In this document: positions 1 to 64,000 of the stretch, piece by piece
How the letters are laid out: the number at the start of each line of letters is the position of its first letter
Position numbering within the stretch: the stretch's first letter is position 1
DNA from: Terriglobia bacterium
GTDB lineage: Bacteria; Acidobacteriota; Terriglobia; Acidiferrales; UBA7541
NCBI GenBank assembly: GCA_020072785.1
Contig: JAIQGG010000002.1
Span: 1,302,001-1,366,000, forward strand
Reading direction: 5' to 3'
DNA: 64,000 nucleotides
Program-made: the position numbers and the translations under genes
The notes under the pieces: model-generated
What the model saw: only the letters and a program-made list of their open reading frames with translations
What the model was told of the DNA's origin: nothing
The model's database searches: none

Positions 1-1
1 C

Positions 2-157
2 GAAATCTACTTCACGGAAACCCTGTGGCCCGATTTCAGTCGCCCCTGCCTCATCGAAGCCCTCCTCGAGTTTCAAAAGCGCGAGCGCCGCTACGGCGCC
101 CTTCGCGAGAGCGAACAGCCGCCCTCCGCCGCTCCCGTCCGCGCCTCCGCCCGCTGA
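2..157 (+). CDS. uppS: Undecaprenyl diphosphate synthase, C-terminal end (partial)
   Basis: The window opens inside this gene; only the last 51 codons are present, read from base 2 to a TGA at 155-157. UppS is a cis-prenyltransferase that builds the C55 carrier lipid for cell-wall and LPS synthesis from farnesyl diphosphate and isopentenyl diphosphate. The visible part begins EIYFTETLWPDFSRPCLIEA and continues to FQKRERRYG, which matches the conserved C-terminal signature of the family (T-x-LWPDF followed by a helix and an RRFG-like end). It is followed 104 bases later by cdsA and then dxr and rseP, the usual uppS-cdsA-dxr-rseP gene order. The last ~15 residues (Ala/Pro-rich) are a variable tail. 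Confidence 0.88.
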   Translation, partial: EIYFTETLWPDFSRPCLIEALLEFQKRERRYGALRESEQPPSAAPVRASAR

Positions 158-261
158 CCGCCGCTCCTCTGGATTGTTCCGCCTCCTCCGGCGTAAACTC
201 CTCCCGTGCTTTCTTCCTTCGATTCACTAACGCGCAAACCCGCGCAGGGGATTTTTGCCAC

Positions 262-1137
<876 letters not shown>

Positions 1138-1271
1138 GGCCCGGAAGCTTTGGAGTTTTCCGAGAACGGTGCCAGCCTGACCGGATCGCAGATTCCGGCC
1201 GAGCCGGAAAGGATTTTCTTTTCGATTTGGTCCATGACTAGACCGCTGTTCTTGGCAAAGAAGACCACCCT

Positions 1272-2456
1272 GTGAAACAGCTCGCCATTCTCGGCTCCAC
1301 AGGCTCCATCGGCCGGCAATGCCTCGCCGTCGTCGAGGCCCTGCCCGAGCGCTTCCGCGTTGCCGCGCTGGCTGCGGGCTCCAACCTTGAAGAACTCCTT
1401 GCTCAGATCCAGCGCCACGCCCCCGATCTCGTTTCCGTCGGCGATGCCGCCCGCGCCGCCCAGCTCACTGGCCTCCTCCGCGAGAAGGGCCTCCGCGCGC
1501 CGGAAATTCACTACGGCCGTGAAGGCATGCGCGCTGTAGGCACTCATCCCCAGGCCGATATCGTCGTTTCCGCCGCCGTTGGCGTCGTCGGCCTCGAGGC
1601 CACCTACGAAGCTGTGCGCCTTGGCAAGCAGGTCGCCCTTTCCAACAAGGAAGTCCTCGTCGCCGCCGGCGAACTGGTCATGGCCGCGGCCCACAAAGCC
1701 GGCCGCGAACTCCTGCCCGTGGATAGCGAGCACAACGCCATTCACCAGTGCCTCCGCGGCGGCACGCCCAAGGAGGTCCGCCGCCTCGTCCTCACCGCCT
1801 CCGGCGGCCCCTTCCGCAAAACGCCCCTGAAAAATCTCGCCTCCGTCACTCCCGAACAGGCCCTCGCCCATCCCAACTGGAAGATGGGCGACCGCATCAC
1901 CATCGATTCCGCCACCATGGTCAACAAGGGTTTCGAAATCATCGAGGCGCGCTGGCTTTTCGGCATGCGCCCCGATCAGATCGACGTCGTCATTCATCCC
2001 CAGTCCACCGTGCACTCCCTTGTCGAATTCGTTGATGGTTCAGTTCTCGCACAGCTCGGCCCAACGGACATGCGCATGCCCATCCAATATGCGCTAACCT
2101 ATCCAGAGCGTGTGGCATCCAATCAAGTGGAGTTGGACTGGGCGCGTCTGCGGCGCCTGGATTTCGAGCCGGCTTCCACTCGGCGCTTTCCCTGCCTGCG
2201 TCTGGCCCGGGAAGCGATGCGCAAGGGCGGCGCTTTACCCTGCGCTTTGAACGCCGCGGATGAGATCGCCGTGGCGGCGTTTTTGGAAAGGCGGCTGCCG
2301 TTCCTGGGCATTCCCGAGTTGATCGAGCGGGTACTCAGCCGCACCCCGCGCACACGATTTGCTACGATGGCTGATGTGCTGGCCGCGGACGCGGAAGCGC
2401 GCCGCATGGCCCGCGAAGAAGTGGAGCGTTTGACGGCGGCCTCCGCGGCGCCATAG
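1272..2456 (+). CDS. dxr: 1-deoxy-D-xylulose-5-phosphate reductoisomerase
   Basis: This is the NADPH-dependent second enzyme of the MEP pathway, turning DXP into 2-C-methyl-D-erythritol 4-phosphate for isoprenoids (including the UppS substrates). The 394-residue length is typical. The N terminus MKQLAILGSTGSIG is the nucleotide-binding motif; the catalytic core is seen as DSEHNAIHQCL (metal-binding Asp/Glu), ASGGPFR, HPNWKMGDRITIDSATMVNKG and HPQSTVHSLVEF. The start is GTG at 1272, since the glycine-rich strand begins only a few residues later. It is 134 bases after cdsA and 60 before rseP. The 1138-1271 gap carries no gene. Confidence 0.97.
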   Translation: MKQLAILGSTGSIGRQCLAVVEALPERFRVAALAAGSNLEELLAQIQRHAPDLVSVGDAARAAQLTGLLREKGLRAPEIHYGREGMRAVGTHPQADIVVSAAVGVVGLEATYEAVRLGKQVALSNKEVLVAAGELVMAAAHKAGRELLPVDSEHNAIHQCLRGGTPKEVRRLVLTASGGPFRKTPLKNLASVTPEQALAHPNWKMGDRITIDSATMVNKGFEIIEARWLFGMRPDQIDVVIHPQSTVHSLVEFVDGSVLAQLGPTDMRMPIQYALTYPERVASNQVELDWARLRRLDFEPASTRRFPCLRLAREAMRKGGALPCALNAADEIAVAAFLERRLPFLGIPELIERVLSRTPRTRFATMADVLAADAEARRMAREEVERLTAASAAP

Positions 2457-2516
2457 ACCCCCGTTGCCGGTGGACGGAAACGGGCGAAGACTAACGGAGA
2501 AGGGAAGCAAGACCCG

Positions 2517-3851
2517 ATGCAAGTTCTGCTTGGCGTAGTTCTGGTTCTCGGCATCATGATCCTGGTGCACGAGTGGGGACATTTCGTGATGGCTCGCCTC
2601 TTCGGCGTGCGCGTCGACGTCTTCTCCATTGGCTTCGGCCCGCGCATCTGGGGCTGGAAGCGCGGCGACACCGATTACCGCATCAGCGCTCTGCCCCTGG
2701 GCGGCTATGTGCGCATGGCCGGCCAGGATCTCAGCGAAGTGGACGCCGGCGAGCAAGCTCCCACCGGCGCTTCCGACGAGCTCATGAGCAAGCCGCGCTG
2801 GCAGCGCGCCCTCATCTCCTTCGGCGGCCCGCTGGTCAATCTCGTTCTCCCGGTCATTTTGTTGGGCGTTTTTTTCATCGGCGTGGGTGTGCCCTATCCG
2901 GCTTTTCTGGATCGCCCCGTGCAGGTGACCGCTCTGCCTCCCGCCGCTGCGGGTGCCGCTGCCGGTCCCTTCCAGGTCGGTGATCGCGTCCTCTCCCTCG
3001 ATGGCACGCAGAATCCCACTTGGGAGAAGGCTCTGGATCTTGTCGCCCAGGCCGCGCCCGGCAGCACCCTGCAGATCGAAGTCGAAAACAGCGGCGCGCG
3101 CCGCTCCGTCTCCGTTCCCGTGAAAGACGCGGGCCAGCTCCAGCGCCTTTTTGGCTACCCCCCGGTCATTCCCGTCGTGGACGAAGTCCTCTCCGGCAGC
3201 CCGGCCTACCGCGCCGGCATGCGGCCCGGGGATCAGGTTCTGGCCATCAACGGCCGCCCCGTGGAGACCTGGGCGCAGTTCGTGGACAGCGTCCGCCATT
3301 CCGACGGTCAGAAGCTGGCGCTGCGCATCGCCCGCAACGGCCAGGAAGTGCGCCTCGACGTGACTCCCTATCAAGGCACCAGCGAGCGCGGCGAACCCGT
3401 CTGGCAGGTGGGCATCCAGCCGCGCGAAGAAATCGCCTACCGCCGCGTCGGTTTCATCGGCGGCAGCAAATACGCCGTCATGACCACCGCCGCCGGCATT
3501 GATCAGCTTCTCGGCGTCGTCGGCAAGCTCTTCTCCGGCCGCGTCTCCGTCAAGCAGTTGCAGGGCGTTGTCGGCATCGCCCGCGAGTCCGGGCAGGCTG
3601 TCCGCAAGGGGCCTTCCTCGGTCCTGCAGCTCATGGCCTTCATCAGCCTCAATCTCGGCGTCCTGAATCTGCTCCCCATCCCCATTCTCGATGGCGGGCA
3701 CATTCTCCTGTTGGCCGTCGAGGGTCTGCGCCGCCGCGACCTCAGCCTGGCTTTCAAGGAGCGTTTTGTTCAGGTGGGTTTCGTCTTCCTTTTGCTGCTC
3801 TTCGTCATCGTGATGTATAACGATGTCATGCGGATTCTGCCCGTCCGCTGA
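2517..3851 (+). CDS. rseP: RIP metalloprotease, site-2 protease family
   Basis: RseP cleaves membrane-anchored anti-sigma factors and signal-peptide remnants inside the inner membrane. The 444-residue protein has the zinc motif HEWGH at about residues 18-22 in the first membrane segment, a PDZ-like part around residues 125-175, a clear second PDZ domain (SPAYRAGMRPGDQVLAING) around 230-300, and the second active-site motif LPIPILDGGHI near residue 390 followed by a last membrane helix. Start ATG 2517 gives a normal short periplasmic lead. It is the last gene of the uppS-cdsA-dxr-rseP group. An ECF sigma/anti-sigma pair at 47-48.5 kb is a possible client, but this is only inference. Confidence 0.96.
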   Translation: MQVLLGVVLVLGIMILVHEWGHFVMARLFGVRVDVFSIGFGPRIWGWKRGDTDYRISALPLGGYVRMAGQDLSEVDAGEQAPTGASDELMSKPRWQRALISFGGPLVNLVLPVILLGVFFIGVGVPYPAFLDRPVQVTALPPAAAGAAAGPFQVGDRVLSLDGTQNPTWEKALDLVAQAAPGSTLQIEVENSGARRSVSVPVKDAGQLQRLFGYPPVIPVVDEVLSGSPAYRAGMRPGDQVLAINGRPVETWAQFVDSVRHSDGQKLALRIARNGQEVRLDVTPYQGTSERGEPVWQVGIQPREEIAYRRVGFIGGSKYAVMTTAAGIDQLLGVVGKLFSGRVSVKQLQGVVGIARESGQAVRKGPSSVLQLMAFISLNLGVLNLLPIPILDGGHILLLAVEGLRRRDLSLAFKERFVQVGFVFLLLLFVIVMYNDVMRILPVR

Positions 3852-3870
3852 ATTAGGATTTGCAGCACCC

Positions 3871-3918
3871 GGAGCACAGGCGGAACTTGGCCCGACTCGG
3901 TCGGGCGCCTGTGCTCTG
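3871..3918 (+). other. Long bulged hairpin between rseP and the Fur-family gene
   Basis: A 10-bp perfect outer stem (GAGCACAGGC with GCCTGTGCTC) encloses an inner 6-bp stem (GCCCGA with TCGGGC, loop CTCG), with an 8-base one-sided bulge between them. It fills most of the 85-base gap. No run of T follows, so a simple intrinsic terminator is not obvious. It could terminate rseP transcription or form a structured leader for the downstream regulator. Confidence 0.5.
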
Positions 3919-3936
3919 TACTTGGAGTAGAGCCTC

Positions 3937-4428
3937 ATGGCCACGTCCCCGCACAGGGCTTCCACCGGGGAGCGCATCAACGCTCCGGACGCCAGCGGAA
4001 AACTCGAGAAGGCCCTGGAGTCCCGCGGCATCCGCCTGACCCGCCAGCGCCGCGTCATCCTTCAGGTCATGGACAACGCCGAGCGCCACCTCGACGCCGG
4101 CAGCATCCTCGACCGCGCCCAGAAGATTGATCCCGGCGTCCATCGCGTCACCGTTTACCGCACCCTCGACCTGCTCAAGAAGCACGGCCTGATCGACGAA
4201 CTGGACCTCCTGCACCTCCGCGGCGACCAGCACTACTACGAATCCCACGGCCCCCGCGATCACATCCACGTCGCCTGCCTCCGCTGCGGCAAGGTTCGCG
4301 AGTTCGAATCCCGCCTCTATGAGCAGCTCAAGCAGCAGATCGAGCGCGACTTCCACATGAAGGTCACCGTCTCCCGCACCGAAGTCGGTGGCTACTGCGC
4401 CGAATGCCTCAAGCACGTCGGCCTATAA
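3937..4428 (+). CDS. Fur-family metal- or peroxide-responsive repressor
   Basis: A 163-residue regulator of the Fur/PerR/Zur family. The N-terminal half is a winged helix (LTRQRRVILQVM... then HRVTVYRTLDLLKKHGLI, the recognition helix). The C-terminal half has the metal-sensing segment GPRDHIHVACLRCGK and a structural zinc site made by CLRC and the CAEC pair close to the C terminus. From sequence alone I cannot separate Fur, PerR and Zur. The N terminus carries about 18 extra residues before the conserved part. The start is ATG 3937. No clear target operator is visible nearby; bacterioferritin at 12.1 kb would be a classic iron-regulated target, but that link is not shown by the sequence. Confidence 0.9.
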   Translation: MATSPHRASTGERINAPDASGKLEKALESRGIRLTRQRRVILQVMDNAERHLDAGSILDRAQKIDPGVHRVTVYRTLDLLKKHGLIDELDLLHLRGDQHYYESHGPRDHIHVACLRCGKVREFESRLYEQLKQQIERDFHMKVTVSRTEVGGYCAECLKHVGL

Positions 4429-4506
4429 CGCCCAGGCCTCCTCTTGCTCTTTTGGTTTTGATTTTCCCGGCCAATGCCCACCGGGTAGAAATGTTGGAAG
4501 GCCGCC

Positions 4507-5505
4507 TTACGATCGGTTCGCTGGCCGCGATCCCGCCGGCCGCCGCAGCGCCCGGAATCGCCGCAGCCGCGCAAAAAACCGCCCCGCATGCGCGATGTCC
4601 CGCGCAATCTGCGCCCGCAGCTCGTCCGCCCCGCTGAATTTCTTTTCCCCGCGTAGCCGCTTCCAGAAGCGGATTTTCAGCCGCTCCGGATGCACATCTC
4701 CGGACACTCCCAGCAGGTGCGTCTCCACGCTCAGCGCCGCACCGTTAAACGTCGGCCGGTTGCCGATGTTGGTCACCGAGTCGTAGCTCACATCCCCAAT
4801 CTTCGTCTGCGTAATGTACACGCCGTCGCGCGGCAACAATTCCTGTTCCGCCACAAGATTCAGCGTCGGGAAGGTAAACTTTCTTCCCGTCCCCGTCCCC
4901 GGCACCACCGGCCCGGTCAGCACAAACGGCCGCCCCAGCAGCCGCGCCGCATGGCTCACGTTTCCGGCCGCAATCTCCCGCCGGATCACCGTGCTCGAGA
5001 CGATCTCTCCCCGGAACTCCACCGGCGGCACAATCGTCACTTCGAAGCCCAGCCGCATCCCCAGCTCGCGCAGCAGCCGCACGTTACCCGCCTGCCGGTG
5101 CCCAAAGCAGAAATTGTCCCCCACCAGCACCGCGCGCAAGCTCAACCCTCGCAACAGAATTTCTTCCACAAACGTTTCCGGCCCCACCTGCGCCAGCTCC
5201 ATCGTAAACGGCAGGACCACCACCGCTTCCAGCCCCCCGGCGGCGAACCACGTCAGCCGCTGCTCGTTGGTCGAAAGTCGCAAGGGCGCTTTCTCCGGCC
5301 GCAGAATCTTCAGCGGCGGCGGTTCGAACGTCAGCACCGTGGCCACGTCGCCGGTCTCCCGCGCGCGCGCCACCACCCCGCGCAGGATCGCCTGGTGCCC
5401 CAGGTGGATACCGTCGAAATTCCCGATGGCCAGAATGCTGCCACGCCCCACGGCCCCGTAGCGCGCGGCCCACTCCGCCGCCGAGGAAAATACCGTCAGG
5501 TTCAT
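4507..5505 (-). CDS. ribF: Bifunctional riboflavin kinase / FAD synthetase
   Basis: RibF phosphorylates riboflavin to FMN and adenylates FMN to FAD. The 332-residue protein has the FAD-synthetase half first: AIGNFDGIHLGHQAIL is the nucleotidyltransferase HxGH-type motif, and the segment LVGDNFCFGHRQAG is also typical. The riboflavin-kinase half begins near residue 190 (RLLGRPFVLTGPVVPG, then FPTLNL and DGVYITQ, and the NIGNRPTF motif). The C-terminal 25 residues are an Arg-rich tail (FARLRRFRALRRPAGSR) beyond the usual end. Its start overlaps the stop of the upstream metallo-hydrolase gene by 4 bases, so the two are translationally coupled. Confidence 0.95.
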   Translation of the reverse strand: MNLTVFSSAAEWAARYGAVGRGSILAIGNFDGIHLGHQAILRGVVARARETGDVATVLTFEPPPLKILRPEKAPLRLSTNEQRLTWFAAGGLEAVVVLPFTMELAQVGPETFVEEILLRGLSLRAVLVGDNFCFGHRQAGNVRLLRELGMRLGFEVTIVPPVEFRGEIVSSTVIRREIAAGNVSHAARLLGRPFVLTGPVVPGTGTGRKFTFPTLNLVAEQELLPRDGVYITQTKIGDVSYDSVTNIGNRPTFNGAALSVETHLLGVSGDVHPERLKIRFWKRLRGEKKFSGADELRAQIARDIAHAGRFFARLRRFRALRRPAGSRPANRS

Positions 5506-6317
5506 GCCGTCTGCACCTCGAAGCTCAGCCCGTCGTAGGCCAGTTGTACGTGCGGGAAACCCATCTTGCGCAGGCGCTCGTTGGTTTCATCATGCGCCAG
5601 GTCGTGCGCGATATGCGTAAACCACGCCCGCCGCGGCTCGAGGGCCCGCACCAGCGCTAGCGCCTGCTCCACCGTCTGGTGCATGGGATGCGGAACGTCG
5701 CGCAGCGCGTCCAGGATCAGATCGTCCAGCCCGCTCAGCAGCCGCATGGACTCCGCCGGCAGCTCGCTGAAATCGGTGAGGTACGCGGCCCCGCCGAAGC
5801 GGTAGCCCAGCACCTCCATCCCTCCGTGCCGCACCGGCACCGGCGTGATCGCCATCCCCAGCAGTTTGAACGGCCCCTCCACCACGCGCAGCGACACCTG
5901 CGGCACCGTGCTCAGCGTCGGCCCGTCATCGAAAACATAGGCAAACGTCCGCCGGATCACCGTGAACGTCTCTTCTGACCCGTACACCGGCATCGCTTCC
6001 TTCTGCCGGATGTTGAACGGCCGGATGTCGTCGAACCCCAGGATGTGGTCGGCGTGCCCGTGGGTCAGCAGGATGGCGTCCAGCCGTTGCAGGTTCACGC
6101 GCAGCGCCTGCTGCCGGAAGTCCGGCGTGGTGTCCACCACCACGTTCTGTTCCCCGCGCGAGAGCAGCACCGACGGCCGCAGCCGGTTGTCTCGCGGGTC
6201 CGCGGACCGGCACACCCGGCACGCGCACCCCAGCGATGGCACCCCCATCGAGGTGCCCGAGCCGAGTACCGTGAGCCGTAGAGGAGTCGCCTTCATTGCG
6301 GATTTACGCTTGTGCAT
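5502..6317 (-). CDS. Metallo-beta-lactamase-fold hydrolase (PhnP-like)
   Basis: This MBL-fold metal-dependent hydrolase has the family order LGSGTSMGVP, a Cys cluster GCACRVC typical of the PhnP/phosphodiesterase branch, the metal motif THGHADH, and later H residues (VRHGGMEV; YLTDFSELP; FTHIAHDLAH). PhnP itself is a cyclic phosphate phosphodiesterase; here the substrate cannot be named. The start is uncertain: GTG 6326, ATG 6317 and ATG 6296 are all in frame and none has a strong ribosome-binding site; the conserved fold begins with LRLTVLGSG just after 6296. It is coupled to ribF by an ATGA overlap. Confidence 0.87.
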   Translation of the reverse strand: MHKRKSAMKATPLRLTVLGSGTSMGVPSLGCACRVCRSADPRDNRLRPSVLLSRGEQNVVVDTTPDFRQQALRVNLQRLDAILLTHGHADHILGFDDIRPFNIRQKEAMPVYGSEETFTVIRRTFAYVFDDGPTLSTVPQVSLRVVEGPFKLLGMAITPVPVRHGGMEVLGYRFGGAAYLTDFSELPAESMRLLSGLDDLILDALRDVPHPMHQTVEQALALVRALEPRRAWFTHIAHDLAHDETNERLRKMGFPHVQLAYDGLSFEVQTA

Positions 6318-6363
6318 GGAGGGCACGTCGCGCCTTACGCCAACGCCGCACCGCGCGCGGGCA

Positions 6364-6840
6364 TCAACCGCGCGTTTTCGCCCGTGGCTGGGTGGCTTGC
6401 GCCGTGGCCTGCGAGATCTCCAGATAGGTCATCTTCAGTTTGCCCAGCAGGTCCGCCAGCAGGTTTTCCTCGTCTGGCGCCAGGTTGCCCTGTGTCTTCT
6501 CGTGCAGCGCGTCCAGCATATCGATCAGTTCCCGCGCCGCGTCCGGATCGATCATCGGCTGCCCGGTGCGCGGGTCGGCATACGCCCCCAGCACCATGGC
6601 CGCGTTGCTCCCCAGCATGCGCACCAGGTTTTCGAATGCCGCCGAGCGCCGCGGCGCTTCTTTCGGCGGCGCTGCGGGTTTACCCGCATCGCTCGCCGCG
6701 GGCGCTGGCGGCGGAGCCTGCGCCGCCTTGGCCGCTTCGCGCTCCTCCTGCTCCACGATCTCCTTGCGGATCTCGCCTTCCGCCGTGAACGGCCGCCGGT
6801 CTATGACACGAAATGTCTCTTCAGGTTTTTGGTCAGGCAA
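6364..6840 (-). CDS. DUF1844 family protein
   Basis: A 158-residue soluble protein with a charged, Ala/Pro-rich N-terminal half and a conserved C-terminal half (FENLVRMLGSNAAMVLGAY, then DPDAARELIDMLDALHEKT and LLADLLGKLKMTYLEIS) that I recognise as DUF1844. The function of this family is unknown. The start is a TTG at 6840, chosen because GAGGGA lies about 7 bases upstream and because the sequence MPDQKPEETFRVIDRR is typical of the family's opening. It lies 46 bases before the MBL gene in the same direction and could head the DUF1844-MBL-ribF transcript; the gap upstream is shared with the divergent mazG. Confidence 0.85.
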   Translation of the reverse strand: MPDQKPEETFRVIDRRPFTAEGEIRKEIVEQEEREAAKAAQAPPPAPAASDAGKPAAPPKEAPRRSAAFENLVRMLGSNAAMVLGAYADPRTGQPMIDPDAARELIDMLDALHEKTQGNLAPDEENLLADLLGKLKMTYLEISQATAQATQPRAKTRG

Positions 6841-6933
6841 GAAATATCCCTCACTGTTGATAACCGTACTAAGTTTAGCATCGGGTCTCCTGTTTGGGTA
6901 GCCACGCCGGTCCCCTGCAGCCTTGCCACCCGC

Positions 6934-6962
6934 TTGTCAAACTCGCGCCGGCACCGTAAAGT
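6934..6962 (+). promoter_or_regulatory. Candidate sigma-70 promoter for mazG
   Basis: TTGTCA at 6934-6939 and TAAAGT at 6957-6962 are separated by 17 bases and end 31 bases before the mazG ATG. The match to TTGACA/TATAAT is five and three-to-four of six. It sits in the 153-base divergent gap between the DUF1844 gene and mazG. Confidence 0.35.
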
Positions 6963-6993
6963 GGAACACTTGTTTCACATTTCCGGATCGCGC

Positions 6994-7989
6994 ATGCGCC
7001 CCCGTCACTCCAAATCTGCCAAGCGGAAACGCCCCCGGCGCCCCGGCAAGACTGCCCGTGCCGCAGGACGCTCCGCCAAGCTGGCCAAGCCAGTAAAGGC
7101 TGCCAGGCGGGTCCCGTCGCTCAGCCCTGGCGCCTGGTTCGAAAAGCTGGTCGCCCTGCAAGCTCGCCTGCGCGCCCCCGGCGGCTGCCCCTGGGACATC
7201 GAGCAGACCCACGCCACCCTGCGTACCTACCTCCTCGAGGAGGCCTACGAAGTCCTCGATGCCCTGGAGAGCGGCGACGACGCCAAGTTTGCCGAGGAGA
7301 TGGGCGACCTTCTCCTCCAGATCGTCTTTCATTCGCAAATCGCCAGCGAGGAAGGCCGCTTCACCGTTGCCGACGTCATCCGCGAGGTTCACGACAAGAT
7401 GGTCCGCCGCCACCCCCACGTCTTCGGGGAAGCGCAGGCCCGCAACGCCGGCGAAGTCCTCCGGAACTGGGAACGCCTCAAAGCCGAAGAGCGCAAAGCC
7501 AAGCGCGCCGCAGCCGGCTTCAGCGGCCCCGAGGAAGAGCACGGCGCCGGGTCGCCCTCCTTACTCGACGGCGTCCCCAGGACCGCCCCGGCCACGCTCG
7601 AAGCCTTTCAACTCACCCGCCGCGCCGCCCGCATCGGCTTCGACTGGGACGACCCCGCCGGCATCCTCGACAAGTGGCGCGAGGAATCCGCCGAGCTCCT
7701 GCACGCCCTGCAGGCCAAAGACACCGCCCATATCGAGGAAGAGGTCGGCGACATGCTCTTCGTCGCCGTCAACCTGGCCCGCTTCCTCCACGTGGACCCG
7801 GAGATCGCCTTGAAAAAGGCCAACCGCAAATTTTCCACCCGCTTCCGCGCCATGGAAAAGCTCGCTGCGGAGCAGGGAAGGGCTCTGGCCGGCGTTCCCC
7901 GCGCGGAGCTCGAGCGCCTTTGGGATACCGCCAAGCACTCCGAGGGCGAACCCGCTCACGCGCAGAAAGGCGGGCCGGGCAAACCATGA
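6994..7989 (+). CDS. mazG: Nucleoside triphosphate pyrophosphohydrolase MazG
   Basis: MazG hydrolyses (d)NTPs to NMP and pyrophosphate, cleaning the nucleotide pool and tuning (p)ppGpp stress. The 331-residue product has two MazG domains. The first contains GGCPWDIEQTHATLRTYLLEE and the metal-binding EEMGDLLLQIVFHS; the second contains GFDWDDPAGILDKWREE and EEVGDMLFVAVNLARFL. The first ~45 residues are unusual: very rich in Arg and Lys, absent from standard MazG, which begins near the LVALQARLRAPGGCPWD segment. I start at ATG 6994; the open frame upstream runs through the divergent genes and is a shadow. Its stop overlaps the next gene's ATG by 4 bases. Confidence 0.93.
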   Translation: MRPRHSKSAKRKRPRRPGKTARAAGRSAKLAKPVKAARRVPSLSPGAWFEKLVALQARLRAPGGCPWDIEQTHATLRTYLLEEAYEVLDALESGDDAKFAEEMGDLLLQIVFHSQIASEEGRFTVADVIREVHDKMVRRHPHVFGEAQARNAGEVLRNWERLKAEERKAKRAAAGFSGPEEEHGAGSPSLLDGVPRTAPATLEAFQLTRRAARIGFDWDDPAGILDKWREESAELLHALQAKDTAHIEEEVGDMLFVAVNLARFLHVDPEIALKKANRKFSTRFRAMEKLAAEQGRALAGVPRAELERLWDTAKHSEGEPAHAQKGGPGKP

Positions 7990-8726
7990 GCGCAGAAATC
8001 CTCATCCGGGGCTGCGACGCCCTCGCGGAGATCGATCGCTGTGTCGAGTTGCAGCGCGAGATCTGGGGCGAGGCGGACCTGGAAATCACACCCAGTTCCG
8101 TCTTCGTCGTCGCCGCTCACGTCGGCGGCCAGGTCCTCGGCGCTTTCGACGGCCCGCGCATGATTGGCTTCACCCTGGCTCTGCCCGGCGTCCGCGAGCG
8201 CCAGCCCTTCCTGCACTCGCACATGACCGGCGTCCTCGGCGCTTATCGCGACCGCGGTGTCGGCCGCCAGCTCAAGCTTTTTCAGCGTGACGAAGCCCTC
8301 GCTCGCGGTATCCGCCTCATCGAATGGACCTTCGATCCCCTCGAGCTGCGCAACGCGCACTTCAATCTCAACCGCCTCGGCGCCATCGCCCGCACCTATC
8401 TCCCCAATCTCTACGGCGTCACCTCCAGCCCCCTGCACCGCGGCCTGCCCACCGACCGCCTGCTCGCCGAATGGCATCTCGATTCCCCGCGGGTCATCGC
8501 CATCCTCTCGGGAAAAGTTCCCGAGCCGCTGGACGCCCCGGCAGTGATCTCTTTTCCCTCCGAATTGGACGAATGGAAACGCAGCAATCCCGAGGAAGTT
8601 GCGCGCGTGCAGGCCCGCACCCGCCGGGAGTTCCAGGACTGGTTCGCGCGCGGCTATGCCGCCATCGCCACGCGCACTACCCCTGCCGGTTCCGCCTATC
8701 TGCTCGCGCCGTGGAGCGATTTTTAA
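7986..8726 (+). CDS. GNAT-family acyltransferase (COG3375-like), candidate N-succinyltransferase
   Basis: A 246-residue GNAT-fold protein. Acyl-CoA-binding features include LGAYRDRGVGRQLKLFQRDEA (the R/Q-x-x-G-x-G/A type motif A) and IEWTFDPLELRNAHFNLNRLG. This matches my memory of the COG3375 group, often encoded next to menC-like enolase-superfamily genes. Here it starts inside the mazG stop (ATGA) and is followed 41 bases later by such a gene. In Geobacillus, a GNAT succinyltransferase works with N-succinylamino-acid racemase to convert D- to L-amino acids, so D-amino-acid N-succinylation is the best guess. The exact acyl donor and acceptor are not readable from the sequence. Confidence 0.82.
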   Translation: MSAEILIRGCDALAEIDRCVELQREIWGEADLEITPSSVFVVAAHVGGQVLGAFDGPRMIGFTLALPGVRERQPFLHSHMTGVLGAYRDRGVGRQLKLFQRDEALARGIRLIEWTFDPLELRNAHFNLNRLGAIARTYLPNLYGVTSSPLHRGLPTDRLLAEWHLDSPRVIAILSGKVPEPLDAPAVISFPSELDEWKRSNPEEVARVQARTRREFQDWFARGYAAIATRTTPAGSAYLLAPWSDF

Positions 8727-8767
8727 CCGATGGCTGCTGCCCATAACGAAAGGACACAGACGAAACA

Positions 8768-9874
8768 ATGAAACTCCGCGCGATCACTCTCCGCGAACTC
8801 CCCATGAAGCTGGTCGCCCCATTCCAAACCAGCATGGGCGTCAACGACGTCCGCCGCATCATGCTTCTCGAAGCCGACGTCGACGGCGTCACCGGCTGGG
8901 GCGAATGCGTTGCCGGCGAAAACCCCTTCTACAGCCCGGAAACCGTGGAGACCGCCTGGCACATCCTCCGCGATCATCTCTGGCCGCTCCTCAAGGGCCG
9001 GGAGTTCGCCTCCGCCTCTGAGGTCTGGGATCTGCTCGCCCGGGCCCGCGGCAACAACATGGCCAAAGGCGCAGTCGAAGCCGCCATCTGGGACGCCGAA
9101 GCCAAAAGCAAGGGCCTGCCTCTGGCCAAACTCCTCGGCGGCACCCGCGGCGAAATCGCCTGCGGCGTCTCCATCGGCATCAAGCCCACCGGCGACGAGC
9201 TCGTCGCCGCCGTTCGCAAAGAGCTCGCCGCCGGCTACCAGCGCATTAAAATCAAGATCCAGCCCGGCTGGGACCTCGCCCCCGTCCAGCGCCTCCGCCA
9301 GGAGTTTCCCAAGATCCGCCTCATGGTCGACGCCAACTCCGCCTATCGCCTTTCCGACTTACCCCTCCTCCAGCAGCTCGAAGGCTTCTACCTCATGATG
9401 ATCGAGCAGCCCCTCGGCTGGGACGACCTCTACAGCCACGTCGAGCTCCAGAAAAAACTGCAGACCCCCATCTGCCTCGACGAGTGCATTCACACCGAAG
9501 AGCAGGCCCGCGCTGCGCTCGCCCTTGGCGCCTGCAAAATCATCAACATCAAGCTCGGCCGCGTCGGCGGCTTCACCCCCGCCAAGCGCATCCACGACCT
9601 CTGCCAGCAGCACGGCATTCCCGTCTGGTGCGGCGGCATGCTCGAATCCGGCATCGGCCGTGCTCACAATATCGCCCTCTCCACGCTTCCCAATTTCTCC
9701 CTCCCCGGCGACGTCACCGCCAGCCGCCGCTACTGGCACGAGGACATCATCGAGCCCGAAGTCATCGTCTCGCCGCAGGGCACCATCCGCGTGCCCACCG
9801 CCCCGGGCATCGGCTTCGCGCCGCGTCGCGACCTCATCGAAAAACTCACCGTGCGCATGGAGAGGCTGACCTAG
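8768..9874 (+). CDS. menC: o-succinylbenzoate synthase / N-succinylamino acid racemase
   Basis: An enolase-superfamily enzyme of the muconate-lactonizing subgroup, 368 residues. All catalytic positions are present: K161-x-K163 in RIKIKIQPGWD, metal ligands D188 (MVDANSAY), E213 (MIEQPLGWDD) and D238 (CLDECIHT), and the opposing base K262 (INIKLGRVGG). The family includes OSBS (menaquinone synthesis) and NSAR. No other men gene lies in the window, whereas a GNAT acyltransferase is directly upstream, which favours the racemase role or a dual one. The start is ATG 8768, with AAAGGA upstream. The symbol is the family name and not proof of a menaquinone role. Confidence 0.9.
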   Translation: MKLRAITLRELPMKLVAPFQTSMGVNDVRRIMLLEADVDGVTGWGECVAGENPFYSPETVETAWHILRDHLWPLLKGREFASASEVWDLLARARGNNMAKGAVEAAIWDAEAKSKGLPLAKLLGGTRGEIACGVSIGIKPTGDELVAAVRKELAAGYQRIKIKIQPGWDLAPVQRLRQEFPKIRLMVDANSAYRLSDLPLLQQLEGFYLMMIEQPLGWDDLYSHVELQKKLQTPICLDECIHTEEQARAALALGACKIINIKLGRVGGFTPAKRIHDLCQQHGIPVWCGGMLESGIGRAHNIALSTLPNFSLPGDVTASRRYWHEDIIEPEVIVSPQGTIRVPTAPGIGFAPRRDLIEKLTVRMERLT

Positions 9875-9878
9875 TCCC

Positions 9879-10859
9879 GTGAACGCCTCCTCGGCCCCTT
9901 CGTTCTCTGCGCCTCCCGCTCCGGGACGCCTCTTCATCGTCTCTTCCGTCGCCCTGATCGTCGCCATCTGGGCCGTCAACTTCATCGCTGCCAAGATCGG
10001 CCTGCGGCATCTCTCCCCGCTGACCATGGGCTCTTTCCGCGTCGTCCTCGCCGGTCTGGCCATGCTCCCGACGTACTTCGTCTGCCTCCGCCTGCCTGTC
10101 TTCGCCGAAGCCGCCGCCGCCCAGCGCCGCGGCTTTTCCGCCCGTGATTACGCGATCTTCGCCTACCTCGGTTTCTTCGGCGTGGTCATCAACCAGATGT
10201 GCTTCACGGCCGGCCTGCACTACACCTCCGTCACCCACTCTGCGGTTATCGTCGGCATGGGCCCCCTCTACATCCTCGTTCTCGCCGTCCTCCTCCGCCT
10301 CGAGCGCTGGACTTGGCGCAAAGCCGGCGGCATGGCCCTGGCCTTCGCCGGCGTCACCCTCATGGCCGGGAAGAGCGGCATGTCCGCCCACTCGCCGACC
10401 CTCCACGGCGACTTCATCACCCTCTGCGGTTCCGTCGGCTTCGCCATCTACGTGGTCCTCGGCAAGCGCGTCGCCCGCCGCTACGACGCTCTCACCATGA
10501 CCGCCTACAACCACTTCGCCGGCGCCCTCTGCGTTCTCCCTCTGGCTCTCTACGAAGCCCGCCGCATCGGCCCCGCCTCCGCTTGGCGGGCCATCCCCTG
10601 GCAGACCTGGGCCGCCACCCTCTATATGGCCCTCTTCGCTTCCGCCATGGCCTATCTCTTCTACTACTGGCTCCTGCGCTTCATGCCCGCCTCCCAGGTC
10701 AGCGCCTTCACCTATCTCCTCCCCGTCTCCGCCACCATCCTCGGCATCCTCTGGCTCGGCGAGCAGGGCACTCTCGGCGAATTTCTCGGCGCCGCCGTCG
10801 TCCTTCTCGGCGTCTACACCGTCGAATCCGCCCGCGTCCCGGAAAGCTCGCCCCAATAG
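9879..10859 (+). CDS. EamA/DMT-family transporter
   Basis: A 326-residue inner-membrane protein with about ten hydrophobic helices arranged as two EamA repeats (first from about residue 20, second from about residue 170). Such proteins export amino acids or other metabolites. The GTG start at 9879 is only 4 bases after the menC/NSAR stop, so they are almost surely one operon with the GNAT gene and mazG. This context fits export or uptake of an amino acid or its acyl derivative, but the substrate is unknown. The final sequence GVYTVESARVPESS is a short cytoplasmic tail. Confidence 0.88.
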   Translation: MNASSAPSFSAPPAPGRLFIVSSVALIVAIWAVNFIAAKIGLRHLSPLTMGSFRVVLAGLAMLPTYFVCLRLPVFAEAAAAQRRGFSARDYAIFAYLGFFGVVINQMCFTAGLHYTSVTHSAVIVGMGPLYILVLAVLLRLERWTWRKAGGMALAFAGVTLMAGKSGMSAHSPTLHGDFITLCGSVGFAIYVVLGKRVARRYDALTMTAYNHFAGALCVLPLALYEARRIGPASAWRAIPWQTWAATLYMALFASAMAYLFYYWLLRFMPASQVSAFTYLLPVSATILGILWLGEQGTLGEFLGAAVVLLGVYTVESARVPESSPQ

Positions 10860-11265
10860 GTAGCGCTGTAGCCACCCTCTTCAGTGAGTGGGATTCTCTT
10901 TCTCAATTTCAGTCGTTACCCCCACCCAGGGACCCCGTTCACACCCCAAAAAGTGTTGGAATTGCCAAATCGGGAAGGTGGCAGTTTCGAGTTCTGATCG
11001 GGCGAGGCGCGCATATGCCTGGAGGCGGGCCGGAAAGTTTAGGGATGAATGCTTGCCGGTTTCAGGCCGCCGGCGGCCTGTGACCCGTTGGTGCCTCCAA
11101 ATCCAATGTCATGGCCCGCCGCTGTGATGTAGACTCTCTCTTTGCAACGAGTTCAAAAACTCGGGCTGGTCAGGACAACTCGTGCAGTTGGCACTGAACT
11201 GTTCCTTCTGAGCGGCGGGCATTCCCGGGGACTGCGGGATTTCTTGGTCTGGGAAGCGGTGGATC
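10860..11265. other. 406-base intergenic region with repeat and palindrome
   Basis: No convincing gene. It holds a dispersed repeat at 10867-10900, a C-rich stretch at 10916-10940 resembling sequence near 36.6 kb, a perfect 18-base palindrome CAGGCCGCCGGCGGCCTG at 11063-11080, and a small CGAGTT/AACTCG hairpin near 11148-11163. The promoter for the selenoprotein gene should be in the last ~120 bases, but I cannot pick clear -35/-10 boxes. Confidence 0.6.
10867..10900 (+). repeat. Dispersed repeat family E, copy 1
   Basis: A 34-base element starting TGTAGCC and ending GGGATTCTCTT, with its second copy at 15041-15074. They differ at about five positions. Both lie in intergenic DNA on the same strand. 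Confidence 0.65.
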
Positions 11266-11982
11266 GTGAGCAAACTACTGAAAATATTGGGCGTGGTAGT
11301 TGCGTTGTATGCGCTCCTATCCGGCCTGTTGTTTGCGGCGATGCTGCAATCGCCGGATGATTTTGCCCAGACGATGAAGTATGTGCCATGGCCGGCTTTT
11401 GTAGTTCTTCCTTTCAGCCCACTCTGGAACGTAGCGCGAAACGGCCATGTGCGCGTGGGCGATGTGGCCCCGGATTTTTCCCTCGAGAGTGCTGACCACA
11501 GGAGCCATTTCCAGTTGTCCTCTCTGCGCGGGCAGAAACCCGTCGTGCTCGTCTTTGGCAGCTACACTTGACCACCCTTCCGGCGGGAGGTTCCCGCCTT
11601 AGACAAGCTCTACGAACAGTACAAGGATCAGGTAGCCTTTTACGTCGTGTACATCCGGGAGGCGCACACGAGCGATGTCTGGCAGGACCCGGATAATCTG
11701 GACGACAAGGTTCTCTTCGTGAAGCCGAAGAGCTTCGAAGAGCGCAGTCAGGTCGGTCAAATCTGTGTGGTGAAACTCGGAATTAAGTTTCCCGCTGTGG
11801 TCGACACGTTCGATAACGCCACCGAGCGTGCCTACACAGGCTGGCCCGACAGGCTCTATGTGATTGACCGCGATGGCCGGGTTGCTTTCAAGTCAAAGCC
11901 CGGTCCATTCGGTTTCCATTCCAAAGGCGTCGCGGAAACCTTGCAGAGATTGACGCTCGCTGCCGCACCCGGCCCAGGCTAG
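11266..11982 (+). CDS. Selenocysteine-containing iodothyronine-deiodinase-like protein (in-frame TGA = Sec)
   Basis: One 239-codon frame is interrupted only by TGA at 11569-11571 (codon 102). Conceptual translation gives a membrane anchor (residues ~3-27), an AhpC/TSA-like opening (GDVAPDFSLESADH), then VLVFGSYT-Sec-PPFRREV, YVVYIREAHTSDVW, and later FPAVVDTFDN...DRLYVIDRDG and GPFGFHSKGVAETL. Vertebrate deiodinases show the same order: membrane anchor, FGSxT-Sec-PPF, IYIEEAHxSDGW, VDTM, ERLYVI and a GP(x)GY-like end. The reading frame, codon use and family conservation continue unbroken past the TGA, and a SECIS-like hairpin follows it. Start is GTG 11266. Function is probably redox or reductive; iodothyronine itself is an unlikely substrate. 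The fallback is a pseudogene with one nonsense mutation. Confidence 0.88.
11572..11598 (+). promoter_or_regulatory. Bacterial SECIS-like hairpin after the Sec TGA
   Basis: A 6-bp all-GC stem, GGCGGG (11582-11587) with CCCGCC (11593-11598), closes the loop AGGTT. The loop begins 16 bases after the TGA and holds GGU in RNA, as in the E. coli fdhF element bound by SelB. Published bacterial SECIS descriptions (from memory) need a short stem with a G near the start of the loop roughly 16-37 bases after UGA; this fits at the short end. It lies wholly inside the coding sequence. Confidence 0.75.
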
Positions 11983-11983
11983 A

Positions 11984-12020
11984 ACGGGGTGGCGTTCGCT
12001 CTTAACGAACGCCACCCCGT
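11984..12020. terminator. Strong hairpin between convergent genes
   Basis: ACGGGGTGGCGTTCG pairs perfectly over 15 bp with CGAACGCCACCCCGT around a 7-base loop. It starts 2 bases after the selenoprotein stop codon and lies before the convergent bacterioferritin gene. No T-run follows on either strand, so termination may be weak or Rho-assisted; it may instead protect mRNA 3' ends. Confidence 0.65.
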
Positions 12021-12097
12021 CGCGCTACTCGCCTAGCAAGCGCACAAACGATCCGCCACCCACCCTGTAAACTCGGGTGTCGTCCTGCGCCGCCGGG

Positions 12098-12574
12098 CTA
12101 TCCCTCTTCCTTGAGTTGCTGGGCCAGGTAGTTCTCCAGGCCCAGCTGCTCGATCAAGCCCAGCTCGGTCTCCAGGTGGTCGATGTGCCCTTCTTCGTCC
12201 TTCAGGATTTCTTTCAGGAAATCCGCGCTGGCGTTGTCGCCGGCCGTGCGGCATATCTCGATGGATTTGTTGTACGCGGAGACTGCGCCCTTCTCCAGCG
12301 CCAGGTCGTTTTCCAGTTGCTGCTTCACGCTCTTGCCGATGCTGATTTTGGCCAATTCATCCATCTTCGGCAGCCCCTCGAGGAACAGGATGCGCTCGAC
12401 GAGTTTTTCGGCGTGCTTCATTTCGCCGATGGCCTGCTGTTTGGTCTGCTTGGAGATCCGCTCGTAGCCCCAGTTCTCGCACATTTCCGCGTGCAGGATG
12501 TACTGGTTGATGGCTCCGAGCTCCTCCTTGAGTCTCGCGGAGAGCTCCGCCAGCACTTCGGGTTTTCCTTTCAT
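12098..12574 (-). CDS. bfr: Bacterioferritin
   Basis: A 158-residue iron-storage protein that forms 24-mers and oxidises Fe(II) at a dinuclear ferroxidase centre. Closely parallel to E. coli Bfr: KEELGAINQYILHAEM (first Glu ligand), GEMKHAEKLVERILFLEGLP (Glu, His and the heme-ligand Met), the LALEKG Glu, and LKDEEGHIDHLETEL (Glu/His). The start is ATG 12574 (MKGKPEV...), preceded by GGGAGG; the 11 extra codons upstream lack support. A Fur-family regulator at 3.9 kb could control it, but no Fur box was verified. It converges on the selenoprotein gene. Confidence 0.96.
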   Translation of the reverse strand: MKGKPEVLAELSARLKEELGAINQYILHAEMCENWGYERISKQTKQQAIGEMKHAEKLVERILFLEGLPKMDELAKISIGKSVKQQLENDLALEKGAVSAYNKSIEICRTAGDNASADFLKEILKDEEGHIDHLETELGLIEQLGLENYLAQQLKEEG

Positions 12575-12765
12575 CTTGAGTTGCCTCCCTTCGCACGGAT
12601 GGCCCAACTCACAAGACTTTCCCGCGGCTTATCGCGAGTGCCTTGATGCGGGCCGCAAGCACAGGATAGCACCACTGCAGTTCGCTCCGCGCCAGCCTCG
12701 CTGCAGCCCTCTGGTAAGGGCGCGCTTTGCTCGCCCCGGACAGGAGTCGGAGCCGCCCCATCTTC

Positions 12766-12812
12766 CTACTCCGCAATGAAGTGAAGAAGTGGTATCCTCT
12801 CGCCGTGGCCTC
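12766..12812 (+). repeat. 47-base duplicated upstream element, copy 1
   Basis: Matches 15173-15219 at 42 of 47 positions. It lies 91 bases before the histidine-kinase ATG, as the other copy lies 56 bases before the ankyrin gene. It includes TGGTATCCT (TGCTATCCT in copy 2), which resembles an extended -10 box. Confidence 0.7.
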
Positions 12813-12902
12813 CCCCCCGGACGCTGTCCGAGCCACGCCGCCAGGAAGAAACGCGATGCAGCGCGCAAAGGATGCGCCAGCCAGCGGCATAGGATGTCCG
12901 GC

Positions 12903-14885
12903 ATGAACGTTCCGCTGAACCTGGAGACCACCCCCGCCGGCAGGACCGTAGCACGCCTGGCGGCCGCCGCTGCCGTTTTCGCCAGCTTTCTCGCCCTTGT
13001 TGGCTGGGTGTTCGGCATCGCGGCATTCAGGAGCCTCAGACCAGGCCTGGTGGCGATGAATCCCTTGGGGGCCTTGGCCTTTCTCCTCGCCGGTGTGTCT
13101 TTATGGCTCCAGGCGCCGGAAGAGCCCGGTTGGAAGGCGCGGCGCGTTGGTCAGGTTCTGGCGTCGGCAGTTGCCCTGGTGGGTTTGCTCAAGCTGGCGG
13201 AAATTCTTTTCGGCTGGCACCTGGGCCTTGACCGCATCCTTTTTCGCGAAACACTGGATTCCACCGGCGCCGGTTATCCCAATCGGATTCCGCCCAATGC
13301 CGCCGCAAGTTTTTTCTTCATCGGAAGCGCGCTGCTGCTCCTGGATGTGAAGTTCCGCCGCCGCCGCCCAGCCCAGATTCTGGCGCTGGTGGCGGGCATG
13401 ATTACGCTCCTGGCCGTGGTTGGCTATGCCTATGGTGTCCGGTCGTTCTACGGCCTCGCCTCGTTCATGCCGCTGCCCCTCAACGCGGCGATGGCCTTCC
13501 TCGCCTTATGCGTCGGAATTCTTTTTGCCCGCCCGGACGCCGGCCTGGCGCCGCTGTTTTCGAGCCGCACGGCTGGCGGAATCGTGGCCCGCCGCTTGTT
13601 GCCCATTGCCATTGCGCTTCCGATCCTGCTGGGATGGTTGCGGCTGATCGGGCAGCGCTCCGGCCTCTACGGTACCGAGTTCGGGACTGCGCTCTCGGTT
13701 GTGACTTACATCGTCGTCTTCGGCACTGTCGTCTACCGCAACGCTCGCTTGCTCCATCAGACCGACCTCGGCCGGGCGCAGGCGGAGGGAGCCCTGCAAG
13801 CATCGGAACGCCGCTTCGCGGGGATTTTGGACATTGCCGAAGACGCCGTTATTTCCGCGGATGACTCCCAGCGCATTCGCTTGTTCAATAAAGGAGCGGA
13901 AAAGGTCTTCGGATATGCCGCCCCGGAAGTGCTGGGCCAGCCGCTGGACCTGCTCCTCCCGGAGCGCTTTGTTCCGGGGCATCGCCGGCATGTCCGCAAC
14001 TTTGCGGGCACGCCCGAAAGAGCCCGGCGCATGGCCGAGCGCACGGAGGTTTTCGGGCGTCGCAAAGACGGCGGCGAATTTCCCGCGGAAGCCTCCATCT
14101 CCAAGCTCGTCCAGGACGGGCAGACCACCTTTACCGTCATGTTGCGCGACGTTTCCGCCCGCAAGCAGGCGGAGCAGGAAATTATCCAGCGCAGCGTGCA
14201 ACTCGAAGCCTCCAACCGGGAGCTGGAAGCGTTTTGCTATTCCGTGTCCCACGATCTCCGCACGCCGCTCCGCGGCATCGACGGTTTCAGCCAGGCTTTG
14301 CTGGAGGAGTACGCGGACCGGCTCGACAGCCAGGGGAAGGACTATCTGCGGCGCGTCCGGGCGGCAACCCAGCGCATGGGTACGCTGATCGACGACCTCC
14401 TGAATCTCTCCCGGGTGACGCGCAGCGAGATTCGCCGCGAAGCTGTTGATTTGAGCGCTTTGGCGCACGTCATCGCCGCGGACCTGCAAAATCTCCAGCC
14501 GGAACGCCCGGTGGAGTTTACCATTGCCCCGCAGCTGCTGGCGCAGGGAGACCCTCGCCTCTTGCGCCTGGTGTTGGAAAACTTGCTCGCCAATGCCTGG
14601 AAGTTCACCTCCCGGCATCCGCGTGCCCGCATCGAGTTCGGAACCGCCGCGCACAACGGCAGTACCGCTTACTTTGTGCGCGATGATGGCGCCGGCTTCG
14701 ATGCCGCGCACGCGGGCCAGTTGTTTGGCGCTTTCCAGCGCCTGCATGCGATGACCGAGTTTCCGGGGACCGGCGTGGGCCTGGCCACCGTGCAGCGGAT
14801 CATTCAGCGGCACGGTGGAAAAGTGTGGGCCGAAGGAGTAGTGGAACAAGGCGCCACGTTCTATTTCACTCTAGGCGCGGACTGA
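12903..14885 (+). CDS. Membrane-bound PAS sensor histidine kinase
   Basis: A 660-residue sensor kinase. Residues ~15-290 contain about eight hydrophobic helices forming a membrane sensing domain with a short periplasmic part ([18 protein letters not shown]). A PAS domain follows at ~299-423 ([18 protein letters not shown] ... [16 protein letters not shown]). The HisKA H-box [15 protein letters not shown] is near residue 450, then an HATPase region with the N-box [16 protein letters not shown] and [18 protein letters not shown]. No receiver domain and no response regulator gene is adjacent, so it is an orphan. I prefer ATG 12903, preceded by AGGA 8 bases upstream; ATG 12894 is possible. The stimulus is unknown. 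Confidence 0.92.
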
Positions 14886-15040
14886 CCGCCAGGGAAGTAG
14901 GGAAAGCAAAATCATTCTGATAGTGAAGGCCAATCCGGACCACGTGCCGCGCCGTTCCCGTGCTCCCCCATGATTTGCGGAAGTGGCATCCGTGCGCCGT
15001 GCGTCGCTACGCTCCGGGCTACTAGCCCCGGCGCGTGTTG

Positions 15041-15074
15041 TGTAGCCGCCTTCTTCAGAGGGCGGGATTCTCTT
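15041..15074 (+). repeat. Dispersed repeat family E, copy 2
   Basis: Second copy of the element at 10867-10900, here TGTAGCCGCC...GGCGGGATTCTCTT. It contains a short inverted repeat (CCGCC with GGCGG), so it can form a hairpin. Confidence 0.65.
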
Positions 15075-15172
15075 CCGATCCCGTAGGGGCACGGCACGCA
15101 CGCCCCGGGCAGCAGCCGGGGCCGTGCCCGTCTTGATCCCCCTGCGCCCTTATCGACGCCCACCCCGTCTCA

Positions 15173-15219
15173 CTACTCCGCGATGAAGTGCAGAAGTGCT
15201 ATCCTCTCGCTGTGGCCAC
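15173..15219 (+). repeat. 47-base duplicated upstream element, copy 2
   Basis: Copy of 12766-12812 (42/47 identical), 55 bases before the ankyrin gene start, in the same orientation. TGCTATCCT in the middle could serve as an extended -10 promoter element. Confidence 0.7.
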
Positions 15220-15274
15220 GCCCCGGACAGCGGTCGGGCAGTCCGGGCCACGCGAAAGGAATAACCACGGAGTC

Positions 15275-16150
15275 ATGCAAAGAACAGCCGGGAAGCCAGG
15301 GCGAAGAAGAAAATGGATTGCAGCCGCTCTCTCGCCTTTGTTATTGGTCTGGTTGTTCTTGGGGCAGTTCGCGTCGCAGGGGGGTATCGTTTTCGATTGG
15401 GACGCCACAGTTGGATTTCGTAGCATTGACGCGTGTCCGTACGCATCCGGTCTGCTAAGAGTTATTACGGCTCCTTACTGTCTTCTCATCGAGGTACAGG
15501 CCAGGCCCCTCGTCGAGAGGGAATTCCGGAAGGCTGGATGGGTGGAGGCTAAAGGCTACCTCTTCGAGAACAAGATCCCTTTTCTGCCGGTTGTTACCGG
15601 CCTTAATCGAGCCACTGATTGGCGTATCGTCGATCCCAAAGTAACTCCCTTGATGGATGCCGCGAAAAGCGGTGATATTGCGCGCGTGAAGCAACTTCTT
15701 GCTGGTGGGGCCGACGTCAATGCCCGCGATCAGCGCGGTTACACCGCACTCATGCACGCTAGCATGGGCCTTCACGACCGTGCCGATGTGGTTAGAATAC
15801 TCCTCTCTGCCGGGGCAGATCTGAATGCCAGAGATAAGTCTGGGCAGAGCGCTTTGGCATGGGCGATGTGGAACGGAATCCAAATCGGAATTGTGAAGGA
15901 ACTGGTATCCGCCGGAGCGGACGTCAACGTAAGAGACAATCTGGGAAATCCAGTTCTATTAGATGCGGTTTCGAGTGGCGCAGATGAAGTCGCCGCCGGG
16001 GAAGCTGTCGAGCTCTTAATCGCGGCTGGAGCGGATCTGGGAGCTAAGGACTCGCAAGGAGAAACAGCGTTGTCGCTCGCCATGCGAATAAACCGCTTTC
16101 AAATCGCTCAAACACTCAAGCAGGCGGGTAGCGCAGACGTAAAGCCCTAA
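15275..16150 (+). CDS. Ankyrin-repeat protein with N-terminal membrane segment
   Basis: A 291-residue protein. Residues ~12-30 are hydrophobic (KWIAAALSPLLLVWLFLGQF) and act as a signal sequence or anchor, so the rest is probably periplasmic or outside. Residues ~60-115 are a non-repeat region with a Cys pair. From about residue 125 there are four to five ankyrin repeats (TPLMDAAKSGDIARVKQLLA, TALMHASMGLHDRADVVRIL, SALAWAMWNGIQIGIVKELV, then LLDAVSSGADEVAAGEAVEL and TALSLAMRINRFQIAQTLKQ) with the usual GADVNARD linkers. Ankyrin repeats bind other proteins; the partner is unknown. The start ATG 15275 is chosen for the basic residues before the hydrophobic stretch; it lacks a strong ribosome site. 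Confidence 0.82.
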   Translation: MQRTAGKPGRRRKWIAAALSPLLLVWLFLGQFASQGGIVFDWDATVGFRSIDACPYASGLLRVITAPYCLLIEVQARPLVEREFRKAGWVEAKGYLFENKIPFLPVVTGLNRATDWRIVDPKVTPLMDAAKSGDIARVKQLLAGGADVNARDQRGYTALMHASMGLHDRADVVRILLSAGADLNARDKSGQSALAWAMWNGIQIGIVKELVSAGADVNVRDNLGNPVLLDAVSSGADEVAAGEAVELLIAAGADLGAKDSQGETALSLAMRINRFQIAQTLKQAGSADVKP

Positions 16151-16354
16151 GACGGATTTGGGTGGCTCTCGATAAGAGTGGAGCCGACATTCGCGCGCTT
16201 TTCCACAGCCCATTCGAATACCACTCAGTAATCACTTGAAATAACGTAACCCATCTGCTATCTTTGTGCGTGTTACGCCAATCCACTGTTCGAAACTCAC
16301 CGCCAAGTTCCGCTCCACCCTTCACCCTAACCTCGAATCTCAGCAACTCCTTTG

Positions 16355-16452
16355 TAATCTGCAGTTCCAAAAAATCTGCCCCTATCCCTTGTAGAATCTG
16401 CAGTTCCAAAACACAGAACTTAAAACCCTTTGGAATCTGCAGTTACAAAAAA
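16355..16452 (+). repeat. Three tandem 39-base repeat units
   Basis: The core AATCTGCAGTTCCAAAA appears at about 16356, 16395 and 16434, exactly 39 bases apart; the third copy has A for C (AGTTACAAAA). Bases before each core (CCTTTG or CCTTGTAG) are also similar, while the rest of each unit has diverged. Each core holds a CTGCAG palindrome. Confidence 0.7.
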
Positions 16453-16483
16453 CACCAGGGGGTGGGGGTCATTCTGTTTACTT

Positions 16484-16525
16484 GCTCCGGCCCTGTCGGA
16501 GCCAGATATCCGATGAAGGATATCT
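16484..16525 (+). other. Two adjacent hairpins in the dehydrogenase leader
   Basis: GCTCCG/CGGAGC (loop 7) is followed at once by AGATATCC/GGATATCT (8-bp stem, loop GATGAA). They lie about 170 bases before the dehydrogenase start, so could be part of an mRNA leader, a terminator of read-through, or a repeat remnant. No known riboswitch fold is recognised. Confidence 0.35.
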
Positions 16526-16695
16526 GTCCCGCCTGCTCCCACCTTGTCGGAGAGCGACCATCGGGAGTCGAGGGACCTCTCTTTTTCCTCCAACCCAACG
16601 AGGGTGTCTGTCCCTCCTTCCCCCGATTGACGCCCGCCGGAGCGCATGTTAGCGTGCGCCCTGGTTTACTTCCCGCACCTCAGGAGGCTCTCCCC

Positions 16696-17781
16696 TTGGC
16701 CAACATCCCTCTGCGCAAAGGCGGTCCGGCAGCCCGCATCGCGGTCCTCCCCGGCGACGGCATCGGCAGGGAAGTGACCCCCGAATCGGTCAAGGTCCTG
16801 CACGCCGCCGTCAAGCGCCCCATGGAGTTCGTGGACCTCGACTGGGGCGCCGAGAAGTTTCTCCGCGAAGGCGTCACCCTGCCCCCAGGCGCCATCGAGA
16901 TGCTCCGCGACGAATTCGATGCCATCCTCTTCGGCGCCCTCGGCGATCCCCGCGTGCCCTCCAATCAGCACGCCGCCGACATCCTCCTCGGCCTGCGCTT
17001 CCAGCTCGATCTCTACGTCAACGCCCGCCCCGTCGAACTCCTCCACGACCGCCTCACCCCGCTCCGCAACCGCACCGCGCGCGACATCCGCCTCATCGTC
17101 TTCCGCGAAAACACCGAGGGCCTCTACGTCGGCGTCGGCGGCATCTTCAAGAAGGGCACCCCCGACGAGGTCGCCGTCCAGGAGGACATGAACACCCGCA
17201 AGGGCGTCGAACGCATCATCCGCTACGCCTTCGAGTACGCCCGCCAGCACCACCTCAAGCGTCTGTGCATGAGCGACAAATCCAACGCCATGACCTTCGC
17301 CCACGGCCTCTGGCAGCGCGTCTTCAAGCTCATCCGCCAGGAGTACCCGGAGATCGAATCCCGCCACCTGTACATAGATACCCTGGCCATGGAGATTGTC
17401 CGCGACCCCAGCCAGTTCGATGTCATCGTCACCTGCAACCTTTTCGGCGACATTGTCAGCGACCTCGGCGCGCAGCTCGCCGGCGGCCTGGGCCTGGCCC
17501 CCTCCGGCAATATCCACCCCGGCGCCACTTCACTCTTCGAACCCGTCCACGGCTCTGCCCCCAACATCGCCGGGAAGGGCATCGCCAACCCCCTCGGCTC
17601 CGTCCTCACCTCCGGCATGATGCTCGATTTCCTCGGCTGGGAAAAGGAAGCTGCGCTTCTGAAGGATGCCGTCCGCGCCGCCCTGCAGGTGAACCGGGTG
17701 ACTCCGGATCTTGGCGGCGAGCTTCAGACCGCCGCCGTTGGCGACTGGCTGGCGGAATATGTGGCAAAAAATGCGTCGTAG
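16696..17781 (+). CDS. Isocitrate/isopropylmalate dehydrogenase family enzyme
   Basis: An NAD(P)-dependent beta-decarboxylating dehydrogenase of 361 residues. Visible family features: IAVLPGDGIGREVTPE at the start, GALGDPRVP, LGLRFQLDLYVNARPV (substrate-carboxylate Arg residues), VFRENTEGLYVGVGG, the Tyr/Lys catalytic region ending LCMSDKSNAM, the metal-binding Asp in DVIVTCNLFGDIVSDLGAQ, and HGSAPNIAGKGIANP. RENTEGLY resembles isocitrate, homoisocitrate and tartrate dehydrogenases more than classical LeuB (RELTGG), so the substrate is not fixed. The start is a TTG at 16696: AGGAGG lies 8 bases upstream and the conserved fold begins 13 residues later. No leuA/leuCD neighbours are visible. Confidence 0.9.
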   Translation: MANIPLRKGGPAARIAVLPGDGIGREVTPESVKVLHAAVKRPMEFVDLDWGAEKFLREGVTLPPGAIEMLRDEFDAILFGALGDPRVPSNQHAADILLGLRFQLDLYVNARPVELLHDRLTPLRNRTARDIRLIVFRENTEGLYVGVGGIFKKGTPDEVAVQEDMNTRKGVERIIRYAFEYARQHHLKRLCMSDKSNAMTFAHGLWQRVFKLIRQEYPEIESRHLYIDTLAMEIVRDPSQFDVIVTCNLFGDIVSDLGAQLAGGLGLAPSGNIHPGATSLFEPVHGSAPNIAGKGIANPLGSVLTSGMMLDFLGWEKEAALLKDAVRAALQVNRVTPDLGGELQTAAVGDWLAEYVAKNAS

Positions 17782-17832
17782 AGAGTTAAAGTGTTTGTTT
17801 AAGCTGAATTCCAGCGTGCGAAATCTTCGGCT

Positions 17833-17866
17833 TTCTTCTCTGCGCCCTCTGCGTCTCTGCGTTAAT
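17833..17866 (-). repeat. Dispersed CGCAGAGACGCAGAG repeat, inverted copy
   Basis: Read on the minus strand it is ATTAACGCAGAGACGCAGAG followed by GGCGCAGAGAAGAA. Related copies in the plus direction are at 42533-42629 and a part copy at 36515-36530. It sits just downstream of the dehydrogenase, close to the place where GC skew changes sign. Confidence 0.7.
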
Positions 17867-17883
17867 TCTTTTTCTTCTTCCGC

Positions 17884-18540
17884 TTATCTCCGCCGCGCAC
17901 CGATCGTCAGCGCCATGCCCATCAGGAAGCCGCCCACGTGCGCCCACCAGGCCACTCCTCCCGCCGTGCGCATCCCCAGCGTGCTCATCCCGCTCAGAAA
18001 CTGCAGCACGAACCACCATCCCAGAATGATCACCGCCGGAATCGGCACCAGGAAAATGAACACCAGCGTCAGTATCCGCGACCTCGGGTACAGCACCAGG
18101 TATGCCCCCATCACCCCGGAGATCGCCCCGCTGGCCCCCAGCGCGGGAAGCACGGAATGCAGGTTCGTGACCACATGCAGGAGACCCGCCGCGATTCCGC
18201 AGACAAAATAAAACAGCAGATACGCGAAGTGCCCGAAGTAGTCCTCGACGTTATCGCCGAAGACCCACAAAAAAAGCATATTCCCCGCGAGGTGCAGCAC
18301 ACTTCCGTGCAGAAACATGCTGGTCACCAGCGGCAGCAGCGCCGTTGTCCACTCTCCGTGCCCGGCCAGCAAAGCAGGGAAGCGGTTCGGAACCGTGCCG
18401 TAGGCAAAAGCCAGGACTTTCTGAGCATGCTCCGTGAGTGAGGCTTGGTAGGCAAATACCGCCACATTGCAAAGGATCAGCAGCACCGTCACGAACGGCA
18501 CGCCGCGGCGTGGATTCAGGTCTTTGAGTGGGATGAACAT
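17884..18540 (-). CDS. Rhomboid-family intramembrane serine protease
   Basis: A 218-residue inner-membrane protein with six or more helices. It has the catalytic Ser motif GASGAISGVMGAYL (around residue 135), the HLAGNMLFLWVFGDNVED segment (His/Asn that stabilise the transition state) and the catalytic His in WAHVGGFLMGMAL near the end. Rhomboids cut transmembrane segments of other proteins; the client is unknown. The opening MFIPLKDLNPRRGVPFVTVLL is typical of the bacterial branch. It converges on the dehydrogenase gene and is divergent from recO. Confidence 0.94.
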   Translation of the reverse strand: MFIPLKDLNPRRGVPFVTVLLILCNVAVFAYQASLTEHAQKVLAFAYGTVPNRFPALLAGHGEWTTALLPLVTSMFLHGSVLHLAGNMLFLWVFGDNVEDYFGHFAYLLFYFVCGIAAGLLHVVTNLHSVLPALGASGAISGVMGAYLVLYPRSRILTLVFIFLVPIPAVIILGWWFVLQFLSGMSTLGMRTAGGVAWWAHVGGFLMGMALTIGARRR

Positions 18541-18855
18541 GCCGTATGTCCGGGACTCGAGGAATGTAGCGGAAGCGGCTCTGTTTGGGAAGCCCTCCGG
18601 GAAGGGACGGCCGTGTCCGATAATTATTTTGCGGAAACTTGGCGGTTAACAGAACGCCGGAGCCGCTCGATGGCGCTGCGCGGGAAGTGGTTGCGGCGAA
18701 GGGAAACGCGCAAGTGGCCGATTTTTTTGTGTTTCCGGTTGAAGCAAACATTGCGCCTGCGTGGCGGGTATGGTAAGTAAACAAGAGCCCGCTTCGACGA
18801 TGCTTTGCCGGCTCTTCTGCTCCGTGCAAGCGCGAGTCGGCGCGCCGACAGCGAT
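18541..18855. other. 315-base divergent gap between rhomboid and recO
   Basis: No gene seen. It contains GATAATTATTTTGCGG (near 18620) and a GATTTTTTTGTG tract (near 18720), the only AT-rich spots, and should carry promoters for both divergent genes. The sign of GC skew changes in or next to this gap. I find no cluster of TTATCCACA-like DnaA boxes. Confidence 0.5.
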
Positions 18856-19596
18856 ATGCCTGCTCTGGAAACGGAAGCGATCATCCTCAAGACATTTCCT
18901 CTGGGCGAGGCCGACCGCTTGGTGAGTTTTCTCTCCCGGTCCAGTGGCCGGATGCGCGGCGTGGCTTCCGGTGCGCGGCGGCTCAAGAACCGCTATGGCT
19001 CGACGCTGGAGCTGCTGGCGCACGTGCAGATGGATTACATCGAGCGCGAGACGCGCGATCTGGTGCGCATCCAGCAATGCGACCTGCTGGAGTCGTTTCA
19101 CGCGGCGCAGAGCGAGTACTCGCTGGCGACCGGGCTGGCGATGATCAGCGAGATCACCGAGATGGTCTTGCCGGAGCGCGAGCCGGCGGAGGCCATGTTC
19201 CGGCTGATTCTCCTGGCGGCGGGAGAAATTGAACGGCGCAAGGATTGGCGGCTTCCCGTCTGCTATTTCGCTTTCTGGACGGTGAAGCTGGGCGGCTGGC
19301 TTCCGCCTCTCGATCGCTGCGGGAAGTGCGGCGGCGTACTCGGCTCGCGCCAGGGGTATCATGCTTCCTGGAGCCCAGGGCTGTTGTGCGAGGATTGCCG
19401 GCGGCCCGGGATGCGTTCGCTCTCGCCCGCGGCGCGCAAGATTGCCGAGATTTTGAAGAGTGAGCGTTTAGACAAGATCGAAGACACCACGGTCCCGGTT
19501 GCGCTGGCGGAGGAATTGCGCGAAGCCGCTCTCGATTGGATCGAGCATCACACGGAACGAAAATTGATTACCCGGGGACTCTTGGAGACGGCGTGA
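18856..19596 (+). CDS. recO: DNA repair protein RecO
   Basis: RecO loads RecA onto SSB-coated DNA together with RecR/RecF and anneals strands. The 246-residue protein has the N-terminal OB-fold ([20 protein letters not shown], then [20 protein letters not shown]) and a zinc site made by CGKCGG and [10 protein letters not shown] near residues 155-195, as in many bacteria. ATG 18856 fits the normal [12 protein letters not shown] opening; no strong ribosome-binding site is seen. Its stop overlaps the GTG start of glyQ by 4 bases, so recO, glyQ and glyS form a coupled unit. Confidence 0.95.
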
Positions 19597-20543
19597 AAAC
19601 TAAAGTAAAACTTGAGAAGAAAAAACAGGGACTCACCGTTCAGGATCTGATTCTCACGCTCTCCCAATTCTGGGTGAAGCGCGGCTGCGTGCTGCAGCAG
19701 CCGTACGACGTGGAAGTGGGCGCCGGCACCATGCATCCGGAAACTTTTCTGCGCGTTCTCGGAGCGGCCCCTTATCGCGTGGCCTACGTGCAGCCGAGCC
19801 GTCGGCCCGCCGACGGTCGCTACGGCGAAAATCCCAACCGCCTCTACAAGCATCTGCAGTTTCAAATTGTCCTGAAGCCTTCGCCGGCGGACGTACAGGA
19901 CGTGTATCTAAAGAGTCTGGAGGCCATCGGCATTCGCCTGGCCGAGCACGACATTCGCTTTGAAGAAGACAACTGGGAGTCGCCCACGCTGGGGGCCTGG
20001 GGCATCGGCTGGCAGGTGCTGCTCGATGGCCTGGAGATCACGCAGTTCACTTATTTCCAGCAGTGCGGGGGAGTGGATCTGGATCCCATCTCCGTGGAAC
20101 TGACCTATGGGCTCGAGCGCATCGCATCCTTCCTGCAAGGGGTGGAGAGCGTCTACGATCTGCGCTGGTCCGAGGACCGCAGCTACGGGGAGATTCGATT
20201 GCGGGAAGAGCAGCAGCTTTCCGTGTATAGCTTCGAACGCAGCGACGCGCAGGCCATTCGCTCCGAATTCGAGATCCACGAGAAGGAGGCCAAGGGACTC
20301 CTGGATGGGTTTGAGCGGACCAAGGGGCCGGCGCGGGAGCGCTATCCGCTGGTGGCCGCCTACGATCTCTGCCTGAAGTGTTCGCACCTGTTCAACCAGC
20401 TCGATGCGCGCGGGGTAATTTCCACGACCGAGCGGGCCGCACTGATGGCCCGGGTGCGCACGCTGGCCTGCCGCACCGCAGAGTATTTCGTACAGCAGAG
20501 GAACGGGGAAGAAAGCATCCCCGCGGCCGAGGTGCGCGCATGA
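19593..20543 (+). CDS. glyQ: Glycine-tRNA ligase alpha subunit
   Basis: The alpha chain of the bacterial heterotetrameric GlyRS carries the catalytic core that makes glycyl-adenylate. Highly conserved blocks are seen: [59 protein letters not shown] and [20 protein letters not shown]. It is 316 residues, close to the usual ~300. The GTG start at 19593 lies within the recO stop, and the glyQ stop overlaps the glyS ATG by 4 bases. The first 12 residues are Lys-rich and variable. Confidence 0.97.
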
Positions 20544-22678
20544 AAAAGGCCCTGGACCGGCGCGCGGAGTTGCTGTTTGAAATCGGGTGCGAAGAGATTC
20601 CCGCGGGAATGCTGCCGCGGGCGGAAGTGGAGTTGCGCGCCCTCCTGGAGAAGACACTGGAGGCGGAAAACCTCCTGGAGGGAGCGAGCGTCGCGGCGTA
20701 TGCGGCGCCGCGGCGCCTGACGGGCTTGGTGTATGGCTTGCGCGTAAAGCAAGCCGATGCCGTGAAAGAGGTGACCGGCCCGCCGAAATCGGTGGCCTAC
20801 GACTCTGTCGGCGCGCCGACACGCGCCGCGGTCAGCTTCGCCGAAAAGCAGGGCATCCCCCTGCACAAGATTCAGTTCGTCTCCACGCCCAAGGGCGAAT
20901 ATCTTGCCGCAAGGCAGGTCATCCCCGGACGCTCGGCGGAGAAGATCCTCGCCGAGTTCCTGCCGCGCGTGATTCACGATCTCTCCTGGCCGCGCTCCAT
21001 GACCTGGACGGGGCTTTCCGGGGTGCGCTTCATCCGGCCCATCCGCTGGATCGTGGCCGTCTTCGACGGCAAGCCGTTGCGCTTCAGCTATGGCGACGTA
21101 AGCAGCGGCGACCGCACACAGGGCCACCGCTTCCTCGGGCGCCCCAATTTGCAGGTAAAGAATTTCCGCGACTACGAAGCTAAGCTGCGCGCGAATGGCG
21201 TTCTGCTGCGGCCTGAAGCGCGCCGGGCCAAGATCGAAAAAGAGATCGCCGCGCTCATCCGGAAATCCGGCGGGCGGCTGCACGAGGATCCGGAACTGCT
21301 CCATCTGGTGACGTATCTGAACGAGTGCCCGTCGGTCCTGCAGGGCGATTTCGATCCGGCATTTCTGGACCTGCCGGACGAGATTCTGGTTACGGTGATG
21401 CGCGGGCATCAGAAATATTTCGCCGTGGAGAAGCGCAACGGGGAGCTGGCGCCGCATTTCCTGGCAGTGATCAATCTGCCCAAGGATCCCAAGGGACTGG
21501 TGCGCGCGGGGCATGAGCGCGTACTGCGCGCGCGCTTTGCGGATGCCCGCTTTTTCTGGGAGTCGGATCAGAAATGTCGGCTCGCCGACTATCTGCCGAA
21601 GCTCGAGCGCGTCACCTATGAATCGCGGCTGGGCAGTTACCGCGACAAAGTCGAACGCATGCGGGCCATCGCCCGCTGGCTGGCCGAGCAATGGTACAAC
21701 CTGGGCCTGAAGCAGGCGCATGTGCCGGACGCGGACCGCGCGGCGGAACTCTCCAAGTGCGACCTGGCTACGGAAATGACCAAGGAGTTCACGGAGCTGC
21801 AGGGCATCGTGGGCGGCCTGTACGCACGCGCGCAGGGCGAAGCTCCCGAAGTGGCCGACGCGGTCTATGACCACTACCGCCCCGTGGGACTCGACGATCC
21901 CATCCCCGGCAATCTGACGGGCTGCGCCGTGGCGCTCGCCGATAAGCTGGACAGCGTGACCGGCTGCTTCGCCGTGGGCATTATTCCCACGGGCTCGAGC
22001 GATCCCTACGCGCTGCGCCGCGCCGCGCAGGGCATCGTCAAGATCATCCTGGAGCGCAAGCTGACGCTCTCGCTCGCCCAGGCGCTGGGCGCGGCGACGC
22101 GGGCCTTGCACGCCAACCCGCCGAAGCTGGCGGTCGCTCCCGAGCAGGAAGCGCAGATTCTGGAGTTCATTCTCGACCGCGCGCGCTTCGTCTTCCGCGA
22201 AAAGCTGGGCTTGGCCTACGACGAAGTGAACGCGGTTTTCCGCGCGGGCGCCGACGACCTGGTGGATGCGCACCACCGCCTGGATGCGCTGTGCGCCATC
22301 CGCAAGACGCGCAACTTCGAACCCCTGGCGGTCTCCTTCAAGCGCATCCGCAAGATTCTGGAAAAGGCGGACGCGAAGGAAAAGGGGCATGCCCTGCAGC
22401 CGGATCTTTTCGAACTGGAGGCGGAGCGCGAACTGTATACCGCGGTGCGCGAGGCGGCGGCGCGCGTGAAGGTGCACAAGCGGGCCGGGCAGTACCGCGA
22501 GGCCCTGGAGGTAATCGCGGGTCTGCGCAAAGCGGTGGACCGTTTCTTCGTGGATGTGATGGTGATGGCGGAACAGGAAGCGGTGCGCCGCAATCGGCTG
22601 GCGCTGCTGGCAGAGCTGCTCAAGGAATTCACCACCATCGCCGATTTCTCGGAGTTGGGCGGAGAAGAAACGCGCTGA
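20540..22678 (+). CDS. glyS: Glycine-tRNA ligase beta subunit
   Basis: The 712-residue beta chain recognises tRNA-Gly and supports charging by GlyQ. It begins [20 protein letters not shown] as in the family, continues with [27 protein letters not shown] and [18 protein letters not shown], then [10 protein letters not shown] and the HD-like region [25 protein letters not shown]. The C-terminal DALR-type anticodon domain ends with [28 protein letters not shown]. The start ATG 20540 overlaps glyQ's stop. A very long ORF on the opposite strand is a composition shadow. Confidence 0.97.
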
Positions 22679-22682
22679 GACT

Positions 22683-22696
22683 AATTGAAAGTAATA
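22683..22696 (+). repeat. Short repeat flanking ppdK, upstream copy
   Basis: AATTGAAAGTAATA here is repeated exactly at 25544-25557, just after the ppdK stop codon. The following bases are also similar (CTTGAAGTT versus GTGGAAGGT). Confidence 0.5.
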
Positions 22697-22729
22697 CTTG
22701 AAGTTACTTAAAAAGTCGTAGCTCCGAAT

Positions 22730-22743
22730 GTCGGCATGCCGAC
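22730..22743. promoter_or_regulatory. Perfect 14-base palindrome upstream of ppdK
   Basis: GTCGGCATGCCGAC, about 80 bases before the ppdK start, in the 144-base glyS-ppdK gap. It could be an operator for a dimeric regulator or one more dispersed palindrome; no matching copy was noticed elsewhere. Confidence 0.3.
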
Positions 22744-22822
22744 TGATAGCGCAAACAGGAAGCGATCTTCAAAACAGGTTTCTTCGGCAGCGATTCGCCG
22801 GGAATGAAGAACGAGGTGCATC

Positions 22823-25537
22823 GTGAAGAAATGGGTCTATTTTTTTGGAGCAGGTAAAGCAGAAGGTAGAGGCGAGTGGAAGGACTTGCTCGGCGGAAAG
22901 GGCGCGGGGCTCGCCGCGATGACGCGCATCGGCTTGCCGGTTCCCGCGGGCTTCACCATCTCCACCGAAGCCTGCGACCACTTTTACAAGAACGGCCGCA
23001 AACATCCTCCCGGACTGCGCCTGGAAGTCACCAAAGCGCTGGCGCGGCTGGAACGCATCACCGGCAAAAAGCTCGGCGATTCGAAGAATCCGCTGCTGGT
23101 CAGCGTGCGCTCCGGCTCGGCGCGCTCCATGCCGGGCATGATGGAAACCATCCTCAACCTGGGGCTCAATGACCGCTCGGTCCAGGGCCTGGCCGGAGCC
23201 ACCGGCAACGAGCGCTTCGCCTATGATGCCTACCGCCGGCTTGTGCAGATGTATTCCACGGTGGTGACCGGCCTGCCCAAAGAACACCTGGAAGAACGCC
23301 TGCGCGCGATGAAACAGCGTCTGGGCGTGAAGGAAGATACGCAGGTCAGCGCCGCGGGCTGGAAAGATCTGATCCGCGACTATAAGGAGTACTTCCAGGA
23401 GAAGACCAGCTCGCCGTTTCCGGAGGATCCGCAGGAACAGCTGTGGGGCGCCATCGGCGCGGTCTTCGGATCGTGGATGGCGGAGAAGGCGGTGACCTAT
23501 CGCCGTGTGGAGCACATCACCGGCCTGTTGGGTACGGCCGTGAGCGTAGTCCAGATGGTCTTCGGCAATATCGGCGAAAATTCCGGCACCGGCGTTTGCT
23601 TCACACGCGACCCCTCCTCGGGCGAGAAAATTTTCTACGGGGATTACCTGGTGAATGCGCAGGGGGAGGACGTGGTGGCGGGCATTCGCACGCCCATGCC
23701 GCTGACGGAAATGGCCAAGCGCATGCCCGCGGTGTACGCGCAGCTCGAAAAAGTTCGCGCGAAACTGGAACGCCATTACCGTGACATGCAGGACATGGAG
23801 TTCACCGTCGAGGCCGGCAAACTGTACATGCTGCAGACGCGCACCGGCAAGCGCACCCCGGCGGCGGCGTTCTGCATGGCCGTGGACATGGTCCAGGAAA
23901 AGCTGATCCGCAAGGAAGACGCCGTGCAACGCATCCAGCCGGCGGATATCGAGCGGCTGTTCTATCCGGTGATCAAAGCCAACTCGGAGACCGACGGTTT
24001 GGCGGCGAAAACCCTGGCGCATGGGATCAATGCCGTGCCCGGCGCCGCGGTCGGCAAAGTGGTCCTTTCGGCGCATACCGCGGAAGAGTGGGCCGAGCGC
24101 GGAGAGAAGGTCATCCTGGTGCGGCGCGAGACGAGTCCCGAGGACGTCGGGGGCATGGCCGTGGCTCAGGGGATTCTGACGGCCACGGGCGGAAAGACCA
24201 GCCATGCCGCGGTGGTGGCGCGGGGCTGGGGCAAGTGCTGCGTGGTGGGCTGCGAGGCGCTGGACATCGATTACAACGCCCACCAGATGCAGGTGAACGG
24301 GCGGGTCATCCGCGAGGGCGACTGGATCACGCTGGATGGCAGCGAGGGCATTGTTTACCAGGGGCAACTGCCGCTGGGCACGCCGACGCTTCCAGCGGCT
24401 TACGCCACGCTCATGAAGTGGGCGGATGAACTGCGCCGGATGCGCGTGCGCACCAACGCCGACACGCCGCAGGACGCGCGCAAGGCCCGGGAGATGGGCG
24501 CCGAGGGCATCGGGCTGTGCCGCACCGAGCACATGTTCTTCACCGACTTCGAGCAGCCGGAGAAGAGCCACGAGCGGCAACTGGCGATCCAGGAGATGAT
24601 CCTGGCGGAGACCCGGGAAGCGCGCGAGAAAGCGCTGGGGAAGCTGCTGCCGTTCCAGCGGCGGGACTTCATCGGCATCTTCAAAGCCATGGACGGCTAC
24701 CCGGTGACCATCCGCCTGCTGGATCCTCCGCTGCATGAGTTCCTGCCGCACGAGCGGGACAAGCAGGAGGAGCTGGCTAAGAAGCTGGGGATCACCGTGG
24801 AGCACGTGGCCCGGCGCGTCGAGCAATTGCACGAAGCCAATCCCATGCTGGGACACCGCGGCTGCCGGCTGGCCATCACCTATCCGGAAATACTGGAGAT
24901 GCAGGTGCGGGCGATCATCGAGGCGGCCATCGAATGCCAGCGCGAAGGAATTAAAGTGATACCGGAGATCATGCATCCGCTCACGCTGGACGAGAAGGAG
25001 ATGCGCATTCTCGAGCAGGGCACGCGGCGCGTGGCCGAGGCGCTCATCGCCAAGGCCAAGGTGAAGCTGCCCTACGCCGTGGGCACGATGATCGAACTGC
25101 CGCGCGCGGCGCTGCTGGCGAACGGCATCGCCCAGGTCGCGGAATTTTTCTCCTTTGGCACCAACGACCTGACGCAGACCACCATGGGACTCTCCCGCGA
25201 TGATGCGGGGCGCTTCCTGCCCGACTACGTGGACGAGAAGAAGGCCGGGATCTTCGCCGCCGACCCCTTCCAGACACTGGATACCGCCGGTGTGGGGCTG
25301 CTGATGCGCTGGGCGGTGAAGGAGGGACGCACAGCGCGGCCCAAGCTGAAGGTGGGGATCTGCGGCGAGCACGGCGGAGACGCCGAGAGCGTGAAGTTCT
25401 GCCACGTGCTGGGGCTGGATTACGTAAGCGCGTCACCGTTCCGGGTGCCGATTGCGCGGCTGGCGGCGGCGCAGGCGTCTATTCAAGAAGAACTTGAAGC
25501 TAAAAAGCCGGCCAAAAAGGCCCGCAGCAAGCGCTGA
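22823..25537 (+). CDS. ppdK: Pyruvate, phosphate dikinase
   Basis: PPDK interconverts pyruvate + ATP + phosphate and PEP + AMP + PPi, serving glycolysis or gluconeogenesis. The 904-residue length is typical. Domains in order: N-terminal ATP-grasp (DLLGGKGAGLAAMTRIGLPV; SVRSGSARSMPGMMETILNL), the swivelling phosphohistidine domain with GGKTSHAAVVARGWGK (His near residue 457), and the C-terminal PEP/pyruvate TIM barrel (GIGLCRTEHMF; IEGIKVIPEIMHPL-type region; FSFGTNDLTQTTMG; GICGEHGGD with the catalytic Cys near 846). The start is GTG 22823. The Lys-rich tail (KKPAKKARSKR) is an extension. No PPDK regulatory kinase gene is near. Confidence 0.97.
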   Translation: MKKWVYFFGAGKAEGRGEWKDLLGGKGAGLAAMTRIGLPVPAGFTISTEACDHFYKNGRKHPPGLRLEVTKALARLERITGKKLGDSKNPLLVSVRSGSARSMPGMMETILNLGLNDRSVQGLAGATGNERFAYDAYRRLVQMYSTVVTGLPKEHLEERLRAMKQRLGVKEDTQVSAAGWKDLIRDYKEYFQEKTSSPFPEDPQEQLWGAIGAVFGSWMAEKAVTYRRVEHITGLLGTAVSVVQMVFGNIGENSGTGVCFTRDPSSGEKIFYGDYLVNAQGEDVVAGIRTPMPLTEMAKRMPAVYAQLEKVRAKLERHYRDMQDMEFTVEAGKLYMLQTRTGKRTPAAAFCMAVDMVQEKLIRKEDAVQRIQPADIERLFYPVIKANSETDGLAAKTLAHGINAVPGAAVGKVVLSAHTAEEWAERGEKVILVRRETSPEDVGGMAVAQGILTATGGKTSHAAVVARGWGKCCVVGCEALDIDYNAHQMQVNGRVIREGDWITLDGSEGIVYQGQLPLGTPTLPAAYATLMKWADELRRMRVRTNADTPQDARKAREMGAEGIGLCRTEHMFFTDFEQPEKSHERQLAIQEMILAETREAREKALGKLLPFQRRDFIGIFKAMDGYPVTIRLLDPPLHEFLPHERDKQEELAKKLGITVEHVARRVEQLHEANPMLGHRGCRLAITYPEILEMQVRAIIEAAIECQREGIKVIPEIMHPLTLDEKEMRILEQGTRRVAEALIAKAKVKLPYAVGTMIELPRAALLANGIAQVAEFFSFGTNDLTQTTMGLSRDDAGRFLPDYVDEKKAGIFAADPFQTLDTAGVGLLMRWAVKEGRTARPKLKVGICGEHGGDAESVKFCHVLGLDYVSASPFRVPIARLAAAQASIQEELEAKKPAKKARSKR

Positions 25538-25543
25538 TTCTGA

Positions 25544-25557
25544 AATTGAAAGTAATA
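25544..25557 (+). repeat. Short repeat flanking ppdK, downstream copy
   Basis: Exact 14-base match to 22683-22696. Together the two copies bracket ppdK in direct orientation. Confidence 0.5.
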
Positions 25558-25603
25558 GTGGAAGGTGCAGAAGCAGCACGAAAGGTCTCCCGGGGTGTGA
25601 ATT

Positions 25604-28066
25604 GTGCGGCGAGTGCTGATTCCGGTCGCCCTGCTGGCACTCTTAAGTGCCGCCACCGGAAGCTGTGCGCAAACCACAGCGGAGCTTCGCGGAGAAGTGA
25701 GCGACGAAAACGGCGTGCCGGTCTCGGCCGCCGAAGTCGTGCTGCGACTGCCCAGCGAGCAGGCAGCGGCCGCGAAGCCACCGGCAGTCCTGACCACCCT
25801 GACCGATGACTTGGGGCGGTATTCCCTCAGCCATCTCCCGCCTGGAGACGGCCACATCACCGTGCGCAAGCCGGGTTTTTTCGTCCTGGCGGAGCAGCCG
25901 CTCAGGTTGCACGAAGGGCTGAACGAAGCCTCCTACACGCTGAACCACGAACAGGAACTCCACGAAAAGGTCGAGGTCACCGCCGCTGCGGGCCGCATGG
26001 AACCGCAGGAGACGGCGCAACGCGCCGCACTGCTGGCGCGGGAGATTCGCGACGTTCCGGTACCGAACACACATACGCTGCTCAACAGCCTGGTGGTTTT
26101 GCCGGACATCCTCCGCGACAACAGCGGGGCGATCCATGTTGCCGGGGCGCGCGCCGGGGAGACGCAGTATCTGCTCGACGGGTTCGAGATCGGCGATCCG
26201 GCGACGGGCGGGTTGAGCGCGCGGTTCAATGTGGATGCCGTGCGCTCGGCGGAGGTGCAGGCCGGGCGGTTCGGCAGTGGCTACTCGCATCCTGGAGCTG
26301 GCATCCTGAGCCTGGATACGATCTCCGGAGACGACCGCTGGCGGTTCGGGACGACGAACTTCGTCCCCGGGATTCACGTGGAGCGCGGGTGGCACCTCGG
26401 CAACTGGTATCCGCGGTTTCAATTTTCTGGGCCGCTGGCGCGGGGCCGGGCATGGTTTTCGGAGGCGCTGAGTCTGCAGCACACCTTTACGCTGGTGAAG
26501 CAGCAGCCGCCCGGGGCGGACACGACATCGCAGTGGGCCGGGCAGAGCCTGCTGCGGCTGCAGTGGAACCTCACGGCGCGGCAGATTCTTTCCGCGAGCT
26601 ATCTCTACGACCGCGAAAGCGACACGCACCTGGGACTGGACGCGTTCGATCCACTGTCCACGACGCTGGATGGCGAGCGCCGGCGCTTGTTCGTCGCGGT
26701 GAAGGATCAAATCTGGCTGCACGCCGCGCTGGTGACGCTGGGGATGGCCGCGGACAGCGGAGTTCTGGAGCGCGTGCCGCAGGGCAGCGCAGCGTACGTC
26801 CTGACGCCGGGAGGCGCCTCCGGCAACTATTTCGAGCGGCTGCGGCGGCGCGGGAGGCGGCTGCAAGTGATAGGCAGCGTGACGGCGCCTGCGCGGCGCT
26901 GGCACGGGACGCACGAAGTAGCGGCGGGCTTCAACGGGAACGCGCTGGCGGTGTCGCAAGCGGCGACGCGCGGCGAAGTGGAGGTGTGGCGCGGCGACGG
27001 AACGCTGGCACGGCGCAGCACGTTCAGCGGATACTCTGCGTGGCGGCTTTCCAATACGCAGGTTGGCGGCTACGTGCAGGACACCTGGGCGGTTACGCGG
27101 CGGCTGATCCTGCAGGGCGGCGTGCGCGCAGATTGGGACCGCCTCGTGCAGCACGCCATGGCCGGGTCGCACGTGGCCGTCAACATTCTGCCGCTGCGGG
27201 AAGACACGGCAAAGCTTTCGCTGGGCTGGAGCGTGACGAATGCGCCGCTGGATCTCGCGCTGCTCGGGCAGGCCAGCGATCAGGCGCAGGTGGATACTTT
27301 TTACGACGCGAGCGGACAGGTGGCAGTAGCTGGGCCGGCGGCGAGCCGGTTTGTACTGCCGGTGGGCGGGCTGACACAGCCGCGCTTTGCGAGCGCCAGC
27401 GCCGGCTGGCAACAGAAGATCGGGACGGGTACCTTGCTGGGCGTGGAATTGCTCGCGCGCAATGGCCGCGATGGCCTGATGTATGAAACGCAGCAGCCCG
27501 GGCAGCCCGGCACGCTCTTTGTGCTGCAGAACACGCGGCGCGACCGTTATCGTGCCGCGGCGTTTTCCGCGCGCCATGCCTTTGCCCAGAAGGCGGAGCT
27601 TTTCGCCAGCTACACGAGGTCGCGCGCGCACTCGAGCGCCGTGCTGGATCCGGCGCTGGGCGCGCTGCAATTTGCCGCGCAGCAATCCGGGCCCGTGGCA
27701 TGGGACGCGCCGAACCGGCTGCTCAGCTGGGGCTGGGCGCAGACGCGCTTCTGGGGGCTGTTCCTGAGCTACTTCTTCGAGTATCGGACGGGCTATCCCT
27801 TCAGCAGCGTGGATGCTTACCAGCAACTCGCGGGGGCGGCCAATGCGCAGCGTTACCCGGATTACGCCAGTTTGAATCTGGGCATCGAGAAGCGCTTCCA
27901 GTTCCGCGGCTACTACTGGGCGGCGCGGATTTCCGCGGTGAATGTGCTGGGGCGGGAGAATCCTGATACGGTGGTGAACAACATCAGCGCGCCGAATTAT
28001 TTGCTGTTCGCGGGCGGGCAGAGTCGGTCGTTTACGGCGCGGCTGCGCTTTGTGGGACGCAAGTGA
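25604..28066 (+). CDS. TonB-dependent receptor-like outer-membrane protein
   Basis: An 820-residue outer-membrane protein. A signal peptide (MRRVLIPVALLALLSAATGS, cleavage near CAQ) is followed by a carboxypeptidase-regulatory-like beta-sandwich (residues ~28-110: ELRGEVSDENGVPVSAAEVV ... GRYSLSHLPPGDGHITVRKPG), a plug domain (~140-240, with IHVAGARAGETQYLLDGFEI) and a long beta-barrel ending SRSFTARLRFVGRK. This architecture is very common in acidobacteria. The GTG start at 25604 is chosen for the signal peptide. It overlaps or abuts the next gene and is likely the first of a three-gene uptake operon. Substrate unknown; the MFS gene suggests a small organic anion. Confidence 0.88.
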   Translation: MRRVLIPVALLALLSAATGSCAQTTAELRGEVSDENGVPVSAAEVVLRLPSEQAAAAKPPAVLTTLTDDLGRYSLSHLPPGDGHITVRKPGFFVLAEQPLRLHEGLNEASYTLNHEQELHEKVEVTAAAGRMEPQETAQRAALLAREIRDVPVPNTHTLLNSLVVLPDILRDNSGAIHVAGARAGETQYLLDGFEIGDPATGGLSARFNVDAVRSAEVQAGRFGSGYSHPGAGILSLDTISGDDRWRFGTTNFVPGIHVERGWHLGNWYPRFQFSGPLARGRAWFSEALSLQHTFTLVKQQPPGADTTSQWAGQSLLRLQWNLTARQILSASYLYDRESDTHLGLDAFDPLSTTLDGERRRLFVAVKDQIWLHAALVTLGMAADSGVLERVPQGSAAYVLTPGGASGNYFERLRRRGRRLQVIGSVTAPARRWHGTHEVAAGFNGNALAVSQAATRGEVEVWRGDGTLARRSTFSGYSAWRLSNTQVGGYVQDTWAVTRRLILQGGVRADWDRLVQHAMAGSHVAVNILPLREDTAKLSLGWSVTNAPLDLALLGQASDQAQVDTFYDASGQVAVAGPAASRFVLPVGGLTQPRFASASAGWQQKIGTGTLLGVELLARNGRDGLMYETQQPGQPGTLFVLQNTRRDRYRAAAFSARHAFAQKAELFASYTRSRAHSSAVLDPALGALQFAAQQSGPVAWDAPNRLLSWGWAQTRFWGLFLSYFFEYRTGYPFSSVDAYQQLAGAANAQRYPDYASLNLGIEKRFQFRGYYWAARISAVNVLGRENPDTVVNNISAPNYLLFAGGQSRSFTARLRFVGRK

Positions 28067-28098
28067 CGCGGAGCGGCAGCGGGAAGCAGGGAGTGCCG

Positions 28099-28740
28099 AT
28101 GACTGCCGCGCGCGAGCCATTTCCGGTGCTGCGCTGGGTGGCGTTGGGTTGGGTGCTGGTGTGGCTGCCGGTGTATGTGCGGGTGTGGGGCTGGGCGAAC
28201 CAACTGCTGCTGTGCGACGCTGCGGTGATCCTCGCGTGCATCGGGGTGTGGCGGGGAAGCCGCCTGCTGCTTTCCAGCCAGGCGGTGAGCGCGCTCTTCG
28301 CCGGGCTGCTCTGGGCTCTGGATGTGGGCTGGCGGCTGGTTGCCGGGCGCCATCTGTTCGGCGGAACCGAGTACCTGTGGGACGCGCGCTACCCGGAGTG
28401 GGTGCGGCTGCTCTCGCTCTACCACGTGGCGCTGCCCGGAGTGCTGCTGTGGACGCTGCGGAAGACGGGCTACGATCGGCGGGGGCTGGCGGCGCAGTCC
28501 GGGATTGCCGCGGTGCTGCTGGTGGTATCGCGCTTCCTGCCGCCGGAACTGAACCTCAACTTTGCCTACCGGGATCCGCTACTGCACCGCGCGTGGGGGC
28601 CCGGGCCCGTGCACCTGGGGGTGATTTTTCTGGGGCTGGTGGCGGTGGTCTATGTGCCGGCGCATCTGCTGTTGTGCCGGGTCTTTCCGGAGAAGCGGAG
28701 CGGGATAAATTCGCCGCTAGCTGAGGAGCGGGTTACTTGA
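28099..28740 (+). CDS. Unknown seven-helix membrane protein
   Basis: A 213-residue integral membrane protein with about seven hydrophobic helices and no family that I recognise. Conserved-looking features are several Trp/Tyr/His pairs near membrane ends: GTEYLWDARYPEWVR and YHVALPGVLLWTL in the middle, and PPELNLNFAYRDPLL before a last pair of helices. The ATG at 28099 is preceded by AGGGAG at a good distance; a GTG at 28063 overlapping the receptor stop is also in frame. Its stop overlaps the TTG start of the MFS gene. It sits between an outer-membrane receptor and an inner-membrane permease, so a role in the same transport or sensing process is plausible. Confidence 0.75.
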   Translation: MTAAREPFPVLRWVALGWVLVWLPVYVRVWGWANQLLLCDAAVILACIGVWRGSRLLLSSQAVSALFAGLLWALDVGWRLVAGRHLFGGTEYLWDARYPEWVRLLSLYHVALPGVLLWTLRKTGYDRRGLAAQSGIAAVLLVVSRFLPPELNLNFAYRDPLLHRAWGPGPVHLGVIFLGLVAVVYVPAHLLLCRVFPEKRSGINSPLAEERVT

Positions 28741-30035
28741 CGAGTGCGGCGGGCGGAAGGGAAGCGCGGATTCGGCGCAAGCTGCGCGGGCGGCTGCTGC
28801 CGTTTCTGTTCGTGCTGTACATCGTGGCGTTTCTGGACCGCATCAACATCGGCTTTGCGGCGCTGACGATGAACCAGGAGTTGGGGATCACGAGCCGGCA
28901 GTTCGGGCTGCTGGCGGGGATTTTCTTCGTCGGGTACTTCCTGTTTGAAATTCCCAGCAATCTGCTGCTGCATAAGATCGGGGCGCGGGTGTGGATTGCG
29001 CGGATCCTGCTGACGTGGGGGATGGTGGCGGTGCTGACGGGGCTGGCGCACAGCGTGGCGCAGTTGTACGTGCTGCGCTTTCTGCTGGGAGTGGCGGAGG
29101 CCGGTTTTTTCCCGGGGATGATTCTGTATCTGACCTACTGGTTCCGGCAGCGGGAGCAGGCGCAGACGCTGGCGCTGTTCCTGACGGGGTTGCCGGTGAC
29201 GTCGATTGTGGGGGCGCCGCTTTCGGGGCTGATTCTGGATCATGTGCACTGGCTGGGGATCAGCAGCTGGCGCTGGCTGCTGGTGCTGGAGGGGATCCCG
29301 GCGGTGGTCTGCGGAGTGCTGACGTATTTCTTGCTGCCCAGCCGTCCGGCGGAAGCGAAATTCCTGACGGCGGAGGAAAAAGAGTGGCTGCTGGGGGAGC
29401 TGCAGCGGGAGGAAGAGCAGAAGAGGGGCGCGCACCCGGTATCGGCGCTGCAGGCGCTGACGCACGGGCGGGTGTGGCACCTGGCGGGGACATACTTCGC
29501 GCTGATGATCGGGCTGTACTCGATGGGCTTCTGGATGCCGCAGACGGTGAAGGCGCTCTCCGGGAGGTACTCCAACAGCGTGGTAGGTGTGCTGGTGATG
29601 GTGCCGTACCTCGTGGGCCTGCTGGGGATGCTGCTGGTGTCGTGGAGTTCGGACCGCCGCGGGGAACGGCGGTATCACACGGCGATTCCGGTGCTGGCAG
29701 GCGGGCTGGCCCTGATGCTGCTGGGGACGACCCGCTCGCCCTTCTTCTCGATGGCGCTGCTGGCCCTGGTGATTGTGGGGATTTACAGCTTTCTGGGGCC
29801 GTTCTGGTCCCTGCCCAGTGAGTTTCTGACGGGATTTTCCGCGGCGTCGGGCATTGCGTTCATTAATTCGGTGGGCAATCTGGGCGGGATTGCGGGGCCG
29901 TGGGCGATCGGGGCGATCAGCCAGACGCAGTGGGGCGTGACCGGAGGCTTTGCGGCGGTGGGGGTGTCCTTGTTCGCCGGAGCGGGGCTGGTCCTGCTCC
30001 TGCCGAAGGACACACCGGCGCCGGCCACGGGATAA
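28737..30035 (+). CDS. MFS transporter, anion:cation symporter type
   Basis: A 432-residue major-facilitator permease with 12 helices. The N terminus is typical of the ACS family (glucarate, phthalate, hexuronate permeases): LYIVAFLDRINIGFAALTMN with the charged DR..N motif, FVGYFLFEIPSNLLLHKIGA, and RFLLGVAEAGFFPGMILYLTYWF. The TTG start at 28737 is supported by GAGGAG 8 bases upstream and by the 4-base TTGA overlap with the previous stop. Its substrate is probably an organic acid. It completes a TonB-receptor/membrane-protein/permease operon. The 3' end is 18 bases from the convergent beta-barrel gene. Confidence 0.93.
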   Translation: MTSAAGGREARIRRKLRGRLLPFLFVLYIVAFLDRINIGFAALTMNQELGITSRQFGLLAGIFFVGYFLFEIPSNLLLHKIGARVWIARILLTWGMVAVLTGLAHSVAQLYVLRFLLGVAEAGFFPGMILYLTYWFRQREQAQTLALFLTGLPVTSIVGAPLSGLILDHVHWLGISSWRWLLVLEGIPAVVCGVLTYFLLPSRPAEAKFLTAEEKEWLLGELQREEEQKRGAHPVSALQALTHGRVWHLAGTYFALMIGLYSMGFWMPQTVKALSGRYSNSVVGVLVMVPYLVGLLGMLLVSWSSDRRGERRYHTAIPVLAGGLALMLLGTTRSPFFSMALLALVIVGIYSFLGPFWSLPSEFLTGFSAASGIAFINSVGNLGGIAGPWAIGAISQTQWGVTGGFAAVGVSLFAGAGLVLLLPKDTPAPATG

Positions 30036-30053
30036 GATAGTCCGCGCGCGGCT

Positions 30054-30581
30054 TTATTTCTCGCCAATGCGCCAGACAATGCCCGCGCTGACGCGGACGT
30101 CGTGGAACCAGTCGCCAGCGAGACGCTTGGGAAGGTAATCGACCTGCACGGCGCGAATGGCGAAATGCTGGCCCGCATGCATGTCCACGCCGCCGCCGAA
30201 GGCCATGGCCGTGCCCGTCATGCTGCTGCCGCCCCCGCCGAAGGTCGCGGCGCCCGCCAGAGCATGGAGGAATCCCGTGGCTCTGTGGGAGCGCGCCGAA
30301 AGCTGCGGACCGAACAGGTACTCGTGCTGGTGGAAGTTGATCCCGCCGATGCTGCGGTAGTGCCCGCCGAAGTCGCCTTTGAAACCCAGCACGCTGGAGT
30401 AATTCCAGTTCAAGCTGGCTTGCCAACCGCCAAACAATTCGCGTCCGCCGGAGGTCAAGGCGTCATTGCGGAGCAGCGAAGGGCCAACGTAGACTTCAGC
30501 CAGGGGAGTCTCGTTGCGCTGTGCGGGCAGGGGCCAAGCGGCGAAGAGCGTCAGGCCCAAGAGGAAGAAAAGTTTGCGCAT
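30054..30581 (-). CDS. Small outer-membrane beta-barrel protein
   Basis: A 175-residue secreted protein. It has a signal peptide (MRKLFFLLGLTLFAAWPLPAQ) and alternating hydrophobic strands with Gly/aromatic turns (AEVYVGPSLL, ASLNWNYSSVLGFKGDFGGH, EYLFGPQLSARS, MAFGGGVDMHAGQHFAIRAV) ending in VSAGIVWRIG. This matches the OmpA/OmpW-like eight-strand barrel pattern, without a peptidoglycan-binding domain. The function is unknown. It is convergent with the MFS gene and downstream of the lptFG fusion in the same direction as that gene's opposite neighbour; no operon link is clear. Confidence 0.83.
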   Translation of the reverse strand: MRKLFFLLGLTLFAAWPLPAQRNETPLAEVYVGPSLLRNDALTSGGRELFGGWQASLNWNYSSVLGFKGDFGGHYRSIGGINFHQHEYLFGPQLSARSHRATGFLHALAGAATFGGGGSSMTGTAMAFGGGVDMHAGQHFAIRAVQVDYLPKRLAGDWFHDVRVSAGIVWRIGEK

Positions 30582-30741
30582 AGGTCGTCATCCTTTCCAG
30601 CGGGGCAGGAAATGCGGGAGGGGGGACTGGAAACATCCCGTTGTCTGCGGCCAGATAAGTCTGCATCGGGTCCTGTGGGCGGGTCAGTGATGGAGGTCAC
30701 GCGTCGCGGTGACCGGAAGCCGGAGGAAAAGGCGGCGGCAA

Positions 30742-33060
30742 TCAGGTGGGCATCTTCAGAAAGAAGTAGAGGCCGAGGAAGAGGAAAATGAGATCGGGCG
30801 ACCAGCCGGCGAGGAGCGGGGGAAGCTGGCCGACGCCGCCCATAGCTTCGAGCAGGGCGGCCACAGCCCAGTAAAGGATGCCGATAAGCACACCCAGAGC
30901 CACGCCGCCGACGGCGCCGCGCGTGCCCACGAAAAAGGCGAAGGGAATCGCCAGGAGAATGCTGATGGGGGCAATCAGGGGATAGGCGATTTTCTTGTGC
31001 CACTGCACGGTGAGCGCGGAGACGTCAAAACCGGCCTGGTGCAGGTCGTCAATATAGGCGCGCAGATCGCTCCAGCTCATCTGGATGGCCGGGCGCACCT
31101 CGCGGTGGAAATAGCTGGGCGGCTCGGTAAGCTCGGGGAGCGAAGTGACGTTGAAGCGGTCGAAGCGCGTAATCGTGCCGCCGGAGAAGTCGCGGATCCA
31201 GCCGGACTCCAGAATCCAGATCTTCTGGGCCTCCGCCCAGTGGGCGCGCGCGGCGAAGACGCGGCGGCGGATTTGGAAGGTGGCGGGATCGAGTTCCAGG
31301 ACGGTTAAATCGCCGAAGAGGCTGCGCGCGGGGTCGAAGAGGTCATAATTGTAAATGCGCGAGTTCTCGCCGAAGATCCACTGGCGGTGGGGGCGGAAGA
31401 AGGTCTGCGCGGGCTTGCCCTTGATAAGATTGCGCAGGGCGTCCTGGCGCTGGTTGGCATAGGGGAGATAAATATCGTCGAGGAGGACCATGGTGCCTGC
31501 CAGGGCCAGACCGGCGAGGAGCAGTGGCAGGGCCAGACGGTAGAGGCTGATGCCGCTGGCTTTGCAAGCCACGATCTCGTTGTTCTTGGACATGACGCCC
31601 AGGGTGACGAGGACGCCGATGAGCGCGCCGAGCGGGGCCAGTTGGTAGAGCAGGTAGGGGGTCAGGAAGCGGAAATAGTTGAGCACCACGAGGAAGGGGA
31701 CGCGGTGGCGAGCGATGTCGTCGAGCAGTTCGAAGAAGGTGAAGGTCTCGAAGAGGAAGATAAAGGCGCCCATCAGCAGCAGGAAAAAGGAAAAGAAGCG
31801 GCGCAGGAGGTAGAAGTCCATCAGGCGGGGAAAGCTGGAGCCGGAAAGCACAGCGGCATCGCGGCTGCTGCGCGCGCCATTAGCGGCACGCTCGGCGGCG
31901 CGGGCGCGCAGGCGGCGGCGCAGTAGGCGAAACCATACGGCAATTTTTTCCAGGCGCTGCAGGAGGGGGCTATCGCCGCGGTACTGCTCCATCTGCGGGA
32001 GCAGGATGAGGCCCAACGCGGCGAGGATGGCATTGGCGGCCCAGATGCCCACGGCGGGCGGGACCAGCCCCTGGCGGGCGAATCCCGCGCCGAGAACCAG
32101 CAGCAGGTAATAGGAGGCAATCAGCAGAACAGCAAGCAGGAAGCCGGCGGCGCGGCCGCCCCGGCGAGGACGCGCGCCGAAGGGCACGGCGATGAGCGCG
32201 AAGACCAGGCAGGCGGCGGGGAAAGCCAGGCGGCGATGCAGTTCGACACGGGCGTCGCGCCAGGCGGGGCCGTCGACGGCGAGAAGTTCACCGGCCGAGC
32301 GCTCGGCGTTGCTGAGCGGGCGCTGGGAGATGGGGGCCAGGTCGGTGAGCTCGAGAGGCCAGTCGCTGTCGCCGAAGGCGGTGACGGAGTAGCGCTCGGG
32401 CTCTTTGCGGGAGAATTCGTGTGTGGTGCCGCCGCGCAGGTGGAGCTCGAGCTTGCCGCGCTGCAATTCGGCAATTACAATCGCTTCTTCCGCCAAGGTG
32501 AGCCGCGAACCGCTCTCCCCGCCGGCCTCCGCCAGGAAGACGCCGCGCCACTGCATCCCGCTGGGGGACACGTCGTTGACGTAAAAGACGAGGCGGGGGA
32601 AGCGCTCGTCGAAGACGCGGGGCTGCACCTGGAAGGAAACCTGGGAAGCGATGAGACTCGTCTCGATGGAGCGGAAGGTGCGCAGCGCCAGGGGGCTGGC
32701 CCACAGGGTCATGAGCAGGGTGAGCAGCGCGCCCCCGGCGGCCAGGACGGCGACGGGCAGGAGCACGCGGCGGCGGCCGATGCCCAGGGCCGTGAGGGCG
32801 ATCAATTCGCTGTCGGCGGACATGCGCCCGAGGCCGAGCAGAACGCCGACCAGGACGGCCATGGGCAGGGTGAAGACCAGGATGCCGGGGAAGGCGCAGA
32901 GCAGCAAGGTGAGGATCTGCCCGCTGGAGCCGGCGTGACGCACAAAGAGTTCCATCAGCCGGACGAGCTGGGGGATGAAGAAAACGAACGAAAAGACGAT
33001 TAGCCCGAGAAGCGCATGGCGGAAAATTTCGCGGACGATGTAGCGGTCCAGGATGCGCAT
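30742..33060 (-). CDS. lptFG: Fused LPS-export permease LptF-LptG
   Basis: In most Gram-negatives LptF and LptG are separate proteins that form the permease of the LptB2FG exporter, which pulls LPS from the inner membrane. Here they are one 772-residue polypeptide. Residues 1 to ~350 form one permease unit (MRILDRYIVREIFRHALLGL, GRMSADSELIALTALGIG, then a periplasmic jellyroll and two to three helices RRLAFPAACLVFALIAVPFG). A basic Ala/Arg linker (~365-400) leads to the second unit from ~410 (LMDFYLLRRFFSFFLLL, GVMSKNNEIVACKASGISLY, jellyroll, WHKKIAYPLIAPISILLAIP). No frameshift or stop separates them. ATG 33060. Confidence 0.92.
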   Translation of the reverse strand: MRILDRYIVREIFRHALLGLIVFSFVFFIPQLVRLMELFVRHAGSSGQILTLLLCAFPGILVFTLPMAVLVGVLLGLGRMSADSELIALTALGIGRRRVLLPVAVLAAGGALLTLLMTLWASPLALRTFRSIETSLIASQVSFQVQPRVFDERFPRLVFYVNDVSPSGMQWRGVFLAEAGGESGSRLTLAEEAIVIAELQRGKLELHLRGGTTHEFSRKEPERYSVTAFGDSDWPLELTDLAPISQRPLSNAERSAGELLAVDGPAWRDARVELHRRLAFPAACLVFALIAVPFGARPRRGGRAAGFLLAVLLIASYYLLLVLGAGFARQGLVPPAVGIWAANAILAALGLILLPQMEQYRGDSPLLQRLEKIAVWFRLLRRRLRARAAERAANGARSSRDAAVLSGSSFPRLMDFYLLRRFFSFFLLLMGAFIFLFETFTFFELLDDIARHRVPFLVVLNYFRFLTPYLLYQLAPLGALIGVLVTLGVMSKNNEIVACKASGISLYRLALPLLLAGLALAGTMVLLDDIYLPYANQRQDALRNLIKGKPAQTFFRPHRQWIFGENSRIYNYDLFDPARSLFGDLTVLELDPATFQIRRRVFAARAHWAEAQKIWILESGWIRDFSGGTITRFDRFNVTSLPELTEPPSYFHREVRPAIQMSWSDLRAYIDDLHQAGFDVSALTVQWHKKIAYPLIAPISILLAIPFAFFVGTRGAVGGVALGVLIGILYWAVAALLEAMGGVGQLPPLLAGWSPDLIFLFLGLYFFLKMPT

Positions 33061-33116
33061 AGAGCGGGAGCCAAGTGTAGCACGATGCAGGAGAAGTCCG
33101 AGGAACGGAGCGAGAA

Positions 33117-35318
33117 ATGAATCGGGTCCACCTGGTATTGCTGTGGCACATGCACCAGCCCCAGTATCGCGATCCGGACAGCGGAACCTACGTGCTGCCG
33201 TGGACGCGGCTGCACGCCCTGAAGGACTACTGGGGCATGGTGGAACTGCTGCGGGAGTTCCCGGGGGTGCATGCGACGTTTAACGTGGTGCCGTCGCTGG
33301 GCATGCAACTGGAGGAGTACGCCAGCGGGACATTCGACGAGACCTGGTTCACGCTGGCCTTCCGCCCCGCGGAGGAACTGAGCGGGGAAGACAAGCGGGA
33401 AATTCTGGCGCGGGCGTTTCAGGTGAATCACGAGCGGTTGATGGCGCGGTGGCCGCGGCTCGTGGAACTGTTTGAATGGGCGCAGGCGGCGGGGGGCGCG
33501 CAGGCGCTGGTCTCGTTTTCGCTGCGCGACTGGCGGGACCTGCAGGTGCTCTCGCAGATGGCCTGGATGGACGAGTACTGGTTGGAAAAAGATGCGGTGG
33601 TGAGCCGGCTGGCGTCGAAAGGCAAGGACTACACGGAGAAGGACAAGGCGGAGTTGCGCGCCAAGCAGCTGGAATTGCTGAGCCGGGTGCTGCCGGCGTA
33701 CCGCGAGGCGGCGGCGCGCGGGCAGGTGGAGCTGACGACGACGCCGTTCTACCACCCGATCCTGCCGCTGCTGTGCGATTCAGACATTGCCCGGGTGGCC
33801 AATCCGGGCACGCCACTTCCGCGGCGGGCGTTTCGGCACCCGGAGGATGTGCGGGAACAGTTGCAGCGCGCGCGGGCGTATCACCAGCGCGTGTTCGGCA
33901 CGCAACCGGCCGGGCTGTGGCCTTCGGAAGGCTCGGTCTCCGACCAGACGCTGCGGATCGCGGCGGAAGAGGGCTTCCGCTGGTTCGGCACGGACGAGGG
34001 CGTGCTGGGACGCACGCTGAACGTGGGCTTCTTCCGCGATGCCGCGGGGCTGCCCGCAAACGCGGAACGCCTGTACCAGCCGTGGCGCTTTCAGCCCGGC
34101 GGGAAGGAGATAGCCGGACTCTTCCGCGACCATCACCTCTCGGACCTGATCGGGTTCGTCTACAGCCGGCTGGACGGCAAGGACGCGGCGGCCGACCTGC
34201 ATGGGCGGCTGCGGCATATCGGCGAGAGCGTGGCTGCGGAGCATCCGCTGACGGTCTGCCTGTTTCTCGACGGAGAAAATGCCTGGGAATACTATCCGGG
34301 CAACGGGCGGGAATTCCTGCGGGAGTTCTACCGCCGGGTGCAGGACGATGCGGATATCCGCCCGCTCACGGGCTCGGAAGCGATTGAGGCGGGCGGGGAG
34401 CTGCCGACGTCGCGGGTGATTTTCCCGGCTTCGTGGATCAACGCCAATTTCGACGTGTGGATCGGGCACAACGAGGACGTGTCGGCCTGGGAACTGTTGT
34501 GGGATGCGCGGGAAGCGTACACGCGCGGGGCGGAGGCGCGGGCCAAGGGAATGCAGAGTGCGCCGACGGAAACGGCGCTGGCCGCGGCCTACGAATCGCT
34601 GCTGACGGCGGAAGGCAGCGACTGGTGCTGGTGGTTCGGGCCGGAGCACAGCACGGCGAACGACGCGGAATTCGACGCGCTCTTCCGCAAGCACCTGACG
34701 GGGGTGTACCTGGCGCTGGGGCGCACGGCGCCGGAAGAGCTGGGGAAACCGATCAAGCGCCAGCCGGAACACGCGGTGAAGCTGGCGCCCGCGGGGCTGC
34801 TGCGGGTGACCGTGGACGGCCGGGACACTTCATACTTCGAGTGGATGGGCGCAGGGCTCTACGCCCCGGAGCGGCGCGGGGGGGCGATGCACGGGCGCAC
34901 CTATTATCTGCACGAGCTGCGCTACGGCTTCAGCGAGGACTGCCTATTCGTGCGCATCGATCCCTTCCCGGACGCCATCGAGCAGATGGACGATCCGGAG
35001 TTCCGCATCAGCATCGGCGCGGCGGAAGAGATCGCGATCGTGGTGATGCTGAAGCGGGGGCGGGTGAAGGAATTTGCGGTGGAGAAAAACCGCATCTGCC
35101 TGCTGAACCCGCGCAGCGTGGCGGCGGTGGCCTACGACCGCATCCTCGAAGTATCGGTGCAGAAGGAACTGCTGAACCTGGCGGGGCAGACGCATCTGCG
35201 GCTGGGCGCGGCGTTATGGCACGGGGGCTTGCCGGTGGACGTGCTGCCGGCGGAAGGCACGCTGGAAGCCAGCCTGGGCGAGGAAGATTCCTCGTGGCCG
35301 CTGGAACCCGCCTCGTAG
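33117..35318 (+). CDS. Glycoside hydrolase family 57 protein
   Basis: A 733-residue GH57 enzyme, a family that acts on alpha-1,4-glucans (amylase, amylopullulanase, 4-alpha-glucanotransferase). Family motifs are visible: HLVLLWHMHQPQY at the start (motif 1), GVHATFNVVPSL, LWPSEGSVSD near residue 270 (likely nucleophile Glu) and CLFLDGENAWEYY near residue 385 (likely acid Asp). After the barrel there is an alpha-helical part (DWCWWFGPEHSTANDAEFD) and a C-terminal beta domain from ~565. No signal peptide, so it is cytoplasmic and probably acts on glycogen. The start ATG 33117 is divergent from lptFG by 56 bases. Confidence 0.92.
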   Translation: MNRVHLVLLWHMHQPQYRDPDSGTYVLPWTRLHALKDYWGMVELLREFPGVHATFNVVPSLGMQLEEYASGTFDETWFTLAFRPAEELSGEDKREILARAFQVNHERLMARWPRLVELFEWAQAAGGAQALVSFSLRDWRDLQVLSQMAWMDEYWLEKDAVVSRLASKGKDYTEKDKAELRAKQLELLSRVLPAYREAAARGQVELTTTPFYHPILPLLCDSDIARVANPGTPLPRRAFRHPEDVREQLQRARAYHQRVFGTQPAGLWPSEGSVSDQTLRIAAEEGFRWFGTDEGVLGRTLNVGFFRDAAGLPANAERLYQPWRFQPGGKEIAGLFRDHHLSDLIGFVYSRLDGKDAAADLHGRLRHIGESVAAEHPLTVCLFLDGENAWEYYPGNGREFLREFYRRVQDDADIRPLTGSEAIEAGGELPTSRVIFPASWINANFDVWIGHNEDVSAWELLWDAREAYTRGAEARAKGMQSAPTETALAAAYESLLTAEGSDWCWWFGPEHSTANDAEFDALFRKHLTGVYLALGRTAPEELGKPIKRQPEHAVKLAPAGLLRVTVDGRDTSYFEWMGAGLYAPERRGGAMHGRTYYLHELRYGFSEDCLFVRIDPFPDAIEQMDDPEFRISIGAAEEIAIVVMLKRGRVKEFAVEKNRICLLNPRSVAAVAYDRILEVSVQKELLNLAGQTHLRLGAALWHGGLPVDVLPAEGTLEASLGEEDSSWPLEPAS

Positions 35319-35351
35319 CGCGCGGCCGTTGCCGTTTTTTTCCGGGAGCCA

Positions 35352-36470
35352 TCAAAATAATTTCACGGCAAGCTCGCGGGGATGACTGCCCACGGGGATC
35401 AGAGTGAGCAGGCTATTGGTGCGCACGCGGATGACGGCGAGGTCGTCGGAGCCTTCGTTGACCACGAGGAGAAGGTTTTCGCCGGGATCGAAGCGGCAGA
35501 CAGTGGGATTCTGGCCGGCCTGCACGGGGCGGCTGACGCGGCGGTTGGCGATGTCCACGGGGGCGACGCGCCCCGCGGCGGTGTCCGAAACGTAGAGCAG
35601 GCTGGCATCGCCGCTGAGAATGCCGCGGGTGGGCGCGGAGCCGAGCAGGACGTAGTCGCCGACCTCGTGGGTCCAGGTGTTGATGGCCTGCAGGCCGTGG
35701 GCGCCGGGCGAGAGGACGTAGAGTTCGCCGCCATCGGGTTTGAGCAGCAGGTCGGTGGGAATGCCGGCGAGCTCCAGGTTGGCGAGAAGGACGCCGCGGC
35801 GCAGGTCCACGACGGAGAGCAGGCGGCTCTCGCGGCTGGCGATGAAGGCCAAGGAACTGTCGGGGAGGACGGCGATCTGGCCGGGGCGGGGCACGACCGG
35901 GATGGCCTCGCGCGGGGCGAGCGAAGCGGCGTCGTAGACGTCCAACTTTCCTTCGCGGCCGTTGAGCACCAGCAGGGATTTGCCGTCGGGGGTGGCGCGC
36001 ACGAGGACGGGTTCGCCGGGGATGTGCGTGCGCGCCAGCACCTGGCGCGAGGCGCAATCCACGACCACCAGAGATTCGCCAGCAGCGGCGGTGACGTAGG
36101 CGCGGCGGCCGTCCGGGGAGAAAGAGACGGCATAGGGGGAAGCGCCGACGGGGATGCGCGCGGCGACCTGGTTGCTTTTGGCGTCCAGAACCCAGGCGTA
36201 GCCGCCCGCAGTGCTCACGCCCCAGATCTCCGCGCGCGTGGGGTGCTCCACCAGGCCGGAGAGCGCCGGGCCCACGGGGACGCGCGCGGAGACGGCCAGG
36301 CGGATGAGATCCACGACCGTGACATCGCCGTCGTCGGTGAGCACGTAGGCGCAGAGGCGCAGACCGGGGCGCAGGAACGAGGGCCCGTGCTCGCGGAGGA
36401 TCACGACGATGCCCGCGACGAGCAGGACGGCAAGGAGAAAATAGACACGGAAGTTGTTAAGGCGCTTCAT
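35352..36470 (-). CDS. YncE-like beta-propeller protein, membrane-anchored
   Basis: A 372-residue protein. An N-terminal hydrophobic segment (FRVYFLLAVLLVAGIVVIL, residues ~7-25) anchors or exports it. The rest consists of about seven YVTN/YncE-type blades, each with a DxASxxV-like strand and a GxxPxxV/SPDGRRAYVT-type loop: VGASPYAVSFSPDGRRAYVT, IPGEPVLVRATPDGKSLLVL, LELAGIPTDLLLKPDGGELYVL and VQAGQNPTVCRFDPG. Such propellers bind other proteins or sugars; the role here is unknown. I start at ATG 36470 since the helix follows and GGGA lies ~8 bases upstream; the frame is open to 36536. Convergent with GH57. Confidence 0.86.
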   Translation of the reverse strand: MKRLNNFRVYFLLAVLLVAGIVVILREHGPSFLRPGLRLCAYVLTDDGDVTVVDLIRLAVSARVPVGPALSGLVEHPTRAEIWGVSTAGGYAWVLDAKSNQVAARIPVGASPYAVSFSPDGRRAYVTAAAGESLVVVDCASRQVLARTHIPGEPVLVRATPDGKSLLVLNGREGKLDVYDAASLAPREAIPVVPRPGQIAVLPDSSLAFIASRESRLLSVVDLRRGVLLANLELAGIPTDLLLKPDGGELYVLSPGAHGLQAINTWTHEVGDYVLLGSAPTRGILSGDASLLYVSDTAAGRVAPVDIANRRVSRPVQAGQNPTVCRFDPGENLLLVVNEGSDDLAVIRVRTNSLLTLIPVGSHPRELAVKLF

Positions 36471-37142
36471 AGAGTTCCCGAATTGTCGCATGGGGCGGAG
36501 GGAGAAGAGAAAGAAAAGGATAACGCAGAGACGCACCGATAAGATCGGAGCGAGCTCCGTGCACAGAGTCGCGCAGAGCCGGAAGGGGACAGGAGTTCAA
36601 GTAAAGTTTTAAGATGTGGCACGGCACCCCCTACCCACCCCCGTGTTTTTCGCAAAGAGTGCGCAAAGAATTGATTTCTTGGGAGTTGCATTGCGCTGTG
36701 CGCGAAAGAGTGCGCAAGAGTATCAAAGGAAAGAATTTTAAGTCGTGTAGATTTTCGTTGATACGGGAGAGTGCGGAAGTGCTGATTCTGGAGGGGTTGC
36801 GGGACGGGCTTGGATGCGTTGGTGTATGCGATGAATTGGCGGCCGGGGAGGGAGAGTTGCGGCGCGAGCGGTGGAGAGGACAAGGGGCGAGTTCCTATCT
36901 CCTCCGCGCCGAAAAACAAAATTACTATAGCGCAGAATGTACTCAGAGTCTATATAGATTAGTGGTATTTCGAATGGTGCGGCGAGGCGCATTCAAGGAT
37001 GAGGAGAACAGCAAAGAGAAAAACCCCACTCATGCCCGTAAACTCAACCAGGGCGCAAAAAACGTGCTTCGCTCTTATCGAGGGGCACCCCGATCTTGCC
37101 CGGTCATTAAATTTGCGCCAACCGCCTACTATGGGTGTCAAA
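36471..37142. other. 672-base intergenic region
   Basis: I see no believable gene; the open frames here lack protein character. It holds a part copy of the CGCAGAGACGC repeat (near 36515), a C-rich stretch CCCCCTACCCACCCCCGTG (36626-36645) followed by two related segments containing AAAGAGTGCGCAA (near 36655 and 36700), and an AT-rich patch at 36910-36975 with TCTATATAGATTAG. The 3' end of the Gly/Tyr-rich gene follows. Confidence 0.5.
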
Positions 37143-37715
37143 TCACCGATGTCCGCCACCGCGGGATCCACCGCCTCTGTTGCCGTGGGAGCCTCCACCC
37201 CCATGACCACCCTGGTAGCCACGGCCACTTGAGGCGCGTCCATCACCGCCGCCATGACCGTATCCACCACGCCCAGAGTGGGCGTTGCCGCGGCCATAAT
37301 TGCCGCGCCCAGAGGAGTACGCGTTGCCGCGGTTGTAGTAGCCGTTGCCGCGCCCGGAGTAACTGTTGCCGCGGCCGTAGTAGCCGTAGCCACGACCGGA
37401 GTAGCGGTCGTGGTCATAGTCCCGAGCGTAGCCACGCCCGCGGCTGTAGTAGCCGTATCCACCACGACCGTAGTAGCCGTGGAACCACGGGCCAGCACCG
37501 ATAAAGACACCGCCGACAAATGACTCCGGACCGTAGTAGCCATAAGGTGCGCATTCGTAGGGGTAGTAGCCATAGTAACCGTACGCGCAAACGGGAGCTA
37601 CGCGGACGTAGCCGTAGCGCGGGCCGATGGCAATGCCAACGGAAACTTGAGCCTGGGAGTAACCTGCGGTAAGCATGAAAATGCCAAGGAAAGCGAGATA
37701 CCTTAGATAGCGCAT
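37143..37715 (-). CDS. Secreted Gly/Tyr/Arg/Ser-rich low-complexity protein
   Basis: A 190-residue protein of unknown function. A signal peptide (MRYLRYLAFLGIFMLTAGYSQ, cleavage near QAQ) and a short N-terminal part with two Cys (PVCAYGYYGYYPYECAPYG) are followed by a tail of GYYGRGN/YSGRG repeats, then GRGGYGHGGG and a His/Gly/Arg end (GGGSRGGGHR). In composition it resembles surface or matrix proteins and phase-separating RGG/YG sequences. The strong codon repetition (GGC/TAC/CGT) is real in this frame, and the long overlapping frames on the other strand are shadows. ATG 37715. Confidence 0.72.
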   Translation of the reverse strand: MRYLRYLAFLGIFMLTAGYSQAQVSVGIAIGPRYGYVRVAPVCAYGYYGYYPYECAPYGYYGPESFVGGVFIGAGPWFHGYYGRGGYGYYSRGRGYARDYDHDRYSGRGYGYYGRGNSYSGRGNGYYNRGNAYSSGRGNYGRGNAHSGRGGYGHGGGDGRASSGRGYQGGHGGGGSHGNRGGGSRGGGHR

Positions 37716-38000
37716 TTTTGGACCTTTCGTCAGATCCGGAAGAGCGGTCCTAAACCTACCTGGATCTGAAGGCCTACTGGCGTCTCAGGTTCGTCTGAGG
37801 CGCCTCCTCAAGTTATCAAACCCCAAGACTGGAAAAGAGTTGCAGGTCTTTCCCTGGCCAATAAATCGCCTTTTCAGCGGCGATTGAATGGCGGCCAAGG
37901 GGAAGGATCGCGGCGCTGCCGCTGCCGAACGAGTAGCGAAGCAGGAGAGACAGCGAATTGAGCGCGCAGAGGCCATCCAGGGCGGAGGAGTGTCCGCGGG

Positions 38001-38070
38001 GAGTGCGGGCGGCTGTGTGTTTTGGTGACTCCCAGATCGGCCAGCAGGCGTCGAGGAAGAGAGATTTCTC
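38001..38070 (+). repeat. Family A repeat, copy 1
   Basis: About 70 bases: GAGTGCGGGCGGCTGTGTG ... TTGGTGACTCCCAGATCGG ... GAGGAAGAGAGATTTCTC. Further copies at 38211, 38367 and 39984, all in the same direction. Confidence 0.85.
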
Positions 38071-38090
38071 CGTTGCGGTCGGTTCCGCAA

Positions 38091-38209
38091 GTTTTCCCAG
38101 TCCTCACGGGCTGGGCTACCGTCTGGCGCACCTACGGCGCTCGCGATTCTTATTGCAAGCTTTCCCAGCCCGCGCGGGCTGGGCTAACGTTTGGCGCGCC
38201 TACGGCGCA
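38091..38209 (+). repeat. Family C repeat, two copies in tandem
   Basis: Copies at 38091-38140 and 38160-38209: TTTCCCAG(C/T)CC..CGGGCTGGGCTA then GGCGC.CCTACGGCGC. A third, shorter copy is at 39829-39870. The first half is an inverted repeat (CCCAG...CTGGG). Confidence 0.8.
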
Positions 38210-38210
38210 G

Positions 38211-38280
38211 GGCGGAGGCGGCTGTATGTTTTGGTGACTCCCAGATCGGCCAGCAGGCGTCGAGGAAGAGAGATTTCTCA
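38211..38280 (+). repeat. Family A repeat, copy 2
   Basis: Same 65-70 base unit as 38001-38070, followed by ACGTTCGTTCGAAATGACGA, which is the ending shared with copy 4. Confidence 0.85.
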
Positions 38281-38366
38281 CGTTCGTTCGAAATGACGAG
38301 CAAAAACAAAAGGCGAAACCAGGAGCCGGGCTCAAGCCCGGCGTCTACAAAGGCATGGACAGCGGG

Positions 38367-38502
38367 GAGTGCGGGCGGCTGCGTGTTTTGGTGATTCCCA
38401 GATCGGGCAGCAGGCGCCGAGGAAGAGAGATTTCTCTCTACGCAAGCCGACCGCTTCGCAGGAACGAAGCGGGAAGAAAGAGCGTCGGCTTGCTTCGTTC
38501 GA
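38367..38502 (+). repeat. Family A copy 3 joined to family B copy 1
   Basis: Family A at 38367-38436 is joined to a 64-base element B (38439-38502) that is identical to 40054-40117. B is an imperfect palindrome (GCAAGCCGAC/GTCGGCTTGC outer arms, CGCTTCG/CGAAGCG inner arms). Confidence 0.88.
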
Positions 38503-38519
38503 TCCCGCAAAACCGTTCG

Positions 38520-38556
38520 GGATGCCCCGACCGGGTCGGGGTAAACGCCATACGCA
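38520..38556 (+). repeat. Family D palindromic repeat, copy 1
   Basis: GGATGCCCCGACCGGGTCGG GGTAAACGCCAT; the stem is CCCCGAC/GTCGGGG. A second copy is at 39937-39972 and a variant at 40171-40190. Confidence 0.7.
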
Positions 38557-38700
38557 AATGACGGGCAAAACAAAAGACGAAACCGGGAGCCGGGCTTCCC
38601 GGCTGTGTCGGGATAAATTCCGCCCGGTGCTACACAACCCGAGAGCAGAGCCGGGCTTCCCGGCTAAAAGCGCCGGGACGCGGATGAGAGTCTAAGAGAA

Positions 38701-39104
38701 AAGCAGATTCCTCACTTCGTTCGGAATGACATGGGTGCCTTGGTGTCCGGCGGGACGGCGGGCGGGGACGGGGGAGAAGAGGCGGGATTCGCGGTCGTAT
38801 TTCCGGTGTTCGGCGGGCTCGCTGTAGGGCGAGTTGATGATGAGCTGGTCGATGGTTTTGGTGGCCATAGGATTCAAGAGAGAAGCAGATTCCTCACCCG
38901 CAAAGAGCGCGGGTTCGGAATGACGCCAGAGAGAAAAACGAAAACAGGAGGAAAAAGAAAAACCGGAAGAAAAAGCAGAACCGGAAGGAAAAAGAGCAGA
39001 TCCCTCACCCGCCAAAAAACGGTGGGTTCGGGATGACAAAAGGAAAAGACCGAAGCGAGAAGCGGATTCCTCACCCACCAAAAAACGGCGGGTTCGGAAT
39101 GACA
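38701..39104 (+). repeat. Four family F stem-loop repeats
   Basis: Copies at 38701-38731, 38883-38924, 38994-39038 and 39059-39104. Each begins AGCAGATTCCTCAC (or GCGGATTCCTCACC) and ends GGTTCGGAATGACA, with a variable hairpin loop between. An inverted copy and another direct copy flank the GIY-YIG gene. Confidence 0.8.
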
Positions 39105-39130
39105 ACCAGCCGTGATGCTGGTGTTAATGG

Positions 39131-39532
39131 TCATGAGCTTCCCGGTAGCCGATCGTGATCTTTTTGGTTGTCATCCCGAATCCGTTCGCTGGTCTTTAGC
39201 GAACGGGTGAGGGATCCGCTTTGGAATTGCCGACTCCGGTAAGCGTGCGGTAATTGGACTGCAAGGTCTTCCCACGTTGCGTTTTTACATTCGATCAGGC
39301 GGATTTTCTTTTCACGGCGCCAACCTTTGATTTCCTTTTCGCGTGCGATGGCGTCTTGAATGTGGCCGAAAGATTCGAAGTGGACGAGGCGGAAGACTCG
39401 GTAACGAGTGGTAAAGCCCGGGACGAGACCTTGGCGATGTTCGATCATTCGGCGTTCGAGGTTGTCTGTTACGCCGGTGTAGAGGGAGCGGGAGCGGCTA
39501 GCGAGGATGTAGATGGCGTAGTGGTGGTTCAT
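39131..39532 (-). CDS. GIY-YIG domain nuclease (small, COG2827-like)
   Basis: A 133-residue single-domain GIY-YIG protein. The motif is visible as YAIYILASRSRSLYTGVTDN (the GIY and YIG strands), then LERRMIEHRQG with catalytic Arg/His, and later AIAREKEIKGWRREKKIRLI with the Glu-x-x-K region. Such stand-alone domains are found in many bacteria; functions are mostly unknown. ATG 39532 fits the conserved start; the ORF is open further upstream into repeat DNA. The C-terminal ~30 residues (QSGSLTRSLKTSERIRDDNQ) are encoded by an inverted family F repeat at 39168-39222, so the natural end has been replaced. It lies inside the repeat island. Confidence 0.85.
   Translation of the reverse strand: MNHHYAIYILASRSRSLYTGVTDNLERRMIEHRQGLVPGFTTRYRVFRLVHFESFGHIQDAIAREKEIKGWRREKKIRLIECKNATWEDLAVQLPHAYRSRQFQSGSLTRSLKTSERIRDDNQKDHDRLPGSS
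39168..39222 (-). repeat. Family F repeat, left inverted copy flanking the GIY-YIG gene
   Basis: TTGTCATCCCGAATC ... GGTGAGGGATCCGCTTT, with a perfect 9-bp internal hairpin (CCGTTCGCT/AGCGAACGG). It overlaps the 3' coding end of the GIY-YIG gene and is the reverse complement type of the copy at 39546-39592. Confidence 0.8.
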
Positions 39533-39545
39533 GTGGAGACCGGAA

Positions 39546-39592
39546 AAAGCGGATTCCTCACCTGCGATGAGGCCGCGGGTTCGGAATGACAA
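39546..39592 (+). repeat. Family F repeat, right copy flanking the GIY-YIG gene
   Basis: AAAGCGGATTCCTCACC ... GGTTCGGAATGACAA, 13 bases upstream of the GIY-YIG start codon. With 39168-39222 it forms imperfect inverted repeats around the gene. A partial third copy (GGCGGGTTCGGTATGACAAG) is at 39624-39643. Confidence 0.8.
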
Positions 39593-40271
39593 CGAAACGC
39601 CTGAATGACGAGTGATAAAGAGCCGGCGGGTTCGGTATGACAAGAATGGGAAGTGTAGGTCATAGCTGCAGGACCTTGAGGCTTGCGATGCCGCGGCCGC
39701 CGGTCACTTTTACGGCAAGGCGCTTGTGTTCGCCGAAAGCGAAGAAGGCCGGCGATCACGAAGCGCTCCCGCGAAAAGACCGATGTTCCGCCCGGCGAGA
39801 TTCTAGCCGACCGTTATCTCAAATGCCAGTTTTCCCAGTCCTGACGGGCTGGCCTGACGTCTGGCGCGCCCCGTGACAGCATCTCCGGTTTCGAGAGTCC
39901 CAGGAGGGCCTCCACCGGAGTCCGAAAAGCGGACCGGGATGCCCCGACCGGGTCGGGGTAAACGCCATGCGCACCTACGGCGCAGAGCGGAGGCGGTTGT
40001 GTTTTGGTGACTCCAGATCGGGCAGCAGGCGTGGAGGAAGAGAGATTTCTCACTACGCAAGCCGACCGCTTCGCAGGAACGAAGCGGGAAGAAAGAGCGT
40101 CGGCTTGCTTCGTTCGAAATGACGGGTGGGGAGGGGAGGGACCGTGGAAAGTAGAAACAAGATGGCGGCATCCCGACCCGGTCGGGATGAATGCCGTCGC
40201 CCCTACAAAGTTGCGAGGCAAAGGCAGGGCGGCAGAAAAGGCACACAGCCAGGAATGGCTGTGCCACGGGG
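39593..40271. other. 0.7 kb intergenic region with repeats and a possible gene remnant
   Basis: It holds family C (39829-39870), D (39937-39972), A+B (39984-40117) repeats and a D variant (40171-40190). On the minus strand a short frame of about 31 codons (AFFAFGEHKRLAVKVTGG, then RGIASLKVLQL and a TGA near 39662) looks like the end of a real protein but has no start and a stop just before it, so it may be a decayed gene. Confidence 0.45.
39984..40117 (+). repeat. Family A copy 4 joined to family B copy 2
   Basis: Same composite as 38367-38502: family A (39984-40051) with the 64-base element B (40054-40117), the latter identical in both places. Followed by AATGACGGG. Confidence 0.88.
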
Positions 40272-41300
40272 CTAGTTGACGGAGCGGTGGAGGACGGCGG
40301 CGATTTGGCGGGCTTCGGCGACGAGTTGCTGGAGTTCGCTGGGGAGGATGGACTGCATGCCGTCGGAGAGGGCCTGGTCGGGGGCGTGATGGACTTCGAC
40401 GAGGAGGCCGTCGGCGCCGACGGCGATGGCGGCGCGGGAGAGCGGCAGAACCTTGCTGCGCAGGCCGGTGCCGTGGCTGGGGTCCACGAGGATGGGCAGG
40501 TGGCTGCGCTTTTTGACGGCGGGGATGATGCTCAGGTCCAGGGTGTTGCGGGAGTGGTCGGCGAAGGTGCGCACGCCGCGCTCGCAGAGCATGACGTTGT
40601 AGTTGCCTTCGGAGAGGAGATACTCGGCGGCCATGAGGAATTCGTCGAGGGTGGCGGAGATGCCGCGCTTGAGCAGGACGGGCTTTTTGGCGCGGCCGGC
40701 GCGCTTGAGGAGGGAGAAGTTCTGCATGTTGCGGGCGCCGATCTGGATGACGTCGGCGTAGCGCTCGACGAGGTCAAGGCTCTCGTTGTCCACGGCTTCG
40801 GTGACGATGCCCAGGCCGAAGCGCTCGCGGGCTTTGGCGAGGATTTTCAGGCCCTCTTCGCCGTGGCCCTGGAAGCTGTAGGGGGAAGTGCGGGGCTTGA
40901 AGGCGCCGCCGCGGAGGAGGCGCACGCCGGTTTTGGCGATGCTCTCGGCCACGGTCATGAGCTGCTCTTCGGTTTCGACGGCGCAGGGGCCGGCGATGAG
41001 GGCGATCTTGTCGCCGCCGACGAAGACGTCGCCGGAAGGCGTGGGGATGCGCAGGATGGTGTCTTCGGGCTTGGCGTCGCGGCTGACCAGTTTGTAGGGC
41101 TTGCTGACCGAGATGCATTCGACGACGCCGGGAAGGGCTTCGAGGATGCCGAGGTCCACGGCGCCTCTGTTGCCGGTGACGCCGATGGCGGTGCGCAGAG
41201 CGCCGGGGATGGGGTGGGCCTTCAGGCCGAGGCTTTCGATGCGCGCGCAGACGGCTTGAATCTGCTCGGGGGTGGCATGGGACTGCATGACGACCAGCAT
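40272..41300 (-). CDS. aroF: 3-deoxy-7-phosphoheptulonate synthase (DAHP synthase)
   Basis: The first enzyme of the shikimate pathway condenses PEP and erythrose 4-phosphate. The 342-residue protein is the AroA-I-beta type: an N-terminal ferredoxin-like/ACT-like regulatory domain (residues 1-70, [20 protein letters not shown]) followed by the TIM barrel with [68 protein letters not shown] and [11 protein letters not shown]. In Thermotoga this extra domain gives feedback inhibition by Tyr/Phe, so the same is likely. I use ATG 41300, with GGGAG 6 bases upstream; ATG 41330 is possible. Confidence 0.95.
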
Positions 41301-41443
41301 CGGGGGCTCCCGGAAATGCAACTTAAACATTCAGTGTACTGCAAGGCGCGGGGAGGCGGCAAATGCGGGGGAGGCGCGGAAAACGCGCGGCTTGGTGATT
41401 TGGCGCAGGTCGGCTAAAATAGATAGTTTACAGACTGAACAGA

Positions 41444-42586
41444 ATGCCAACTGACCGAATGCCCGACCCGCTGCACGCGTTAAACGCACCGTTTGACCCG
41501 GAAGACGAATACCGTCCGGAACCCGAGCCCGAACCGGCCCCGCCCGCGTGGATGGACGGGAGCCTGCGCATCGGGATCCACACCTCGATCGCGGGCAGCT
41601 ACCTGAACGCGCTGGAAGCGGCGCGCAAGCTGGGCTGCAACGCGCTGCAGATCTTTTCGGCGAGCCCGCGCATGTGGGCCGGAGGCGCGTCGCGCATTCC
41701 GGAGGCGGATGCCAAGGTCTTTCGCGCGCGGCGCGAGGAGCTGGGACTGGGCCCGCTGGTGATCCACGCCAACTACCTGATCAATCTGGCGGCGGTGCAG
41801 CCCATGCTGCGCACGCGGTCGATCCAGGCGTTTCAGGACGAACTGGTGCGCGGGGTCTCGCTGGGCGCGGATTATCTGGTGGTGCATCCGGGCTCGCGCG
41901 GGGACTCCACGCCGGAACGCGCGGTGGCCACGATTGCGGACAGCATCCGGCAGGCGGCCAAGCGCGTGCCGCTGGGCGGGCTGCGCATCCTGATCGAAAA
42001 TACGGCGGGGATGGGTACGGCGGTGGGCTGGCGGCTGGAGGAGGTGGCGCAGATCGTGGAGCTGCTGCGCGGGCTGCCGACGGGCGCGTGTCTGGATACC
42101 GCGCATCTGTTTGCTGCCGGCTACGACATCCGCAGCGAGACCGGGCTGAAGCAGACCATCGCGATGATCGACAGCACCATCGGGCTGGAGCGCGTACCGG
42201 TGTTTCATGTGAACGATTCGAAGATTCCGCTGGGCGGGCGGGTGGACCGGCATGCGCACATCGGGGAGGGGAAGATCGGCGCGGAGGCGTTTGCGCGGCT
42301 GCTGAAGCATCCGCGGCTGGGCGCAGCGCCGCCGGAGGGCCTGGCGGGGCGGGCGTTTCTGCTGGAGACGCCGATTGACGATCCGGGCGACGACCGGCGC
42401 AACGTGAAGCGGCTGTGGGAGCTGGCCGGGCTCGAAGAGCAGGCGCCCGCGGCGGAGAAGAATTTTTCGATGCTGAGCGCGGCGGCGAAGAAGAAGATTG
42501 CAGCGCAGAAGAAGACAGAGAAGAAGAAAAAGGCTAGCGCAGAGACGCGAAGGCCGCGGAGAAGCGCGGAGAAGAAGAAGGGTTAA
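41444..42586 (+). CDS. nfo: Deoxyribonuclease IV (AP endonuclease)
   Basis: Endonuclease IV cuts at abasic sites during base excision repair and uses three metal ions in a TIM barrel. The 380-residue protein has a ~30-residue acidic/Pro lead ([18 protein letters not shown]-like), then [92 protein letters not shown] and [11 protein letters not shown]. The last ~50 residues (from about [19 protein letters not shown]) are Lys/Arg-rich and are partly encoded by a dispersed DNA repeat (42533-42580). Usual family length is ~280, so both ends are extended. Confidence 0.95.
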
Positions 42587-42629
42587 CGCAGAGACGCAGG
42601 GGCCGCAGAGAAACGCAGAGAAGAAGAGG
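42533..42629 (+). repeat. CGCAGAGACGC repeat, two tandem copies
   Basis: Copies at 42533-42580 (within the nfo coding end) and 42581-42629 (intergenic, just before leuS): each carries GCAGAGACGC, a GGCCGC(A/G)GAGAA part and GC(A/G)GAGAAGAAGA. The inverted copy is at 17833-17866. Confidence 0.8.
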
Positions 42630-42642
42630 GGCTGAGCGGGAC

Positions 42643-45138
<2,496 letters not shown>

Positions 45139-45179
45139 TGGGAAGCGCAGCGCAGCGCGCAACGGAGCAGGGAGGACGG

Positions 45180-46745
45180 ATGACGGAACGCGGCGGCGTA
45201 GTGGTGCTGGATTTCGGCGGACAGTACACGCAGTTGATCGCGCGGCGCATCCGCGAGCAGCAGGTCTTTTCCACGATCCTGCCGTGCACCGTGGCCCCGG
45301 AAGAGATCCGCAAGCTGGAGCCCATCGGCATCGTGCTTTCCGGCGGGCCAAGCTCGGTGTACGACAAGGACGCGCCGGTGTGCGACCCGGAGATCCTGCG
45401 GCTGGGCATTCCGGTGCTGGGGATCTGCTACGGGATGCAGTGGATCGCGAAAACGCTGGGGGGCAAGGTGGAGAAGTCCGACCGCCGGGAATACGGGCGG
45501 GGACAGATGGACATTCAGGCCGGGTGCGGTTCGGCGCTTTTCGCGGATTTGCCAAAGTCGCTGCGCATCTGGTGCAGCCATGGCGACAGCGTTCTCGGAT
45601 TGCCCCCGGGATTCCGGGAGACGGGGCGCACGGAGAGCGCGCTGGCCGCTTTGGAAGACCCGCAACGCAAGATCTACGCCGTGCAGTTTCACCCGGAAGT
45701 GAAACACACCGACCGCGGAACGGATATCCTGCGCAACTTCCTGTTTCAGGTGTGCGGCGCCAAGCCTACCTGGGGCGGCACGGCGTTTATCCAGGAGACG
45801 GTGGAGGCCGTCCGGCGCAAGGTGGGGCCGCATGAGCGGGCGATCTGCGGGCTGAGCGGCGGGGTGGATTCCACGGTGGCGGCCGTGCTGGTGCACCGGG
45901 CGATCGGCGACCGGCTGACCAACGTGTTCGTGAACAGCGGCTTACTGCGCAAGAACGAATTCGAGGATACCCTGGAGATGCTGCGCGAACGGCTGGGGCT
46001 GCACGTCGTCGGCGTGGATGCTTCCGAGCGCTTTCTGGCGCAGCTCCAGGGGGTTGTGGACCCGGAAGAAAAGCGCAAACGCATCGGGCGGGAGTTCATC
46101 GCCGTGTTCGCGAAGAAGGCCCGGGAGCTGCAGCGGGGCGAGGCTCACGGGGAGATTAAATTTCTGGTGCAGGGAACGCTGTATCCCGACGTGATCGAGT
46201 CCGTCTCCGTGAAGGGGCCCTCGGCCACGATCAAGACGCATCACAACGTCGGGGGCCTGCCGGAAAAAATGCCTTTCGAGCTGATCGAGCCGCTGCGCGA
46301 TCTGTTCAAGGACGAAGTGCGGCGGATCGGGCGCGACCTCGGGCTGCCGGACGAGCTCCTACAGAAACATCCGTTTCCCGGACCCGGGCTGGCCGTGCGC
46401 CTGCTCGGGGAAGTGACCCCCGAGCACCTGGCCACGCTGCGGGAGGCCGATGCCATCGTGGAGGAAGAGATCCGCCGCGCCGGACTGTACAACAAGGTAT
46501 GGCAGGCGTTCGCGGTGCTGCTGCCGGTGCGCAGCGTGGGGGTCATGGGCGATTTCCGGACCTACGGCTTGACCGTGGCAGTGCGGGTGGTGGAATCGGA
46601 AGACGCCATGACGGCGGACTGGGCGCGGCTGCCCGCAGCAGTGCTGGAAAAGATCTCGACGCGGATCGTCAACGAAGTGCGCGGGGTGACGCGGGTAGTC
46701 TACGACATCAGCTCCAAGCCACCCAGCACGATCGAGTGGGAATAG
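45180..46745 (+). CDS. guaA: GMP synthase (glutamine-hydrolysing)
   Basis: GuaA aminates XMP to GMP using ammonia channelled from glutamine. The 521-residue protein has a class I amidotransferase domain first ([26 protein letters not shown] with the nucleophile Cys; FHPEVKHT with the catalytic His), then the ATP pyrophosphatase domain ([16 protein letters not shown]), and the C-terminal dimerisation domain ([36 protein letters not shown]). Start ATG 45180, with GGGAGG upstream. A terminator-like hairpin follows the stop codon. Confidence 0.97.
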
Positions 46746-46781
46746 GCAGGAGCAGCGGGAGCGCGGGAAGAACCGTCAGGG

Positions 46782-46817
46782 AAAAAGGGGCGCGCAGCAG
46801 AGGCTGCTGTGCGCCCC
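46782..46817 (-). terminator. Intrinsic terminator of the XRE gene
   Basis: A 14-bp stem (46787-46800 with 46804-46817, one G-T pair, loop AGG) is followed on the minus strand by TTTTT (46786-46782). It lies between the convergent guaA and XRE genes, 29 bases after the XRE stop, and may also help end guaA transcripts. Confidence 0.8.
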
Positions 46818-46845
46818 CGAATTTATGACGGAAAAAATACGCGCA

Positions 46846-47217
46846 TCAGCGGTTGGCCATTTTCTGGGCCATGTAGAGGATCAGCTTGCGGTCCCCTTCG
46901 TCGACCTTGCCCAACAGGCGGCGCAGCTTGTTGAGGAAGCGGGCTTCCTTCCCGGTGCTGCCCCAGGCGATGTCGTCCGAAGTCTTGCGCTTGGGCAGAT
47001 TGGGAAGCTGGGGCGGCTCTTCGCCGTCGTAAAAGAGTTGATAGAGAGGCACTTCGAGAGCGCGAGCCAGCTTTTCCAGCGTTTCAATAGCCGGGACAGT
47101 ATGTCCGTTTTCGACGCGGGAAATGTAACAGCGCAAGAGCCCGGTCCGCTTCTCGATGTCGCCTTGGGAGAGTTTCTTTTCTTCGCGCAGGGCGCGAAGA
47201 CGGTCACCAATAATCAT
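46846..47217 (-). CDS. XRE-family helix-turn-helix regulator
   Basis: A 123-residue regulator with the Cro/CI helix-turn-helix at residues ~5-60 (GDRLRALREEKKLSQGDIEK, then LLRCYISRVENGHTVPAIET) and a C-terminal part with the mostly helical GKEARFLNKLRRLLGKVDEG and LILYMAQKMA. No ligand domain is recognised. I use ATG 47217; the frame is open to 47337. It is divergent from the ECF sigma-factor gene by 125 bases. Six-base arms AATAAT/ATTATT surround its start codon (47209-47229) and could be an autoregulatory operator. Confidence 0.88.
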   Translation of the reverse strand: MIIGDRLRALREEKKLSQGDIEKRTGLLRCYISRVENGHTVPAIETLEKLARALEVPLYQLFYDGEEPPQLPNLPKRKTSDDIAWGSTGKEARFLNKLRRLLGKVDEGDRKLILYMAQKMANR

Positions 47218-47229
47218 GAAGATATTATT
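47209..47229. promoter_or_regulatory. Candidate operator over the XRE start codon
   Basis: AATAAT and ATTATT arms separated by 9 bases. It lies on the start codon of the XRE gene in the shared divergent gap with the ECF sigma gene, where binding by a dimeric HTH protein could repress both. Similar AT-rich dyads can occur by chance. Confidence 0.25.
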
Positions 47230-47342
47230 CCATGTAGATAAGAGCGAGGCAAGGGGAAATTTAGGCCCGGGAATCAGAAACATTTGTAGACATAGGAATC
47301 GCGGGAGCCGCCAGCTATAGTGAGCGGCTGGCAGCAAGCGAT

Positions 47343-47996
47343 ATGACGGGAGCGCCGAAACTCGCCTTGCAGGAACCGCCAGAGCGCCTGAAACGCAGCC
47401 CGGCAGAGGCCGTGGAAGACCGCGCGCTGGTGGCGCGGGCGCAAGCCGGAGCCACGGAGGCCTTTGAAGAGCTGGTGCGCCGGCACCAGCACCGGGTGTT
47501 TGCGGTGGCCGGGGGAATCCTGCGCCGGCGGGAGGATGTGGAGGACATCGCGCAGCAGGTGTTCGTAAAGGCCTACCTCTCGCTGCGCAAGTTCGACCAG
47601 CGCGCGGCGTTCAGCACCTGGCTGTACAAGATCACGGTGAACGAGTGCTGGGATATGCTGCGCAAGAAGAAAGTCCGGCCGCTGGTGTACGAATCGGACC
47701 TCAGCGAAGAGCAGAAACGACAATTCGGCTCCTCGGTGGAAGCATCGTCGCGCAGCCTGCCGGATATCCGCGAGCGGCTGGAGGGCCAGGAAAAGCTGGA
47801 CCGGCTGCTGGAGACGCTGGAGCCGCGCGACCGGCTGATGCTGGTGCTGAAGGAGATCGAAGGATTCTCGGTGGAGGAGATCGGAGAGATTCTGGAGCTG
47901 AATGCCAATACCGTGAAGGTGCGGCTGTTCCGGGCACGGCGGCGCATGGTGGCGCAGCACCGCAAACGGGCCGGACAGGAAGAGTGGATGCGATAG
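47343..47996 (+). CDS. ECF-type RNA polymerase sigma factor
   Basis: A 217-residue sigma-70 family factor of the extracytoplasmic-function group. Region 2 is seen from about residue 28 (LVARAQAGATEAFEELVRRH, EDVEDIAQQVFVKAYLSLRK, FSTWLYKITVNECWDMLRKK) and region 4 near residues 150-205 (RDRLMLVLKEIEGFSVEEIG, LNANTVKVRLFRARRRMV). Region 1.1 and 3 are absent, as in ECF factors. The gene begins a run with an anti-sigma, a Spy-like protein and a MacAB efflux system, all on the same strand. Such units usually respond to cell-envelope stress and autoregulate; the promoter they recognise cannot be read here. Confidence 0.94.
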   Translation: MTGAPKLALQEPPERLKRSPAEAVEDRALVARAQAGATEAFEELVRRHQHRVFAVAGGILRRREDVEDIAQQVFVKAYLSLRKFDQRAAFSTWLYKITVNECWDMLRKKKVRPLVYESDLSEEQKRQFGSSVEASSRSLPDIRERLEGQEKLDRLLETLEPRDRLMLVLKEIEGFSVEEIGEILELNANTVKVRLFRARRRMVAQHRKRAGQEEWMR

Positions 47997-48053
47997 GTGA
48001 AACCATCGCGGGGTGTGAGCACGTCTAAGTGCATGATGGACAGGAGTGCGGTG

Positions 48054-48566
48054 ATGGGCAACTGGCTGAGGCGGAAAACAGGCGAATGCCGCGCGGCGGA
48101 AGATTGGATTCAGAATCTACTGAATTCCAGCACCGCGAATACGGTAGAAGCGGGCCTCAGCGCGGGCGATCCCGGTCTGCGCGGGCACCTGGAAATCTGC
48201 CGGGAGTGCCGAGCAGAATTCGAAGAGACGCTGGCGGTGCGGCAGTTGGTGCGGCAGCACATGGCGCCGGCGAAAGATCCTGGGGCATTTTTCGCGGGGC
48301 GGGTGATGCGCGCCGTTGCGCAGCAGGAGGCCACGAGCCGGGCGACTTCCGCAAATCCGTGGCATGCAGTGCTGGCCCTGGCGGAGCGTGTGGCCATGGT
48401 TTCCGCGCTGGTGCTGGTGCTGGCCACAACCTGGCTGTATGAGACGCGCGCCGCAGACGTAGAACGGCGCAGCGCCGTGGAATCGATGGGGGCATCGCTG
48501 GACCCCGCGCCGCCGCCCGCAGATGAAGGTGAAGTGCTTACCAGCCTCGCAGAGAGGGAGCCATGA
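48054..48566 (+). CDS. Membrane-bound zinc-finger anti-sigma factor
   Basis: A 170-residue putative anti-sigma factor. The N-terminal half has the zinc-binding anti-sigma motif HLEICRECRAEFEE (H-x3-C-x2-C, around residues 45-60), followed by a single membrane helix (ALAERVAMVSALVLVLATTW, ~105-125) and a short acidic, Pro-rich periplasmic tail. It would hold the sigma factor just upstream at the membrane. I choose ATG 48054, preceded by AGGAG 7 bases upstream; GTG 47997, ATG 48033 and 48036 are alternatives. It overlaps the next gene by 4 bases. Confidence 0.83.
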   Translation: MGNWLRRKTGECRAAEDWIQNLLNSSTANTVEAGLSAGDPGLRGHLEICRECRAEFEETLAVRQLVRQHMAPAKDPGAFFAGRVMRAVAQQEATSRATSANPWHAVLALAERVAMVSALVLVLATTWLYETRAADVERRSAVESMGASLDPAPPPADEGEVLTSLAEREP

Positions 48567-48961
48567 ACAGCATTCCGACCCGGCGCAAAGCGGTCGTCTG
48601 GGTAGCGCTGGTCTTTCTGCTGGGCGGCGGCCTCGGGGTGGTCGTGGGTATTTCCGTGGGGCACCATGGGACCGCCTCGGCGTCCTCCGCGGATACGCCG
48701 GCAGCGCGGCACGCGCAGATTCTGGAGCGGTTCAATCAGGAACTGCAGCTCAGCGCTGCGCAGCGAGGCTCGCTAGAGATGATCAGCAAGGATTTGCAGG
48801 CGCAGTTCAAGACCATTCGCGAACAGATGAAGCCGCAAATGAATGAGGCGCGAGAGAAGGCGCGCAGCCGCATTCGGGATATCCTCACCCCGGAACAGAA
48901 ACCGAAGTTCGAAGAATTGCTGAAGCGCCTCGACGAAGAACGCAAGAGCAGGGGCTATTAA
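48563..48961 (+). CDS. Spy/CpxP-like periplasmic protein
   Basis: A 132-residue protein with an N-terminal hydrophobic segment (AVVWVALVFLLGGGLGVVVG) and a helical periplasmic part (HAQILERFNQELQLSAAQRG, then ISKDLQAQFKTIREQMKPQM and RDILTPEQKPKFEELLKRLD). The LTxxQ-type repeats (LSAAQ, LTPEQ) are characteristic of the Spy/CpxP/ZraP chaperone-sensor family. It lies directly between the anti-sigma and MacA genes with a 4-base overlap, suggesting an envelope-stress sensor or chaperone in the same response. It may instead be a metal-resistance-type protein; metal ligands are not clear. Confidence 0.82.
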   Translation: MNSIPTRRKAVVWVALVFLLGGGLGVVVGISVGHHGTASASSADTPAARHAQILERFNQELQLSAAQRGSLEMISKDLQAQFKTIREQMKPQMNEAREKARSRIRDILTPEQKPKFEELLKRLDEERKSRGY

Positions 48962-49008
48962 CGGACTGAAATTTCTTGCACCTGCGGAGGCGTTCCGCCG
49001 AGGTATCC

Positions 49009-50472
49009 ATGCGCAGCCTGTCTGAAATCCTGAAAACAATCCGGGAGCGCCCCCTGTGGCGCTGGAGCGCGATGGCCGGGGCGGGGACGCTGGTGCTCGT
49101 GCTGGCGGTGTGGTGGGTGCGCGCGCCGGGAGCGGCCGAATACTACACGGCGAAAGTGGAGCACGGAGACGTGGTGCAGGTCGTGTCGGCAACGGGCACG
49201 ATCAACGCGGTCACGACGGTGCAGGTGGGCTCGCAGGTCTCGGGAAACATCAAGCGCCTGTATGTGGATTTTAATTCGCGTGTGAAGCAAGGCCAACTGA
49301 TCGCGGAGATCGACCCGGCGATTTTCCAGGCGCAACTGCAGCAGGCGGAAGCCGACCTGGCCAACGCCGAGGCCAACGCCCTGAGCCTTACGGCGCAGAT
49401 CGAAACGCAGCGCGCCGACCTGCTTTCCGCCAAGGCGGATGTAGACAAGGCGCAGGCCCAGGCGAACGACGCACAACTGCAGTACCGACGGGCCAAAGAT
49501 CTGGCCGACCAGGGGATCGTAGCGGTTTCCCAGCGCGACACGGCGCAGGCCACGGCGGATTCCGCGACGGCTTCCCTACATTCCGCGGAAGCCATGCTGG
49601 AACAATCCAAAGCCAAATTGAACGTCTCCATCGCCAACCTGGAGCAGGCCCGCGCGCAGATTAAACAGCGCAAGGCGGCGGTGGATCTGGCGCGGCTGAA
49701 TCTGCTGCACGCGCATATCTATGCGCCGATCGACGGCACGGTGATCGCCCGCAACGTGGACGTGGGGCAGACCGTGGCGGCCAGCCTGCAGGCGCCGACG
49801 CTGTTCGTGATCGCGCTGGACCTGACGAAGATGCTGGTCTACGCGAAGACGGACGAGGCGGACGTGGGGCGCATCCGGGCGGGGGCCACGGCGACGTTCA
49901 AAGTGGATTCGTTTCCGCGGGAGACTTTCACGGGAAAGGTCACGCAGATCCGCATGAACGCCACGACCATTCAGAACGTGGTGACCTACGACACGATCGT
50001 GGCCTTCGACAATCCCGGGCAACGACTGTTCCCGGGGATGACCGCGTACGTGAGCATCCCCGTCGCGTGGGAAAACGACGCGGTGAAGATCCCCAACGGG
50101 GCGCTGCGCTTCAAGCCGGAGCTTTCGGACGCGCAACGCAAGGCGTTGTTCACGAAGTATGGCGTGGCGGAAGCCGCAGGCGGGGGAAAGGGCGCGCGGC
50201 CCGCGAACGGCGGCGGTGGCCGGCCGGGAGGCGCCGCGCCGCAGAATGGCGTGAGCTACCGCGAGGACTCGGCGATTGTGTGGAAACTGCACGCGGACAA
50301 GGCGCTGGAGCCGGTGCGCGTGAAGCTGGGGGTAACCGATTTCACGTTTACGGCGATGAAGGAAGGAAAACTGCAGCCGGGCGACGCGCTGGTCATCGGC
50401 GAGGTCTCCAAGAGCGGCAAGCCGGCGCAGCAGAGTCCCATGGGCGGGCCGGGGGTGCAGCGGAGAATGTAG
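49009..50472 (+). CDS. macA: MacA-type periplasmic adaptor (HlyD family)
   Basis: A 487-residue membrane-fusion protein. After an N-terminal helix (AMAGAGTLVLVLAVWWV) come the biotinyl-lipoyl-like part (VEHGDVVQVVSATGTINAVT, VQVGSQVSGNIKRLYVDFNS), a long coiled-coil hairpin with Gln/Ala-rich heptads (residues ~100-230), the second lipoyl half (LLHAHIYAPIDGTVIARNVD, VGQTVAASLQAPTLFVIALD), a beta-barrel, and the membrane-proximal domain. An unusual insert GGGKGARPANGGGGRPGGA lies at ~390. It links inner-membrane MacB to an outer-membrane channel, which is not encoded here. ATG 49009 with a GAGG upstream. Confidence 0.93.
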   Translation: MRSLSEILKTIRERPLWRWSAMAGAGTLVLVLAVWWVRAPGAAEYYTAKVEHGDVVQVVSATGTINAVTTVQVGSQVSGNIKRLYVDFNSRVKQGQLIAEIDPAIFQAQLQQAEADLANAEANALSLTAQIETQRADLLSAKADVDKAQAQANDAQLQYRRAKDLADQGIVAVSQRDTAQATADSATASLHSAEAMLEQSKAKLNVSIANLEQARAQIKQRKAAVDLARLNLLHAHIYAPIDGTVIARNVDVGQTVAASLQAPTLFVIALDLTKMLVYAKTDEADVGRIRAGATATFKVDSFPRETFTGKVTQIRMNATTIQNVVTYDTIVAFDNPGQRLFPGMTAYVSIPVAWENDAVKIPNGALRFKPELSDAQRKALFTKYGVAEAAGGGKGARPANGGGGRPGGAAPQNGVSYREDSAIVWKLHADKALEPVRVKLGVTDFTFTAMKEGKLQPGDALVIGEVSKSGKPAQQSPMGGPGVQRRM

Positions 50473-50510
50473 GGGGAAGTCCAAGAGTCAAAACGTGGAA
50501 GAGACGAAGC

Positions 50511-51356
50511 GTGGAAGACAAACAAGCACAGAGCGCGCAGGGCGGGGCCGGTCCGGTGATCCGGCTGGAGGACGTGGCGAAGACGTATGACCTGGGAGAA
50601 GTGCAGGTGCATGCGCTGCGCGGGGTATCGCTGGAGATCGGGCGCGGGGAGTTTGTGGCCATCATGGGGGCTTCGGGATCGGGCAAATCGACGCTGATGA
50701 ATATTCTGGGGTGCCTGGATAAGCCGACGCGCGGACGGTATTTTCTGGACGGGGTGGACGTCTCGCGGATGAGCAAGGGCGAGCTGGCGCGCATCCGCAA
50801 CCGCAAGCTGGGCTTCGTCTTCCAACAATTCAACCTGCTTTCGCGAACCTCGGCGCTGGAAAATGTGGAACTGCCCACGGTGTACGCGGGCCTCGCACCG
50901 GAAGAGCGCACGCGGCGGGCGCGGGAAGCGCTGGCGCGCGTGGGGCTGGCCGAGCGCGAAGGGCATTACCCGAGCCAGCTTTCCGGCGGGCAGCAGCAGC
51001 GCGTGGCCATCGCGCGGGCGCTGGTGAACAATCCGCAGATCGTGCTGGCGGACGAGCCCACGGGGAACCTGGACAGCCGCACGTCGGTCGAGATCATGGA
51101 CATTCTGCAGGGGCTGAACGAGGAGCAGGGGCTGACGGTGGTGATCGTGACGCACGAGATGGACATCGCGCACTACGCCAAGCGGGCCATCGAGTTTCGA
51201 GACGGGCGCATCCTCCGCGACCGGCCCATCGAAAAGCGGCTCATCGCCCGGGATGTTTTGCCCACGCTGCCGGCGCCCGAGGGGCCGGAGGGGGAGAAGC
51301 CCGGCGCGGGAGCGGCGGCCGCGAAGGAAGCGGCGCCTGTTTCTCCGCCGGCGTAA
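50511..51356 (+). CDS. ABC transporter ATPase (MacB/LolD type)
   Basis: A 281-residue nucleotide-binding subunit. It has Walker A ([20 protein letters not shown]), Q-loop ([20 protein letters not shown]), ABC signature [15 protein letters not shown], Walker [13 protein letters not shown] and the H-loop [11 protein letters not shown]. Its closest relatives are LolD/FtsE/MacB-type exporters. The C-terminal ~35 residues are Pro/Ala/Glu-rich. The start GTG at 50511 is the least certain point: only a weak AG-rich stretch precedes it. It lies between MacA and its permease, and the three should form a tripartite exporter. Confidence 0.94.
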
Positions 51357-51368
51357 GCGCTAGCGGCC

Positions 51369-52586
51369 ATGGATTTCCTGAATACATTCCGGATCGCGCT
51401 GCGCGCGCTGGCGCGCAACAAGATGCGCTCGTCGCTGACCATGCTGGGGATCATTATCGGCGTAGGCGCGGTGATCGCCGTGGTGAGCATCGGGCAGGGC
51501 GCGCAGTATCTGGTGCAGCAGGGCATTCAGAGCATGGGCACGAACGCGGTGTTCATCGCGGCGGGGAGCGGGCGGCCGGGCGGGGCGCGCATGGGGTTCT
51601 GGGCGGTGAAATCGCTGACGCTGGAGGACATGGACGCGATCCTGCGGGAAGTGCCGCTGATCCGGCAGGCCGCGCCGGCGGTGATCAGCCGCGGGCAGGT
51701 GGTGTACCAGAACCAGAACTGGAACACGAGCATTCTGGGGACGGCGCCCAACTATTTCGACATTCGCTCCTGGCCGGTGCAGTCGGGGACGGTATTCACC
51801 CAGGAAGAGGTGGACTACGCGGCGAACGTCTGCGTGCTGGGGACGACGGTGGCGAACATGCTTTTTCCGAATGAAAGTCCCATCGGCAAGACGGTGCGTA
51901 TCGGCAATCTGCCGTTCCGCGTGGTGGGTGTGCTGGAATCCAAGGGACAGTCGGTGATGGGCGACGACCAGGACGACCGCATCTTCGCGCCGTACACCAC
52001 GGTACAGAAAAAGATTTCCGGGATTACGTGGATTCAGTTTATTAACGCGTCGGCGGTGACGCCGGAGGCTTCCGTGGCGGCGGTGCGGCCGATCACCGCG
52101 CTGCTGCGCGAGCGGCACCACATCCGCGCGGGGGAGGACGACGATTTCTTCGTGCGCACGCAGTCGGAGGTGGCGGACCTGGCGAACCAGACGCAGAGCG
52201 TGATGACGCTGCTGCTGGGGTCGATCGCGTCGGTGTCGCTGCTGGTGGGCGGGATCGGGATCATGAACATCATGCTGGTGTCGGTAACCGAGCGGACGCG
52301 GGAGATCGGAGTACGCATGGCAGTGGGGGCGACGGAAAGCGACGTGCAGAGCCAGTTCCTGATCGAGGCGGTGACGCTGAGCATGATGGGCGGGATCGTG
52401 GGGATCATTGCCGGGCTGGCGGGGTCGGCGCTGATCAGCAGCCTGCTGAACTGGCCGACAATGATCTCGGTGAAAGCCATTATTATCGCGGCGATTTTTT
52501 CGGGGGCCGTGGGGATATTTTTCGGGTATTACCCGGCGCGGAAGGCCGCACAACTCGATCCCATCGAGGCGCTGCGCTATGAATAG
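51369..52586 (+). CDS. MacB-type ABC permease
   Basis: A 405-residue FtsX-like permease with one N-terminal helix (LTMLGIIIGVGAVIAVVSIG), a large periplasmic domain and three C-terminal helices (SIASVSLLVGGIGIMNIMLV, MMGGIVGIIAGLAGSALISS, IIAAIFSGAVGIFFGYYPAR). The ending PARKAAQLDPIEALRYE is the family signature. It partners with the ATPase upstream, in the sigma-factor operon, and probably acts by mechanotransmission to export peptides, lipids or drugs. ATG 51369, 12 bases after the ATPase stop. It is clearly similar to the second permease at 60.4 kb. Confidence 0.95.
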   Translation: MDFLNTFRIALRALARNKMRSSLTMLGIIIGVGAVIAVVSIGQGAQYLVQQGIQSMGTNAVFIAAGSGRPGGARMGFWAVKSLTLEDMDAILREVPLIRQAAPAVISRGQVVYQNQNWNTSILGTAPNYFDIRSWPVQSGTVFTQEEVDYAANVCVLGTTVANMLFPNESPIGKTVRIGNLPFRVVGVLESKGQSVMGDDQDDRIFAPYTTVQKKISGITWIQFINASAVTPEASVAAVRPITALLRERHHIRAGEDDDFFVRTQSEVADLANQTQSVMTLLLGSIASVSLLVGGIGIMNIMLVSVTERTREIGVRMAVGATESDVQSQFLIEAVTLSMMGGIVGIIAGLAGSALISSLLNWPTMISVKAIIIAAIFSGAVGIFFGYYPARKAAQLDPIEALRYE

Positions 52587-52682
52587 GAACCCGGCGTCAG
52601 GGCGGGCATTGCGGAAACGCAAGCAAGGAGGCGCGCCGGGAAACAAGGGCAACTTGCGGCGAGAAATCTCCGGACGCTGGCG

Positions 52683-53078
52683 CTACTTGCCGGTGTCTCC
52701 GGGCTGGAGATTCGTCTCCGGCGCTGCCTTTCGCCGGCGCTTTGCGTCTCTCCATTCGCTCAGCGCGGGTCCAACGATGGCTCCCATCAGGGCCAATCCC
52801 AGGGCCACGGCAAACGCGGGGTAGGCGCGGATCAGCACTGCGGCGATGAAAACAGGCATCACCACCACGAGTTTGGCATGCTGGAAAACGTAACTCGTCA
52901 GCAGCAGGAGCACTGCCGCGGGGAGGAGCAGCAAGCCGCAGTGCAGGGCATCAGCAAATCCAAAGTGCCCCCGCAGATAAAAGGCGCGCGCGCCCAGAAG
53001 CAGGATCCCCACACCGATGCCGGTCACGAGCAGCGGCCCCCATTCGATCTTGCGGCTGACAGTTGTTTCTGAACTCAC
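52683..53078 (-). CDS. Small membrane protein of unknown function
   Basis: A 131-residue protein with four hydrophobic helices (GPLLVTGIGVGILLLGARAF; ALHCGLLLLPAAVLLLLTSY; LVVVMPVFIAAVLIRAYPAF; AVALGLALMGAIVGPALSEW) and a basic C-terminal tail. No family is recognised. The start GTG at 53078 is preceded by AAGGAA; the frame is open back to 53135. It is convergent with the MacB permease and lies downstream of the curA-like gene (84-base gap), on the same strand. Confidence 0.68.
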   Translation of the reverse strand: MSSETTVSRKIEWGPLLVTGIGVGILLLGARAFYLRGHFGFADALHCGLLLLPAAVLLLLTSYVFQHAKLVVVMPVFIAAVLIRAYPAFAVALGLALMGAIVGPALSEWRDAKRRRKAAPETNLQPGDTGK

Positions 53079-53162
53079 GGCAGATTCCTTACCTTTCCGT
53101 CCGTCATCCGGTAGAAGCGCAAGCGGTGCCGCCACATCCGCACTTCCGCGCAGCGGTGATTT

Positions 53163-54170
53163 TTAGAGGCGGACGATGAGTTTGCCCATGTTTTCACCGG
53201 TGAAGAGCATGGCCAGGGCGTCGGGGGCGCGGTCCAGGCCTTCGACGACGGTGTGACGATCTTTGAGTTTGCCGGCGGCGAGCCATTGGGCGAGCTGGGC
53301 GACAGCTTCGCCGTAGCGCGGAGCGTAGTCGAGGACGATGAAGCCCTGAACGCGCAGGCGCTTGATGAGGACGGTGGCAAAGCTGGCCAGGGCGGGGTCC
53401 TCCTGGTTGTAGCCGGAGATGAGGCCGCAGAGGACGACGCGGCCGTGGAGGTTCATGCGGCTGAGCACGGTGTTCATGATGTCGCCGCCGACGTTTTCGT
53501 AGTTGATGTCAATGCCCTGGGGGCAGGCGGCGGCGAGTTTTTCCTTCCAGCCGGATTCCTTGTAATTGATGGCGTGGTCGAAGCCCAGCTCGCCGGTGAG
53601 CCAGGCGCACTTTTCCGCGCCGCCGGCAATGCCCACGACGCAGCAGCCGTGAATCTTGCCGATCTGTCCGGCGATGCTGCCGGTGGCGCCGGCGGCGGCG
53701 GAGACGACCAGAGTCTCGCCGGCCTGGGGCCTGGCGATGTCCGTCATGCCGAAGTAGGCGGTGATGCCGGTGATGCCGAGGACACCGAGGAAAGCGGTGA
53801 CGGGAACTCCGGGAATGGCAGGCAGCTTGCGGAAAGGAACTTTTTCACCGGCGCCGAGGAGGACGTATTCCTGGAAGCCGGTCATGCCGAAGACCAGGTC
53901 GCCCGTTTTGAATTCGGGATGCCTGGAGGAGACGACCTCGGCGATGCCGAGGGCGCGCATGACTTCGCCGAGGGCCACGGGAGGAAGGTAGCCTTCGCGG
54001 TCGGACATCCAGATGCGCATGGTGGGGTCAACGGAGAGGAAGCGGATGCGGGCGAGGGCCTGGCCGTCGCGGGGATCGGGGAGGGGTGAGGTGACGGCGT
54101 CGAAGTTGTCGCGAGACACGAGGCCGGTGGGGCGGGATTTCAAGAGGAGCTGGCGATTGGTGTCGGGCAT
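53163..54170 (-). CDS. curA: NADPH-dependent curcumin/alkenal-type reductase (MDR family)
   Basis: A 335-residue zinc-free medium-chain reductase. It begins MPDTNRQLLLKSRPTGLVSR, as in CurA and plant/animal alkenal reductases, has a quinone-oxidoreductase fold with LVVSAAAGATGSIAGQIGKI (NADPH-binding), and the family ending YGEAVAQLAQWLAAGKLKDR and APDALAMLFTGENMGKLIVR. Such enzymes reduce C=C bonds of alkenals, curcumin or prostaglandin-like ketones. ATG 54170 and ATG 54185 are both possible, with no clear ribosome site for either. It sits between the small membrane protein and ssb, with no functional link visible. Confidence 0.9.
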   Translation of the reverse strand: MPDTNRQLLLKSRPTGLVSRDNFDAVTSPLPDPRDGQALARIRFLSVDPTMRIWMSDREGYLPPVALGEVMRALGIAEVVSSRHPEFKTGDLVFGMTGFQEYVLLGAGEKVPFRKLPAIPGVPVTAFLGVLGITGITAYFGMTDIARPQAGETLVVSAAAGATGSIAGQIGKIHGCCVVGIAGGAEKCAWLTGELGFDHAINYKESGWKEKLAAACPQGIDINYENVGGDIMNTVLSRMNLHGRVVLCGLISGYNQEDPALASFATVLIKRLRVQGFIVLDYAPRYGEAVAQLAQWLAAGKLKDRHTVVEGLDRAPDALAMLFTGENMGKLIVRL

Positions 54171-54368
54171 AATTTTTCGCGACATCGTGTTGCATCGTGC
54201 AAACGCAGGCGGTGGAGATCCTTTCCGCCCGGGTCGGAATCTTTCCGACAAGGTCGAAATCCGAGATCGATCGGCGATCCTCATCGGATCGCCTCAGGAC
54301 GACCGCGCAAGAAATGGCGGCATAAGGCCGCCGCTGTGAAAGCGCCACCCAAGGGGCGCACGAAGGGG

Positions 54369-54821
54369 CTAGAACGGGATGTCTTCGTCGGAGATTTCGG
54401 CGCCGCCAGAGCCGGCGGCGAAATTCTCTTCGCCGGGGGAGACCTGGCTCTCGGCTTCCGCGCCCCCGCGGGCTCCCGCACCGCCGCCATCTCCGCGTCC
54501 GCCGAGCATGCGGAAGTTCTGGCAGACAATTTCGAAGCTGGTGCGTTTCTGGCCTTCCTTGTCCTGCCAGTCGCGGGACTGGATGCGGCCTTCGAGGAAG
54601 ATCAACGAGCCCTTTTTGAGGTACTGCTGAGCGATCTCGGCCTGCTTGCCCCACACGACGATCTTGTGCCACTCGGTGCGCTTCTGGCGCTCGCCGTTTT
54701 TGTCCTTGTAGGATTCGCTGGTGGCCAGCGAAAAATTGGCGACGGCCTGGCCGCCGCCGGTGTAGCGGGTTTCGGGATCGCGGCCCAGATTGCCGACGAG
54801 GATCACTTTGTTCACGGACAT
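54369..54821 (-). CDS. ssb: Single-stranded DNA-binding protein
   Basis: A 150-residue SSB. The OB-fold covers residues 1-105 ([74 protein letters not shown]), then a Gly-rich linker ([20 protein letters not shown]) and the acidic interaction tip EISDEDIPF at the C terminus, which binds RecO, exonuclease I and others. It is preceded by AGGGGGA. The start ATG 54821 is certain from the conserved N terminus. It is 163 bases after cpoB and probably a separate unit. Confidence 0.97.
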
Positions 54822-54983
54822 GAATGAATTCCCCCTGCGGCGAGGAAGATAACACGGCGGTATGGAAAATGGAACTCGGCGGGAGCGGCTTCCGCTGGTC
54901 CGGTTTGCTTTGGCAAGAGGGCGGGCTCCCGACGGGGCCGGCACCAATACTGGCCGGGGAAACACAATCCGGGTAGCGCCGGG

Positions 54984-55859
54984 TCAGGAGAGGGGGACGC
55001 CGAGCTCTTTAAGTCTGGCGCGGGCACGGCGCTCTTCTTCGGTGCCGGGAAAGCGGCGGACGACTTCGCGAAGCTCGCGGGTTCCGGCGGATTTGCGGCC
55101 GAGTTCGATGAGGGCCAGGCCTTTTTTGAGGTGCGCGGGAGCGAGCTTGAAGCTCTTGGGGTAGTTGATGAGGACCTTATCGTACTCGGCGACGGACTGG
55201 TCGTAGCTCTTCTGGGCGAAGGCGATCTCGCCGAGGTAGAACTGGGCGTTGGAGGCGAGATCGGTGTCGGAATAAAACTTCAGGTAGTCCAGAAACTCCT
55301 GGCGGGCGAGATCGTATTTGCCGCTGGTGATGTCGCGCAGGCCGTTGGAATAGAGAGTATCGGCGGAAGGAGCGGGGCTGGCGGCGGGGGCTGCGCCGGG
55401 AGCGGCGGCGCCGGAAACGGCGGGCGCCGAGCCGGAGACTTTGGCGTCCAGGCTCTGCACGGAGTTCTGGACGTCGGTGAGCTGCTGGTTGAGCTTGCCG
55501 AGGCGGGACTTGATCTCTTCGAGGTTGTCGGAGAGTCCCTGCACCTGAGTGGACATGGTGTCGAGGCGCGCGCCGGAATTGGCCTGGACGTCCTGGACGG
55601 ATTTCTGGAGCGAGCCCATGGTGGTGTTGAGCCTGCCGACGTTGTCGTTGGACTGCTCCAGGAGTGTTCGCAGGACGGTGTGGTCCTGTGTCACGGAAGT
55701 GGCCAGGTCCTTTTGCCCTTGCAGGAGCGTGGTGACGTCGCGCTGCAGCTCGATGATTTCGCGGGCCACGGCCTGCGCCGGGCTGGGCCCCAGCAGGCTG
55801 CCGGCAAGTGCGCCCGCCAGCATGGCGGCGCCAAACAGCGTAAGAGTACGGGTGCGCAT
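54984..55859 (-). CDS. cpoB: Tol-Pal system protein (CpoB/YbgF)
   Basis: The last gene of the Tol-Pal cluster. A 291-residue periplasmic protein with a signal peptide (LTLFGAAMLAGALAGSLLGP), a long coiled coil (residues ~35-135, EIIELQRDVTTLLQGQKDLA onwards), an Ala/Pro-rich linker (~140-170) and a C-terminal TPR domain (ADTLYSNGLRDITSGKYDLA, SNAQFYLGEIAFAQKSYDQS, YPKSFKLAPAHLKKGLALIE). CpoB couples outer-membrane constriction to septal cell-wall synthesis. ATG 55859 with GGAGG 7 bases upstream. The 146-base gap to pal contains a strong hairpin. Confidence 0.92.
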   Translation of the reverse strand: MRTRTLTLFGAAMLAGALAGSLLGPSPAQAVAREIIELQRDVTTLLQGQKDLATSVTQDHTVLRTLLEQSNDNVGRLNTTMGSLQKSVQDVQANSGARLDTMSTQVQGLSDNLEEIKSRLGKLNQQLTDVQNSVQSLDAKVSGSAPAVSGAAAPGAAPAASPAPSADTLYSNGLRDITSGKYDLARQEFLDYLKFYSDTDLASNAQFYLGEIAFAQKSYDQSVAEYDKVLINYPKSFKLAPAHLKKGLALIELGRKSAGTRELREVVRRFPGTEEERRARARLKELGVPLS

Positions 55860-55937
55860 CGAAACTCCTCCCCCTGAGACATTTCCGGGCCAGCATGTTT
55901 TCCCGGGCTGGGCCGGAAGAAAAGACTTTAACGGCAA

Positions 55938-55980
55938 GAGCCGCGTGCGGGCAAGAGGGCTTACCCGCAGCGCGGCTCTG
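55938..55980 (-). terminator. Hairpin between pal and cpoB
   Basis: Outer stem AGAGCCGCG/CGCGGCTCT (9 bp, with one bulged G) and inner stem TGCGGG/CCCGCA around a 12-base loop. It begins 26 bases after the pal stop. Downstream of it on the minus strand is TTGCCGTTAAAGTCTTTT, T-rich but broken, so it may lower cpoB expression and not fully end transcription. Confidence 0.5.
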
Positions 55981-56005
55981 GGCGAAAACGCGAAGTGCAG
56001 GCGAG

Positions 56006-56755
56006 CTACTTGGCCAACACGAAGTGACCGCGGCGATTCTTCTGCCAGCAGTCCTCGTTGTGCTCCGTGCAAACGGGCTTTTCCTTGCCGTAGCTGACGG
56101 TGTTCATGCGGTCGGCGGCAATGCCCAGCGAGACCAGGTAGTTCTTGGTGGCGCTGGCGCGGCGATCGCCCAGGGCCAGGTTGTATTCGGTGGAGCCGCG
56201 CTCGTCGCAGTGGCCCTCGATGGTGACCTTGACCTGCGGATAGTTCTTGAGGAAGTCCGCGGTCTTGGCCAGGGCTTCGCGAGCGTCGGGACGGATGTCC
56301 GCCTTGTTGTAATCAAAGTAGGAGTCGCGAACGTCGCGCAGGAAGAGTTCCTCGATGGTGGGCTGCGGGGGCGGTGGGGGAGGCGGCGGGGGCACGGTGA
56401 CGGCGACAGCCGCGGAGGCGTCCACGGATCCGCCCGGACCGGTCGCGGTGATGGTGTAGGTCGTGGAAGCTTCGGGGGCGACCTTGGTCGAGCCCTCGGG
56501 GGAGACGGCGCCGACGGCCGGCTCAATGACGAGCTGCGTGGCATTCGTCGAGGACCAGCTCAGCGTGGTGGAGTCGCCCTTCTGGATGGACGCAGGAGCG
56601 GCCTGCAGGGTGACCGTGGGTTTCGCCGGGGGCGGAGGAGGCGGGGGCGGCGGGGCCGGAGCCGCAACGGGCTTTTTGGCGCAGCCCACCGTGAGTGCGG
56701 CGGCCGCGAAGGCAATCAGCAGGGACGTGCGGTATAGCTTTGACGCTCGAATCAT
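56006..56755 (-). CDS. pal: Peptidoglycan-associated lipoprotein with an extra Ig-like domain
   Basis: Pal anchors the outer membrane to peptidoglycan and to TolB. A 249-residue lipoprotein: signal peptide with lipobox LTVGC (Cys near residue 25), a Pro-rich linker of eleven P residues, an Ig/bacterial-Ig-like beta domain (residues ~47-120, VTLQAAPASIQKGDSTTLSW ... TTYTITATGPGGSVDASAAV), a second Pro-rich linker, and the OmpA-like domain (~130-249, SYFDYNKADIRPDAREALAK, VTIEGHCDERGSTEYNLALG). The Ig-like insertion is unusual. ATG 56755 follows GAGGAT. It is third from the end of the Tol operon. Confidence 0.93.
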   Translation of the reverse strand: MIRASKLYRTSLLIAFAAAALTVGCAKKPVAAPAPPPPPPPPPAKPTVTLQAAPASIQKGDSTTLSWSSTNATQLVIEPAVGAVSPEGSTKVAPEASTTYTITATGPGGSVDASAAVAVTVPPPPPPPPPQPTIEELFLRDVRDSYFDYNKADIRPDAREALAKTADFLKNYPQVKVTIEGHCDERGSTEYNLALGDRRASATKNYLVSLGIAADRMNTVSYGKEKPVCTEHNEDCWQKNRRGHFVLAK

Positions 56756-56920
56756 ACCTATCCTCGTTTTCTGTGACCGCGAAGCGGTCACCCTTGTGTG
56801 TATCTCCACGATCTTGCAGCCCGCAAGAAACAATATCCTACCACCGAGCCGGTAACGCGAGAAGAAAATAGGGTCGTACTACGATACATTTTAGACACCT
56901 CCGGCGGCGCAAGAGTTGCC

Positions 56921-58261
56921 TCATTGTTGCGACCAGTTGGGCGATTCGTTGGTGCCGGTTTGGGTCAACTGCCGCGCCTGGGTGCCATCGGCGAGCATCT
57001 CCCAGATCTGCCGGGAGCCGCCGCGGGTGGATTCAAAGACAATGTGCCGGCCGTCGGGGGCCCAGGAGGGGCGCTCGTTGCGCCCGACGTCGCGGGTGAG
57101 CTCGATGATCTGGCGGGTGGCGGCTTCCATGACGTAGAGGTCGTAGTTGCCGTTGGGGCGGCGCCAACTGAAGGCCAGCAACTGGCCGTTGGGCGCCCAG
57201 GCCGGGTCGATGACATAGCCCATGTCCGGGAGGTCCATCTTCTGGGCGTTGGTGCCGTCGGCGTTCATCATGTAGAGCTGCGGGATGCCACCGCGGTCGC
57301 TGACGAAGGCCACACTCTGCCCGGTCTTGGGATTCCAGGCCGGGGAGGTGCTGGCGCCGGAGGCGAAGGTGAGGCGCTTGGGGCGGTTGCCGTTGGCGTC
57401 CATGACGAAAAGTTCCGGCGTGCCCTGCATGGAGGAGGAGAACATGATCTGCGAGCCGTTTGGGGACCAGGCGGGAGCGCTGTTGGTGCCGCGAAAGCGG
57501 GGCATGGCGACGGGGCGATTGGTGTCCATGGAGAACATGCAGATCTGCGGGCTGACGACGCCATAGGCCGCGGCGTAACAGGTGAAGGCGATGCGCGAAG
57601 CGTCGGGGGACCAGCGCGGGGTGAGGGAAATGGAGCGCAGGGAAGTGAGGGGGCGCTGATTGGCGCCATCGTAGTCCATGACCCAGAGTTCCTTGGCGCC
57701 GGTGCGCGTGCTGACGAAGGCGATCTGCGTGGAGGCCACGCCGGGCAGCCCGCCAGAGAGCTTGCTGACGATCTCGTCGGCGAACTGGTGGGCGAATTTG
57801 CGGACCTGGGCGTCGGTGGGGACGCCGCGATAGACCTTGCCGACGACCGCAGGAGCGGAGGTGTTGCGCACGTCGTAGAGCCAGGCCTCGATGGCCACTT
57901 CGGTGGAGGACTCAGAGAGATTACCGAAGGCCGCGAGATGCGCGGAAGCGGGGGGCTCGCTCCAGTCCAGCGGCTTCAATTCCGCGGGGACGCTGGGAAC
58001 CTGCTGGGGATAGAAGCTGGGGCTGACCAGATCGAGGATGCCGCTGAACTGGAGGTCTTCGCGGACGACGTCGGTAAAGAGCTTGCTGTGCGGCTGCGCG
58101 GCGCTGCTGCGCGGAGCGAAATCGGCGACGGCCACGCGCGGCTTTTCCACGCCGAGGCCGGTGCCGGTGCGAAACCAGTCCTGCGCGGCCGCGGGCCACG
58201 CGCAGAGGAACCCGGCGGTCAGTAACAGCAGCGAACCAGCCAGCTTGGAAAGGCGAAGCAC
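56921..58261 (-). CDS. tolB: Tol-Pal system beta-propeller protein TolB
   Basis: TolB is the periplasmic protein that links Pal to TolA. 446 residues with a signal peptide (LAGSLLLLTAGFLCAWPAAAQ), an N-terminal alpha/beta domain (VAVADFAPRS, FTDVVREDLQFSGILDLVSP) and a six-bladed propeller with repeated WSPDxxxIAF/x-TSRRxG-type units: FVSTRTGAKELWVMDYDGAN, SLTPRWSPDASRIAFT, SAPAWSPNGSQIMFSSSMQG and RPSWAPDGRHIVFESTRGG. I prefer GTG 58261, preceded by GGGAGGAA; ATG 58315, which overlaps the upstream stop, is the alternative. The linker before pal is 165 bases. Confidence 0.95.
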   Translation of the reverse strand: MLRLSKLAGSLLLLTAGFLCAWPAAAQDWFRTGTGLGVEKPRVAVADFAPRSSAAQPHSKLFTDVVREDLQFSGILDLVSPSFYPQQVPSVPAELKPLDWSEPPASAHLAAFGNLSESSTEVAIEAWLYDVRNTSAPAVVGKVYRGVPTDAQVRKFAHQFADEIVSKLSGGLPGVASTQIAFVSTRTGAKELWVMDYDGANQRPLTSLRSISLTPRWSPDASRIAFTCYAAAYGVVSPQICMFSMDTNRPVAMPRFRGTNSAPAWSPNGSQIMFSSSMQGTPELFVMDANGNRPKRLTFASGASTSPAWNPKTGQSVAFVSDRGGIPQLYMMNADGTNAQKMDLPDMGYVIDPAWAPNGQLLAFSWRRPNGNYDLYVMEAATRQIIELTRDVGRNERPSWAPDGRHIVFESTRGGSRQIWEMLADGTQARQLTQTGTNESPNWSQQ

Positions 58262-58311
58262 GTTTTCCTCCCGCTTCCATCCGCGAAGCCTGCACAGCGG
58301 AGGAATGCGAT

Positions 58312-59121
58312 TCATCGGTTCATTCCCAGATCGAAATCAAACGTGACGGTTACATACGAGCCGGAATAGTCGCCGGGCAGGGCGGGCATGGGGTTCGAGC
58401 TGAGCACGGCGCGCACGCCGGAATTGTCCATGGAGGAGTTGCCGCTGGTTTGCGCGATGTGGACGTCTTTGACGGTGCCGTCGCGGTAGATGGAGAAGAT
58501 GACGACGCAGTGCGCGGTGCGGGCCACGAGGATGCGCTGGTCGATGGTGTTCTGCAGCCAGTTGCCGGCGATGCGGCGCTTCACGGACTCGACATACCAG
58601 CTGTAGCGGGCGGCAAAATCGCCGCCGCCCTGGCCCTGTACGCCGACCGGGCCGCCGGGACCGCCGGGCACGGAGGAATAGCCGGTGGGGAGATTGGGGG
58701 TGCCGCCGCGGCCGTAGGGGACGGCATTGTCGGGAGGCGGCAGCTTGTCTTCGAACACGCGGGAAGGATGAGAGAGCGGCTTGGGCGGCTTGTTTTTTTC
58801 GAACTGAGGAATTTTCTGGGCGTTGGTGGGCGGCTCGGGGAGTTTTTTCTTGGGCTCTTCCTTGTAGAGGCCCTTGGTGGGATCCACAACCTGGCTGGGG
58901 GAAACCACGGGCGGCGTAGGCATGGGAATGCCGGCGAGCGGGCCGACGAGAGTGACTTTGACACCGCCGGAAGTGCCCCCGATGCCGCCCCAGACGTTGC
59001 CCGGATGCTGGAAAAAGGCGGAGGCAACGACAGCGAGGGCGAGCAGGCCGTGGAGCAGCACGGAATAAACGACTGTTTTCCGGAGGCTGAGGTCGTCGTA
59101 GCTGGCGGCGGCGGCACTCAT
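58312..59121 (-). CDS. TolA/TonB-like energy transducer
   Basis: A 269-residue protein of the TonB/TolA type. One N-terminal helix (TVVYSVLLHGLLALAVVASA), a long Pro/Lys-rich periplasmic region (EEPKKKLPEPPTNAQKIPQF, NKPPKPLSHPSRVFEDKLPP) and a C-terminal TonB/TolA-fold domain (AARYSWYVESVKRRIAGNWL, CVVIFSIYRDGTVKDVHIAQ, LPGDYSGSYVTVTFDFDLG). In this operon it should do TolA's job, passing proton-motive force from TolQR to TolB/Pal, although the C-terminal fold is closer to TonB. It could serve both systems. Start ATG 59121, only 2 bases after tolR. Confidence 0.9.
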   Translation of the reverse strand: MSAAAASYDDLSLRKTVVYSVLLHGLLALAVVASAFFQHPGNVWGGIGGTSGGVKVTLVGPLAGIPMPTPPVVSPSQVVDPTKGLYKEEPKKKLPEPPTNAQKIPQFEKNKPPKPLSHPSRVFEDKLPPPDNAVPYGRGGTPNLPTGYSSVPGGPGGPVGVQGQGGGDFAARYSWYVESVKRRIAGNWLQNTIDQRILVARTAHCVVIFSIYRDGTVKDVHIAQTSGNSSMDNSGVRAVLSSNPMPALPGDYSGSYVTVTFDFDLGMNR

Positions 59122-59123
59122 TG

Positions 59124-59543
59124 TTAGCGTGTCCGCGGCCGGTCGGAGAGCGGCTCGGTGACGATGCTGATGTTGGTGACGCCGGACTGGCGCAGGGTGT
59201 CGACGACCATGGCGAAGCTGCCAAAGGGCACGGTCTCATCGCAGCGGAGAAAGACGGCGTCCTGGGGGCGGCGGAGCTGGCCGCGGACTTTTGCGCCAAG
59301 CTCGTGGATGTTGACCGGCTCGTTGCCGAGATAGATGCGCTGGGTCTTGTCCAGGGTGATGACCAGGCGTTGCTCGGTAATCTCCTTGACCGTGTGGGTC
59401 TTGGGTAAATCCACTTCAATGCCGGACTGCAAAATGGGCGCGGTGATCATGAAAATGATGAGCAAGACGAGAACGACGTCGACAAACGGAACCATGTTGA
59501 TTTCCGAGAGCGAGGTCTGCGTCGATTTGGAAAGTTGCGGCAT
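59124..59543 (-). CDS. tolR: ExbD/TolR family proton-channel protein
   Basis: A 139-residue protein with one helix (NMVPFVDVVLVLLIIFMITA) that carries the conserved membrane Asp (FVDVVLVLL) needed for proton flow, and a periplasmic domain (IEVDLPKTHTVKEITEQRLV, RRPQDAVFLRCDETVPFGSF, VTNISIVTEPL). The ATG at 59543 is followed by SKSTQTSLSEINMVPFVDV. It is 38 bases after tolQ. A tail of RPRTR differs from common TolR. Confidence 0.94.
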   Translation of the reverse strand: MPQLSKSTQTSLSEINMVPFVDVVLVLLIIFMITAPILQSGIEVDLPKTHTVKEITEQRLVITLDKTQRIYLGNEPVNIHELGAKVRGQLRRPQDAVFLRCDETVPFGSFAMVVDTLRQSGVTNISIVTEPLSDRPRTR

Positions 59544-59581
59544 CGTCGGCAGAAGGCGCCCGGCAGGGGGCGCGGCGAAAT

Positions 59582-60316
59582 TCAGTCGTACGTCTTCTCG
59601 ATCTCCGCGGCGACTTCCAGGGCGAAGCTATCCATGCGCTGCGCCAGGTCGCGGATGTTCTGCAAAAACTGGTTGTAGAAAATGACGGCCGGGATGGCGG
59701 TGAAGAGGCCCGCGGCGGTGGTCACCAGAGCTTCGGCGATGCCGGGGGCCACGACGCGCAGGCTGGCGGCGCCGGCGGTGCCCAAGCCGGAGAAGGCGTC
59801 CATGACGCCCCACACCGTGCCAAAAAGGCCGATGAACGGGGTAACCGAGCCGGTGGTGGCCATCCAGGACATGCCCTTTTCCACACGGCGGATCTCTTCG
59901 GCGGCGGCGAGTTGCATGCGGACGGTGACCGCGGAAATGCTTTTCAGCTTGCGGGACTGCCCACTGGCGGCGAGCTGGCTCTGCAGCTCGCGGAAGCCCG
60001 TGGCATAAAGAGTTGCGAAAGGCGAACCGGCGCTGGCCAGGGCTTTCGGATCGGCAACGCCGCGCGTGGCGCGGAAGATGCGCAGGAACTGGTCACTTTC
60101 GCGGTTGATGCGCTTGAAGAGGCCAAGCTTCTGGAAAATCATGGCCCAGGAAACGACGGAAAAAACCAGGAGGAGGAGAAGGACGACGCGGGCTATCCAG
60201 CCCGTCTGGCTGAGAACGTTGGTCAGGATATTGTCGAAGAGCAGGATCGACGCGTACAGGGGAATGACGATAACCCTCCGTCGCAGATTTTTTTTCGCGC
60301 ACGCCCACCGTAGCAC
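59582..60316 (-). CDS. tolQ: MotA/TolQ/ExbB proton-channel protein
   Basis: First gene of the Tol operon, 244 residues as read from GTG 60316. It has three helices: WIARVVLLLLLVFSVVSWAM near the N terminus, then TGSVTPFIGLFGTVWGVMDA with the conserved Thr/Gly/Pro, and VTTAAGLFTAIPAVIFYNQF. The start is doubtful: the normal family opening corresponds to IPLYASILLFDNILT; an ATT codon at 60263-60265 lies 8 bases after a good GGAGGG, while GTG 60316 has only GGAG 4 bases upstream. With TolR it forms the proton channel that drives TolA. Confidence 0.92.
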   Translation of the reverse strand: MLRWACAKKNLRRRVIVIPLYASILLFDNILTNVLSQTGWIARVVLLLLLVFSVVSWAMIFQKLGLFKRINRESDQFLRIFRATRGVADPKALASAGSPFATLYATGFRELQSQLAASGQSRKLKSISAVTVRMQLAAAEEIRRVEKGMSWMATTGSVTPFIGLFGTVWGVMDAFSGLGTAGAASLRVVAPGIAEALVTTAAGLFTAIPAVIFYNQFLQNIRDLAQRMDSFALEVAAEIEKTYD

Positions 60317-60406
60317 ACGCTCCGGAAGCGGTCAAAGATAATTGGACGGCGCAGTGTCGAAAAGAGTTGCCACGGCGGAAAAATTGCTGGGTGCGCAGGA
60401 GGCGCA

Positions 60407-61624
60407 CTATTCGTAGCGCATGGCTTCGATGGGATCGAGGGCCGCGGCTTTGCGGGCGGGGTAGTAACCGAAGGAGACGCCGGTGAGAGTGGCGAAGAGG
60501 ACGGCGACGGCGATGGTCTCGACGGAAATGGTGACCGGCCAGGCGAAGAGCCGGGCGAGGGTTTGCGCGGCGAAGACGCCGCCGACCACGCCAAAGAGCC
60601 CGCCGAAGAGGCACAGGACCACGGCTTCGCTGAGAAAGCGCAACTGAACGTCGTGCTCGGTGGCGCCGACGGCCAGGTGCAGGCCGATCTCGCGGGTGCG
60701 CTCGGTGACCGAGACGAGCATGATGTTCATCACGCCGATGCCGCCGACCAGCAGAGAGACCAGCGCCACGCTGGTGAGCATCAGCGTCAGCGTGTTGCTG
60801 GCCTGTTCCTGGGCCTGCAGGATCTCCTGGGGGCTGCGGATGTTGAAGTCGTCCATGGTGCCGGGAAGGATGTGGTGACGTTCGCGCAGCAGCAGGGTGA
60901 TATTGTCCTGCGCCGGGCGGATGGCCGCCGGGGAGATGGCCGAACACAGGATGTCGTCGAGCCAGTCGATGCCTTTCACTTTTTTCTGCGCGGTGGTGTA
61001 GGGAATGAGGAGGAAATCGTCCTGGTCCTGGCCGGTGGCGGAAAAACCTTTGGCCTGCAGCACGCCCACCACGCGGAAGGGCATGTTGCCGATGCGGATG
61101 GTCTTGCCCAGCGGGTTCTCTTCGGGGAAGAGATAGCCGACGACGGTCTGCCCGAGCACGGCGACGTTGGCCGAGGCTTCCACCTCATCGGGGGAAAAGA
61201 TGCCGCCGGAGACGACCGACCAGCGGCGGACGGTGAGGAAATCCGAGGAGACGCCGCGAAAAACGGTGTTCCAATTCTGGTTCTGATAAACGACCTGGGT
61301 GCGGCCGTCCACCTGGGGCGAGCAGGTCTTGATCAGCGGAACTTCCTGCAGGATGGCCTGCAGGTCGCTGAGGCGGAGCGTCTTGGTGGCTCCGGTGCCG
61401 GTGCGCACGCCGCTGACGCTGCGGCCGCCGGCCTCCACCCAGACAAAATTGTCCCCGAGCATGAGCATCTGCTGGCGGATCTGGCCGGCCCCGCCCTGTC
61501 CCACGGCCACGGTGCAAATGACCGCGCCGATGCCGATGGTGATGCCGAGCATGGTCAGGCTGGTGCGCAGCTTGTTGCGCCCGAGGGTGCGCAAAGCCAT
61601 GCGGACTGTGGAGCGCAAGTCCAT
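60407..61624 (-). CDS. MacB-type ABC permease without adjacent ATPase
   Basis: A 405-residue FtsX-like permease, the same length and arrangement as the one at 51.4-52.6 kb: N-terminal helix (LRTSLTMLGITIGIGAVICT), periplasmic region (SLKTCSPQ-like EVPLIKTCSPQVDGRTQVVY), three C-terminal helices (VALVSLLVGGIGVMNIMLVS ... LFGGLFGVVGGVFAAQTLAR ... VLFATLTGVSFGYYPARKAA) and the ending ALDPIEAMRYE. No ATPase or adaptor gene is next to it. It lies 2 bases after chrA on the same strand, so it may be co-transcribed with DUF1259 and chrA. It probably pairs with an ATPase made elsewhere, possibly that of 50.5 kb. Confidence 0.94.
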   Translation of the reverse strand: MDLRSTVRMALRTLGRNKLRTSLTMLGITIGIGAVICTVAVGQGGAGQIRQQMLMLGDNFVWVEAGGRSVSGVRTGTGATKTLRLSDLQAILQEVPLIKTCSPQVDGRTQVVYQNQNWNTVFRGVSSDFLTVRRWSVVSGGIFSPDEVEASANVAVLGQTVVGYLFPEENPLGKTIRIGNMPFRVVGVLQAKGFSATGQDQDDFLLIPYTTAQKKVKGIDWLDDILCSAISPAAIRPAQDNITLLLRERHHILPGTMDDFNIRSPQEILQAQEQASNTLTLMLTSVALVSLLVGGIGVMNIMLVSVTERTREIGLHLAVGATEHDVQLRFLSEAVVLCLFGGLFGVVGGVFAAQTLARLFAWPVTISVETIAVAVLFATLTGVSFGYYPARKAAALDPIEAMRYE

Positions 61625-61626
61625 CG

Positions 61627-62835
61627 TCAGGCAGGCCCCTTAAAGAAGAGTAGTCCTGCGAGACCTGCGAGGGCAATCAAAACCGGCTCCGGAATTTTCT
61701 TCGCGGCCAGAAGAAGAAAGAGCGCCGCTGCCGCGATCAGGACGGAAGGGAGATCAATCAGGGCGCGGCGGCCAAGAATATAGACGGCCCCCGTGATGGC
61801 GCCCACCGCCGCGGCGGTCACCCCCTGCACGAAGGCTTTGACCTGCGGATTTTGCGTGAAGCGCTTGTAGAGAGGCGCGGCGACCAGAACAATCAGGTAC
61901 GGCGGGACGAAGACAGCGAGCGAGGCGAGCACGGCCCCGAGCAGGCCGGCGACGAGGTAGCCGATGAAGCCGGCGGTGATCACGACAGGCCCTGGGGTAA
62001 TCATGGCGACGGCGACGGCATCGAGGAATTGGCGTTCGGTCAGCCAGTGCGTCTGAGCGACAACCCCTCCATAAAGAAATGGAACAATCGCCAGCCCGCT
62101 GCCGAATACGAAAGCGCCGGCCTTCAGGAAAAAGAGAAAGAGGGTGGTGGTTTTCGCCGCGGAGGCTGGCCCTTGAATGCCCCCCGTCAGCCAGCCGAGG
62201 CCGCCGAGCAGCGCGGGCGCAATATCTTGACGGAGAAAAGCAGGCGGAGCCTTCAGAAAAAGTGCGATCAGCCCGCTCACTAGAAAGAGCCAAACAATCT
62301 CCGACTCAGTCCGGGCGGTGACCAGCGCCGTAGCCGCAAACAGCAGCCACAGCAGTGGATCCCTTTTCAGCGTTGTGCGGATAAGTTTGCAGGCGCTGCG
62401 CAGGAGAATGGCGATGACCGCAGCGCCGACGCCATAGAAGATGGCGCGAATCCACGAGAGAGTCCCGTGATGCACGTAGAAGAAAGCCAAAGCCAGGACC
62501 ATCAGGAAGGAAGGCAGGATGAAGACCGCGCCGACCAGCGTGGCGCCCAGGCGCCGGAAGCGGACCCAGCCGAGATACATGGCCAACTGGGCCGCAAGAG
62601 GGCCCGGGGAGAGCTGCGAGAAGGCCAGGCCCTCGAGGTAGTCGCGTTCCGAAATCCATTGCCGTTCTTCCACCAGATCGCGGTGCATGTGGCCGGCAAG
62701 AGCGATGGGGCCGCCGAATCCGAAGGTTCCCAAGCGGAGGAAGTAGGACAGGAAATCGCGGAGGCTGCCGCGCGTGGCGGGATCCGCCGCAGCTTCGCGG
62801 GATTTGCCCAACGGGTCTTTGCCGCCTGCTTGCAT
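61627..62835 (-). CDS. chrA: Chromate transporter, ChrA family
   Basis: ChrA exports chromate by antiport and confers resistance. A 402-residue protein with two homologous halves (~45-215 and ~235-402), each with a G-rich start: LRLGTFGFGGPIALAGHMHR then EGLAFSQLSPGPLAAQLAMY; and LKAGAFVFGSGLAIVPFLYG then LDAVAVAMITPGPVVITAGF. About ten to twelve helices. The two-domain form with the conserved FGGP/FGSG and P-G-P motifs is standard. ATG 62835 follows the DUF1259 gene by 7 bases. Confidence 0.95.
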   Translation of the reverse strand: MQAGGKDPLGKSREAAADPATRGSLRDFLSYFLRLGTFGFGGPIALAGHMHRDLVEERQWISERDYLEGLAFSQLSPGPLAAQLAMYLGWVRFRRLGATLVGAVFILPSFLMVLALAFFYVHHGTLSWIRAIFYGVGAAVIAILLRSACKLIRTTLKRDPLLWLLFAATALVTARTESEIVWLFLVSGLIALFLKAPPAFLRQDIAPALLGGLGWLTGGIQGPASAAKTTTLFLFFLKAGAFVFGSGLAIVPFLYGGVVAQTHWLTERQFLDAVAVAMITPGPVVITAGFIGYLVAGLLGAVLASLAVFVPPYLIVLVAAPLYKRFTQNPQVKAFVQGVTAAAVGAITGAVYILGRRALIDLPSVLIAAAALFLLLAAKKIPEPVLIALAGLAGLLFFKGPA

Positions 62836-62842
62836 GCTGCGC

Positions 62843-63754
62843 TCAGTGAGCGCCGGAGGAGCCCAGAAGGTCCAGTGCGGCGCGGAACCCTTCGGCGAGC
62901 TTCGCGGCAGGCCCGCGGCCCCAGTAATGGAGAAAGAAAACCGCCGGCTGCGTCTTCAGCATGTGCTGATGGATGGCCACAATGTTCAGGCCGTGCACCC
63001 GAAGCGCCTTCAATACACCCTGGACTTCCGATTCGCGCATGGCGATGTCGCCGGCGATCTGCGCATCGCCATCCGAGCCGGCGAAGGCGGCCCAGGAGTT
63101 CAATCCCATCCGGGCGTTGATGACCGTTCCCATTTCGGTGAGGTGCAGATCGTCGCGGCCGACGGTGAATTTCTGCACCGCGCCAAACGTTTCGCCGGGA
63201 CGCCCGATGATTTTGGTAAGCGCAGCGGCATCCAGAGCGGGCGCGGCAAGAGAAGCGCCGGGCGCGGATGGCGCAGAGGCGGGAGTGGCGTGTCCGACGA
63301 GGTCGAGTGCGGGCTTGATTCTTTGCGCGAGATCCAGCGCCTTTCCGTGACCGTGCACATGAAGAAAAAACAGCCGCGGCTCCTCCCAGAAAAAGTGGTT
63401 GTGGAGAGCGGTAGCCTCCAAGCCGTGATCGAGAAGCGCGGAAAGCACGGGGTTAACTTCTTCCTGCGTCAGGACCAAATCGCCCATGAGCACATCCATG
63501 TCCCCATCGCCCTTCGTCAATCCAATCCAGCCGCCGAAGCCGAAGGGCGTTGGCGTATCGCGGCCGGCGATCTGTACATGCAGATCGTTGCGCGGAATGT
63601 TGATCTTCAGAACGGCCGCCTTGTAGTCGCCACTGCGGCTCAGGTACCGGAGCACGGCCTGGTAGTCAGCGGGAATCTCCTGCGCGGGGAGCCTGGAGGC
63701 GGCCAGAAACATGCACAGGACAAGAAGAAAAATCATTCGGCGGAGATGTTTCAA
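62843..63754 (-). CDS. Secreted DUF1259 (LppY/LpqO-like) protein with two repeats
   Basis: A 303-residue exported protein with a signal peptide (MKHLRRMIFLLVLCMFLAAS). It contains two related domains. The first has DLHVQIAGRDTPTPFGFGGW, GDLVLTQEEVNPVLSALLDH and ALHNHFFWEEPRLFFLHVHG; the second has DLHLTEMGTVINARMGLNSW, GDIAMRESEVQGVLKALRVH and AIHQHMLKTQPAVFFLHYWG. The paired H-x-H motifs (HNHF, HQHM) could bind a metal. I recognise this as DUF1259; its function is unknown. It is the first gene of an operon with chrA, which suggests a role in oxyanion or metal stress. Confidence 0.86.
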   Translation of the reverse strand: MKHLRRMIFLLVLCMFLAASRLPAQEIPADYQAVLRYLSRSGDYKAAVLKINIPRNDLHVQIAGRDTPTPFGFGGWIGLTKGDGDMDVLMGDLVLTQEEVNPVLSALLDHGLEATALHNHFFWEEPRLFFLHVHGHGKALDLAQRIKPALDLVGHATPASAPSAPGASLAAPALDAAALTKIIGRPGETFGAVQKFTVGRDDLHLTEMGTVINARMGLNSWAAFAGSDGDAQIAGDIAMRESEVQGVLKALRVHGLNIVAIHQHMLKTQPAVFFLHYWGRGPAAKLAEGFRAALDLLGSSGAH

Positions 63755-63873
63755 GATATACCTCCTGTGTTAGGGACTGGAGTGTAACGCCGGGCTGGCG
63801 CCGCGGCAATGAATTCGTCCGGCAAGCCTGCCAAGAGGCGTGCCGGGGAGTGTGCTAAACTGGCCGGGAAAGC

Positions 63874-64000
63874 ATGGGAAAAGCCTTTGATATCGGGCTG
63901 GATGCGCTGGCGGCGGGAGGCGCTGCTTCGCGGGAGACGCCTGCAAGTGCGGGCTGCGGCGCGCGCGGCACGTTTTTTCTGGAGACCTTCGGCTGCCAGA
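63874..64000 (+). CDS. miaB: tRNA methylthiotransferase MiaB, N-terminal part (partial)
   Basis: Only the first 42 codons are in the window. After a ~32-residue variable lead the sequence GTFFLETFGCQ appears, the opening of the UPF0004 domain, whose Cys is the first of three ligands of an auxiliary iron-sulfur cluster. MiaB adds a methylthio group to i6A37 of tRNA. The start ATG at 63874 is the first in frame; the conserved region begins late, so a later start (for example near 63970) cannot be ruled out. The related RimO and MtaB families have a similar opening, but FFLETFGCQ is more typical of MiaB. The gene continues beyond the window. Confidence 0.8.
   Translation, partial: MGKAFDIGLDALAAGGAASRETPASAGCGARGTFFLETFGCQ

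Follow-up and report, generated by a model that had tools for sequence, protein, structure and literature searches.

Does a TGA within a long reading frame of a soil bacterium (Terriglobia, Acidobacteriota) disable the gene, or does it encode the catalytic residue of a bacterial relative of the vertebrate iodothyronine deiodinases, which activate and inactivate thyroid hormones? The question arises in the window, the whole 64,000-nucleotide stretch of DNA analyzed here, in which a sequence-only reading had proposed a deiodinase-like selenoprotein. We conclude, with a probability of roughly 90%, that the locus is a genuine selenoprotein gene whose product belongs to the iodothyronine deiodinase family (PF00837). 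This figure covers the selenoprotein and family part of the interpretation; far less confidence attaches to the substrate class.

A single UGA interrupts one conserved reading frame

The gene occupies positions 11266–11982 of the forward strand and comprises 238 codons including one for selenocysteine (Sec), with a TAG stop. GTG 11266 is the probable start codon, upstream of which the frame is open as far as a stop at 11209. Frame translation shows that a single TGA (11569–11571, codon 102) interrupts the frame, and translation of the joined frame yields the motifs FGSYT-[TGA]-PPF, YIREAHTSDVW, VDTF and DRLYVIDRDG, so that the frame, its TGA and all four motifs lie where the sequence-only reading had placed them. 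That reading had also anticipated that gene callers would split the gene: standard translation ends at 11569, and GTG 11647 could open a downstream ORF. Standard gene calling would truncate genes of this kind at the Sec codon.

Scanning a single genome from each species yielded at least 570 stretches confirmed as relatives by tblastn, and the best 80 of them are nearly all labelled Acidobacteriota. At each of the 77 related loci with a readable motif the active-site codon is TGA, whereas Cys (TGC or TGT) takes its place in more distant homologues. Both forms are present among the 38 of 396 sampled genomes of the phylum that carry a family member, the Cys forms being confined to more distant branches of this sample. 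Between the window and its closest relative (L055), dN is 0.086 and dS 0.533 before the TGA, and 0.041 and 0.318 after it; low dN compared with dS on both sides indicates that the two halves are constrained as one protein.

The window genome also contains every component of the selenocysteine machinery that the sequence-only reading had suggested looking for, namely selA, selB, selD and selC, the last as two tRNA-Sec genes with anticodon UCA. The selD gene (L012, G000:C1:111200-112165) is of the Sec form and encodes a selenoprotein itself, AAG-U-AAKLSP (AAG-TGA-AAKLSP). The tRNA-Sec(UCA) genes lie 3.6 kb apart, at G000:C2:1112064-1112158 and 1115713-1115807 (L002, L001, L010); they differ at several bases and flank a 968-aa secreted-looking ORF, and every congener has at most one high-scoring tRNA-Sec among the matches listed. 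Across the phylum sample, selA was found in 21 of the 23 genomes with the Sec (TGA) form vs. 251 of 396 overall (Fisher p = 0.003), an association that is significant but mild, selA being widespread in this phylum. A re-check of the TGA-form genomes G341 (97% complete) and G314 (88% complete) found no selA.

A constrained hairpin follows the UGA

Exactly 10 nt past the TGA begins the hairpin GGCGGGA-GGT-TCCCGCC (11582–11598, forward strand), with a 7-bp stem and the loop GGU at 11589–11591. Numbered from the TGA (its T being 0), nucleotides 13–19 pair with 23–29 around this loop. In bacterial SECIS elements the small apical loop contains a conserved G (PMC1088965). We examined synonymous sites in 82 distinct clade sequences, using raw counts that ignore shared ancestry, and found codon choice within the hairpin to be strongly biased: Arg15 is CGG in 81/81 sequences (background 23%), Glu18 is GAG in 79/79 (54%), Val21 is GTT in 74/79 (15%), and Pro24 is CCC or CCT in 82/82 (44%). 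By comparison, codons just outside the hairpin, such as Pro6, Phe9 and Lys36, are near background usage. In three sequences the Glu codon is replaced by GCG, and there the A-U pair 19–23 has become C-G, a compensatory change.

A stem of at least 5 bp closing a GG/GU loop is found in 100 of 108 distinct Sec sequences, vs. 19.1 expected from synonymous-codon shuffles that likewise ignore shared ancestry. The two outer pairs (13–29 and 14–28) form in only some 64% of clade sequences, leaving a conserved core of 5 bp, and other subfamilies combine the same loop with unrelated stems, e.g., AAGATC-GGU-GATCTT (L031) and CCACGTC-GGU-GACGTGG (L156). The GGU-loop hairpin recognized in the sequence-only reading is, on this comparative evidence, a SECIS element.

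Were the TGA a disabling stop, with the downstream half a decaying remnant, the arrest of standard translation at 11569 would be accounted for. Such a pseudogene is hard to reconcile with a TGA kept in 77/77 relatives, with purifying selection past it, with the constraint on the SECIS and with the presence of the Sec machinery; we rejected this reading, whose probability is negligible. The absence of tRNA-Sec and SelB, which the sequence-only reading would have taken as a sign of a pseudogene, did not arise, and the relatives keep the TGA. It is also very improbable that the locus holds two genes, the second starting at GTG 11647, or that readthrough inserts Trp or Cys rather than Sec at the UGA. 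Codons from the TGA up to 11647 (PPFRREVPAL...) belong to the best-conserved part of the gene, and both selA, selB and tRNA-Sec in the genome and Cys at the same position in distant homologues argue against these variants. The two-gene reading was rejected on the same grounds of TGA conservation, SECIS constraint and selection after the TGA. The codon at 11569–11571 is thus almost certainly a Sec codon, at which Sec would be inserted as residue 102.

A predicted deiodinase-type fold and active site in the joined protein

The joined protein matches Pfam T4_deiodinase over residues 61–229 (E = 1.5e-30; 106.7 bits vs. a cut-off of 27), which bears out the family proposed from the sequence; AhpC-TSA (3.8e-13) and Redoxin (8.4e-12) match more weakly. 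Together with the TGA conservation and the synonymous constraint in the hairpin, the T4_deiodinase match excludes chance as the source of the observed features. NCBIfam NF038285 (deiodinase_rel) aligns with 195 bits over model positions 177–340 of 347, but this score is below its cut-off of 250 and the alignment lacks the model's N-terminal half. The top sequence matches in the PDB are mouse Dio3 (7.7e-20) and Dio2 (6.1e-17). The AlphaFold model (pLDDT 95.2, pTM 0.91) consists of a helix at residues 2–26 and a thioredoxin/peroxiredoxin-fold catalytic domain with deiodinase features (11440–11970). Ranking by Foldseek and VIA-align places Dio2 first (Z 21.6) and Dio3 second (21.4), followed by Bcp1 (18.3), the 1-Cys peroxiredoxin AhpE (18.2) and ResA (18.1).

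The helix (11269–11343) is the only hydrophobic one at the N terminus, with a best 19-residue Kyte-Doolittle mean of 2.47, in agreement with the single membrane anchor proposed from the sequence. The catalytic domain is probably on the periplasmic side; in charge-based topology, the N-side of the anchor is more positively charged in only 37 of 70 family rows.

The active site reads FGSxT-Sec-P with a loop-D edge YxxEAHxxDxW, as in the PF00837 family. Alignment of 70 rows to mouse Dio3 and Dio2 shows no variation at the relay positions Ser99, Tyr129, Glu132 and His134 and 96% conservation at Thr101. The loop-D edge E132-A133-H134...W139 (11659–11682; Dio3 E200, H202, W207) has invariant E, A and H, and Trp139, the counterpart of the Trp packed against the relay His in Dio, is present in 93% of rows. 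Arg196 (11851–11853), conserved in 91%, corresponds to the carboxylate-floor residue R260 of Dio3 and R226 of Dio2; with D195 it preserves the pair of Arg and acidic residue that makes up the amino-acid clamp, R226/E225 in Dio2. The roles of the Dio residues are taken from PMC11592359.

The resemblance to vertebrate deiodinases (27–28% identity to Dio2 and Dio3, 9h48 and 4tr3, at Z about 21.5) extends over FGSxT-U-PPF, the N-terminal anchor, the Trx/Prx fold, the EAHPSDGW edge and (E/D)RLYVI, but it is not complete. The motifs and the Sec position hold as described in the sequence-only reading, whereas the second relay His (Dio3 H219, Dio2 H182) is absent, being Pro in the window and in 87% of rows, and so is the proximal Cys at Sec-2, which is Tyr in the window and Y, H or F in 77/77 loci. 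The counterpart of Dio3 Phe258 is also Pro in the alignment to mouse Dio. Human DIO1 needs the proximal Cys for reduction by glutathione, and Dio2 also does without one (PMC9141512). A distal Cys is conserved: Cys167 (11764–11766) lies at Sec+65, a spacing found exactly in 46 of the 47 clade rows, and each of the 77 loci has a Cys somewhere from Sec+59 to Sec+74; in human deiodinases it lies 69–76 positions past Sec (PMC9141512). A further difference is that the Dio2/Dio3 SECIS lies in the 3′ UTR, while the bacterial SECIS is inside the coding sequence.

ResA/TlpA oxidoreductases and AhpE/Bcp peroxiredoxins share the fold (Z 17–18), but the window protein differs from them in its deiodinase loop-D edge. 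It has neither the CxxC/UxxC active site of the ResA/TlpA type, in place of which U-P-P-F is conserved family-wide, nor the peroxiredoxin motif PxxxTxxC, its own sequence being L95-xxx-S99-xx-U102.

Possible chemistry and substrate

The protein is most likely a membrane-anchored Sec-dependent reductase with Dio/peroxiredoxin-like chemistry. SelB and Sec-tRNA would decode the UGA with the aid of the downstream GGU hairpin, giving a product in which a single membrane helix at the N terminus precedes a domain of thioredoxin/peroxiredoxin fold. Sec102 would act as the nucleophile, with protons supplied by the relay of Ser99, Thr101, Tyr129, Glu132 and His134 as proposed for Dio, and would take an electrophile, either a peroxide oxygen or a halogen, from a small molecule in a reductive reaction. 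The resulting selenenyl intermediate may be resolved by a thiol, for which Cys167 is a candidate, and re-reduction would come from an external thiol system. With Pro in place of the second relay His and Tyr in place of the proximal Cys, the chemistry need not be deiodination, and thyronine deiodination is not expected, nor are iodothyronines in soil bacteria.

Whether the substrate would be a peroxide or a halide divides two versions of this Sec-dependent reductase. We place somewhat ahead, at not quite even odds, a peroxiredoxin-like peroxidase or thiol reductase that would serve cell-surface peroxide defence and perform no dehalogenation. It is consistent with the proximity of the fold to AhpE, Bcp1 and ResA, with the AhpC-TSA and Redoxin matches, with the redox role proposed for the bacterial family (PMC1088965) and with a conserved distal Cys that could resolve a selenenic acid. 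Against it, Dio2 and Dio3 rank above all peroxiredoxins in both sequence and fold, Leu95 and Ser99 precede Sec102 where peroxiredoxins have the Pro of PxxxTxxC, and the EAHxxDxW edge is nearly invariant. The retained proton relay residues of deiodinases and the R196/D195 clamp would suit a reductive dehalogenase that applies the deiodinase mechanism to other substrates, such as halogenated aromatics of soil (iodo- and bromophenols, halotyrosines); we consider this possible but rather unlikely, since both the second relay His and Dio3 Phe258 are replaced by Pro and no neighbouring gene suggests dehalogenation.

Within the window the selenoprotein gene stands alone, between an EamA-like transporter gene upstream (forward strand) and a convergent bacterioferritin-like gene (12098–12607, reverse strand), both named from reading their ORF translations rather than from a family search. 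In the closest relative (L055), the upstream flank of the window is conserved beside the gene and the downstream flank is not. A comparison of neighbourhoods found no conserved operon among 77 loci, so gene context favours neither peroxide nor halide. TonB-receptor-like genes were matched near 13 of the 77 loci, a small secreted protein near 7, and AhpD-like proteins were read by eye upstream of the gene in 3; we dropped all three as guides to the substrate because they are too few and too common in Acidobacteria.

An Acidobacteriota subfamily of bacterial deiodinase-like selenoproteins

Bacterial deiodinase-like selenoproteins were described in 2005 from the Sargasso Sea, as four Sec and six Cys sequences for which the authors argued a redox function distinct from thyroid hormone metabolism (PMC1088965), and the GOS data of 2008 added 22 Sec sequences (PMC2398784). 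The interpretation as a deiodinase-like selenoprotein put forward in the sequence-only reading is supported but therefore less new than it appeared. Like the window protein, the marine proteins belong to T4_deiodinase, use UGA for Sec with a bacterial SECIS and have Cys homologues. They differ in coming from marine metagenomes and in the motif UxxC that reviews give for the bacterial proteins (PMC9312934, PMC13188914), whereas the proteins described here come from Acidobacteriota and have U-P-P-F, one anchor and a distal Cys. The GOS table gives no fixed motif, and U-P-P-F forms may be among its sequences (PMC2398784). Our literature search, which covered a minority of subscription journals, found no paper joining deiodinase, Acidobacteria and selenoprotein. 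What is added is a large Acidobacteriota U-P-P-F subfamily with one N-terminal anchor, a comparatively tested SECIS and Sec in every readable member, which lacks the proximal Cys and the second relay His and conserves the distal Cys. This large set of bacterial Sec homologues includes a member from the named strain Edaphobacter lichenicola X5P2 (L132), which makes the role of bacterial deiodinase-like proteins directly testable by knock-out and assay.

In a tree with mouse Dio2 and Dio3, the vertebrate proteins, which have a long stem (2.09), cluster with other Sec groups of Acidobacteriota, but the branch lacks support (69/48), and the tree thus leaves their junction unplaced. That the subfamily genuinely performs Sec-dependent reductive dehalogenation of halogenated aromatics in soil, and that animal deiodinases descended from such enzymes, is a speculative scenario to which we give a low probability; if true, deiodinase chemistry in bacteria would predate thyroid hormones.

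Of the genomes compared within the genus (the window genome and 18 congeners), 17 carry a family member. The window-type subfamily is seen within the genus only in the window genome and one other (G404, L158), and fourteen congeners carry a second Sec subfamily (L145–L157, L159), a pattern that suggests replacement of one subfamily by another within the genus. The second subfamily bears the signature YVREAHPTDEW and VCYAQPKT and scores higher against T4_deiodinase (128–143 bits in L145–L157); in two of its members (L151, L156) the SECIS loop lies 4 nt further downstream, within a new stem. Elsewhere, between three and six family members were counted in each of the genomes G218, G234 and G314, and several of these members contain a TGA in frame.
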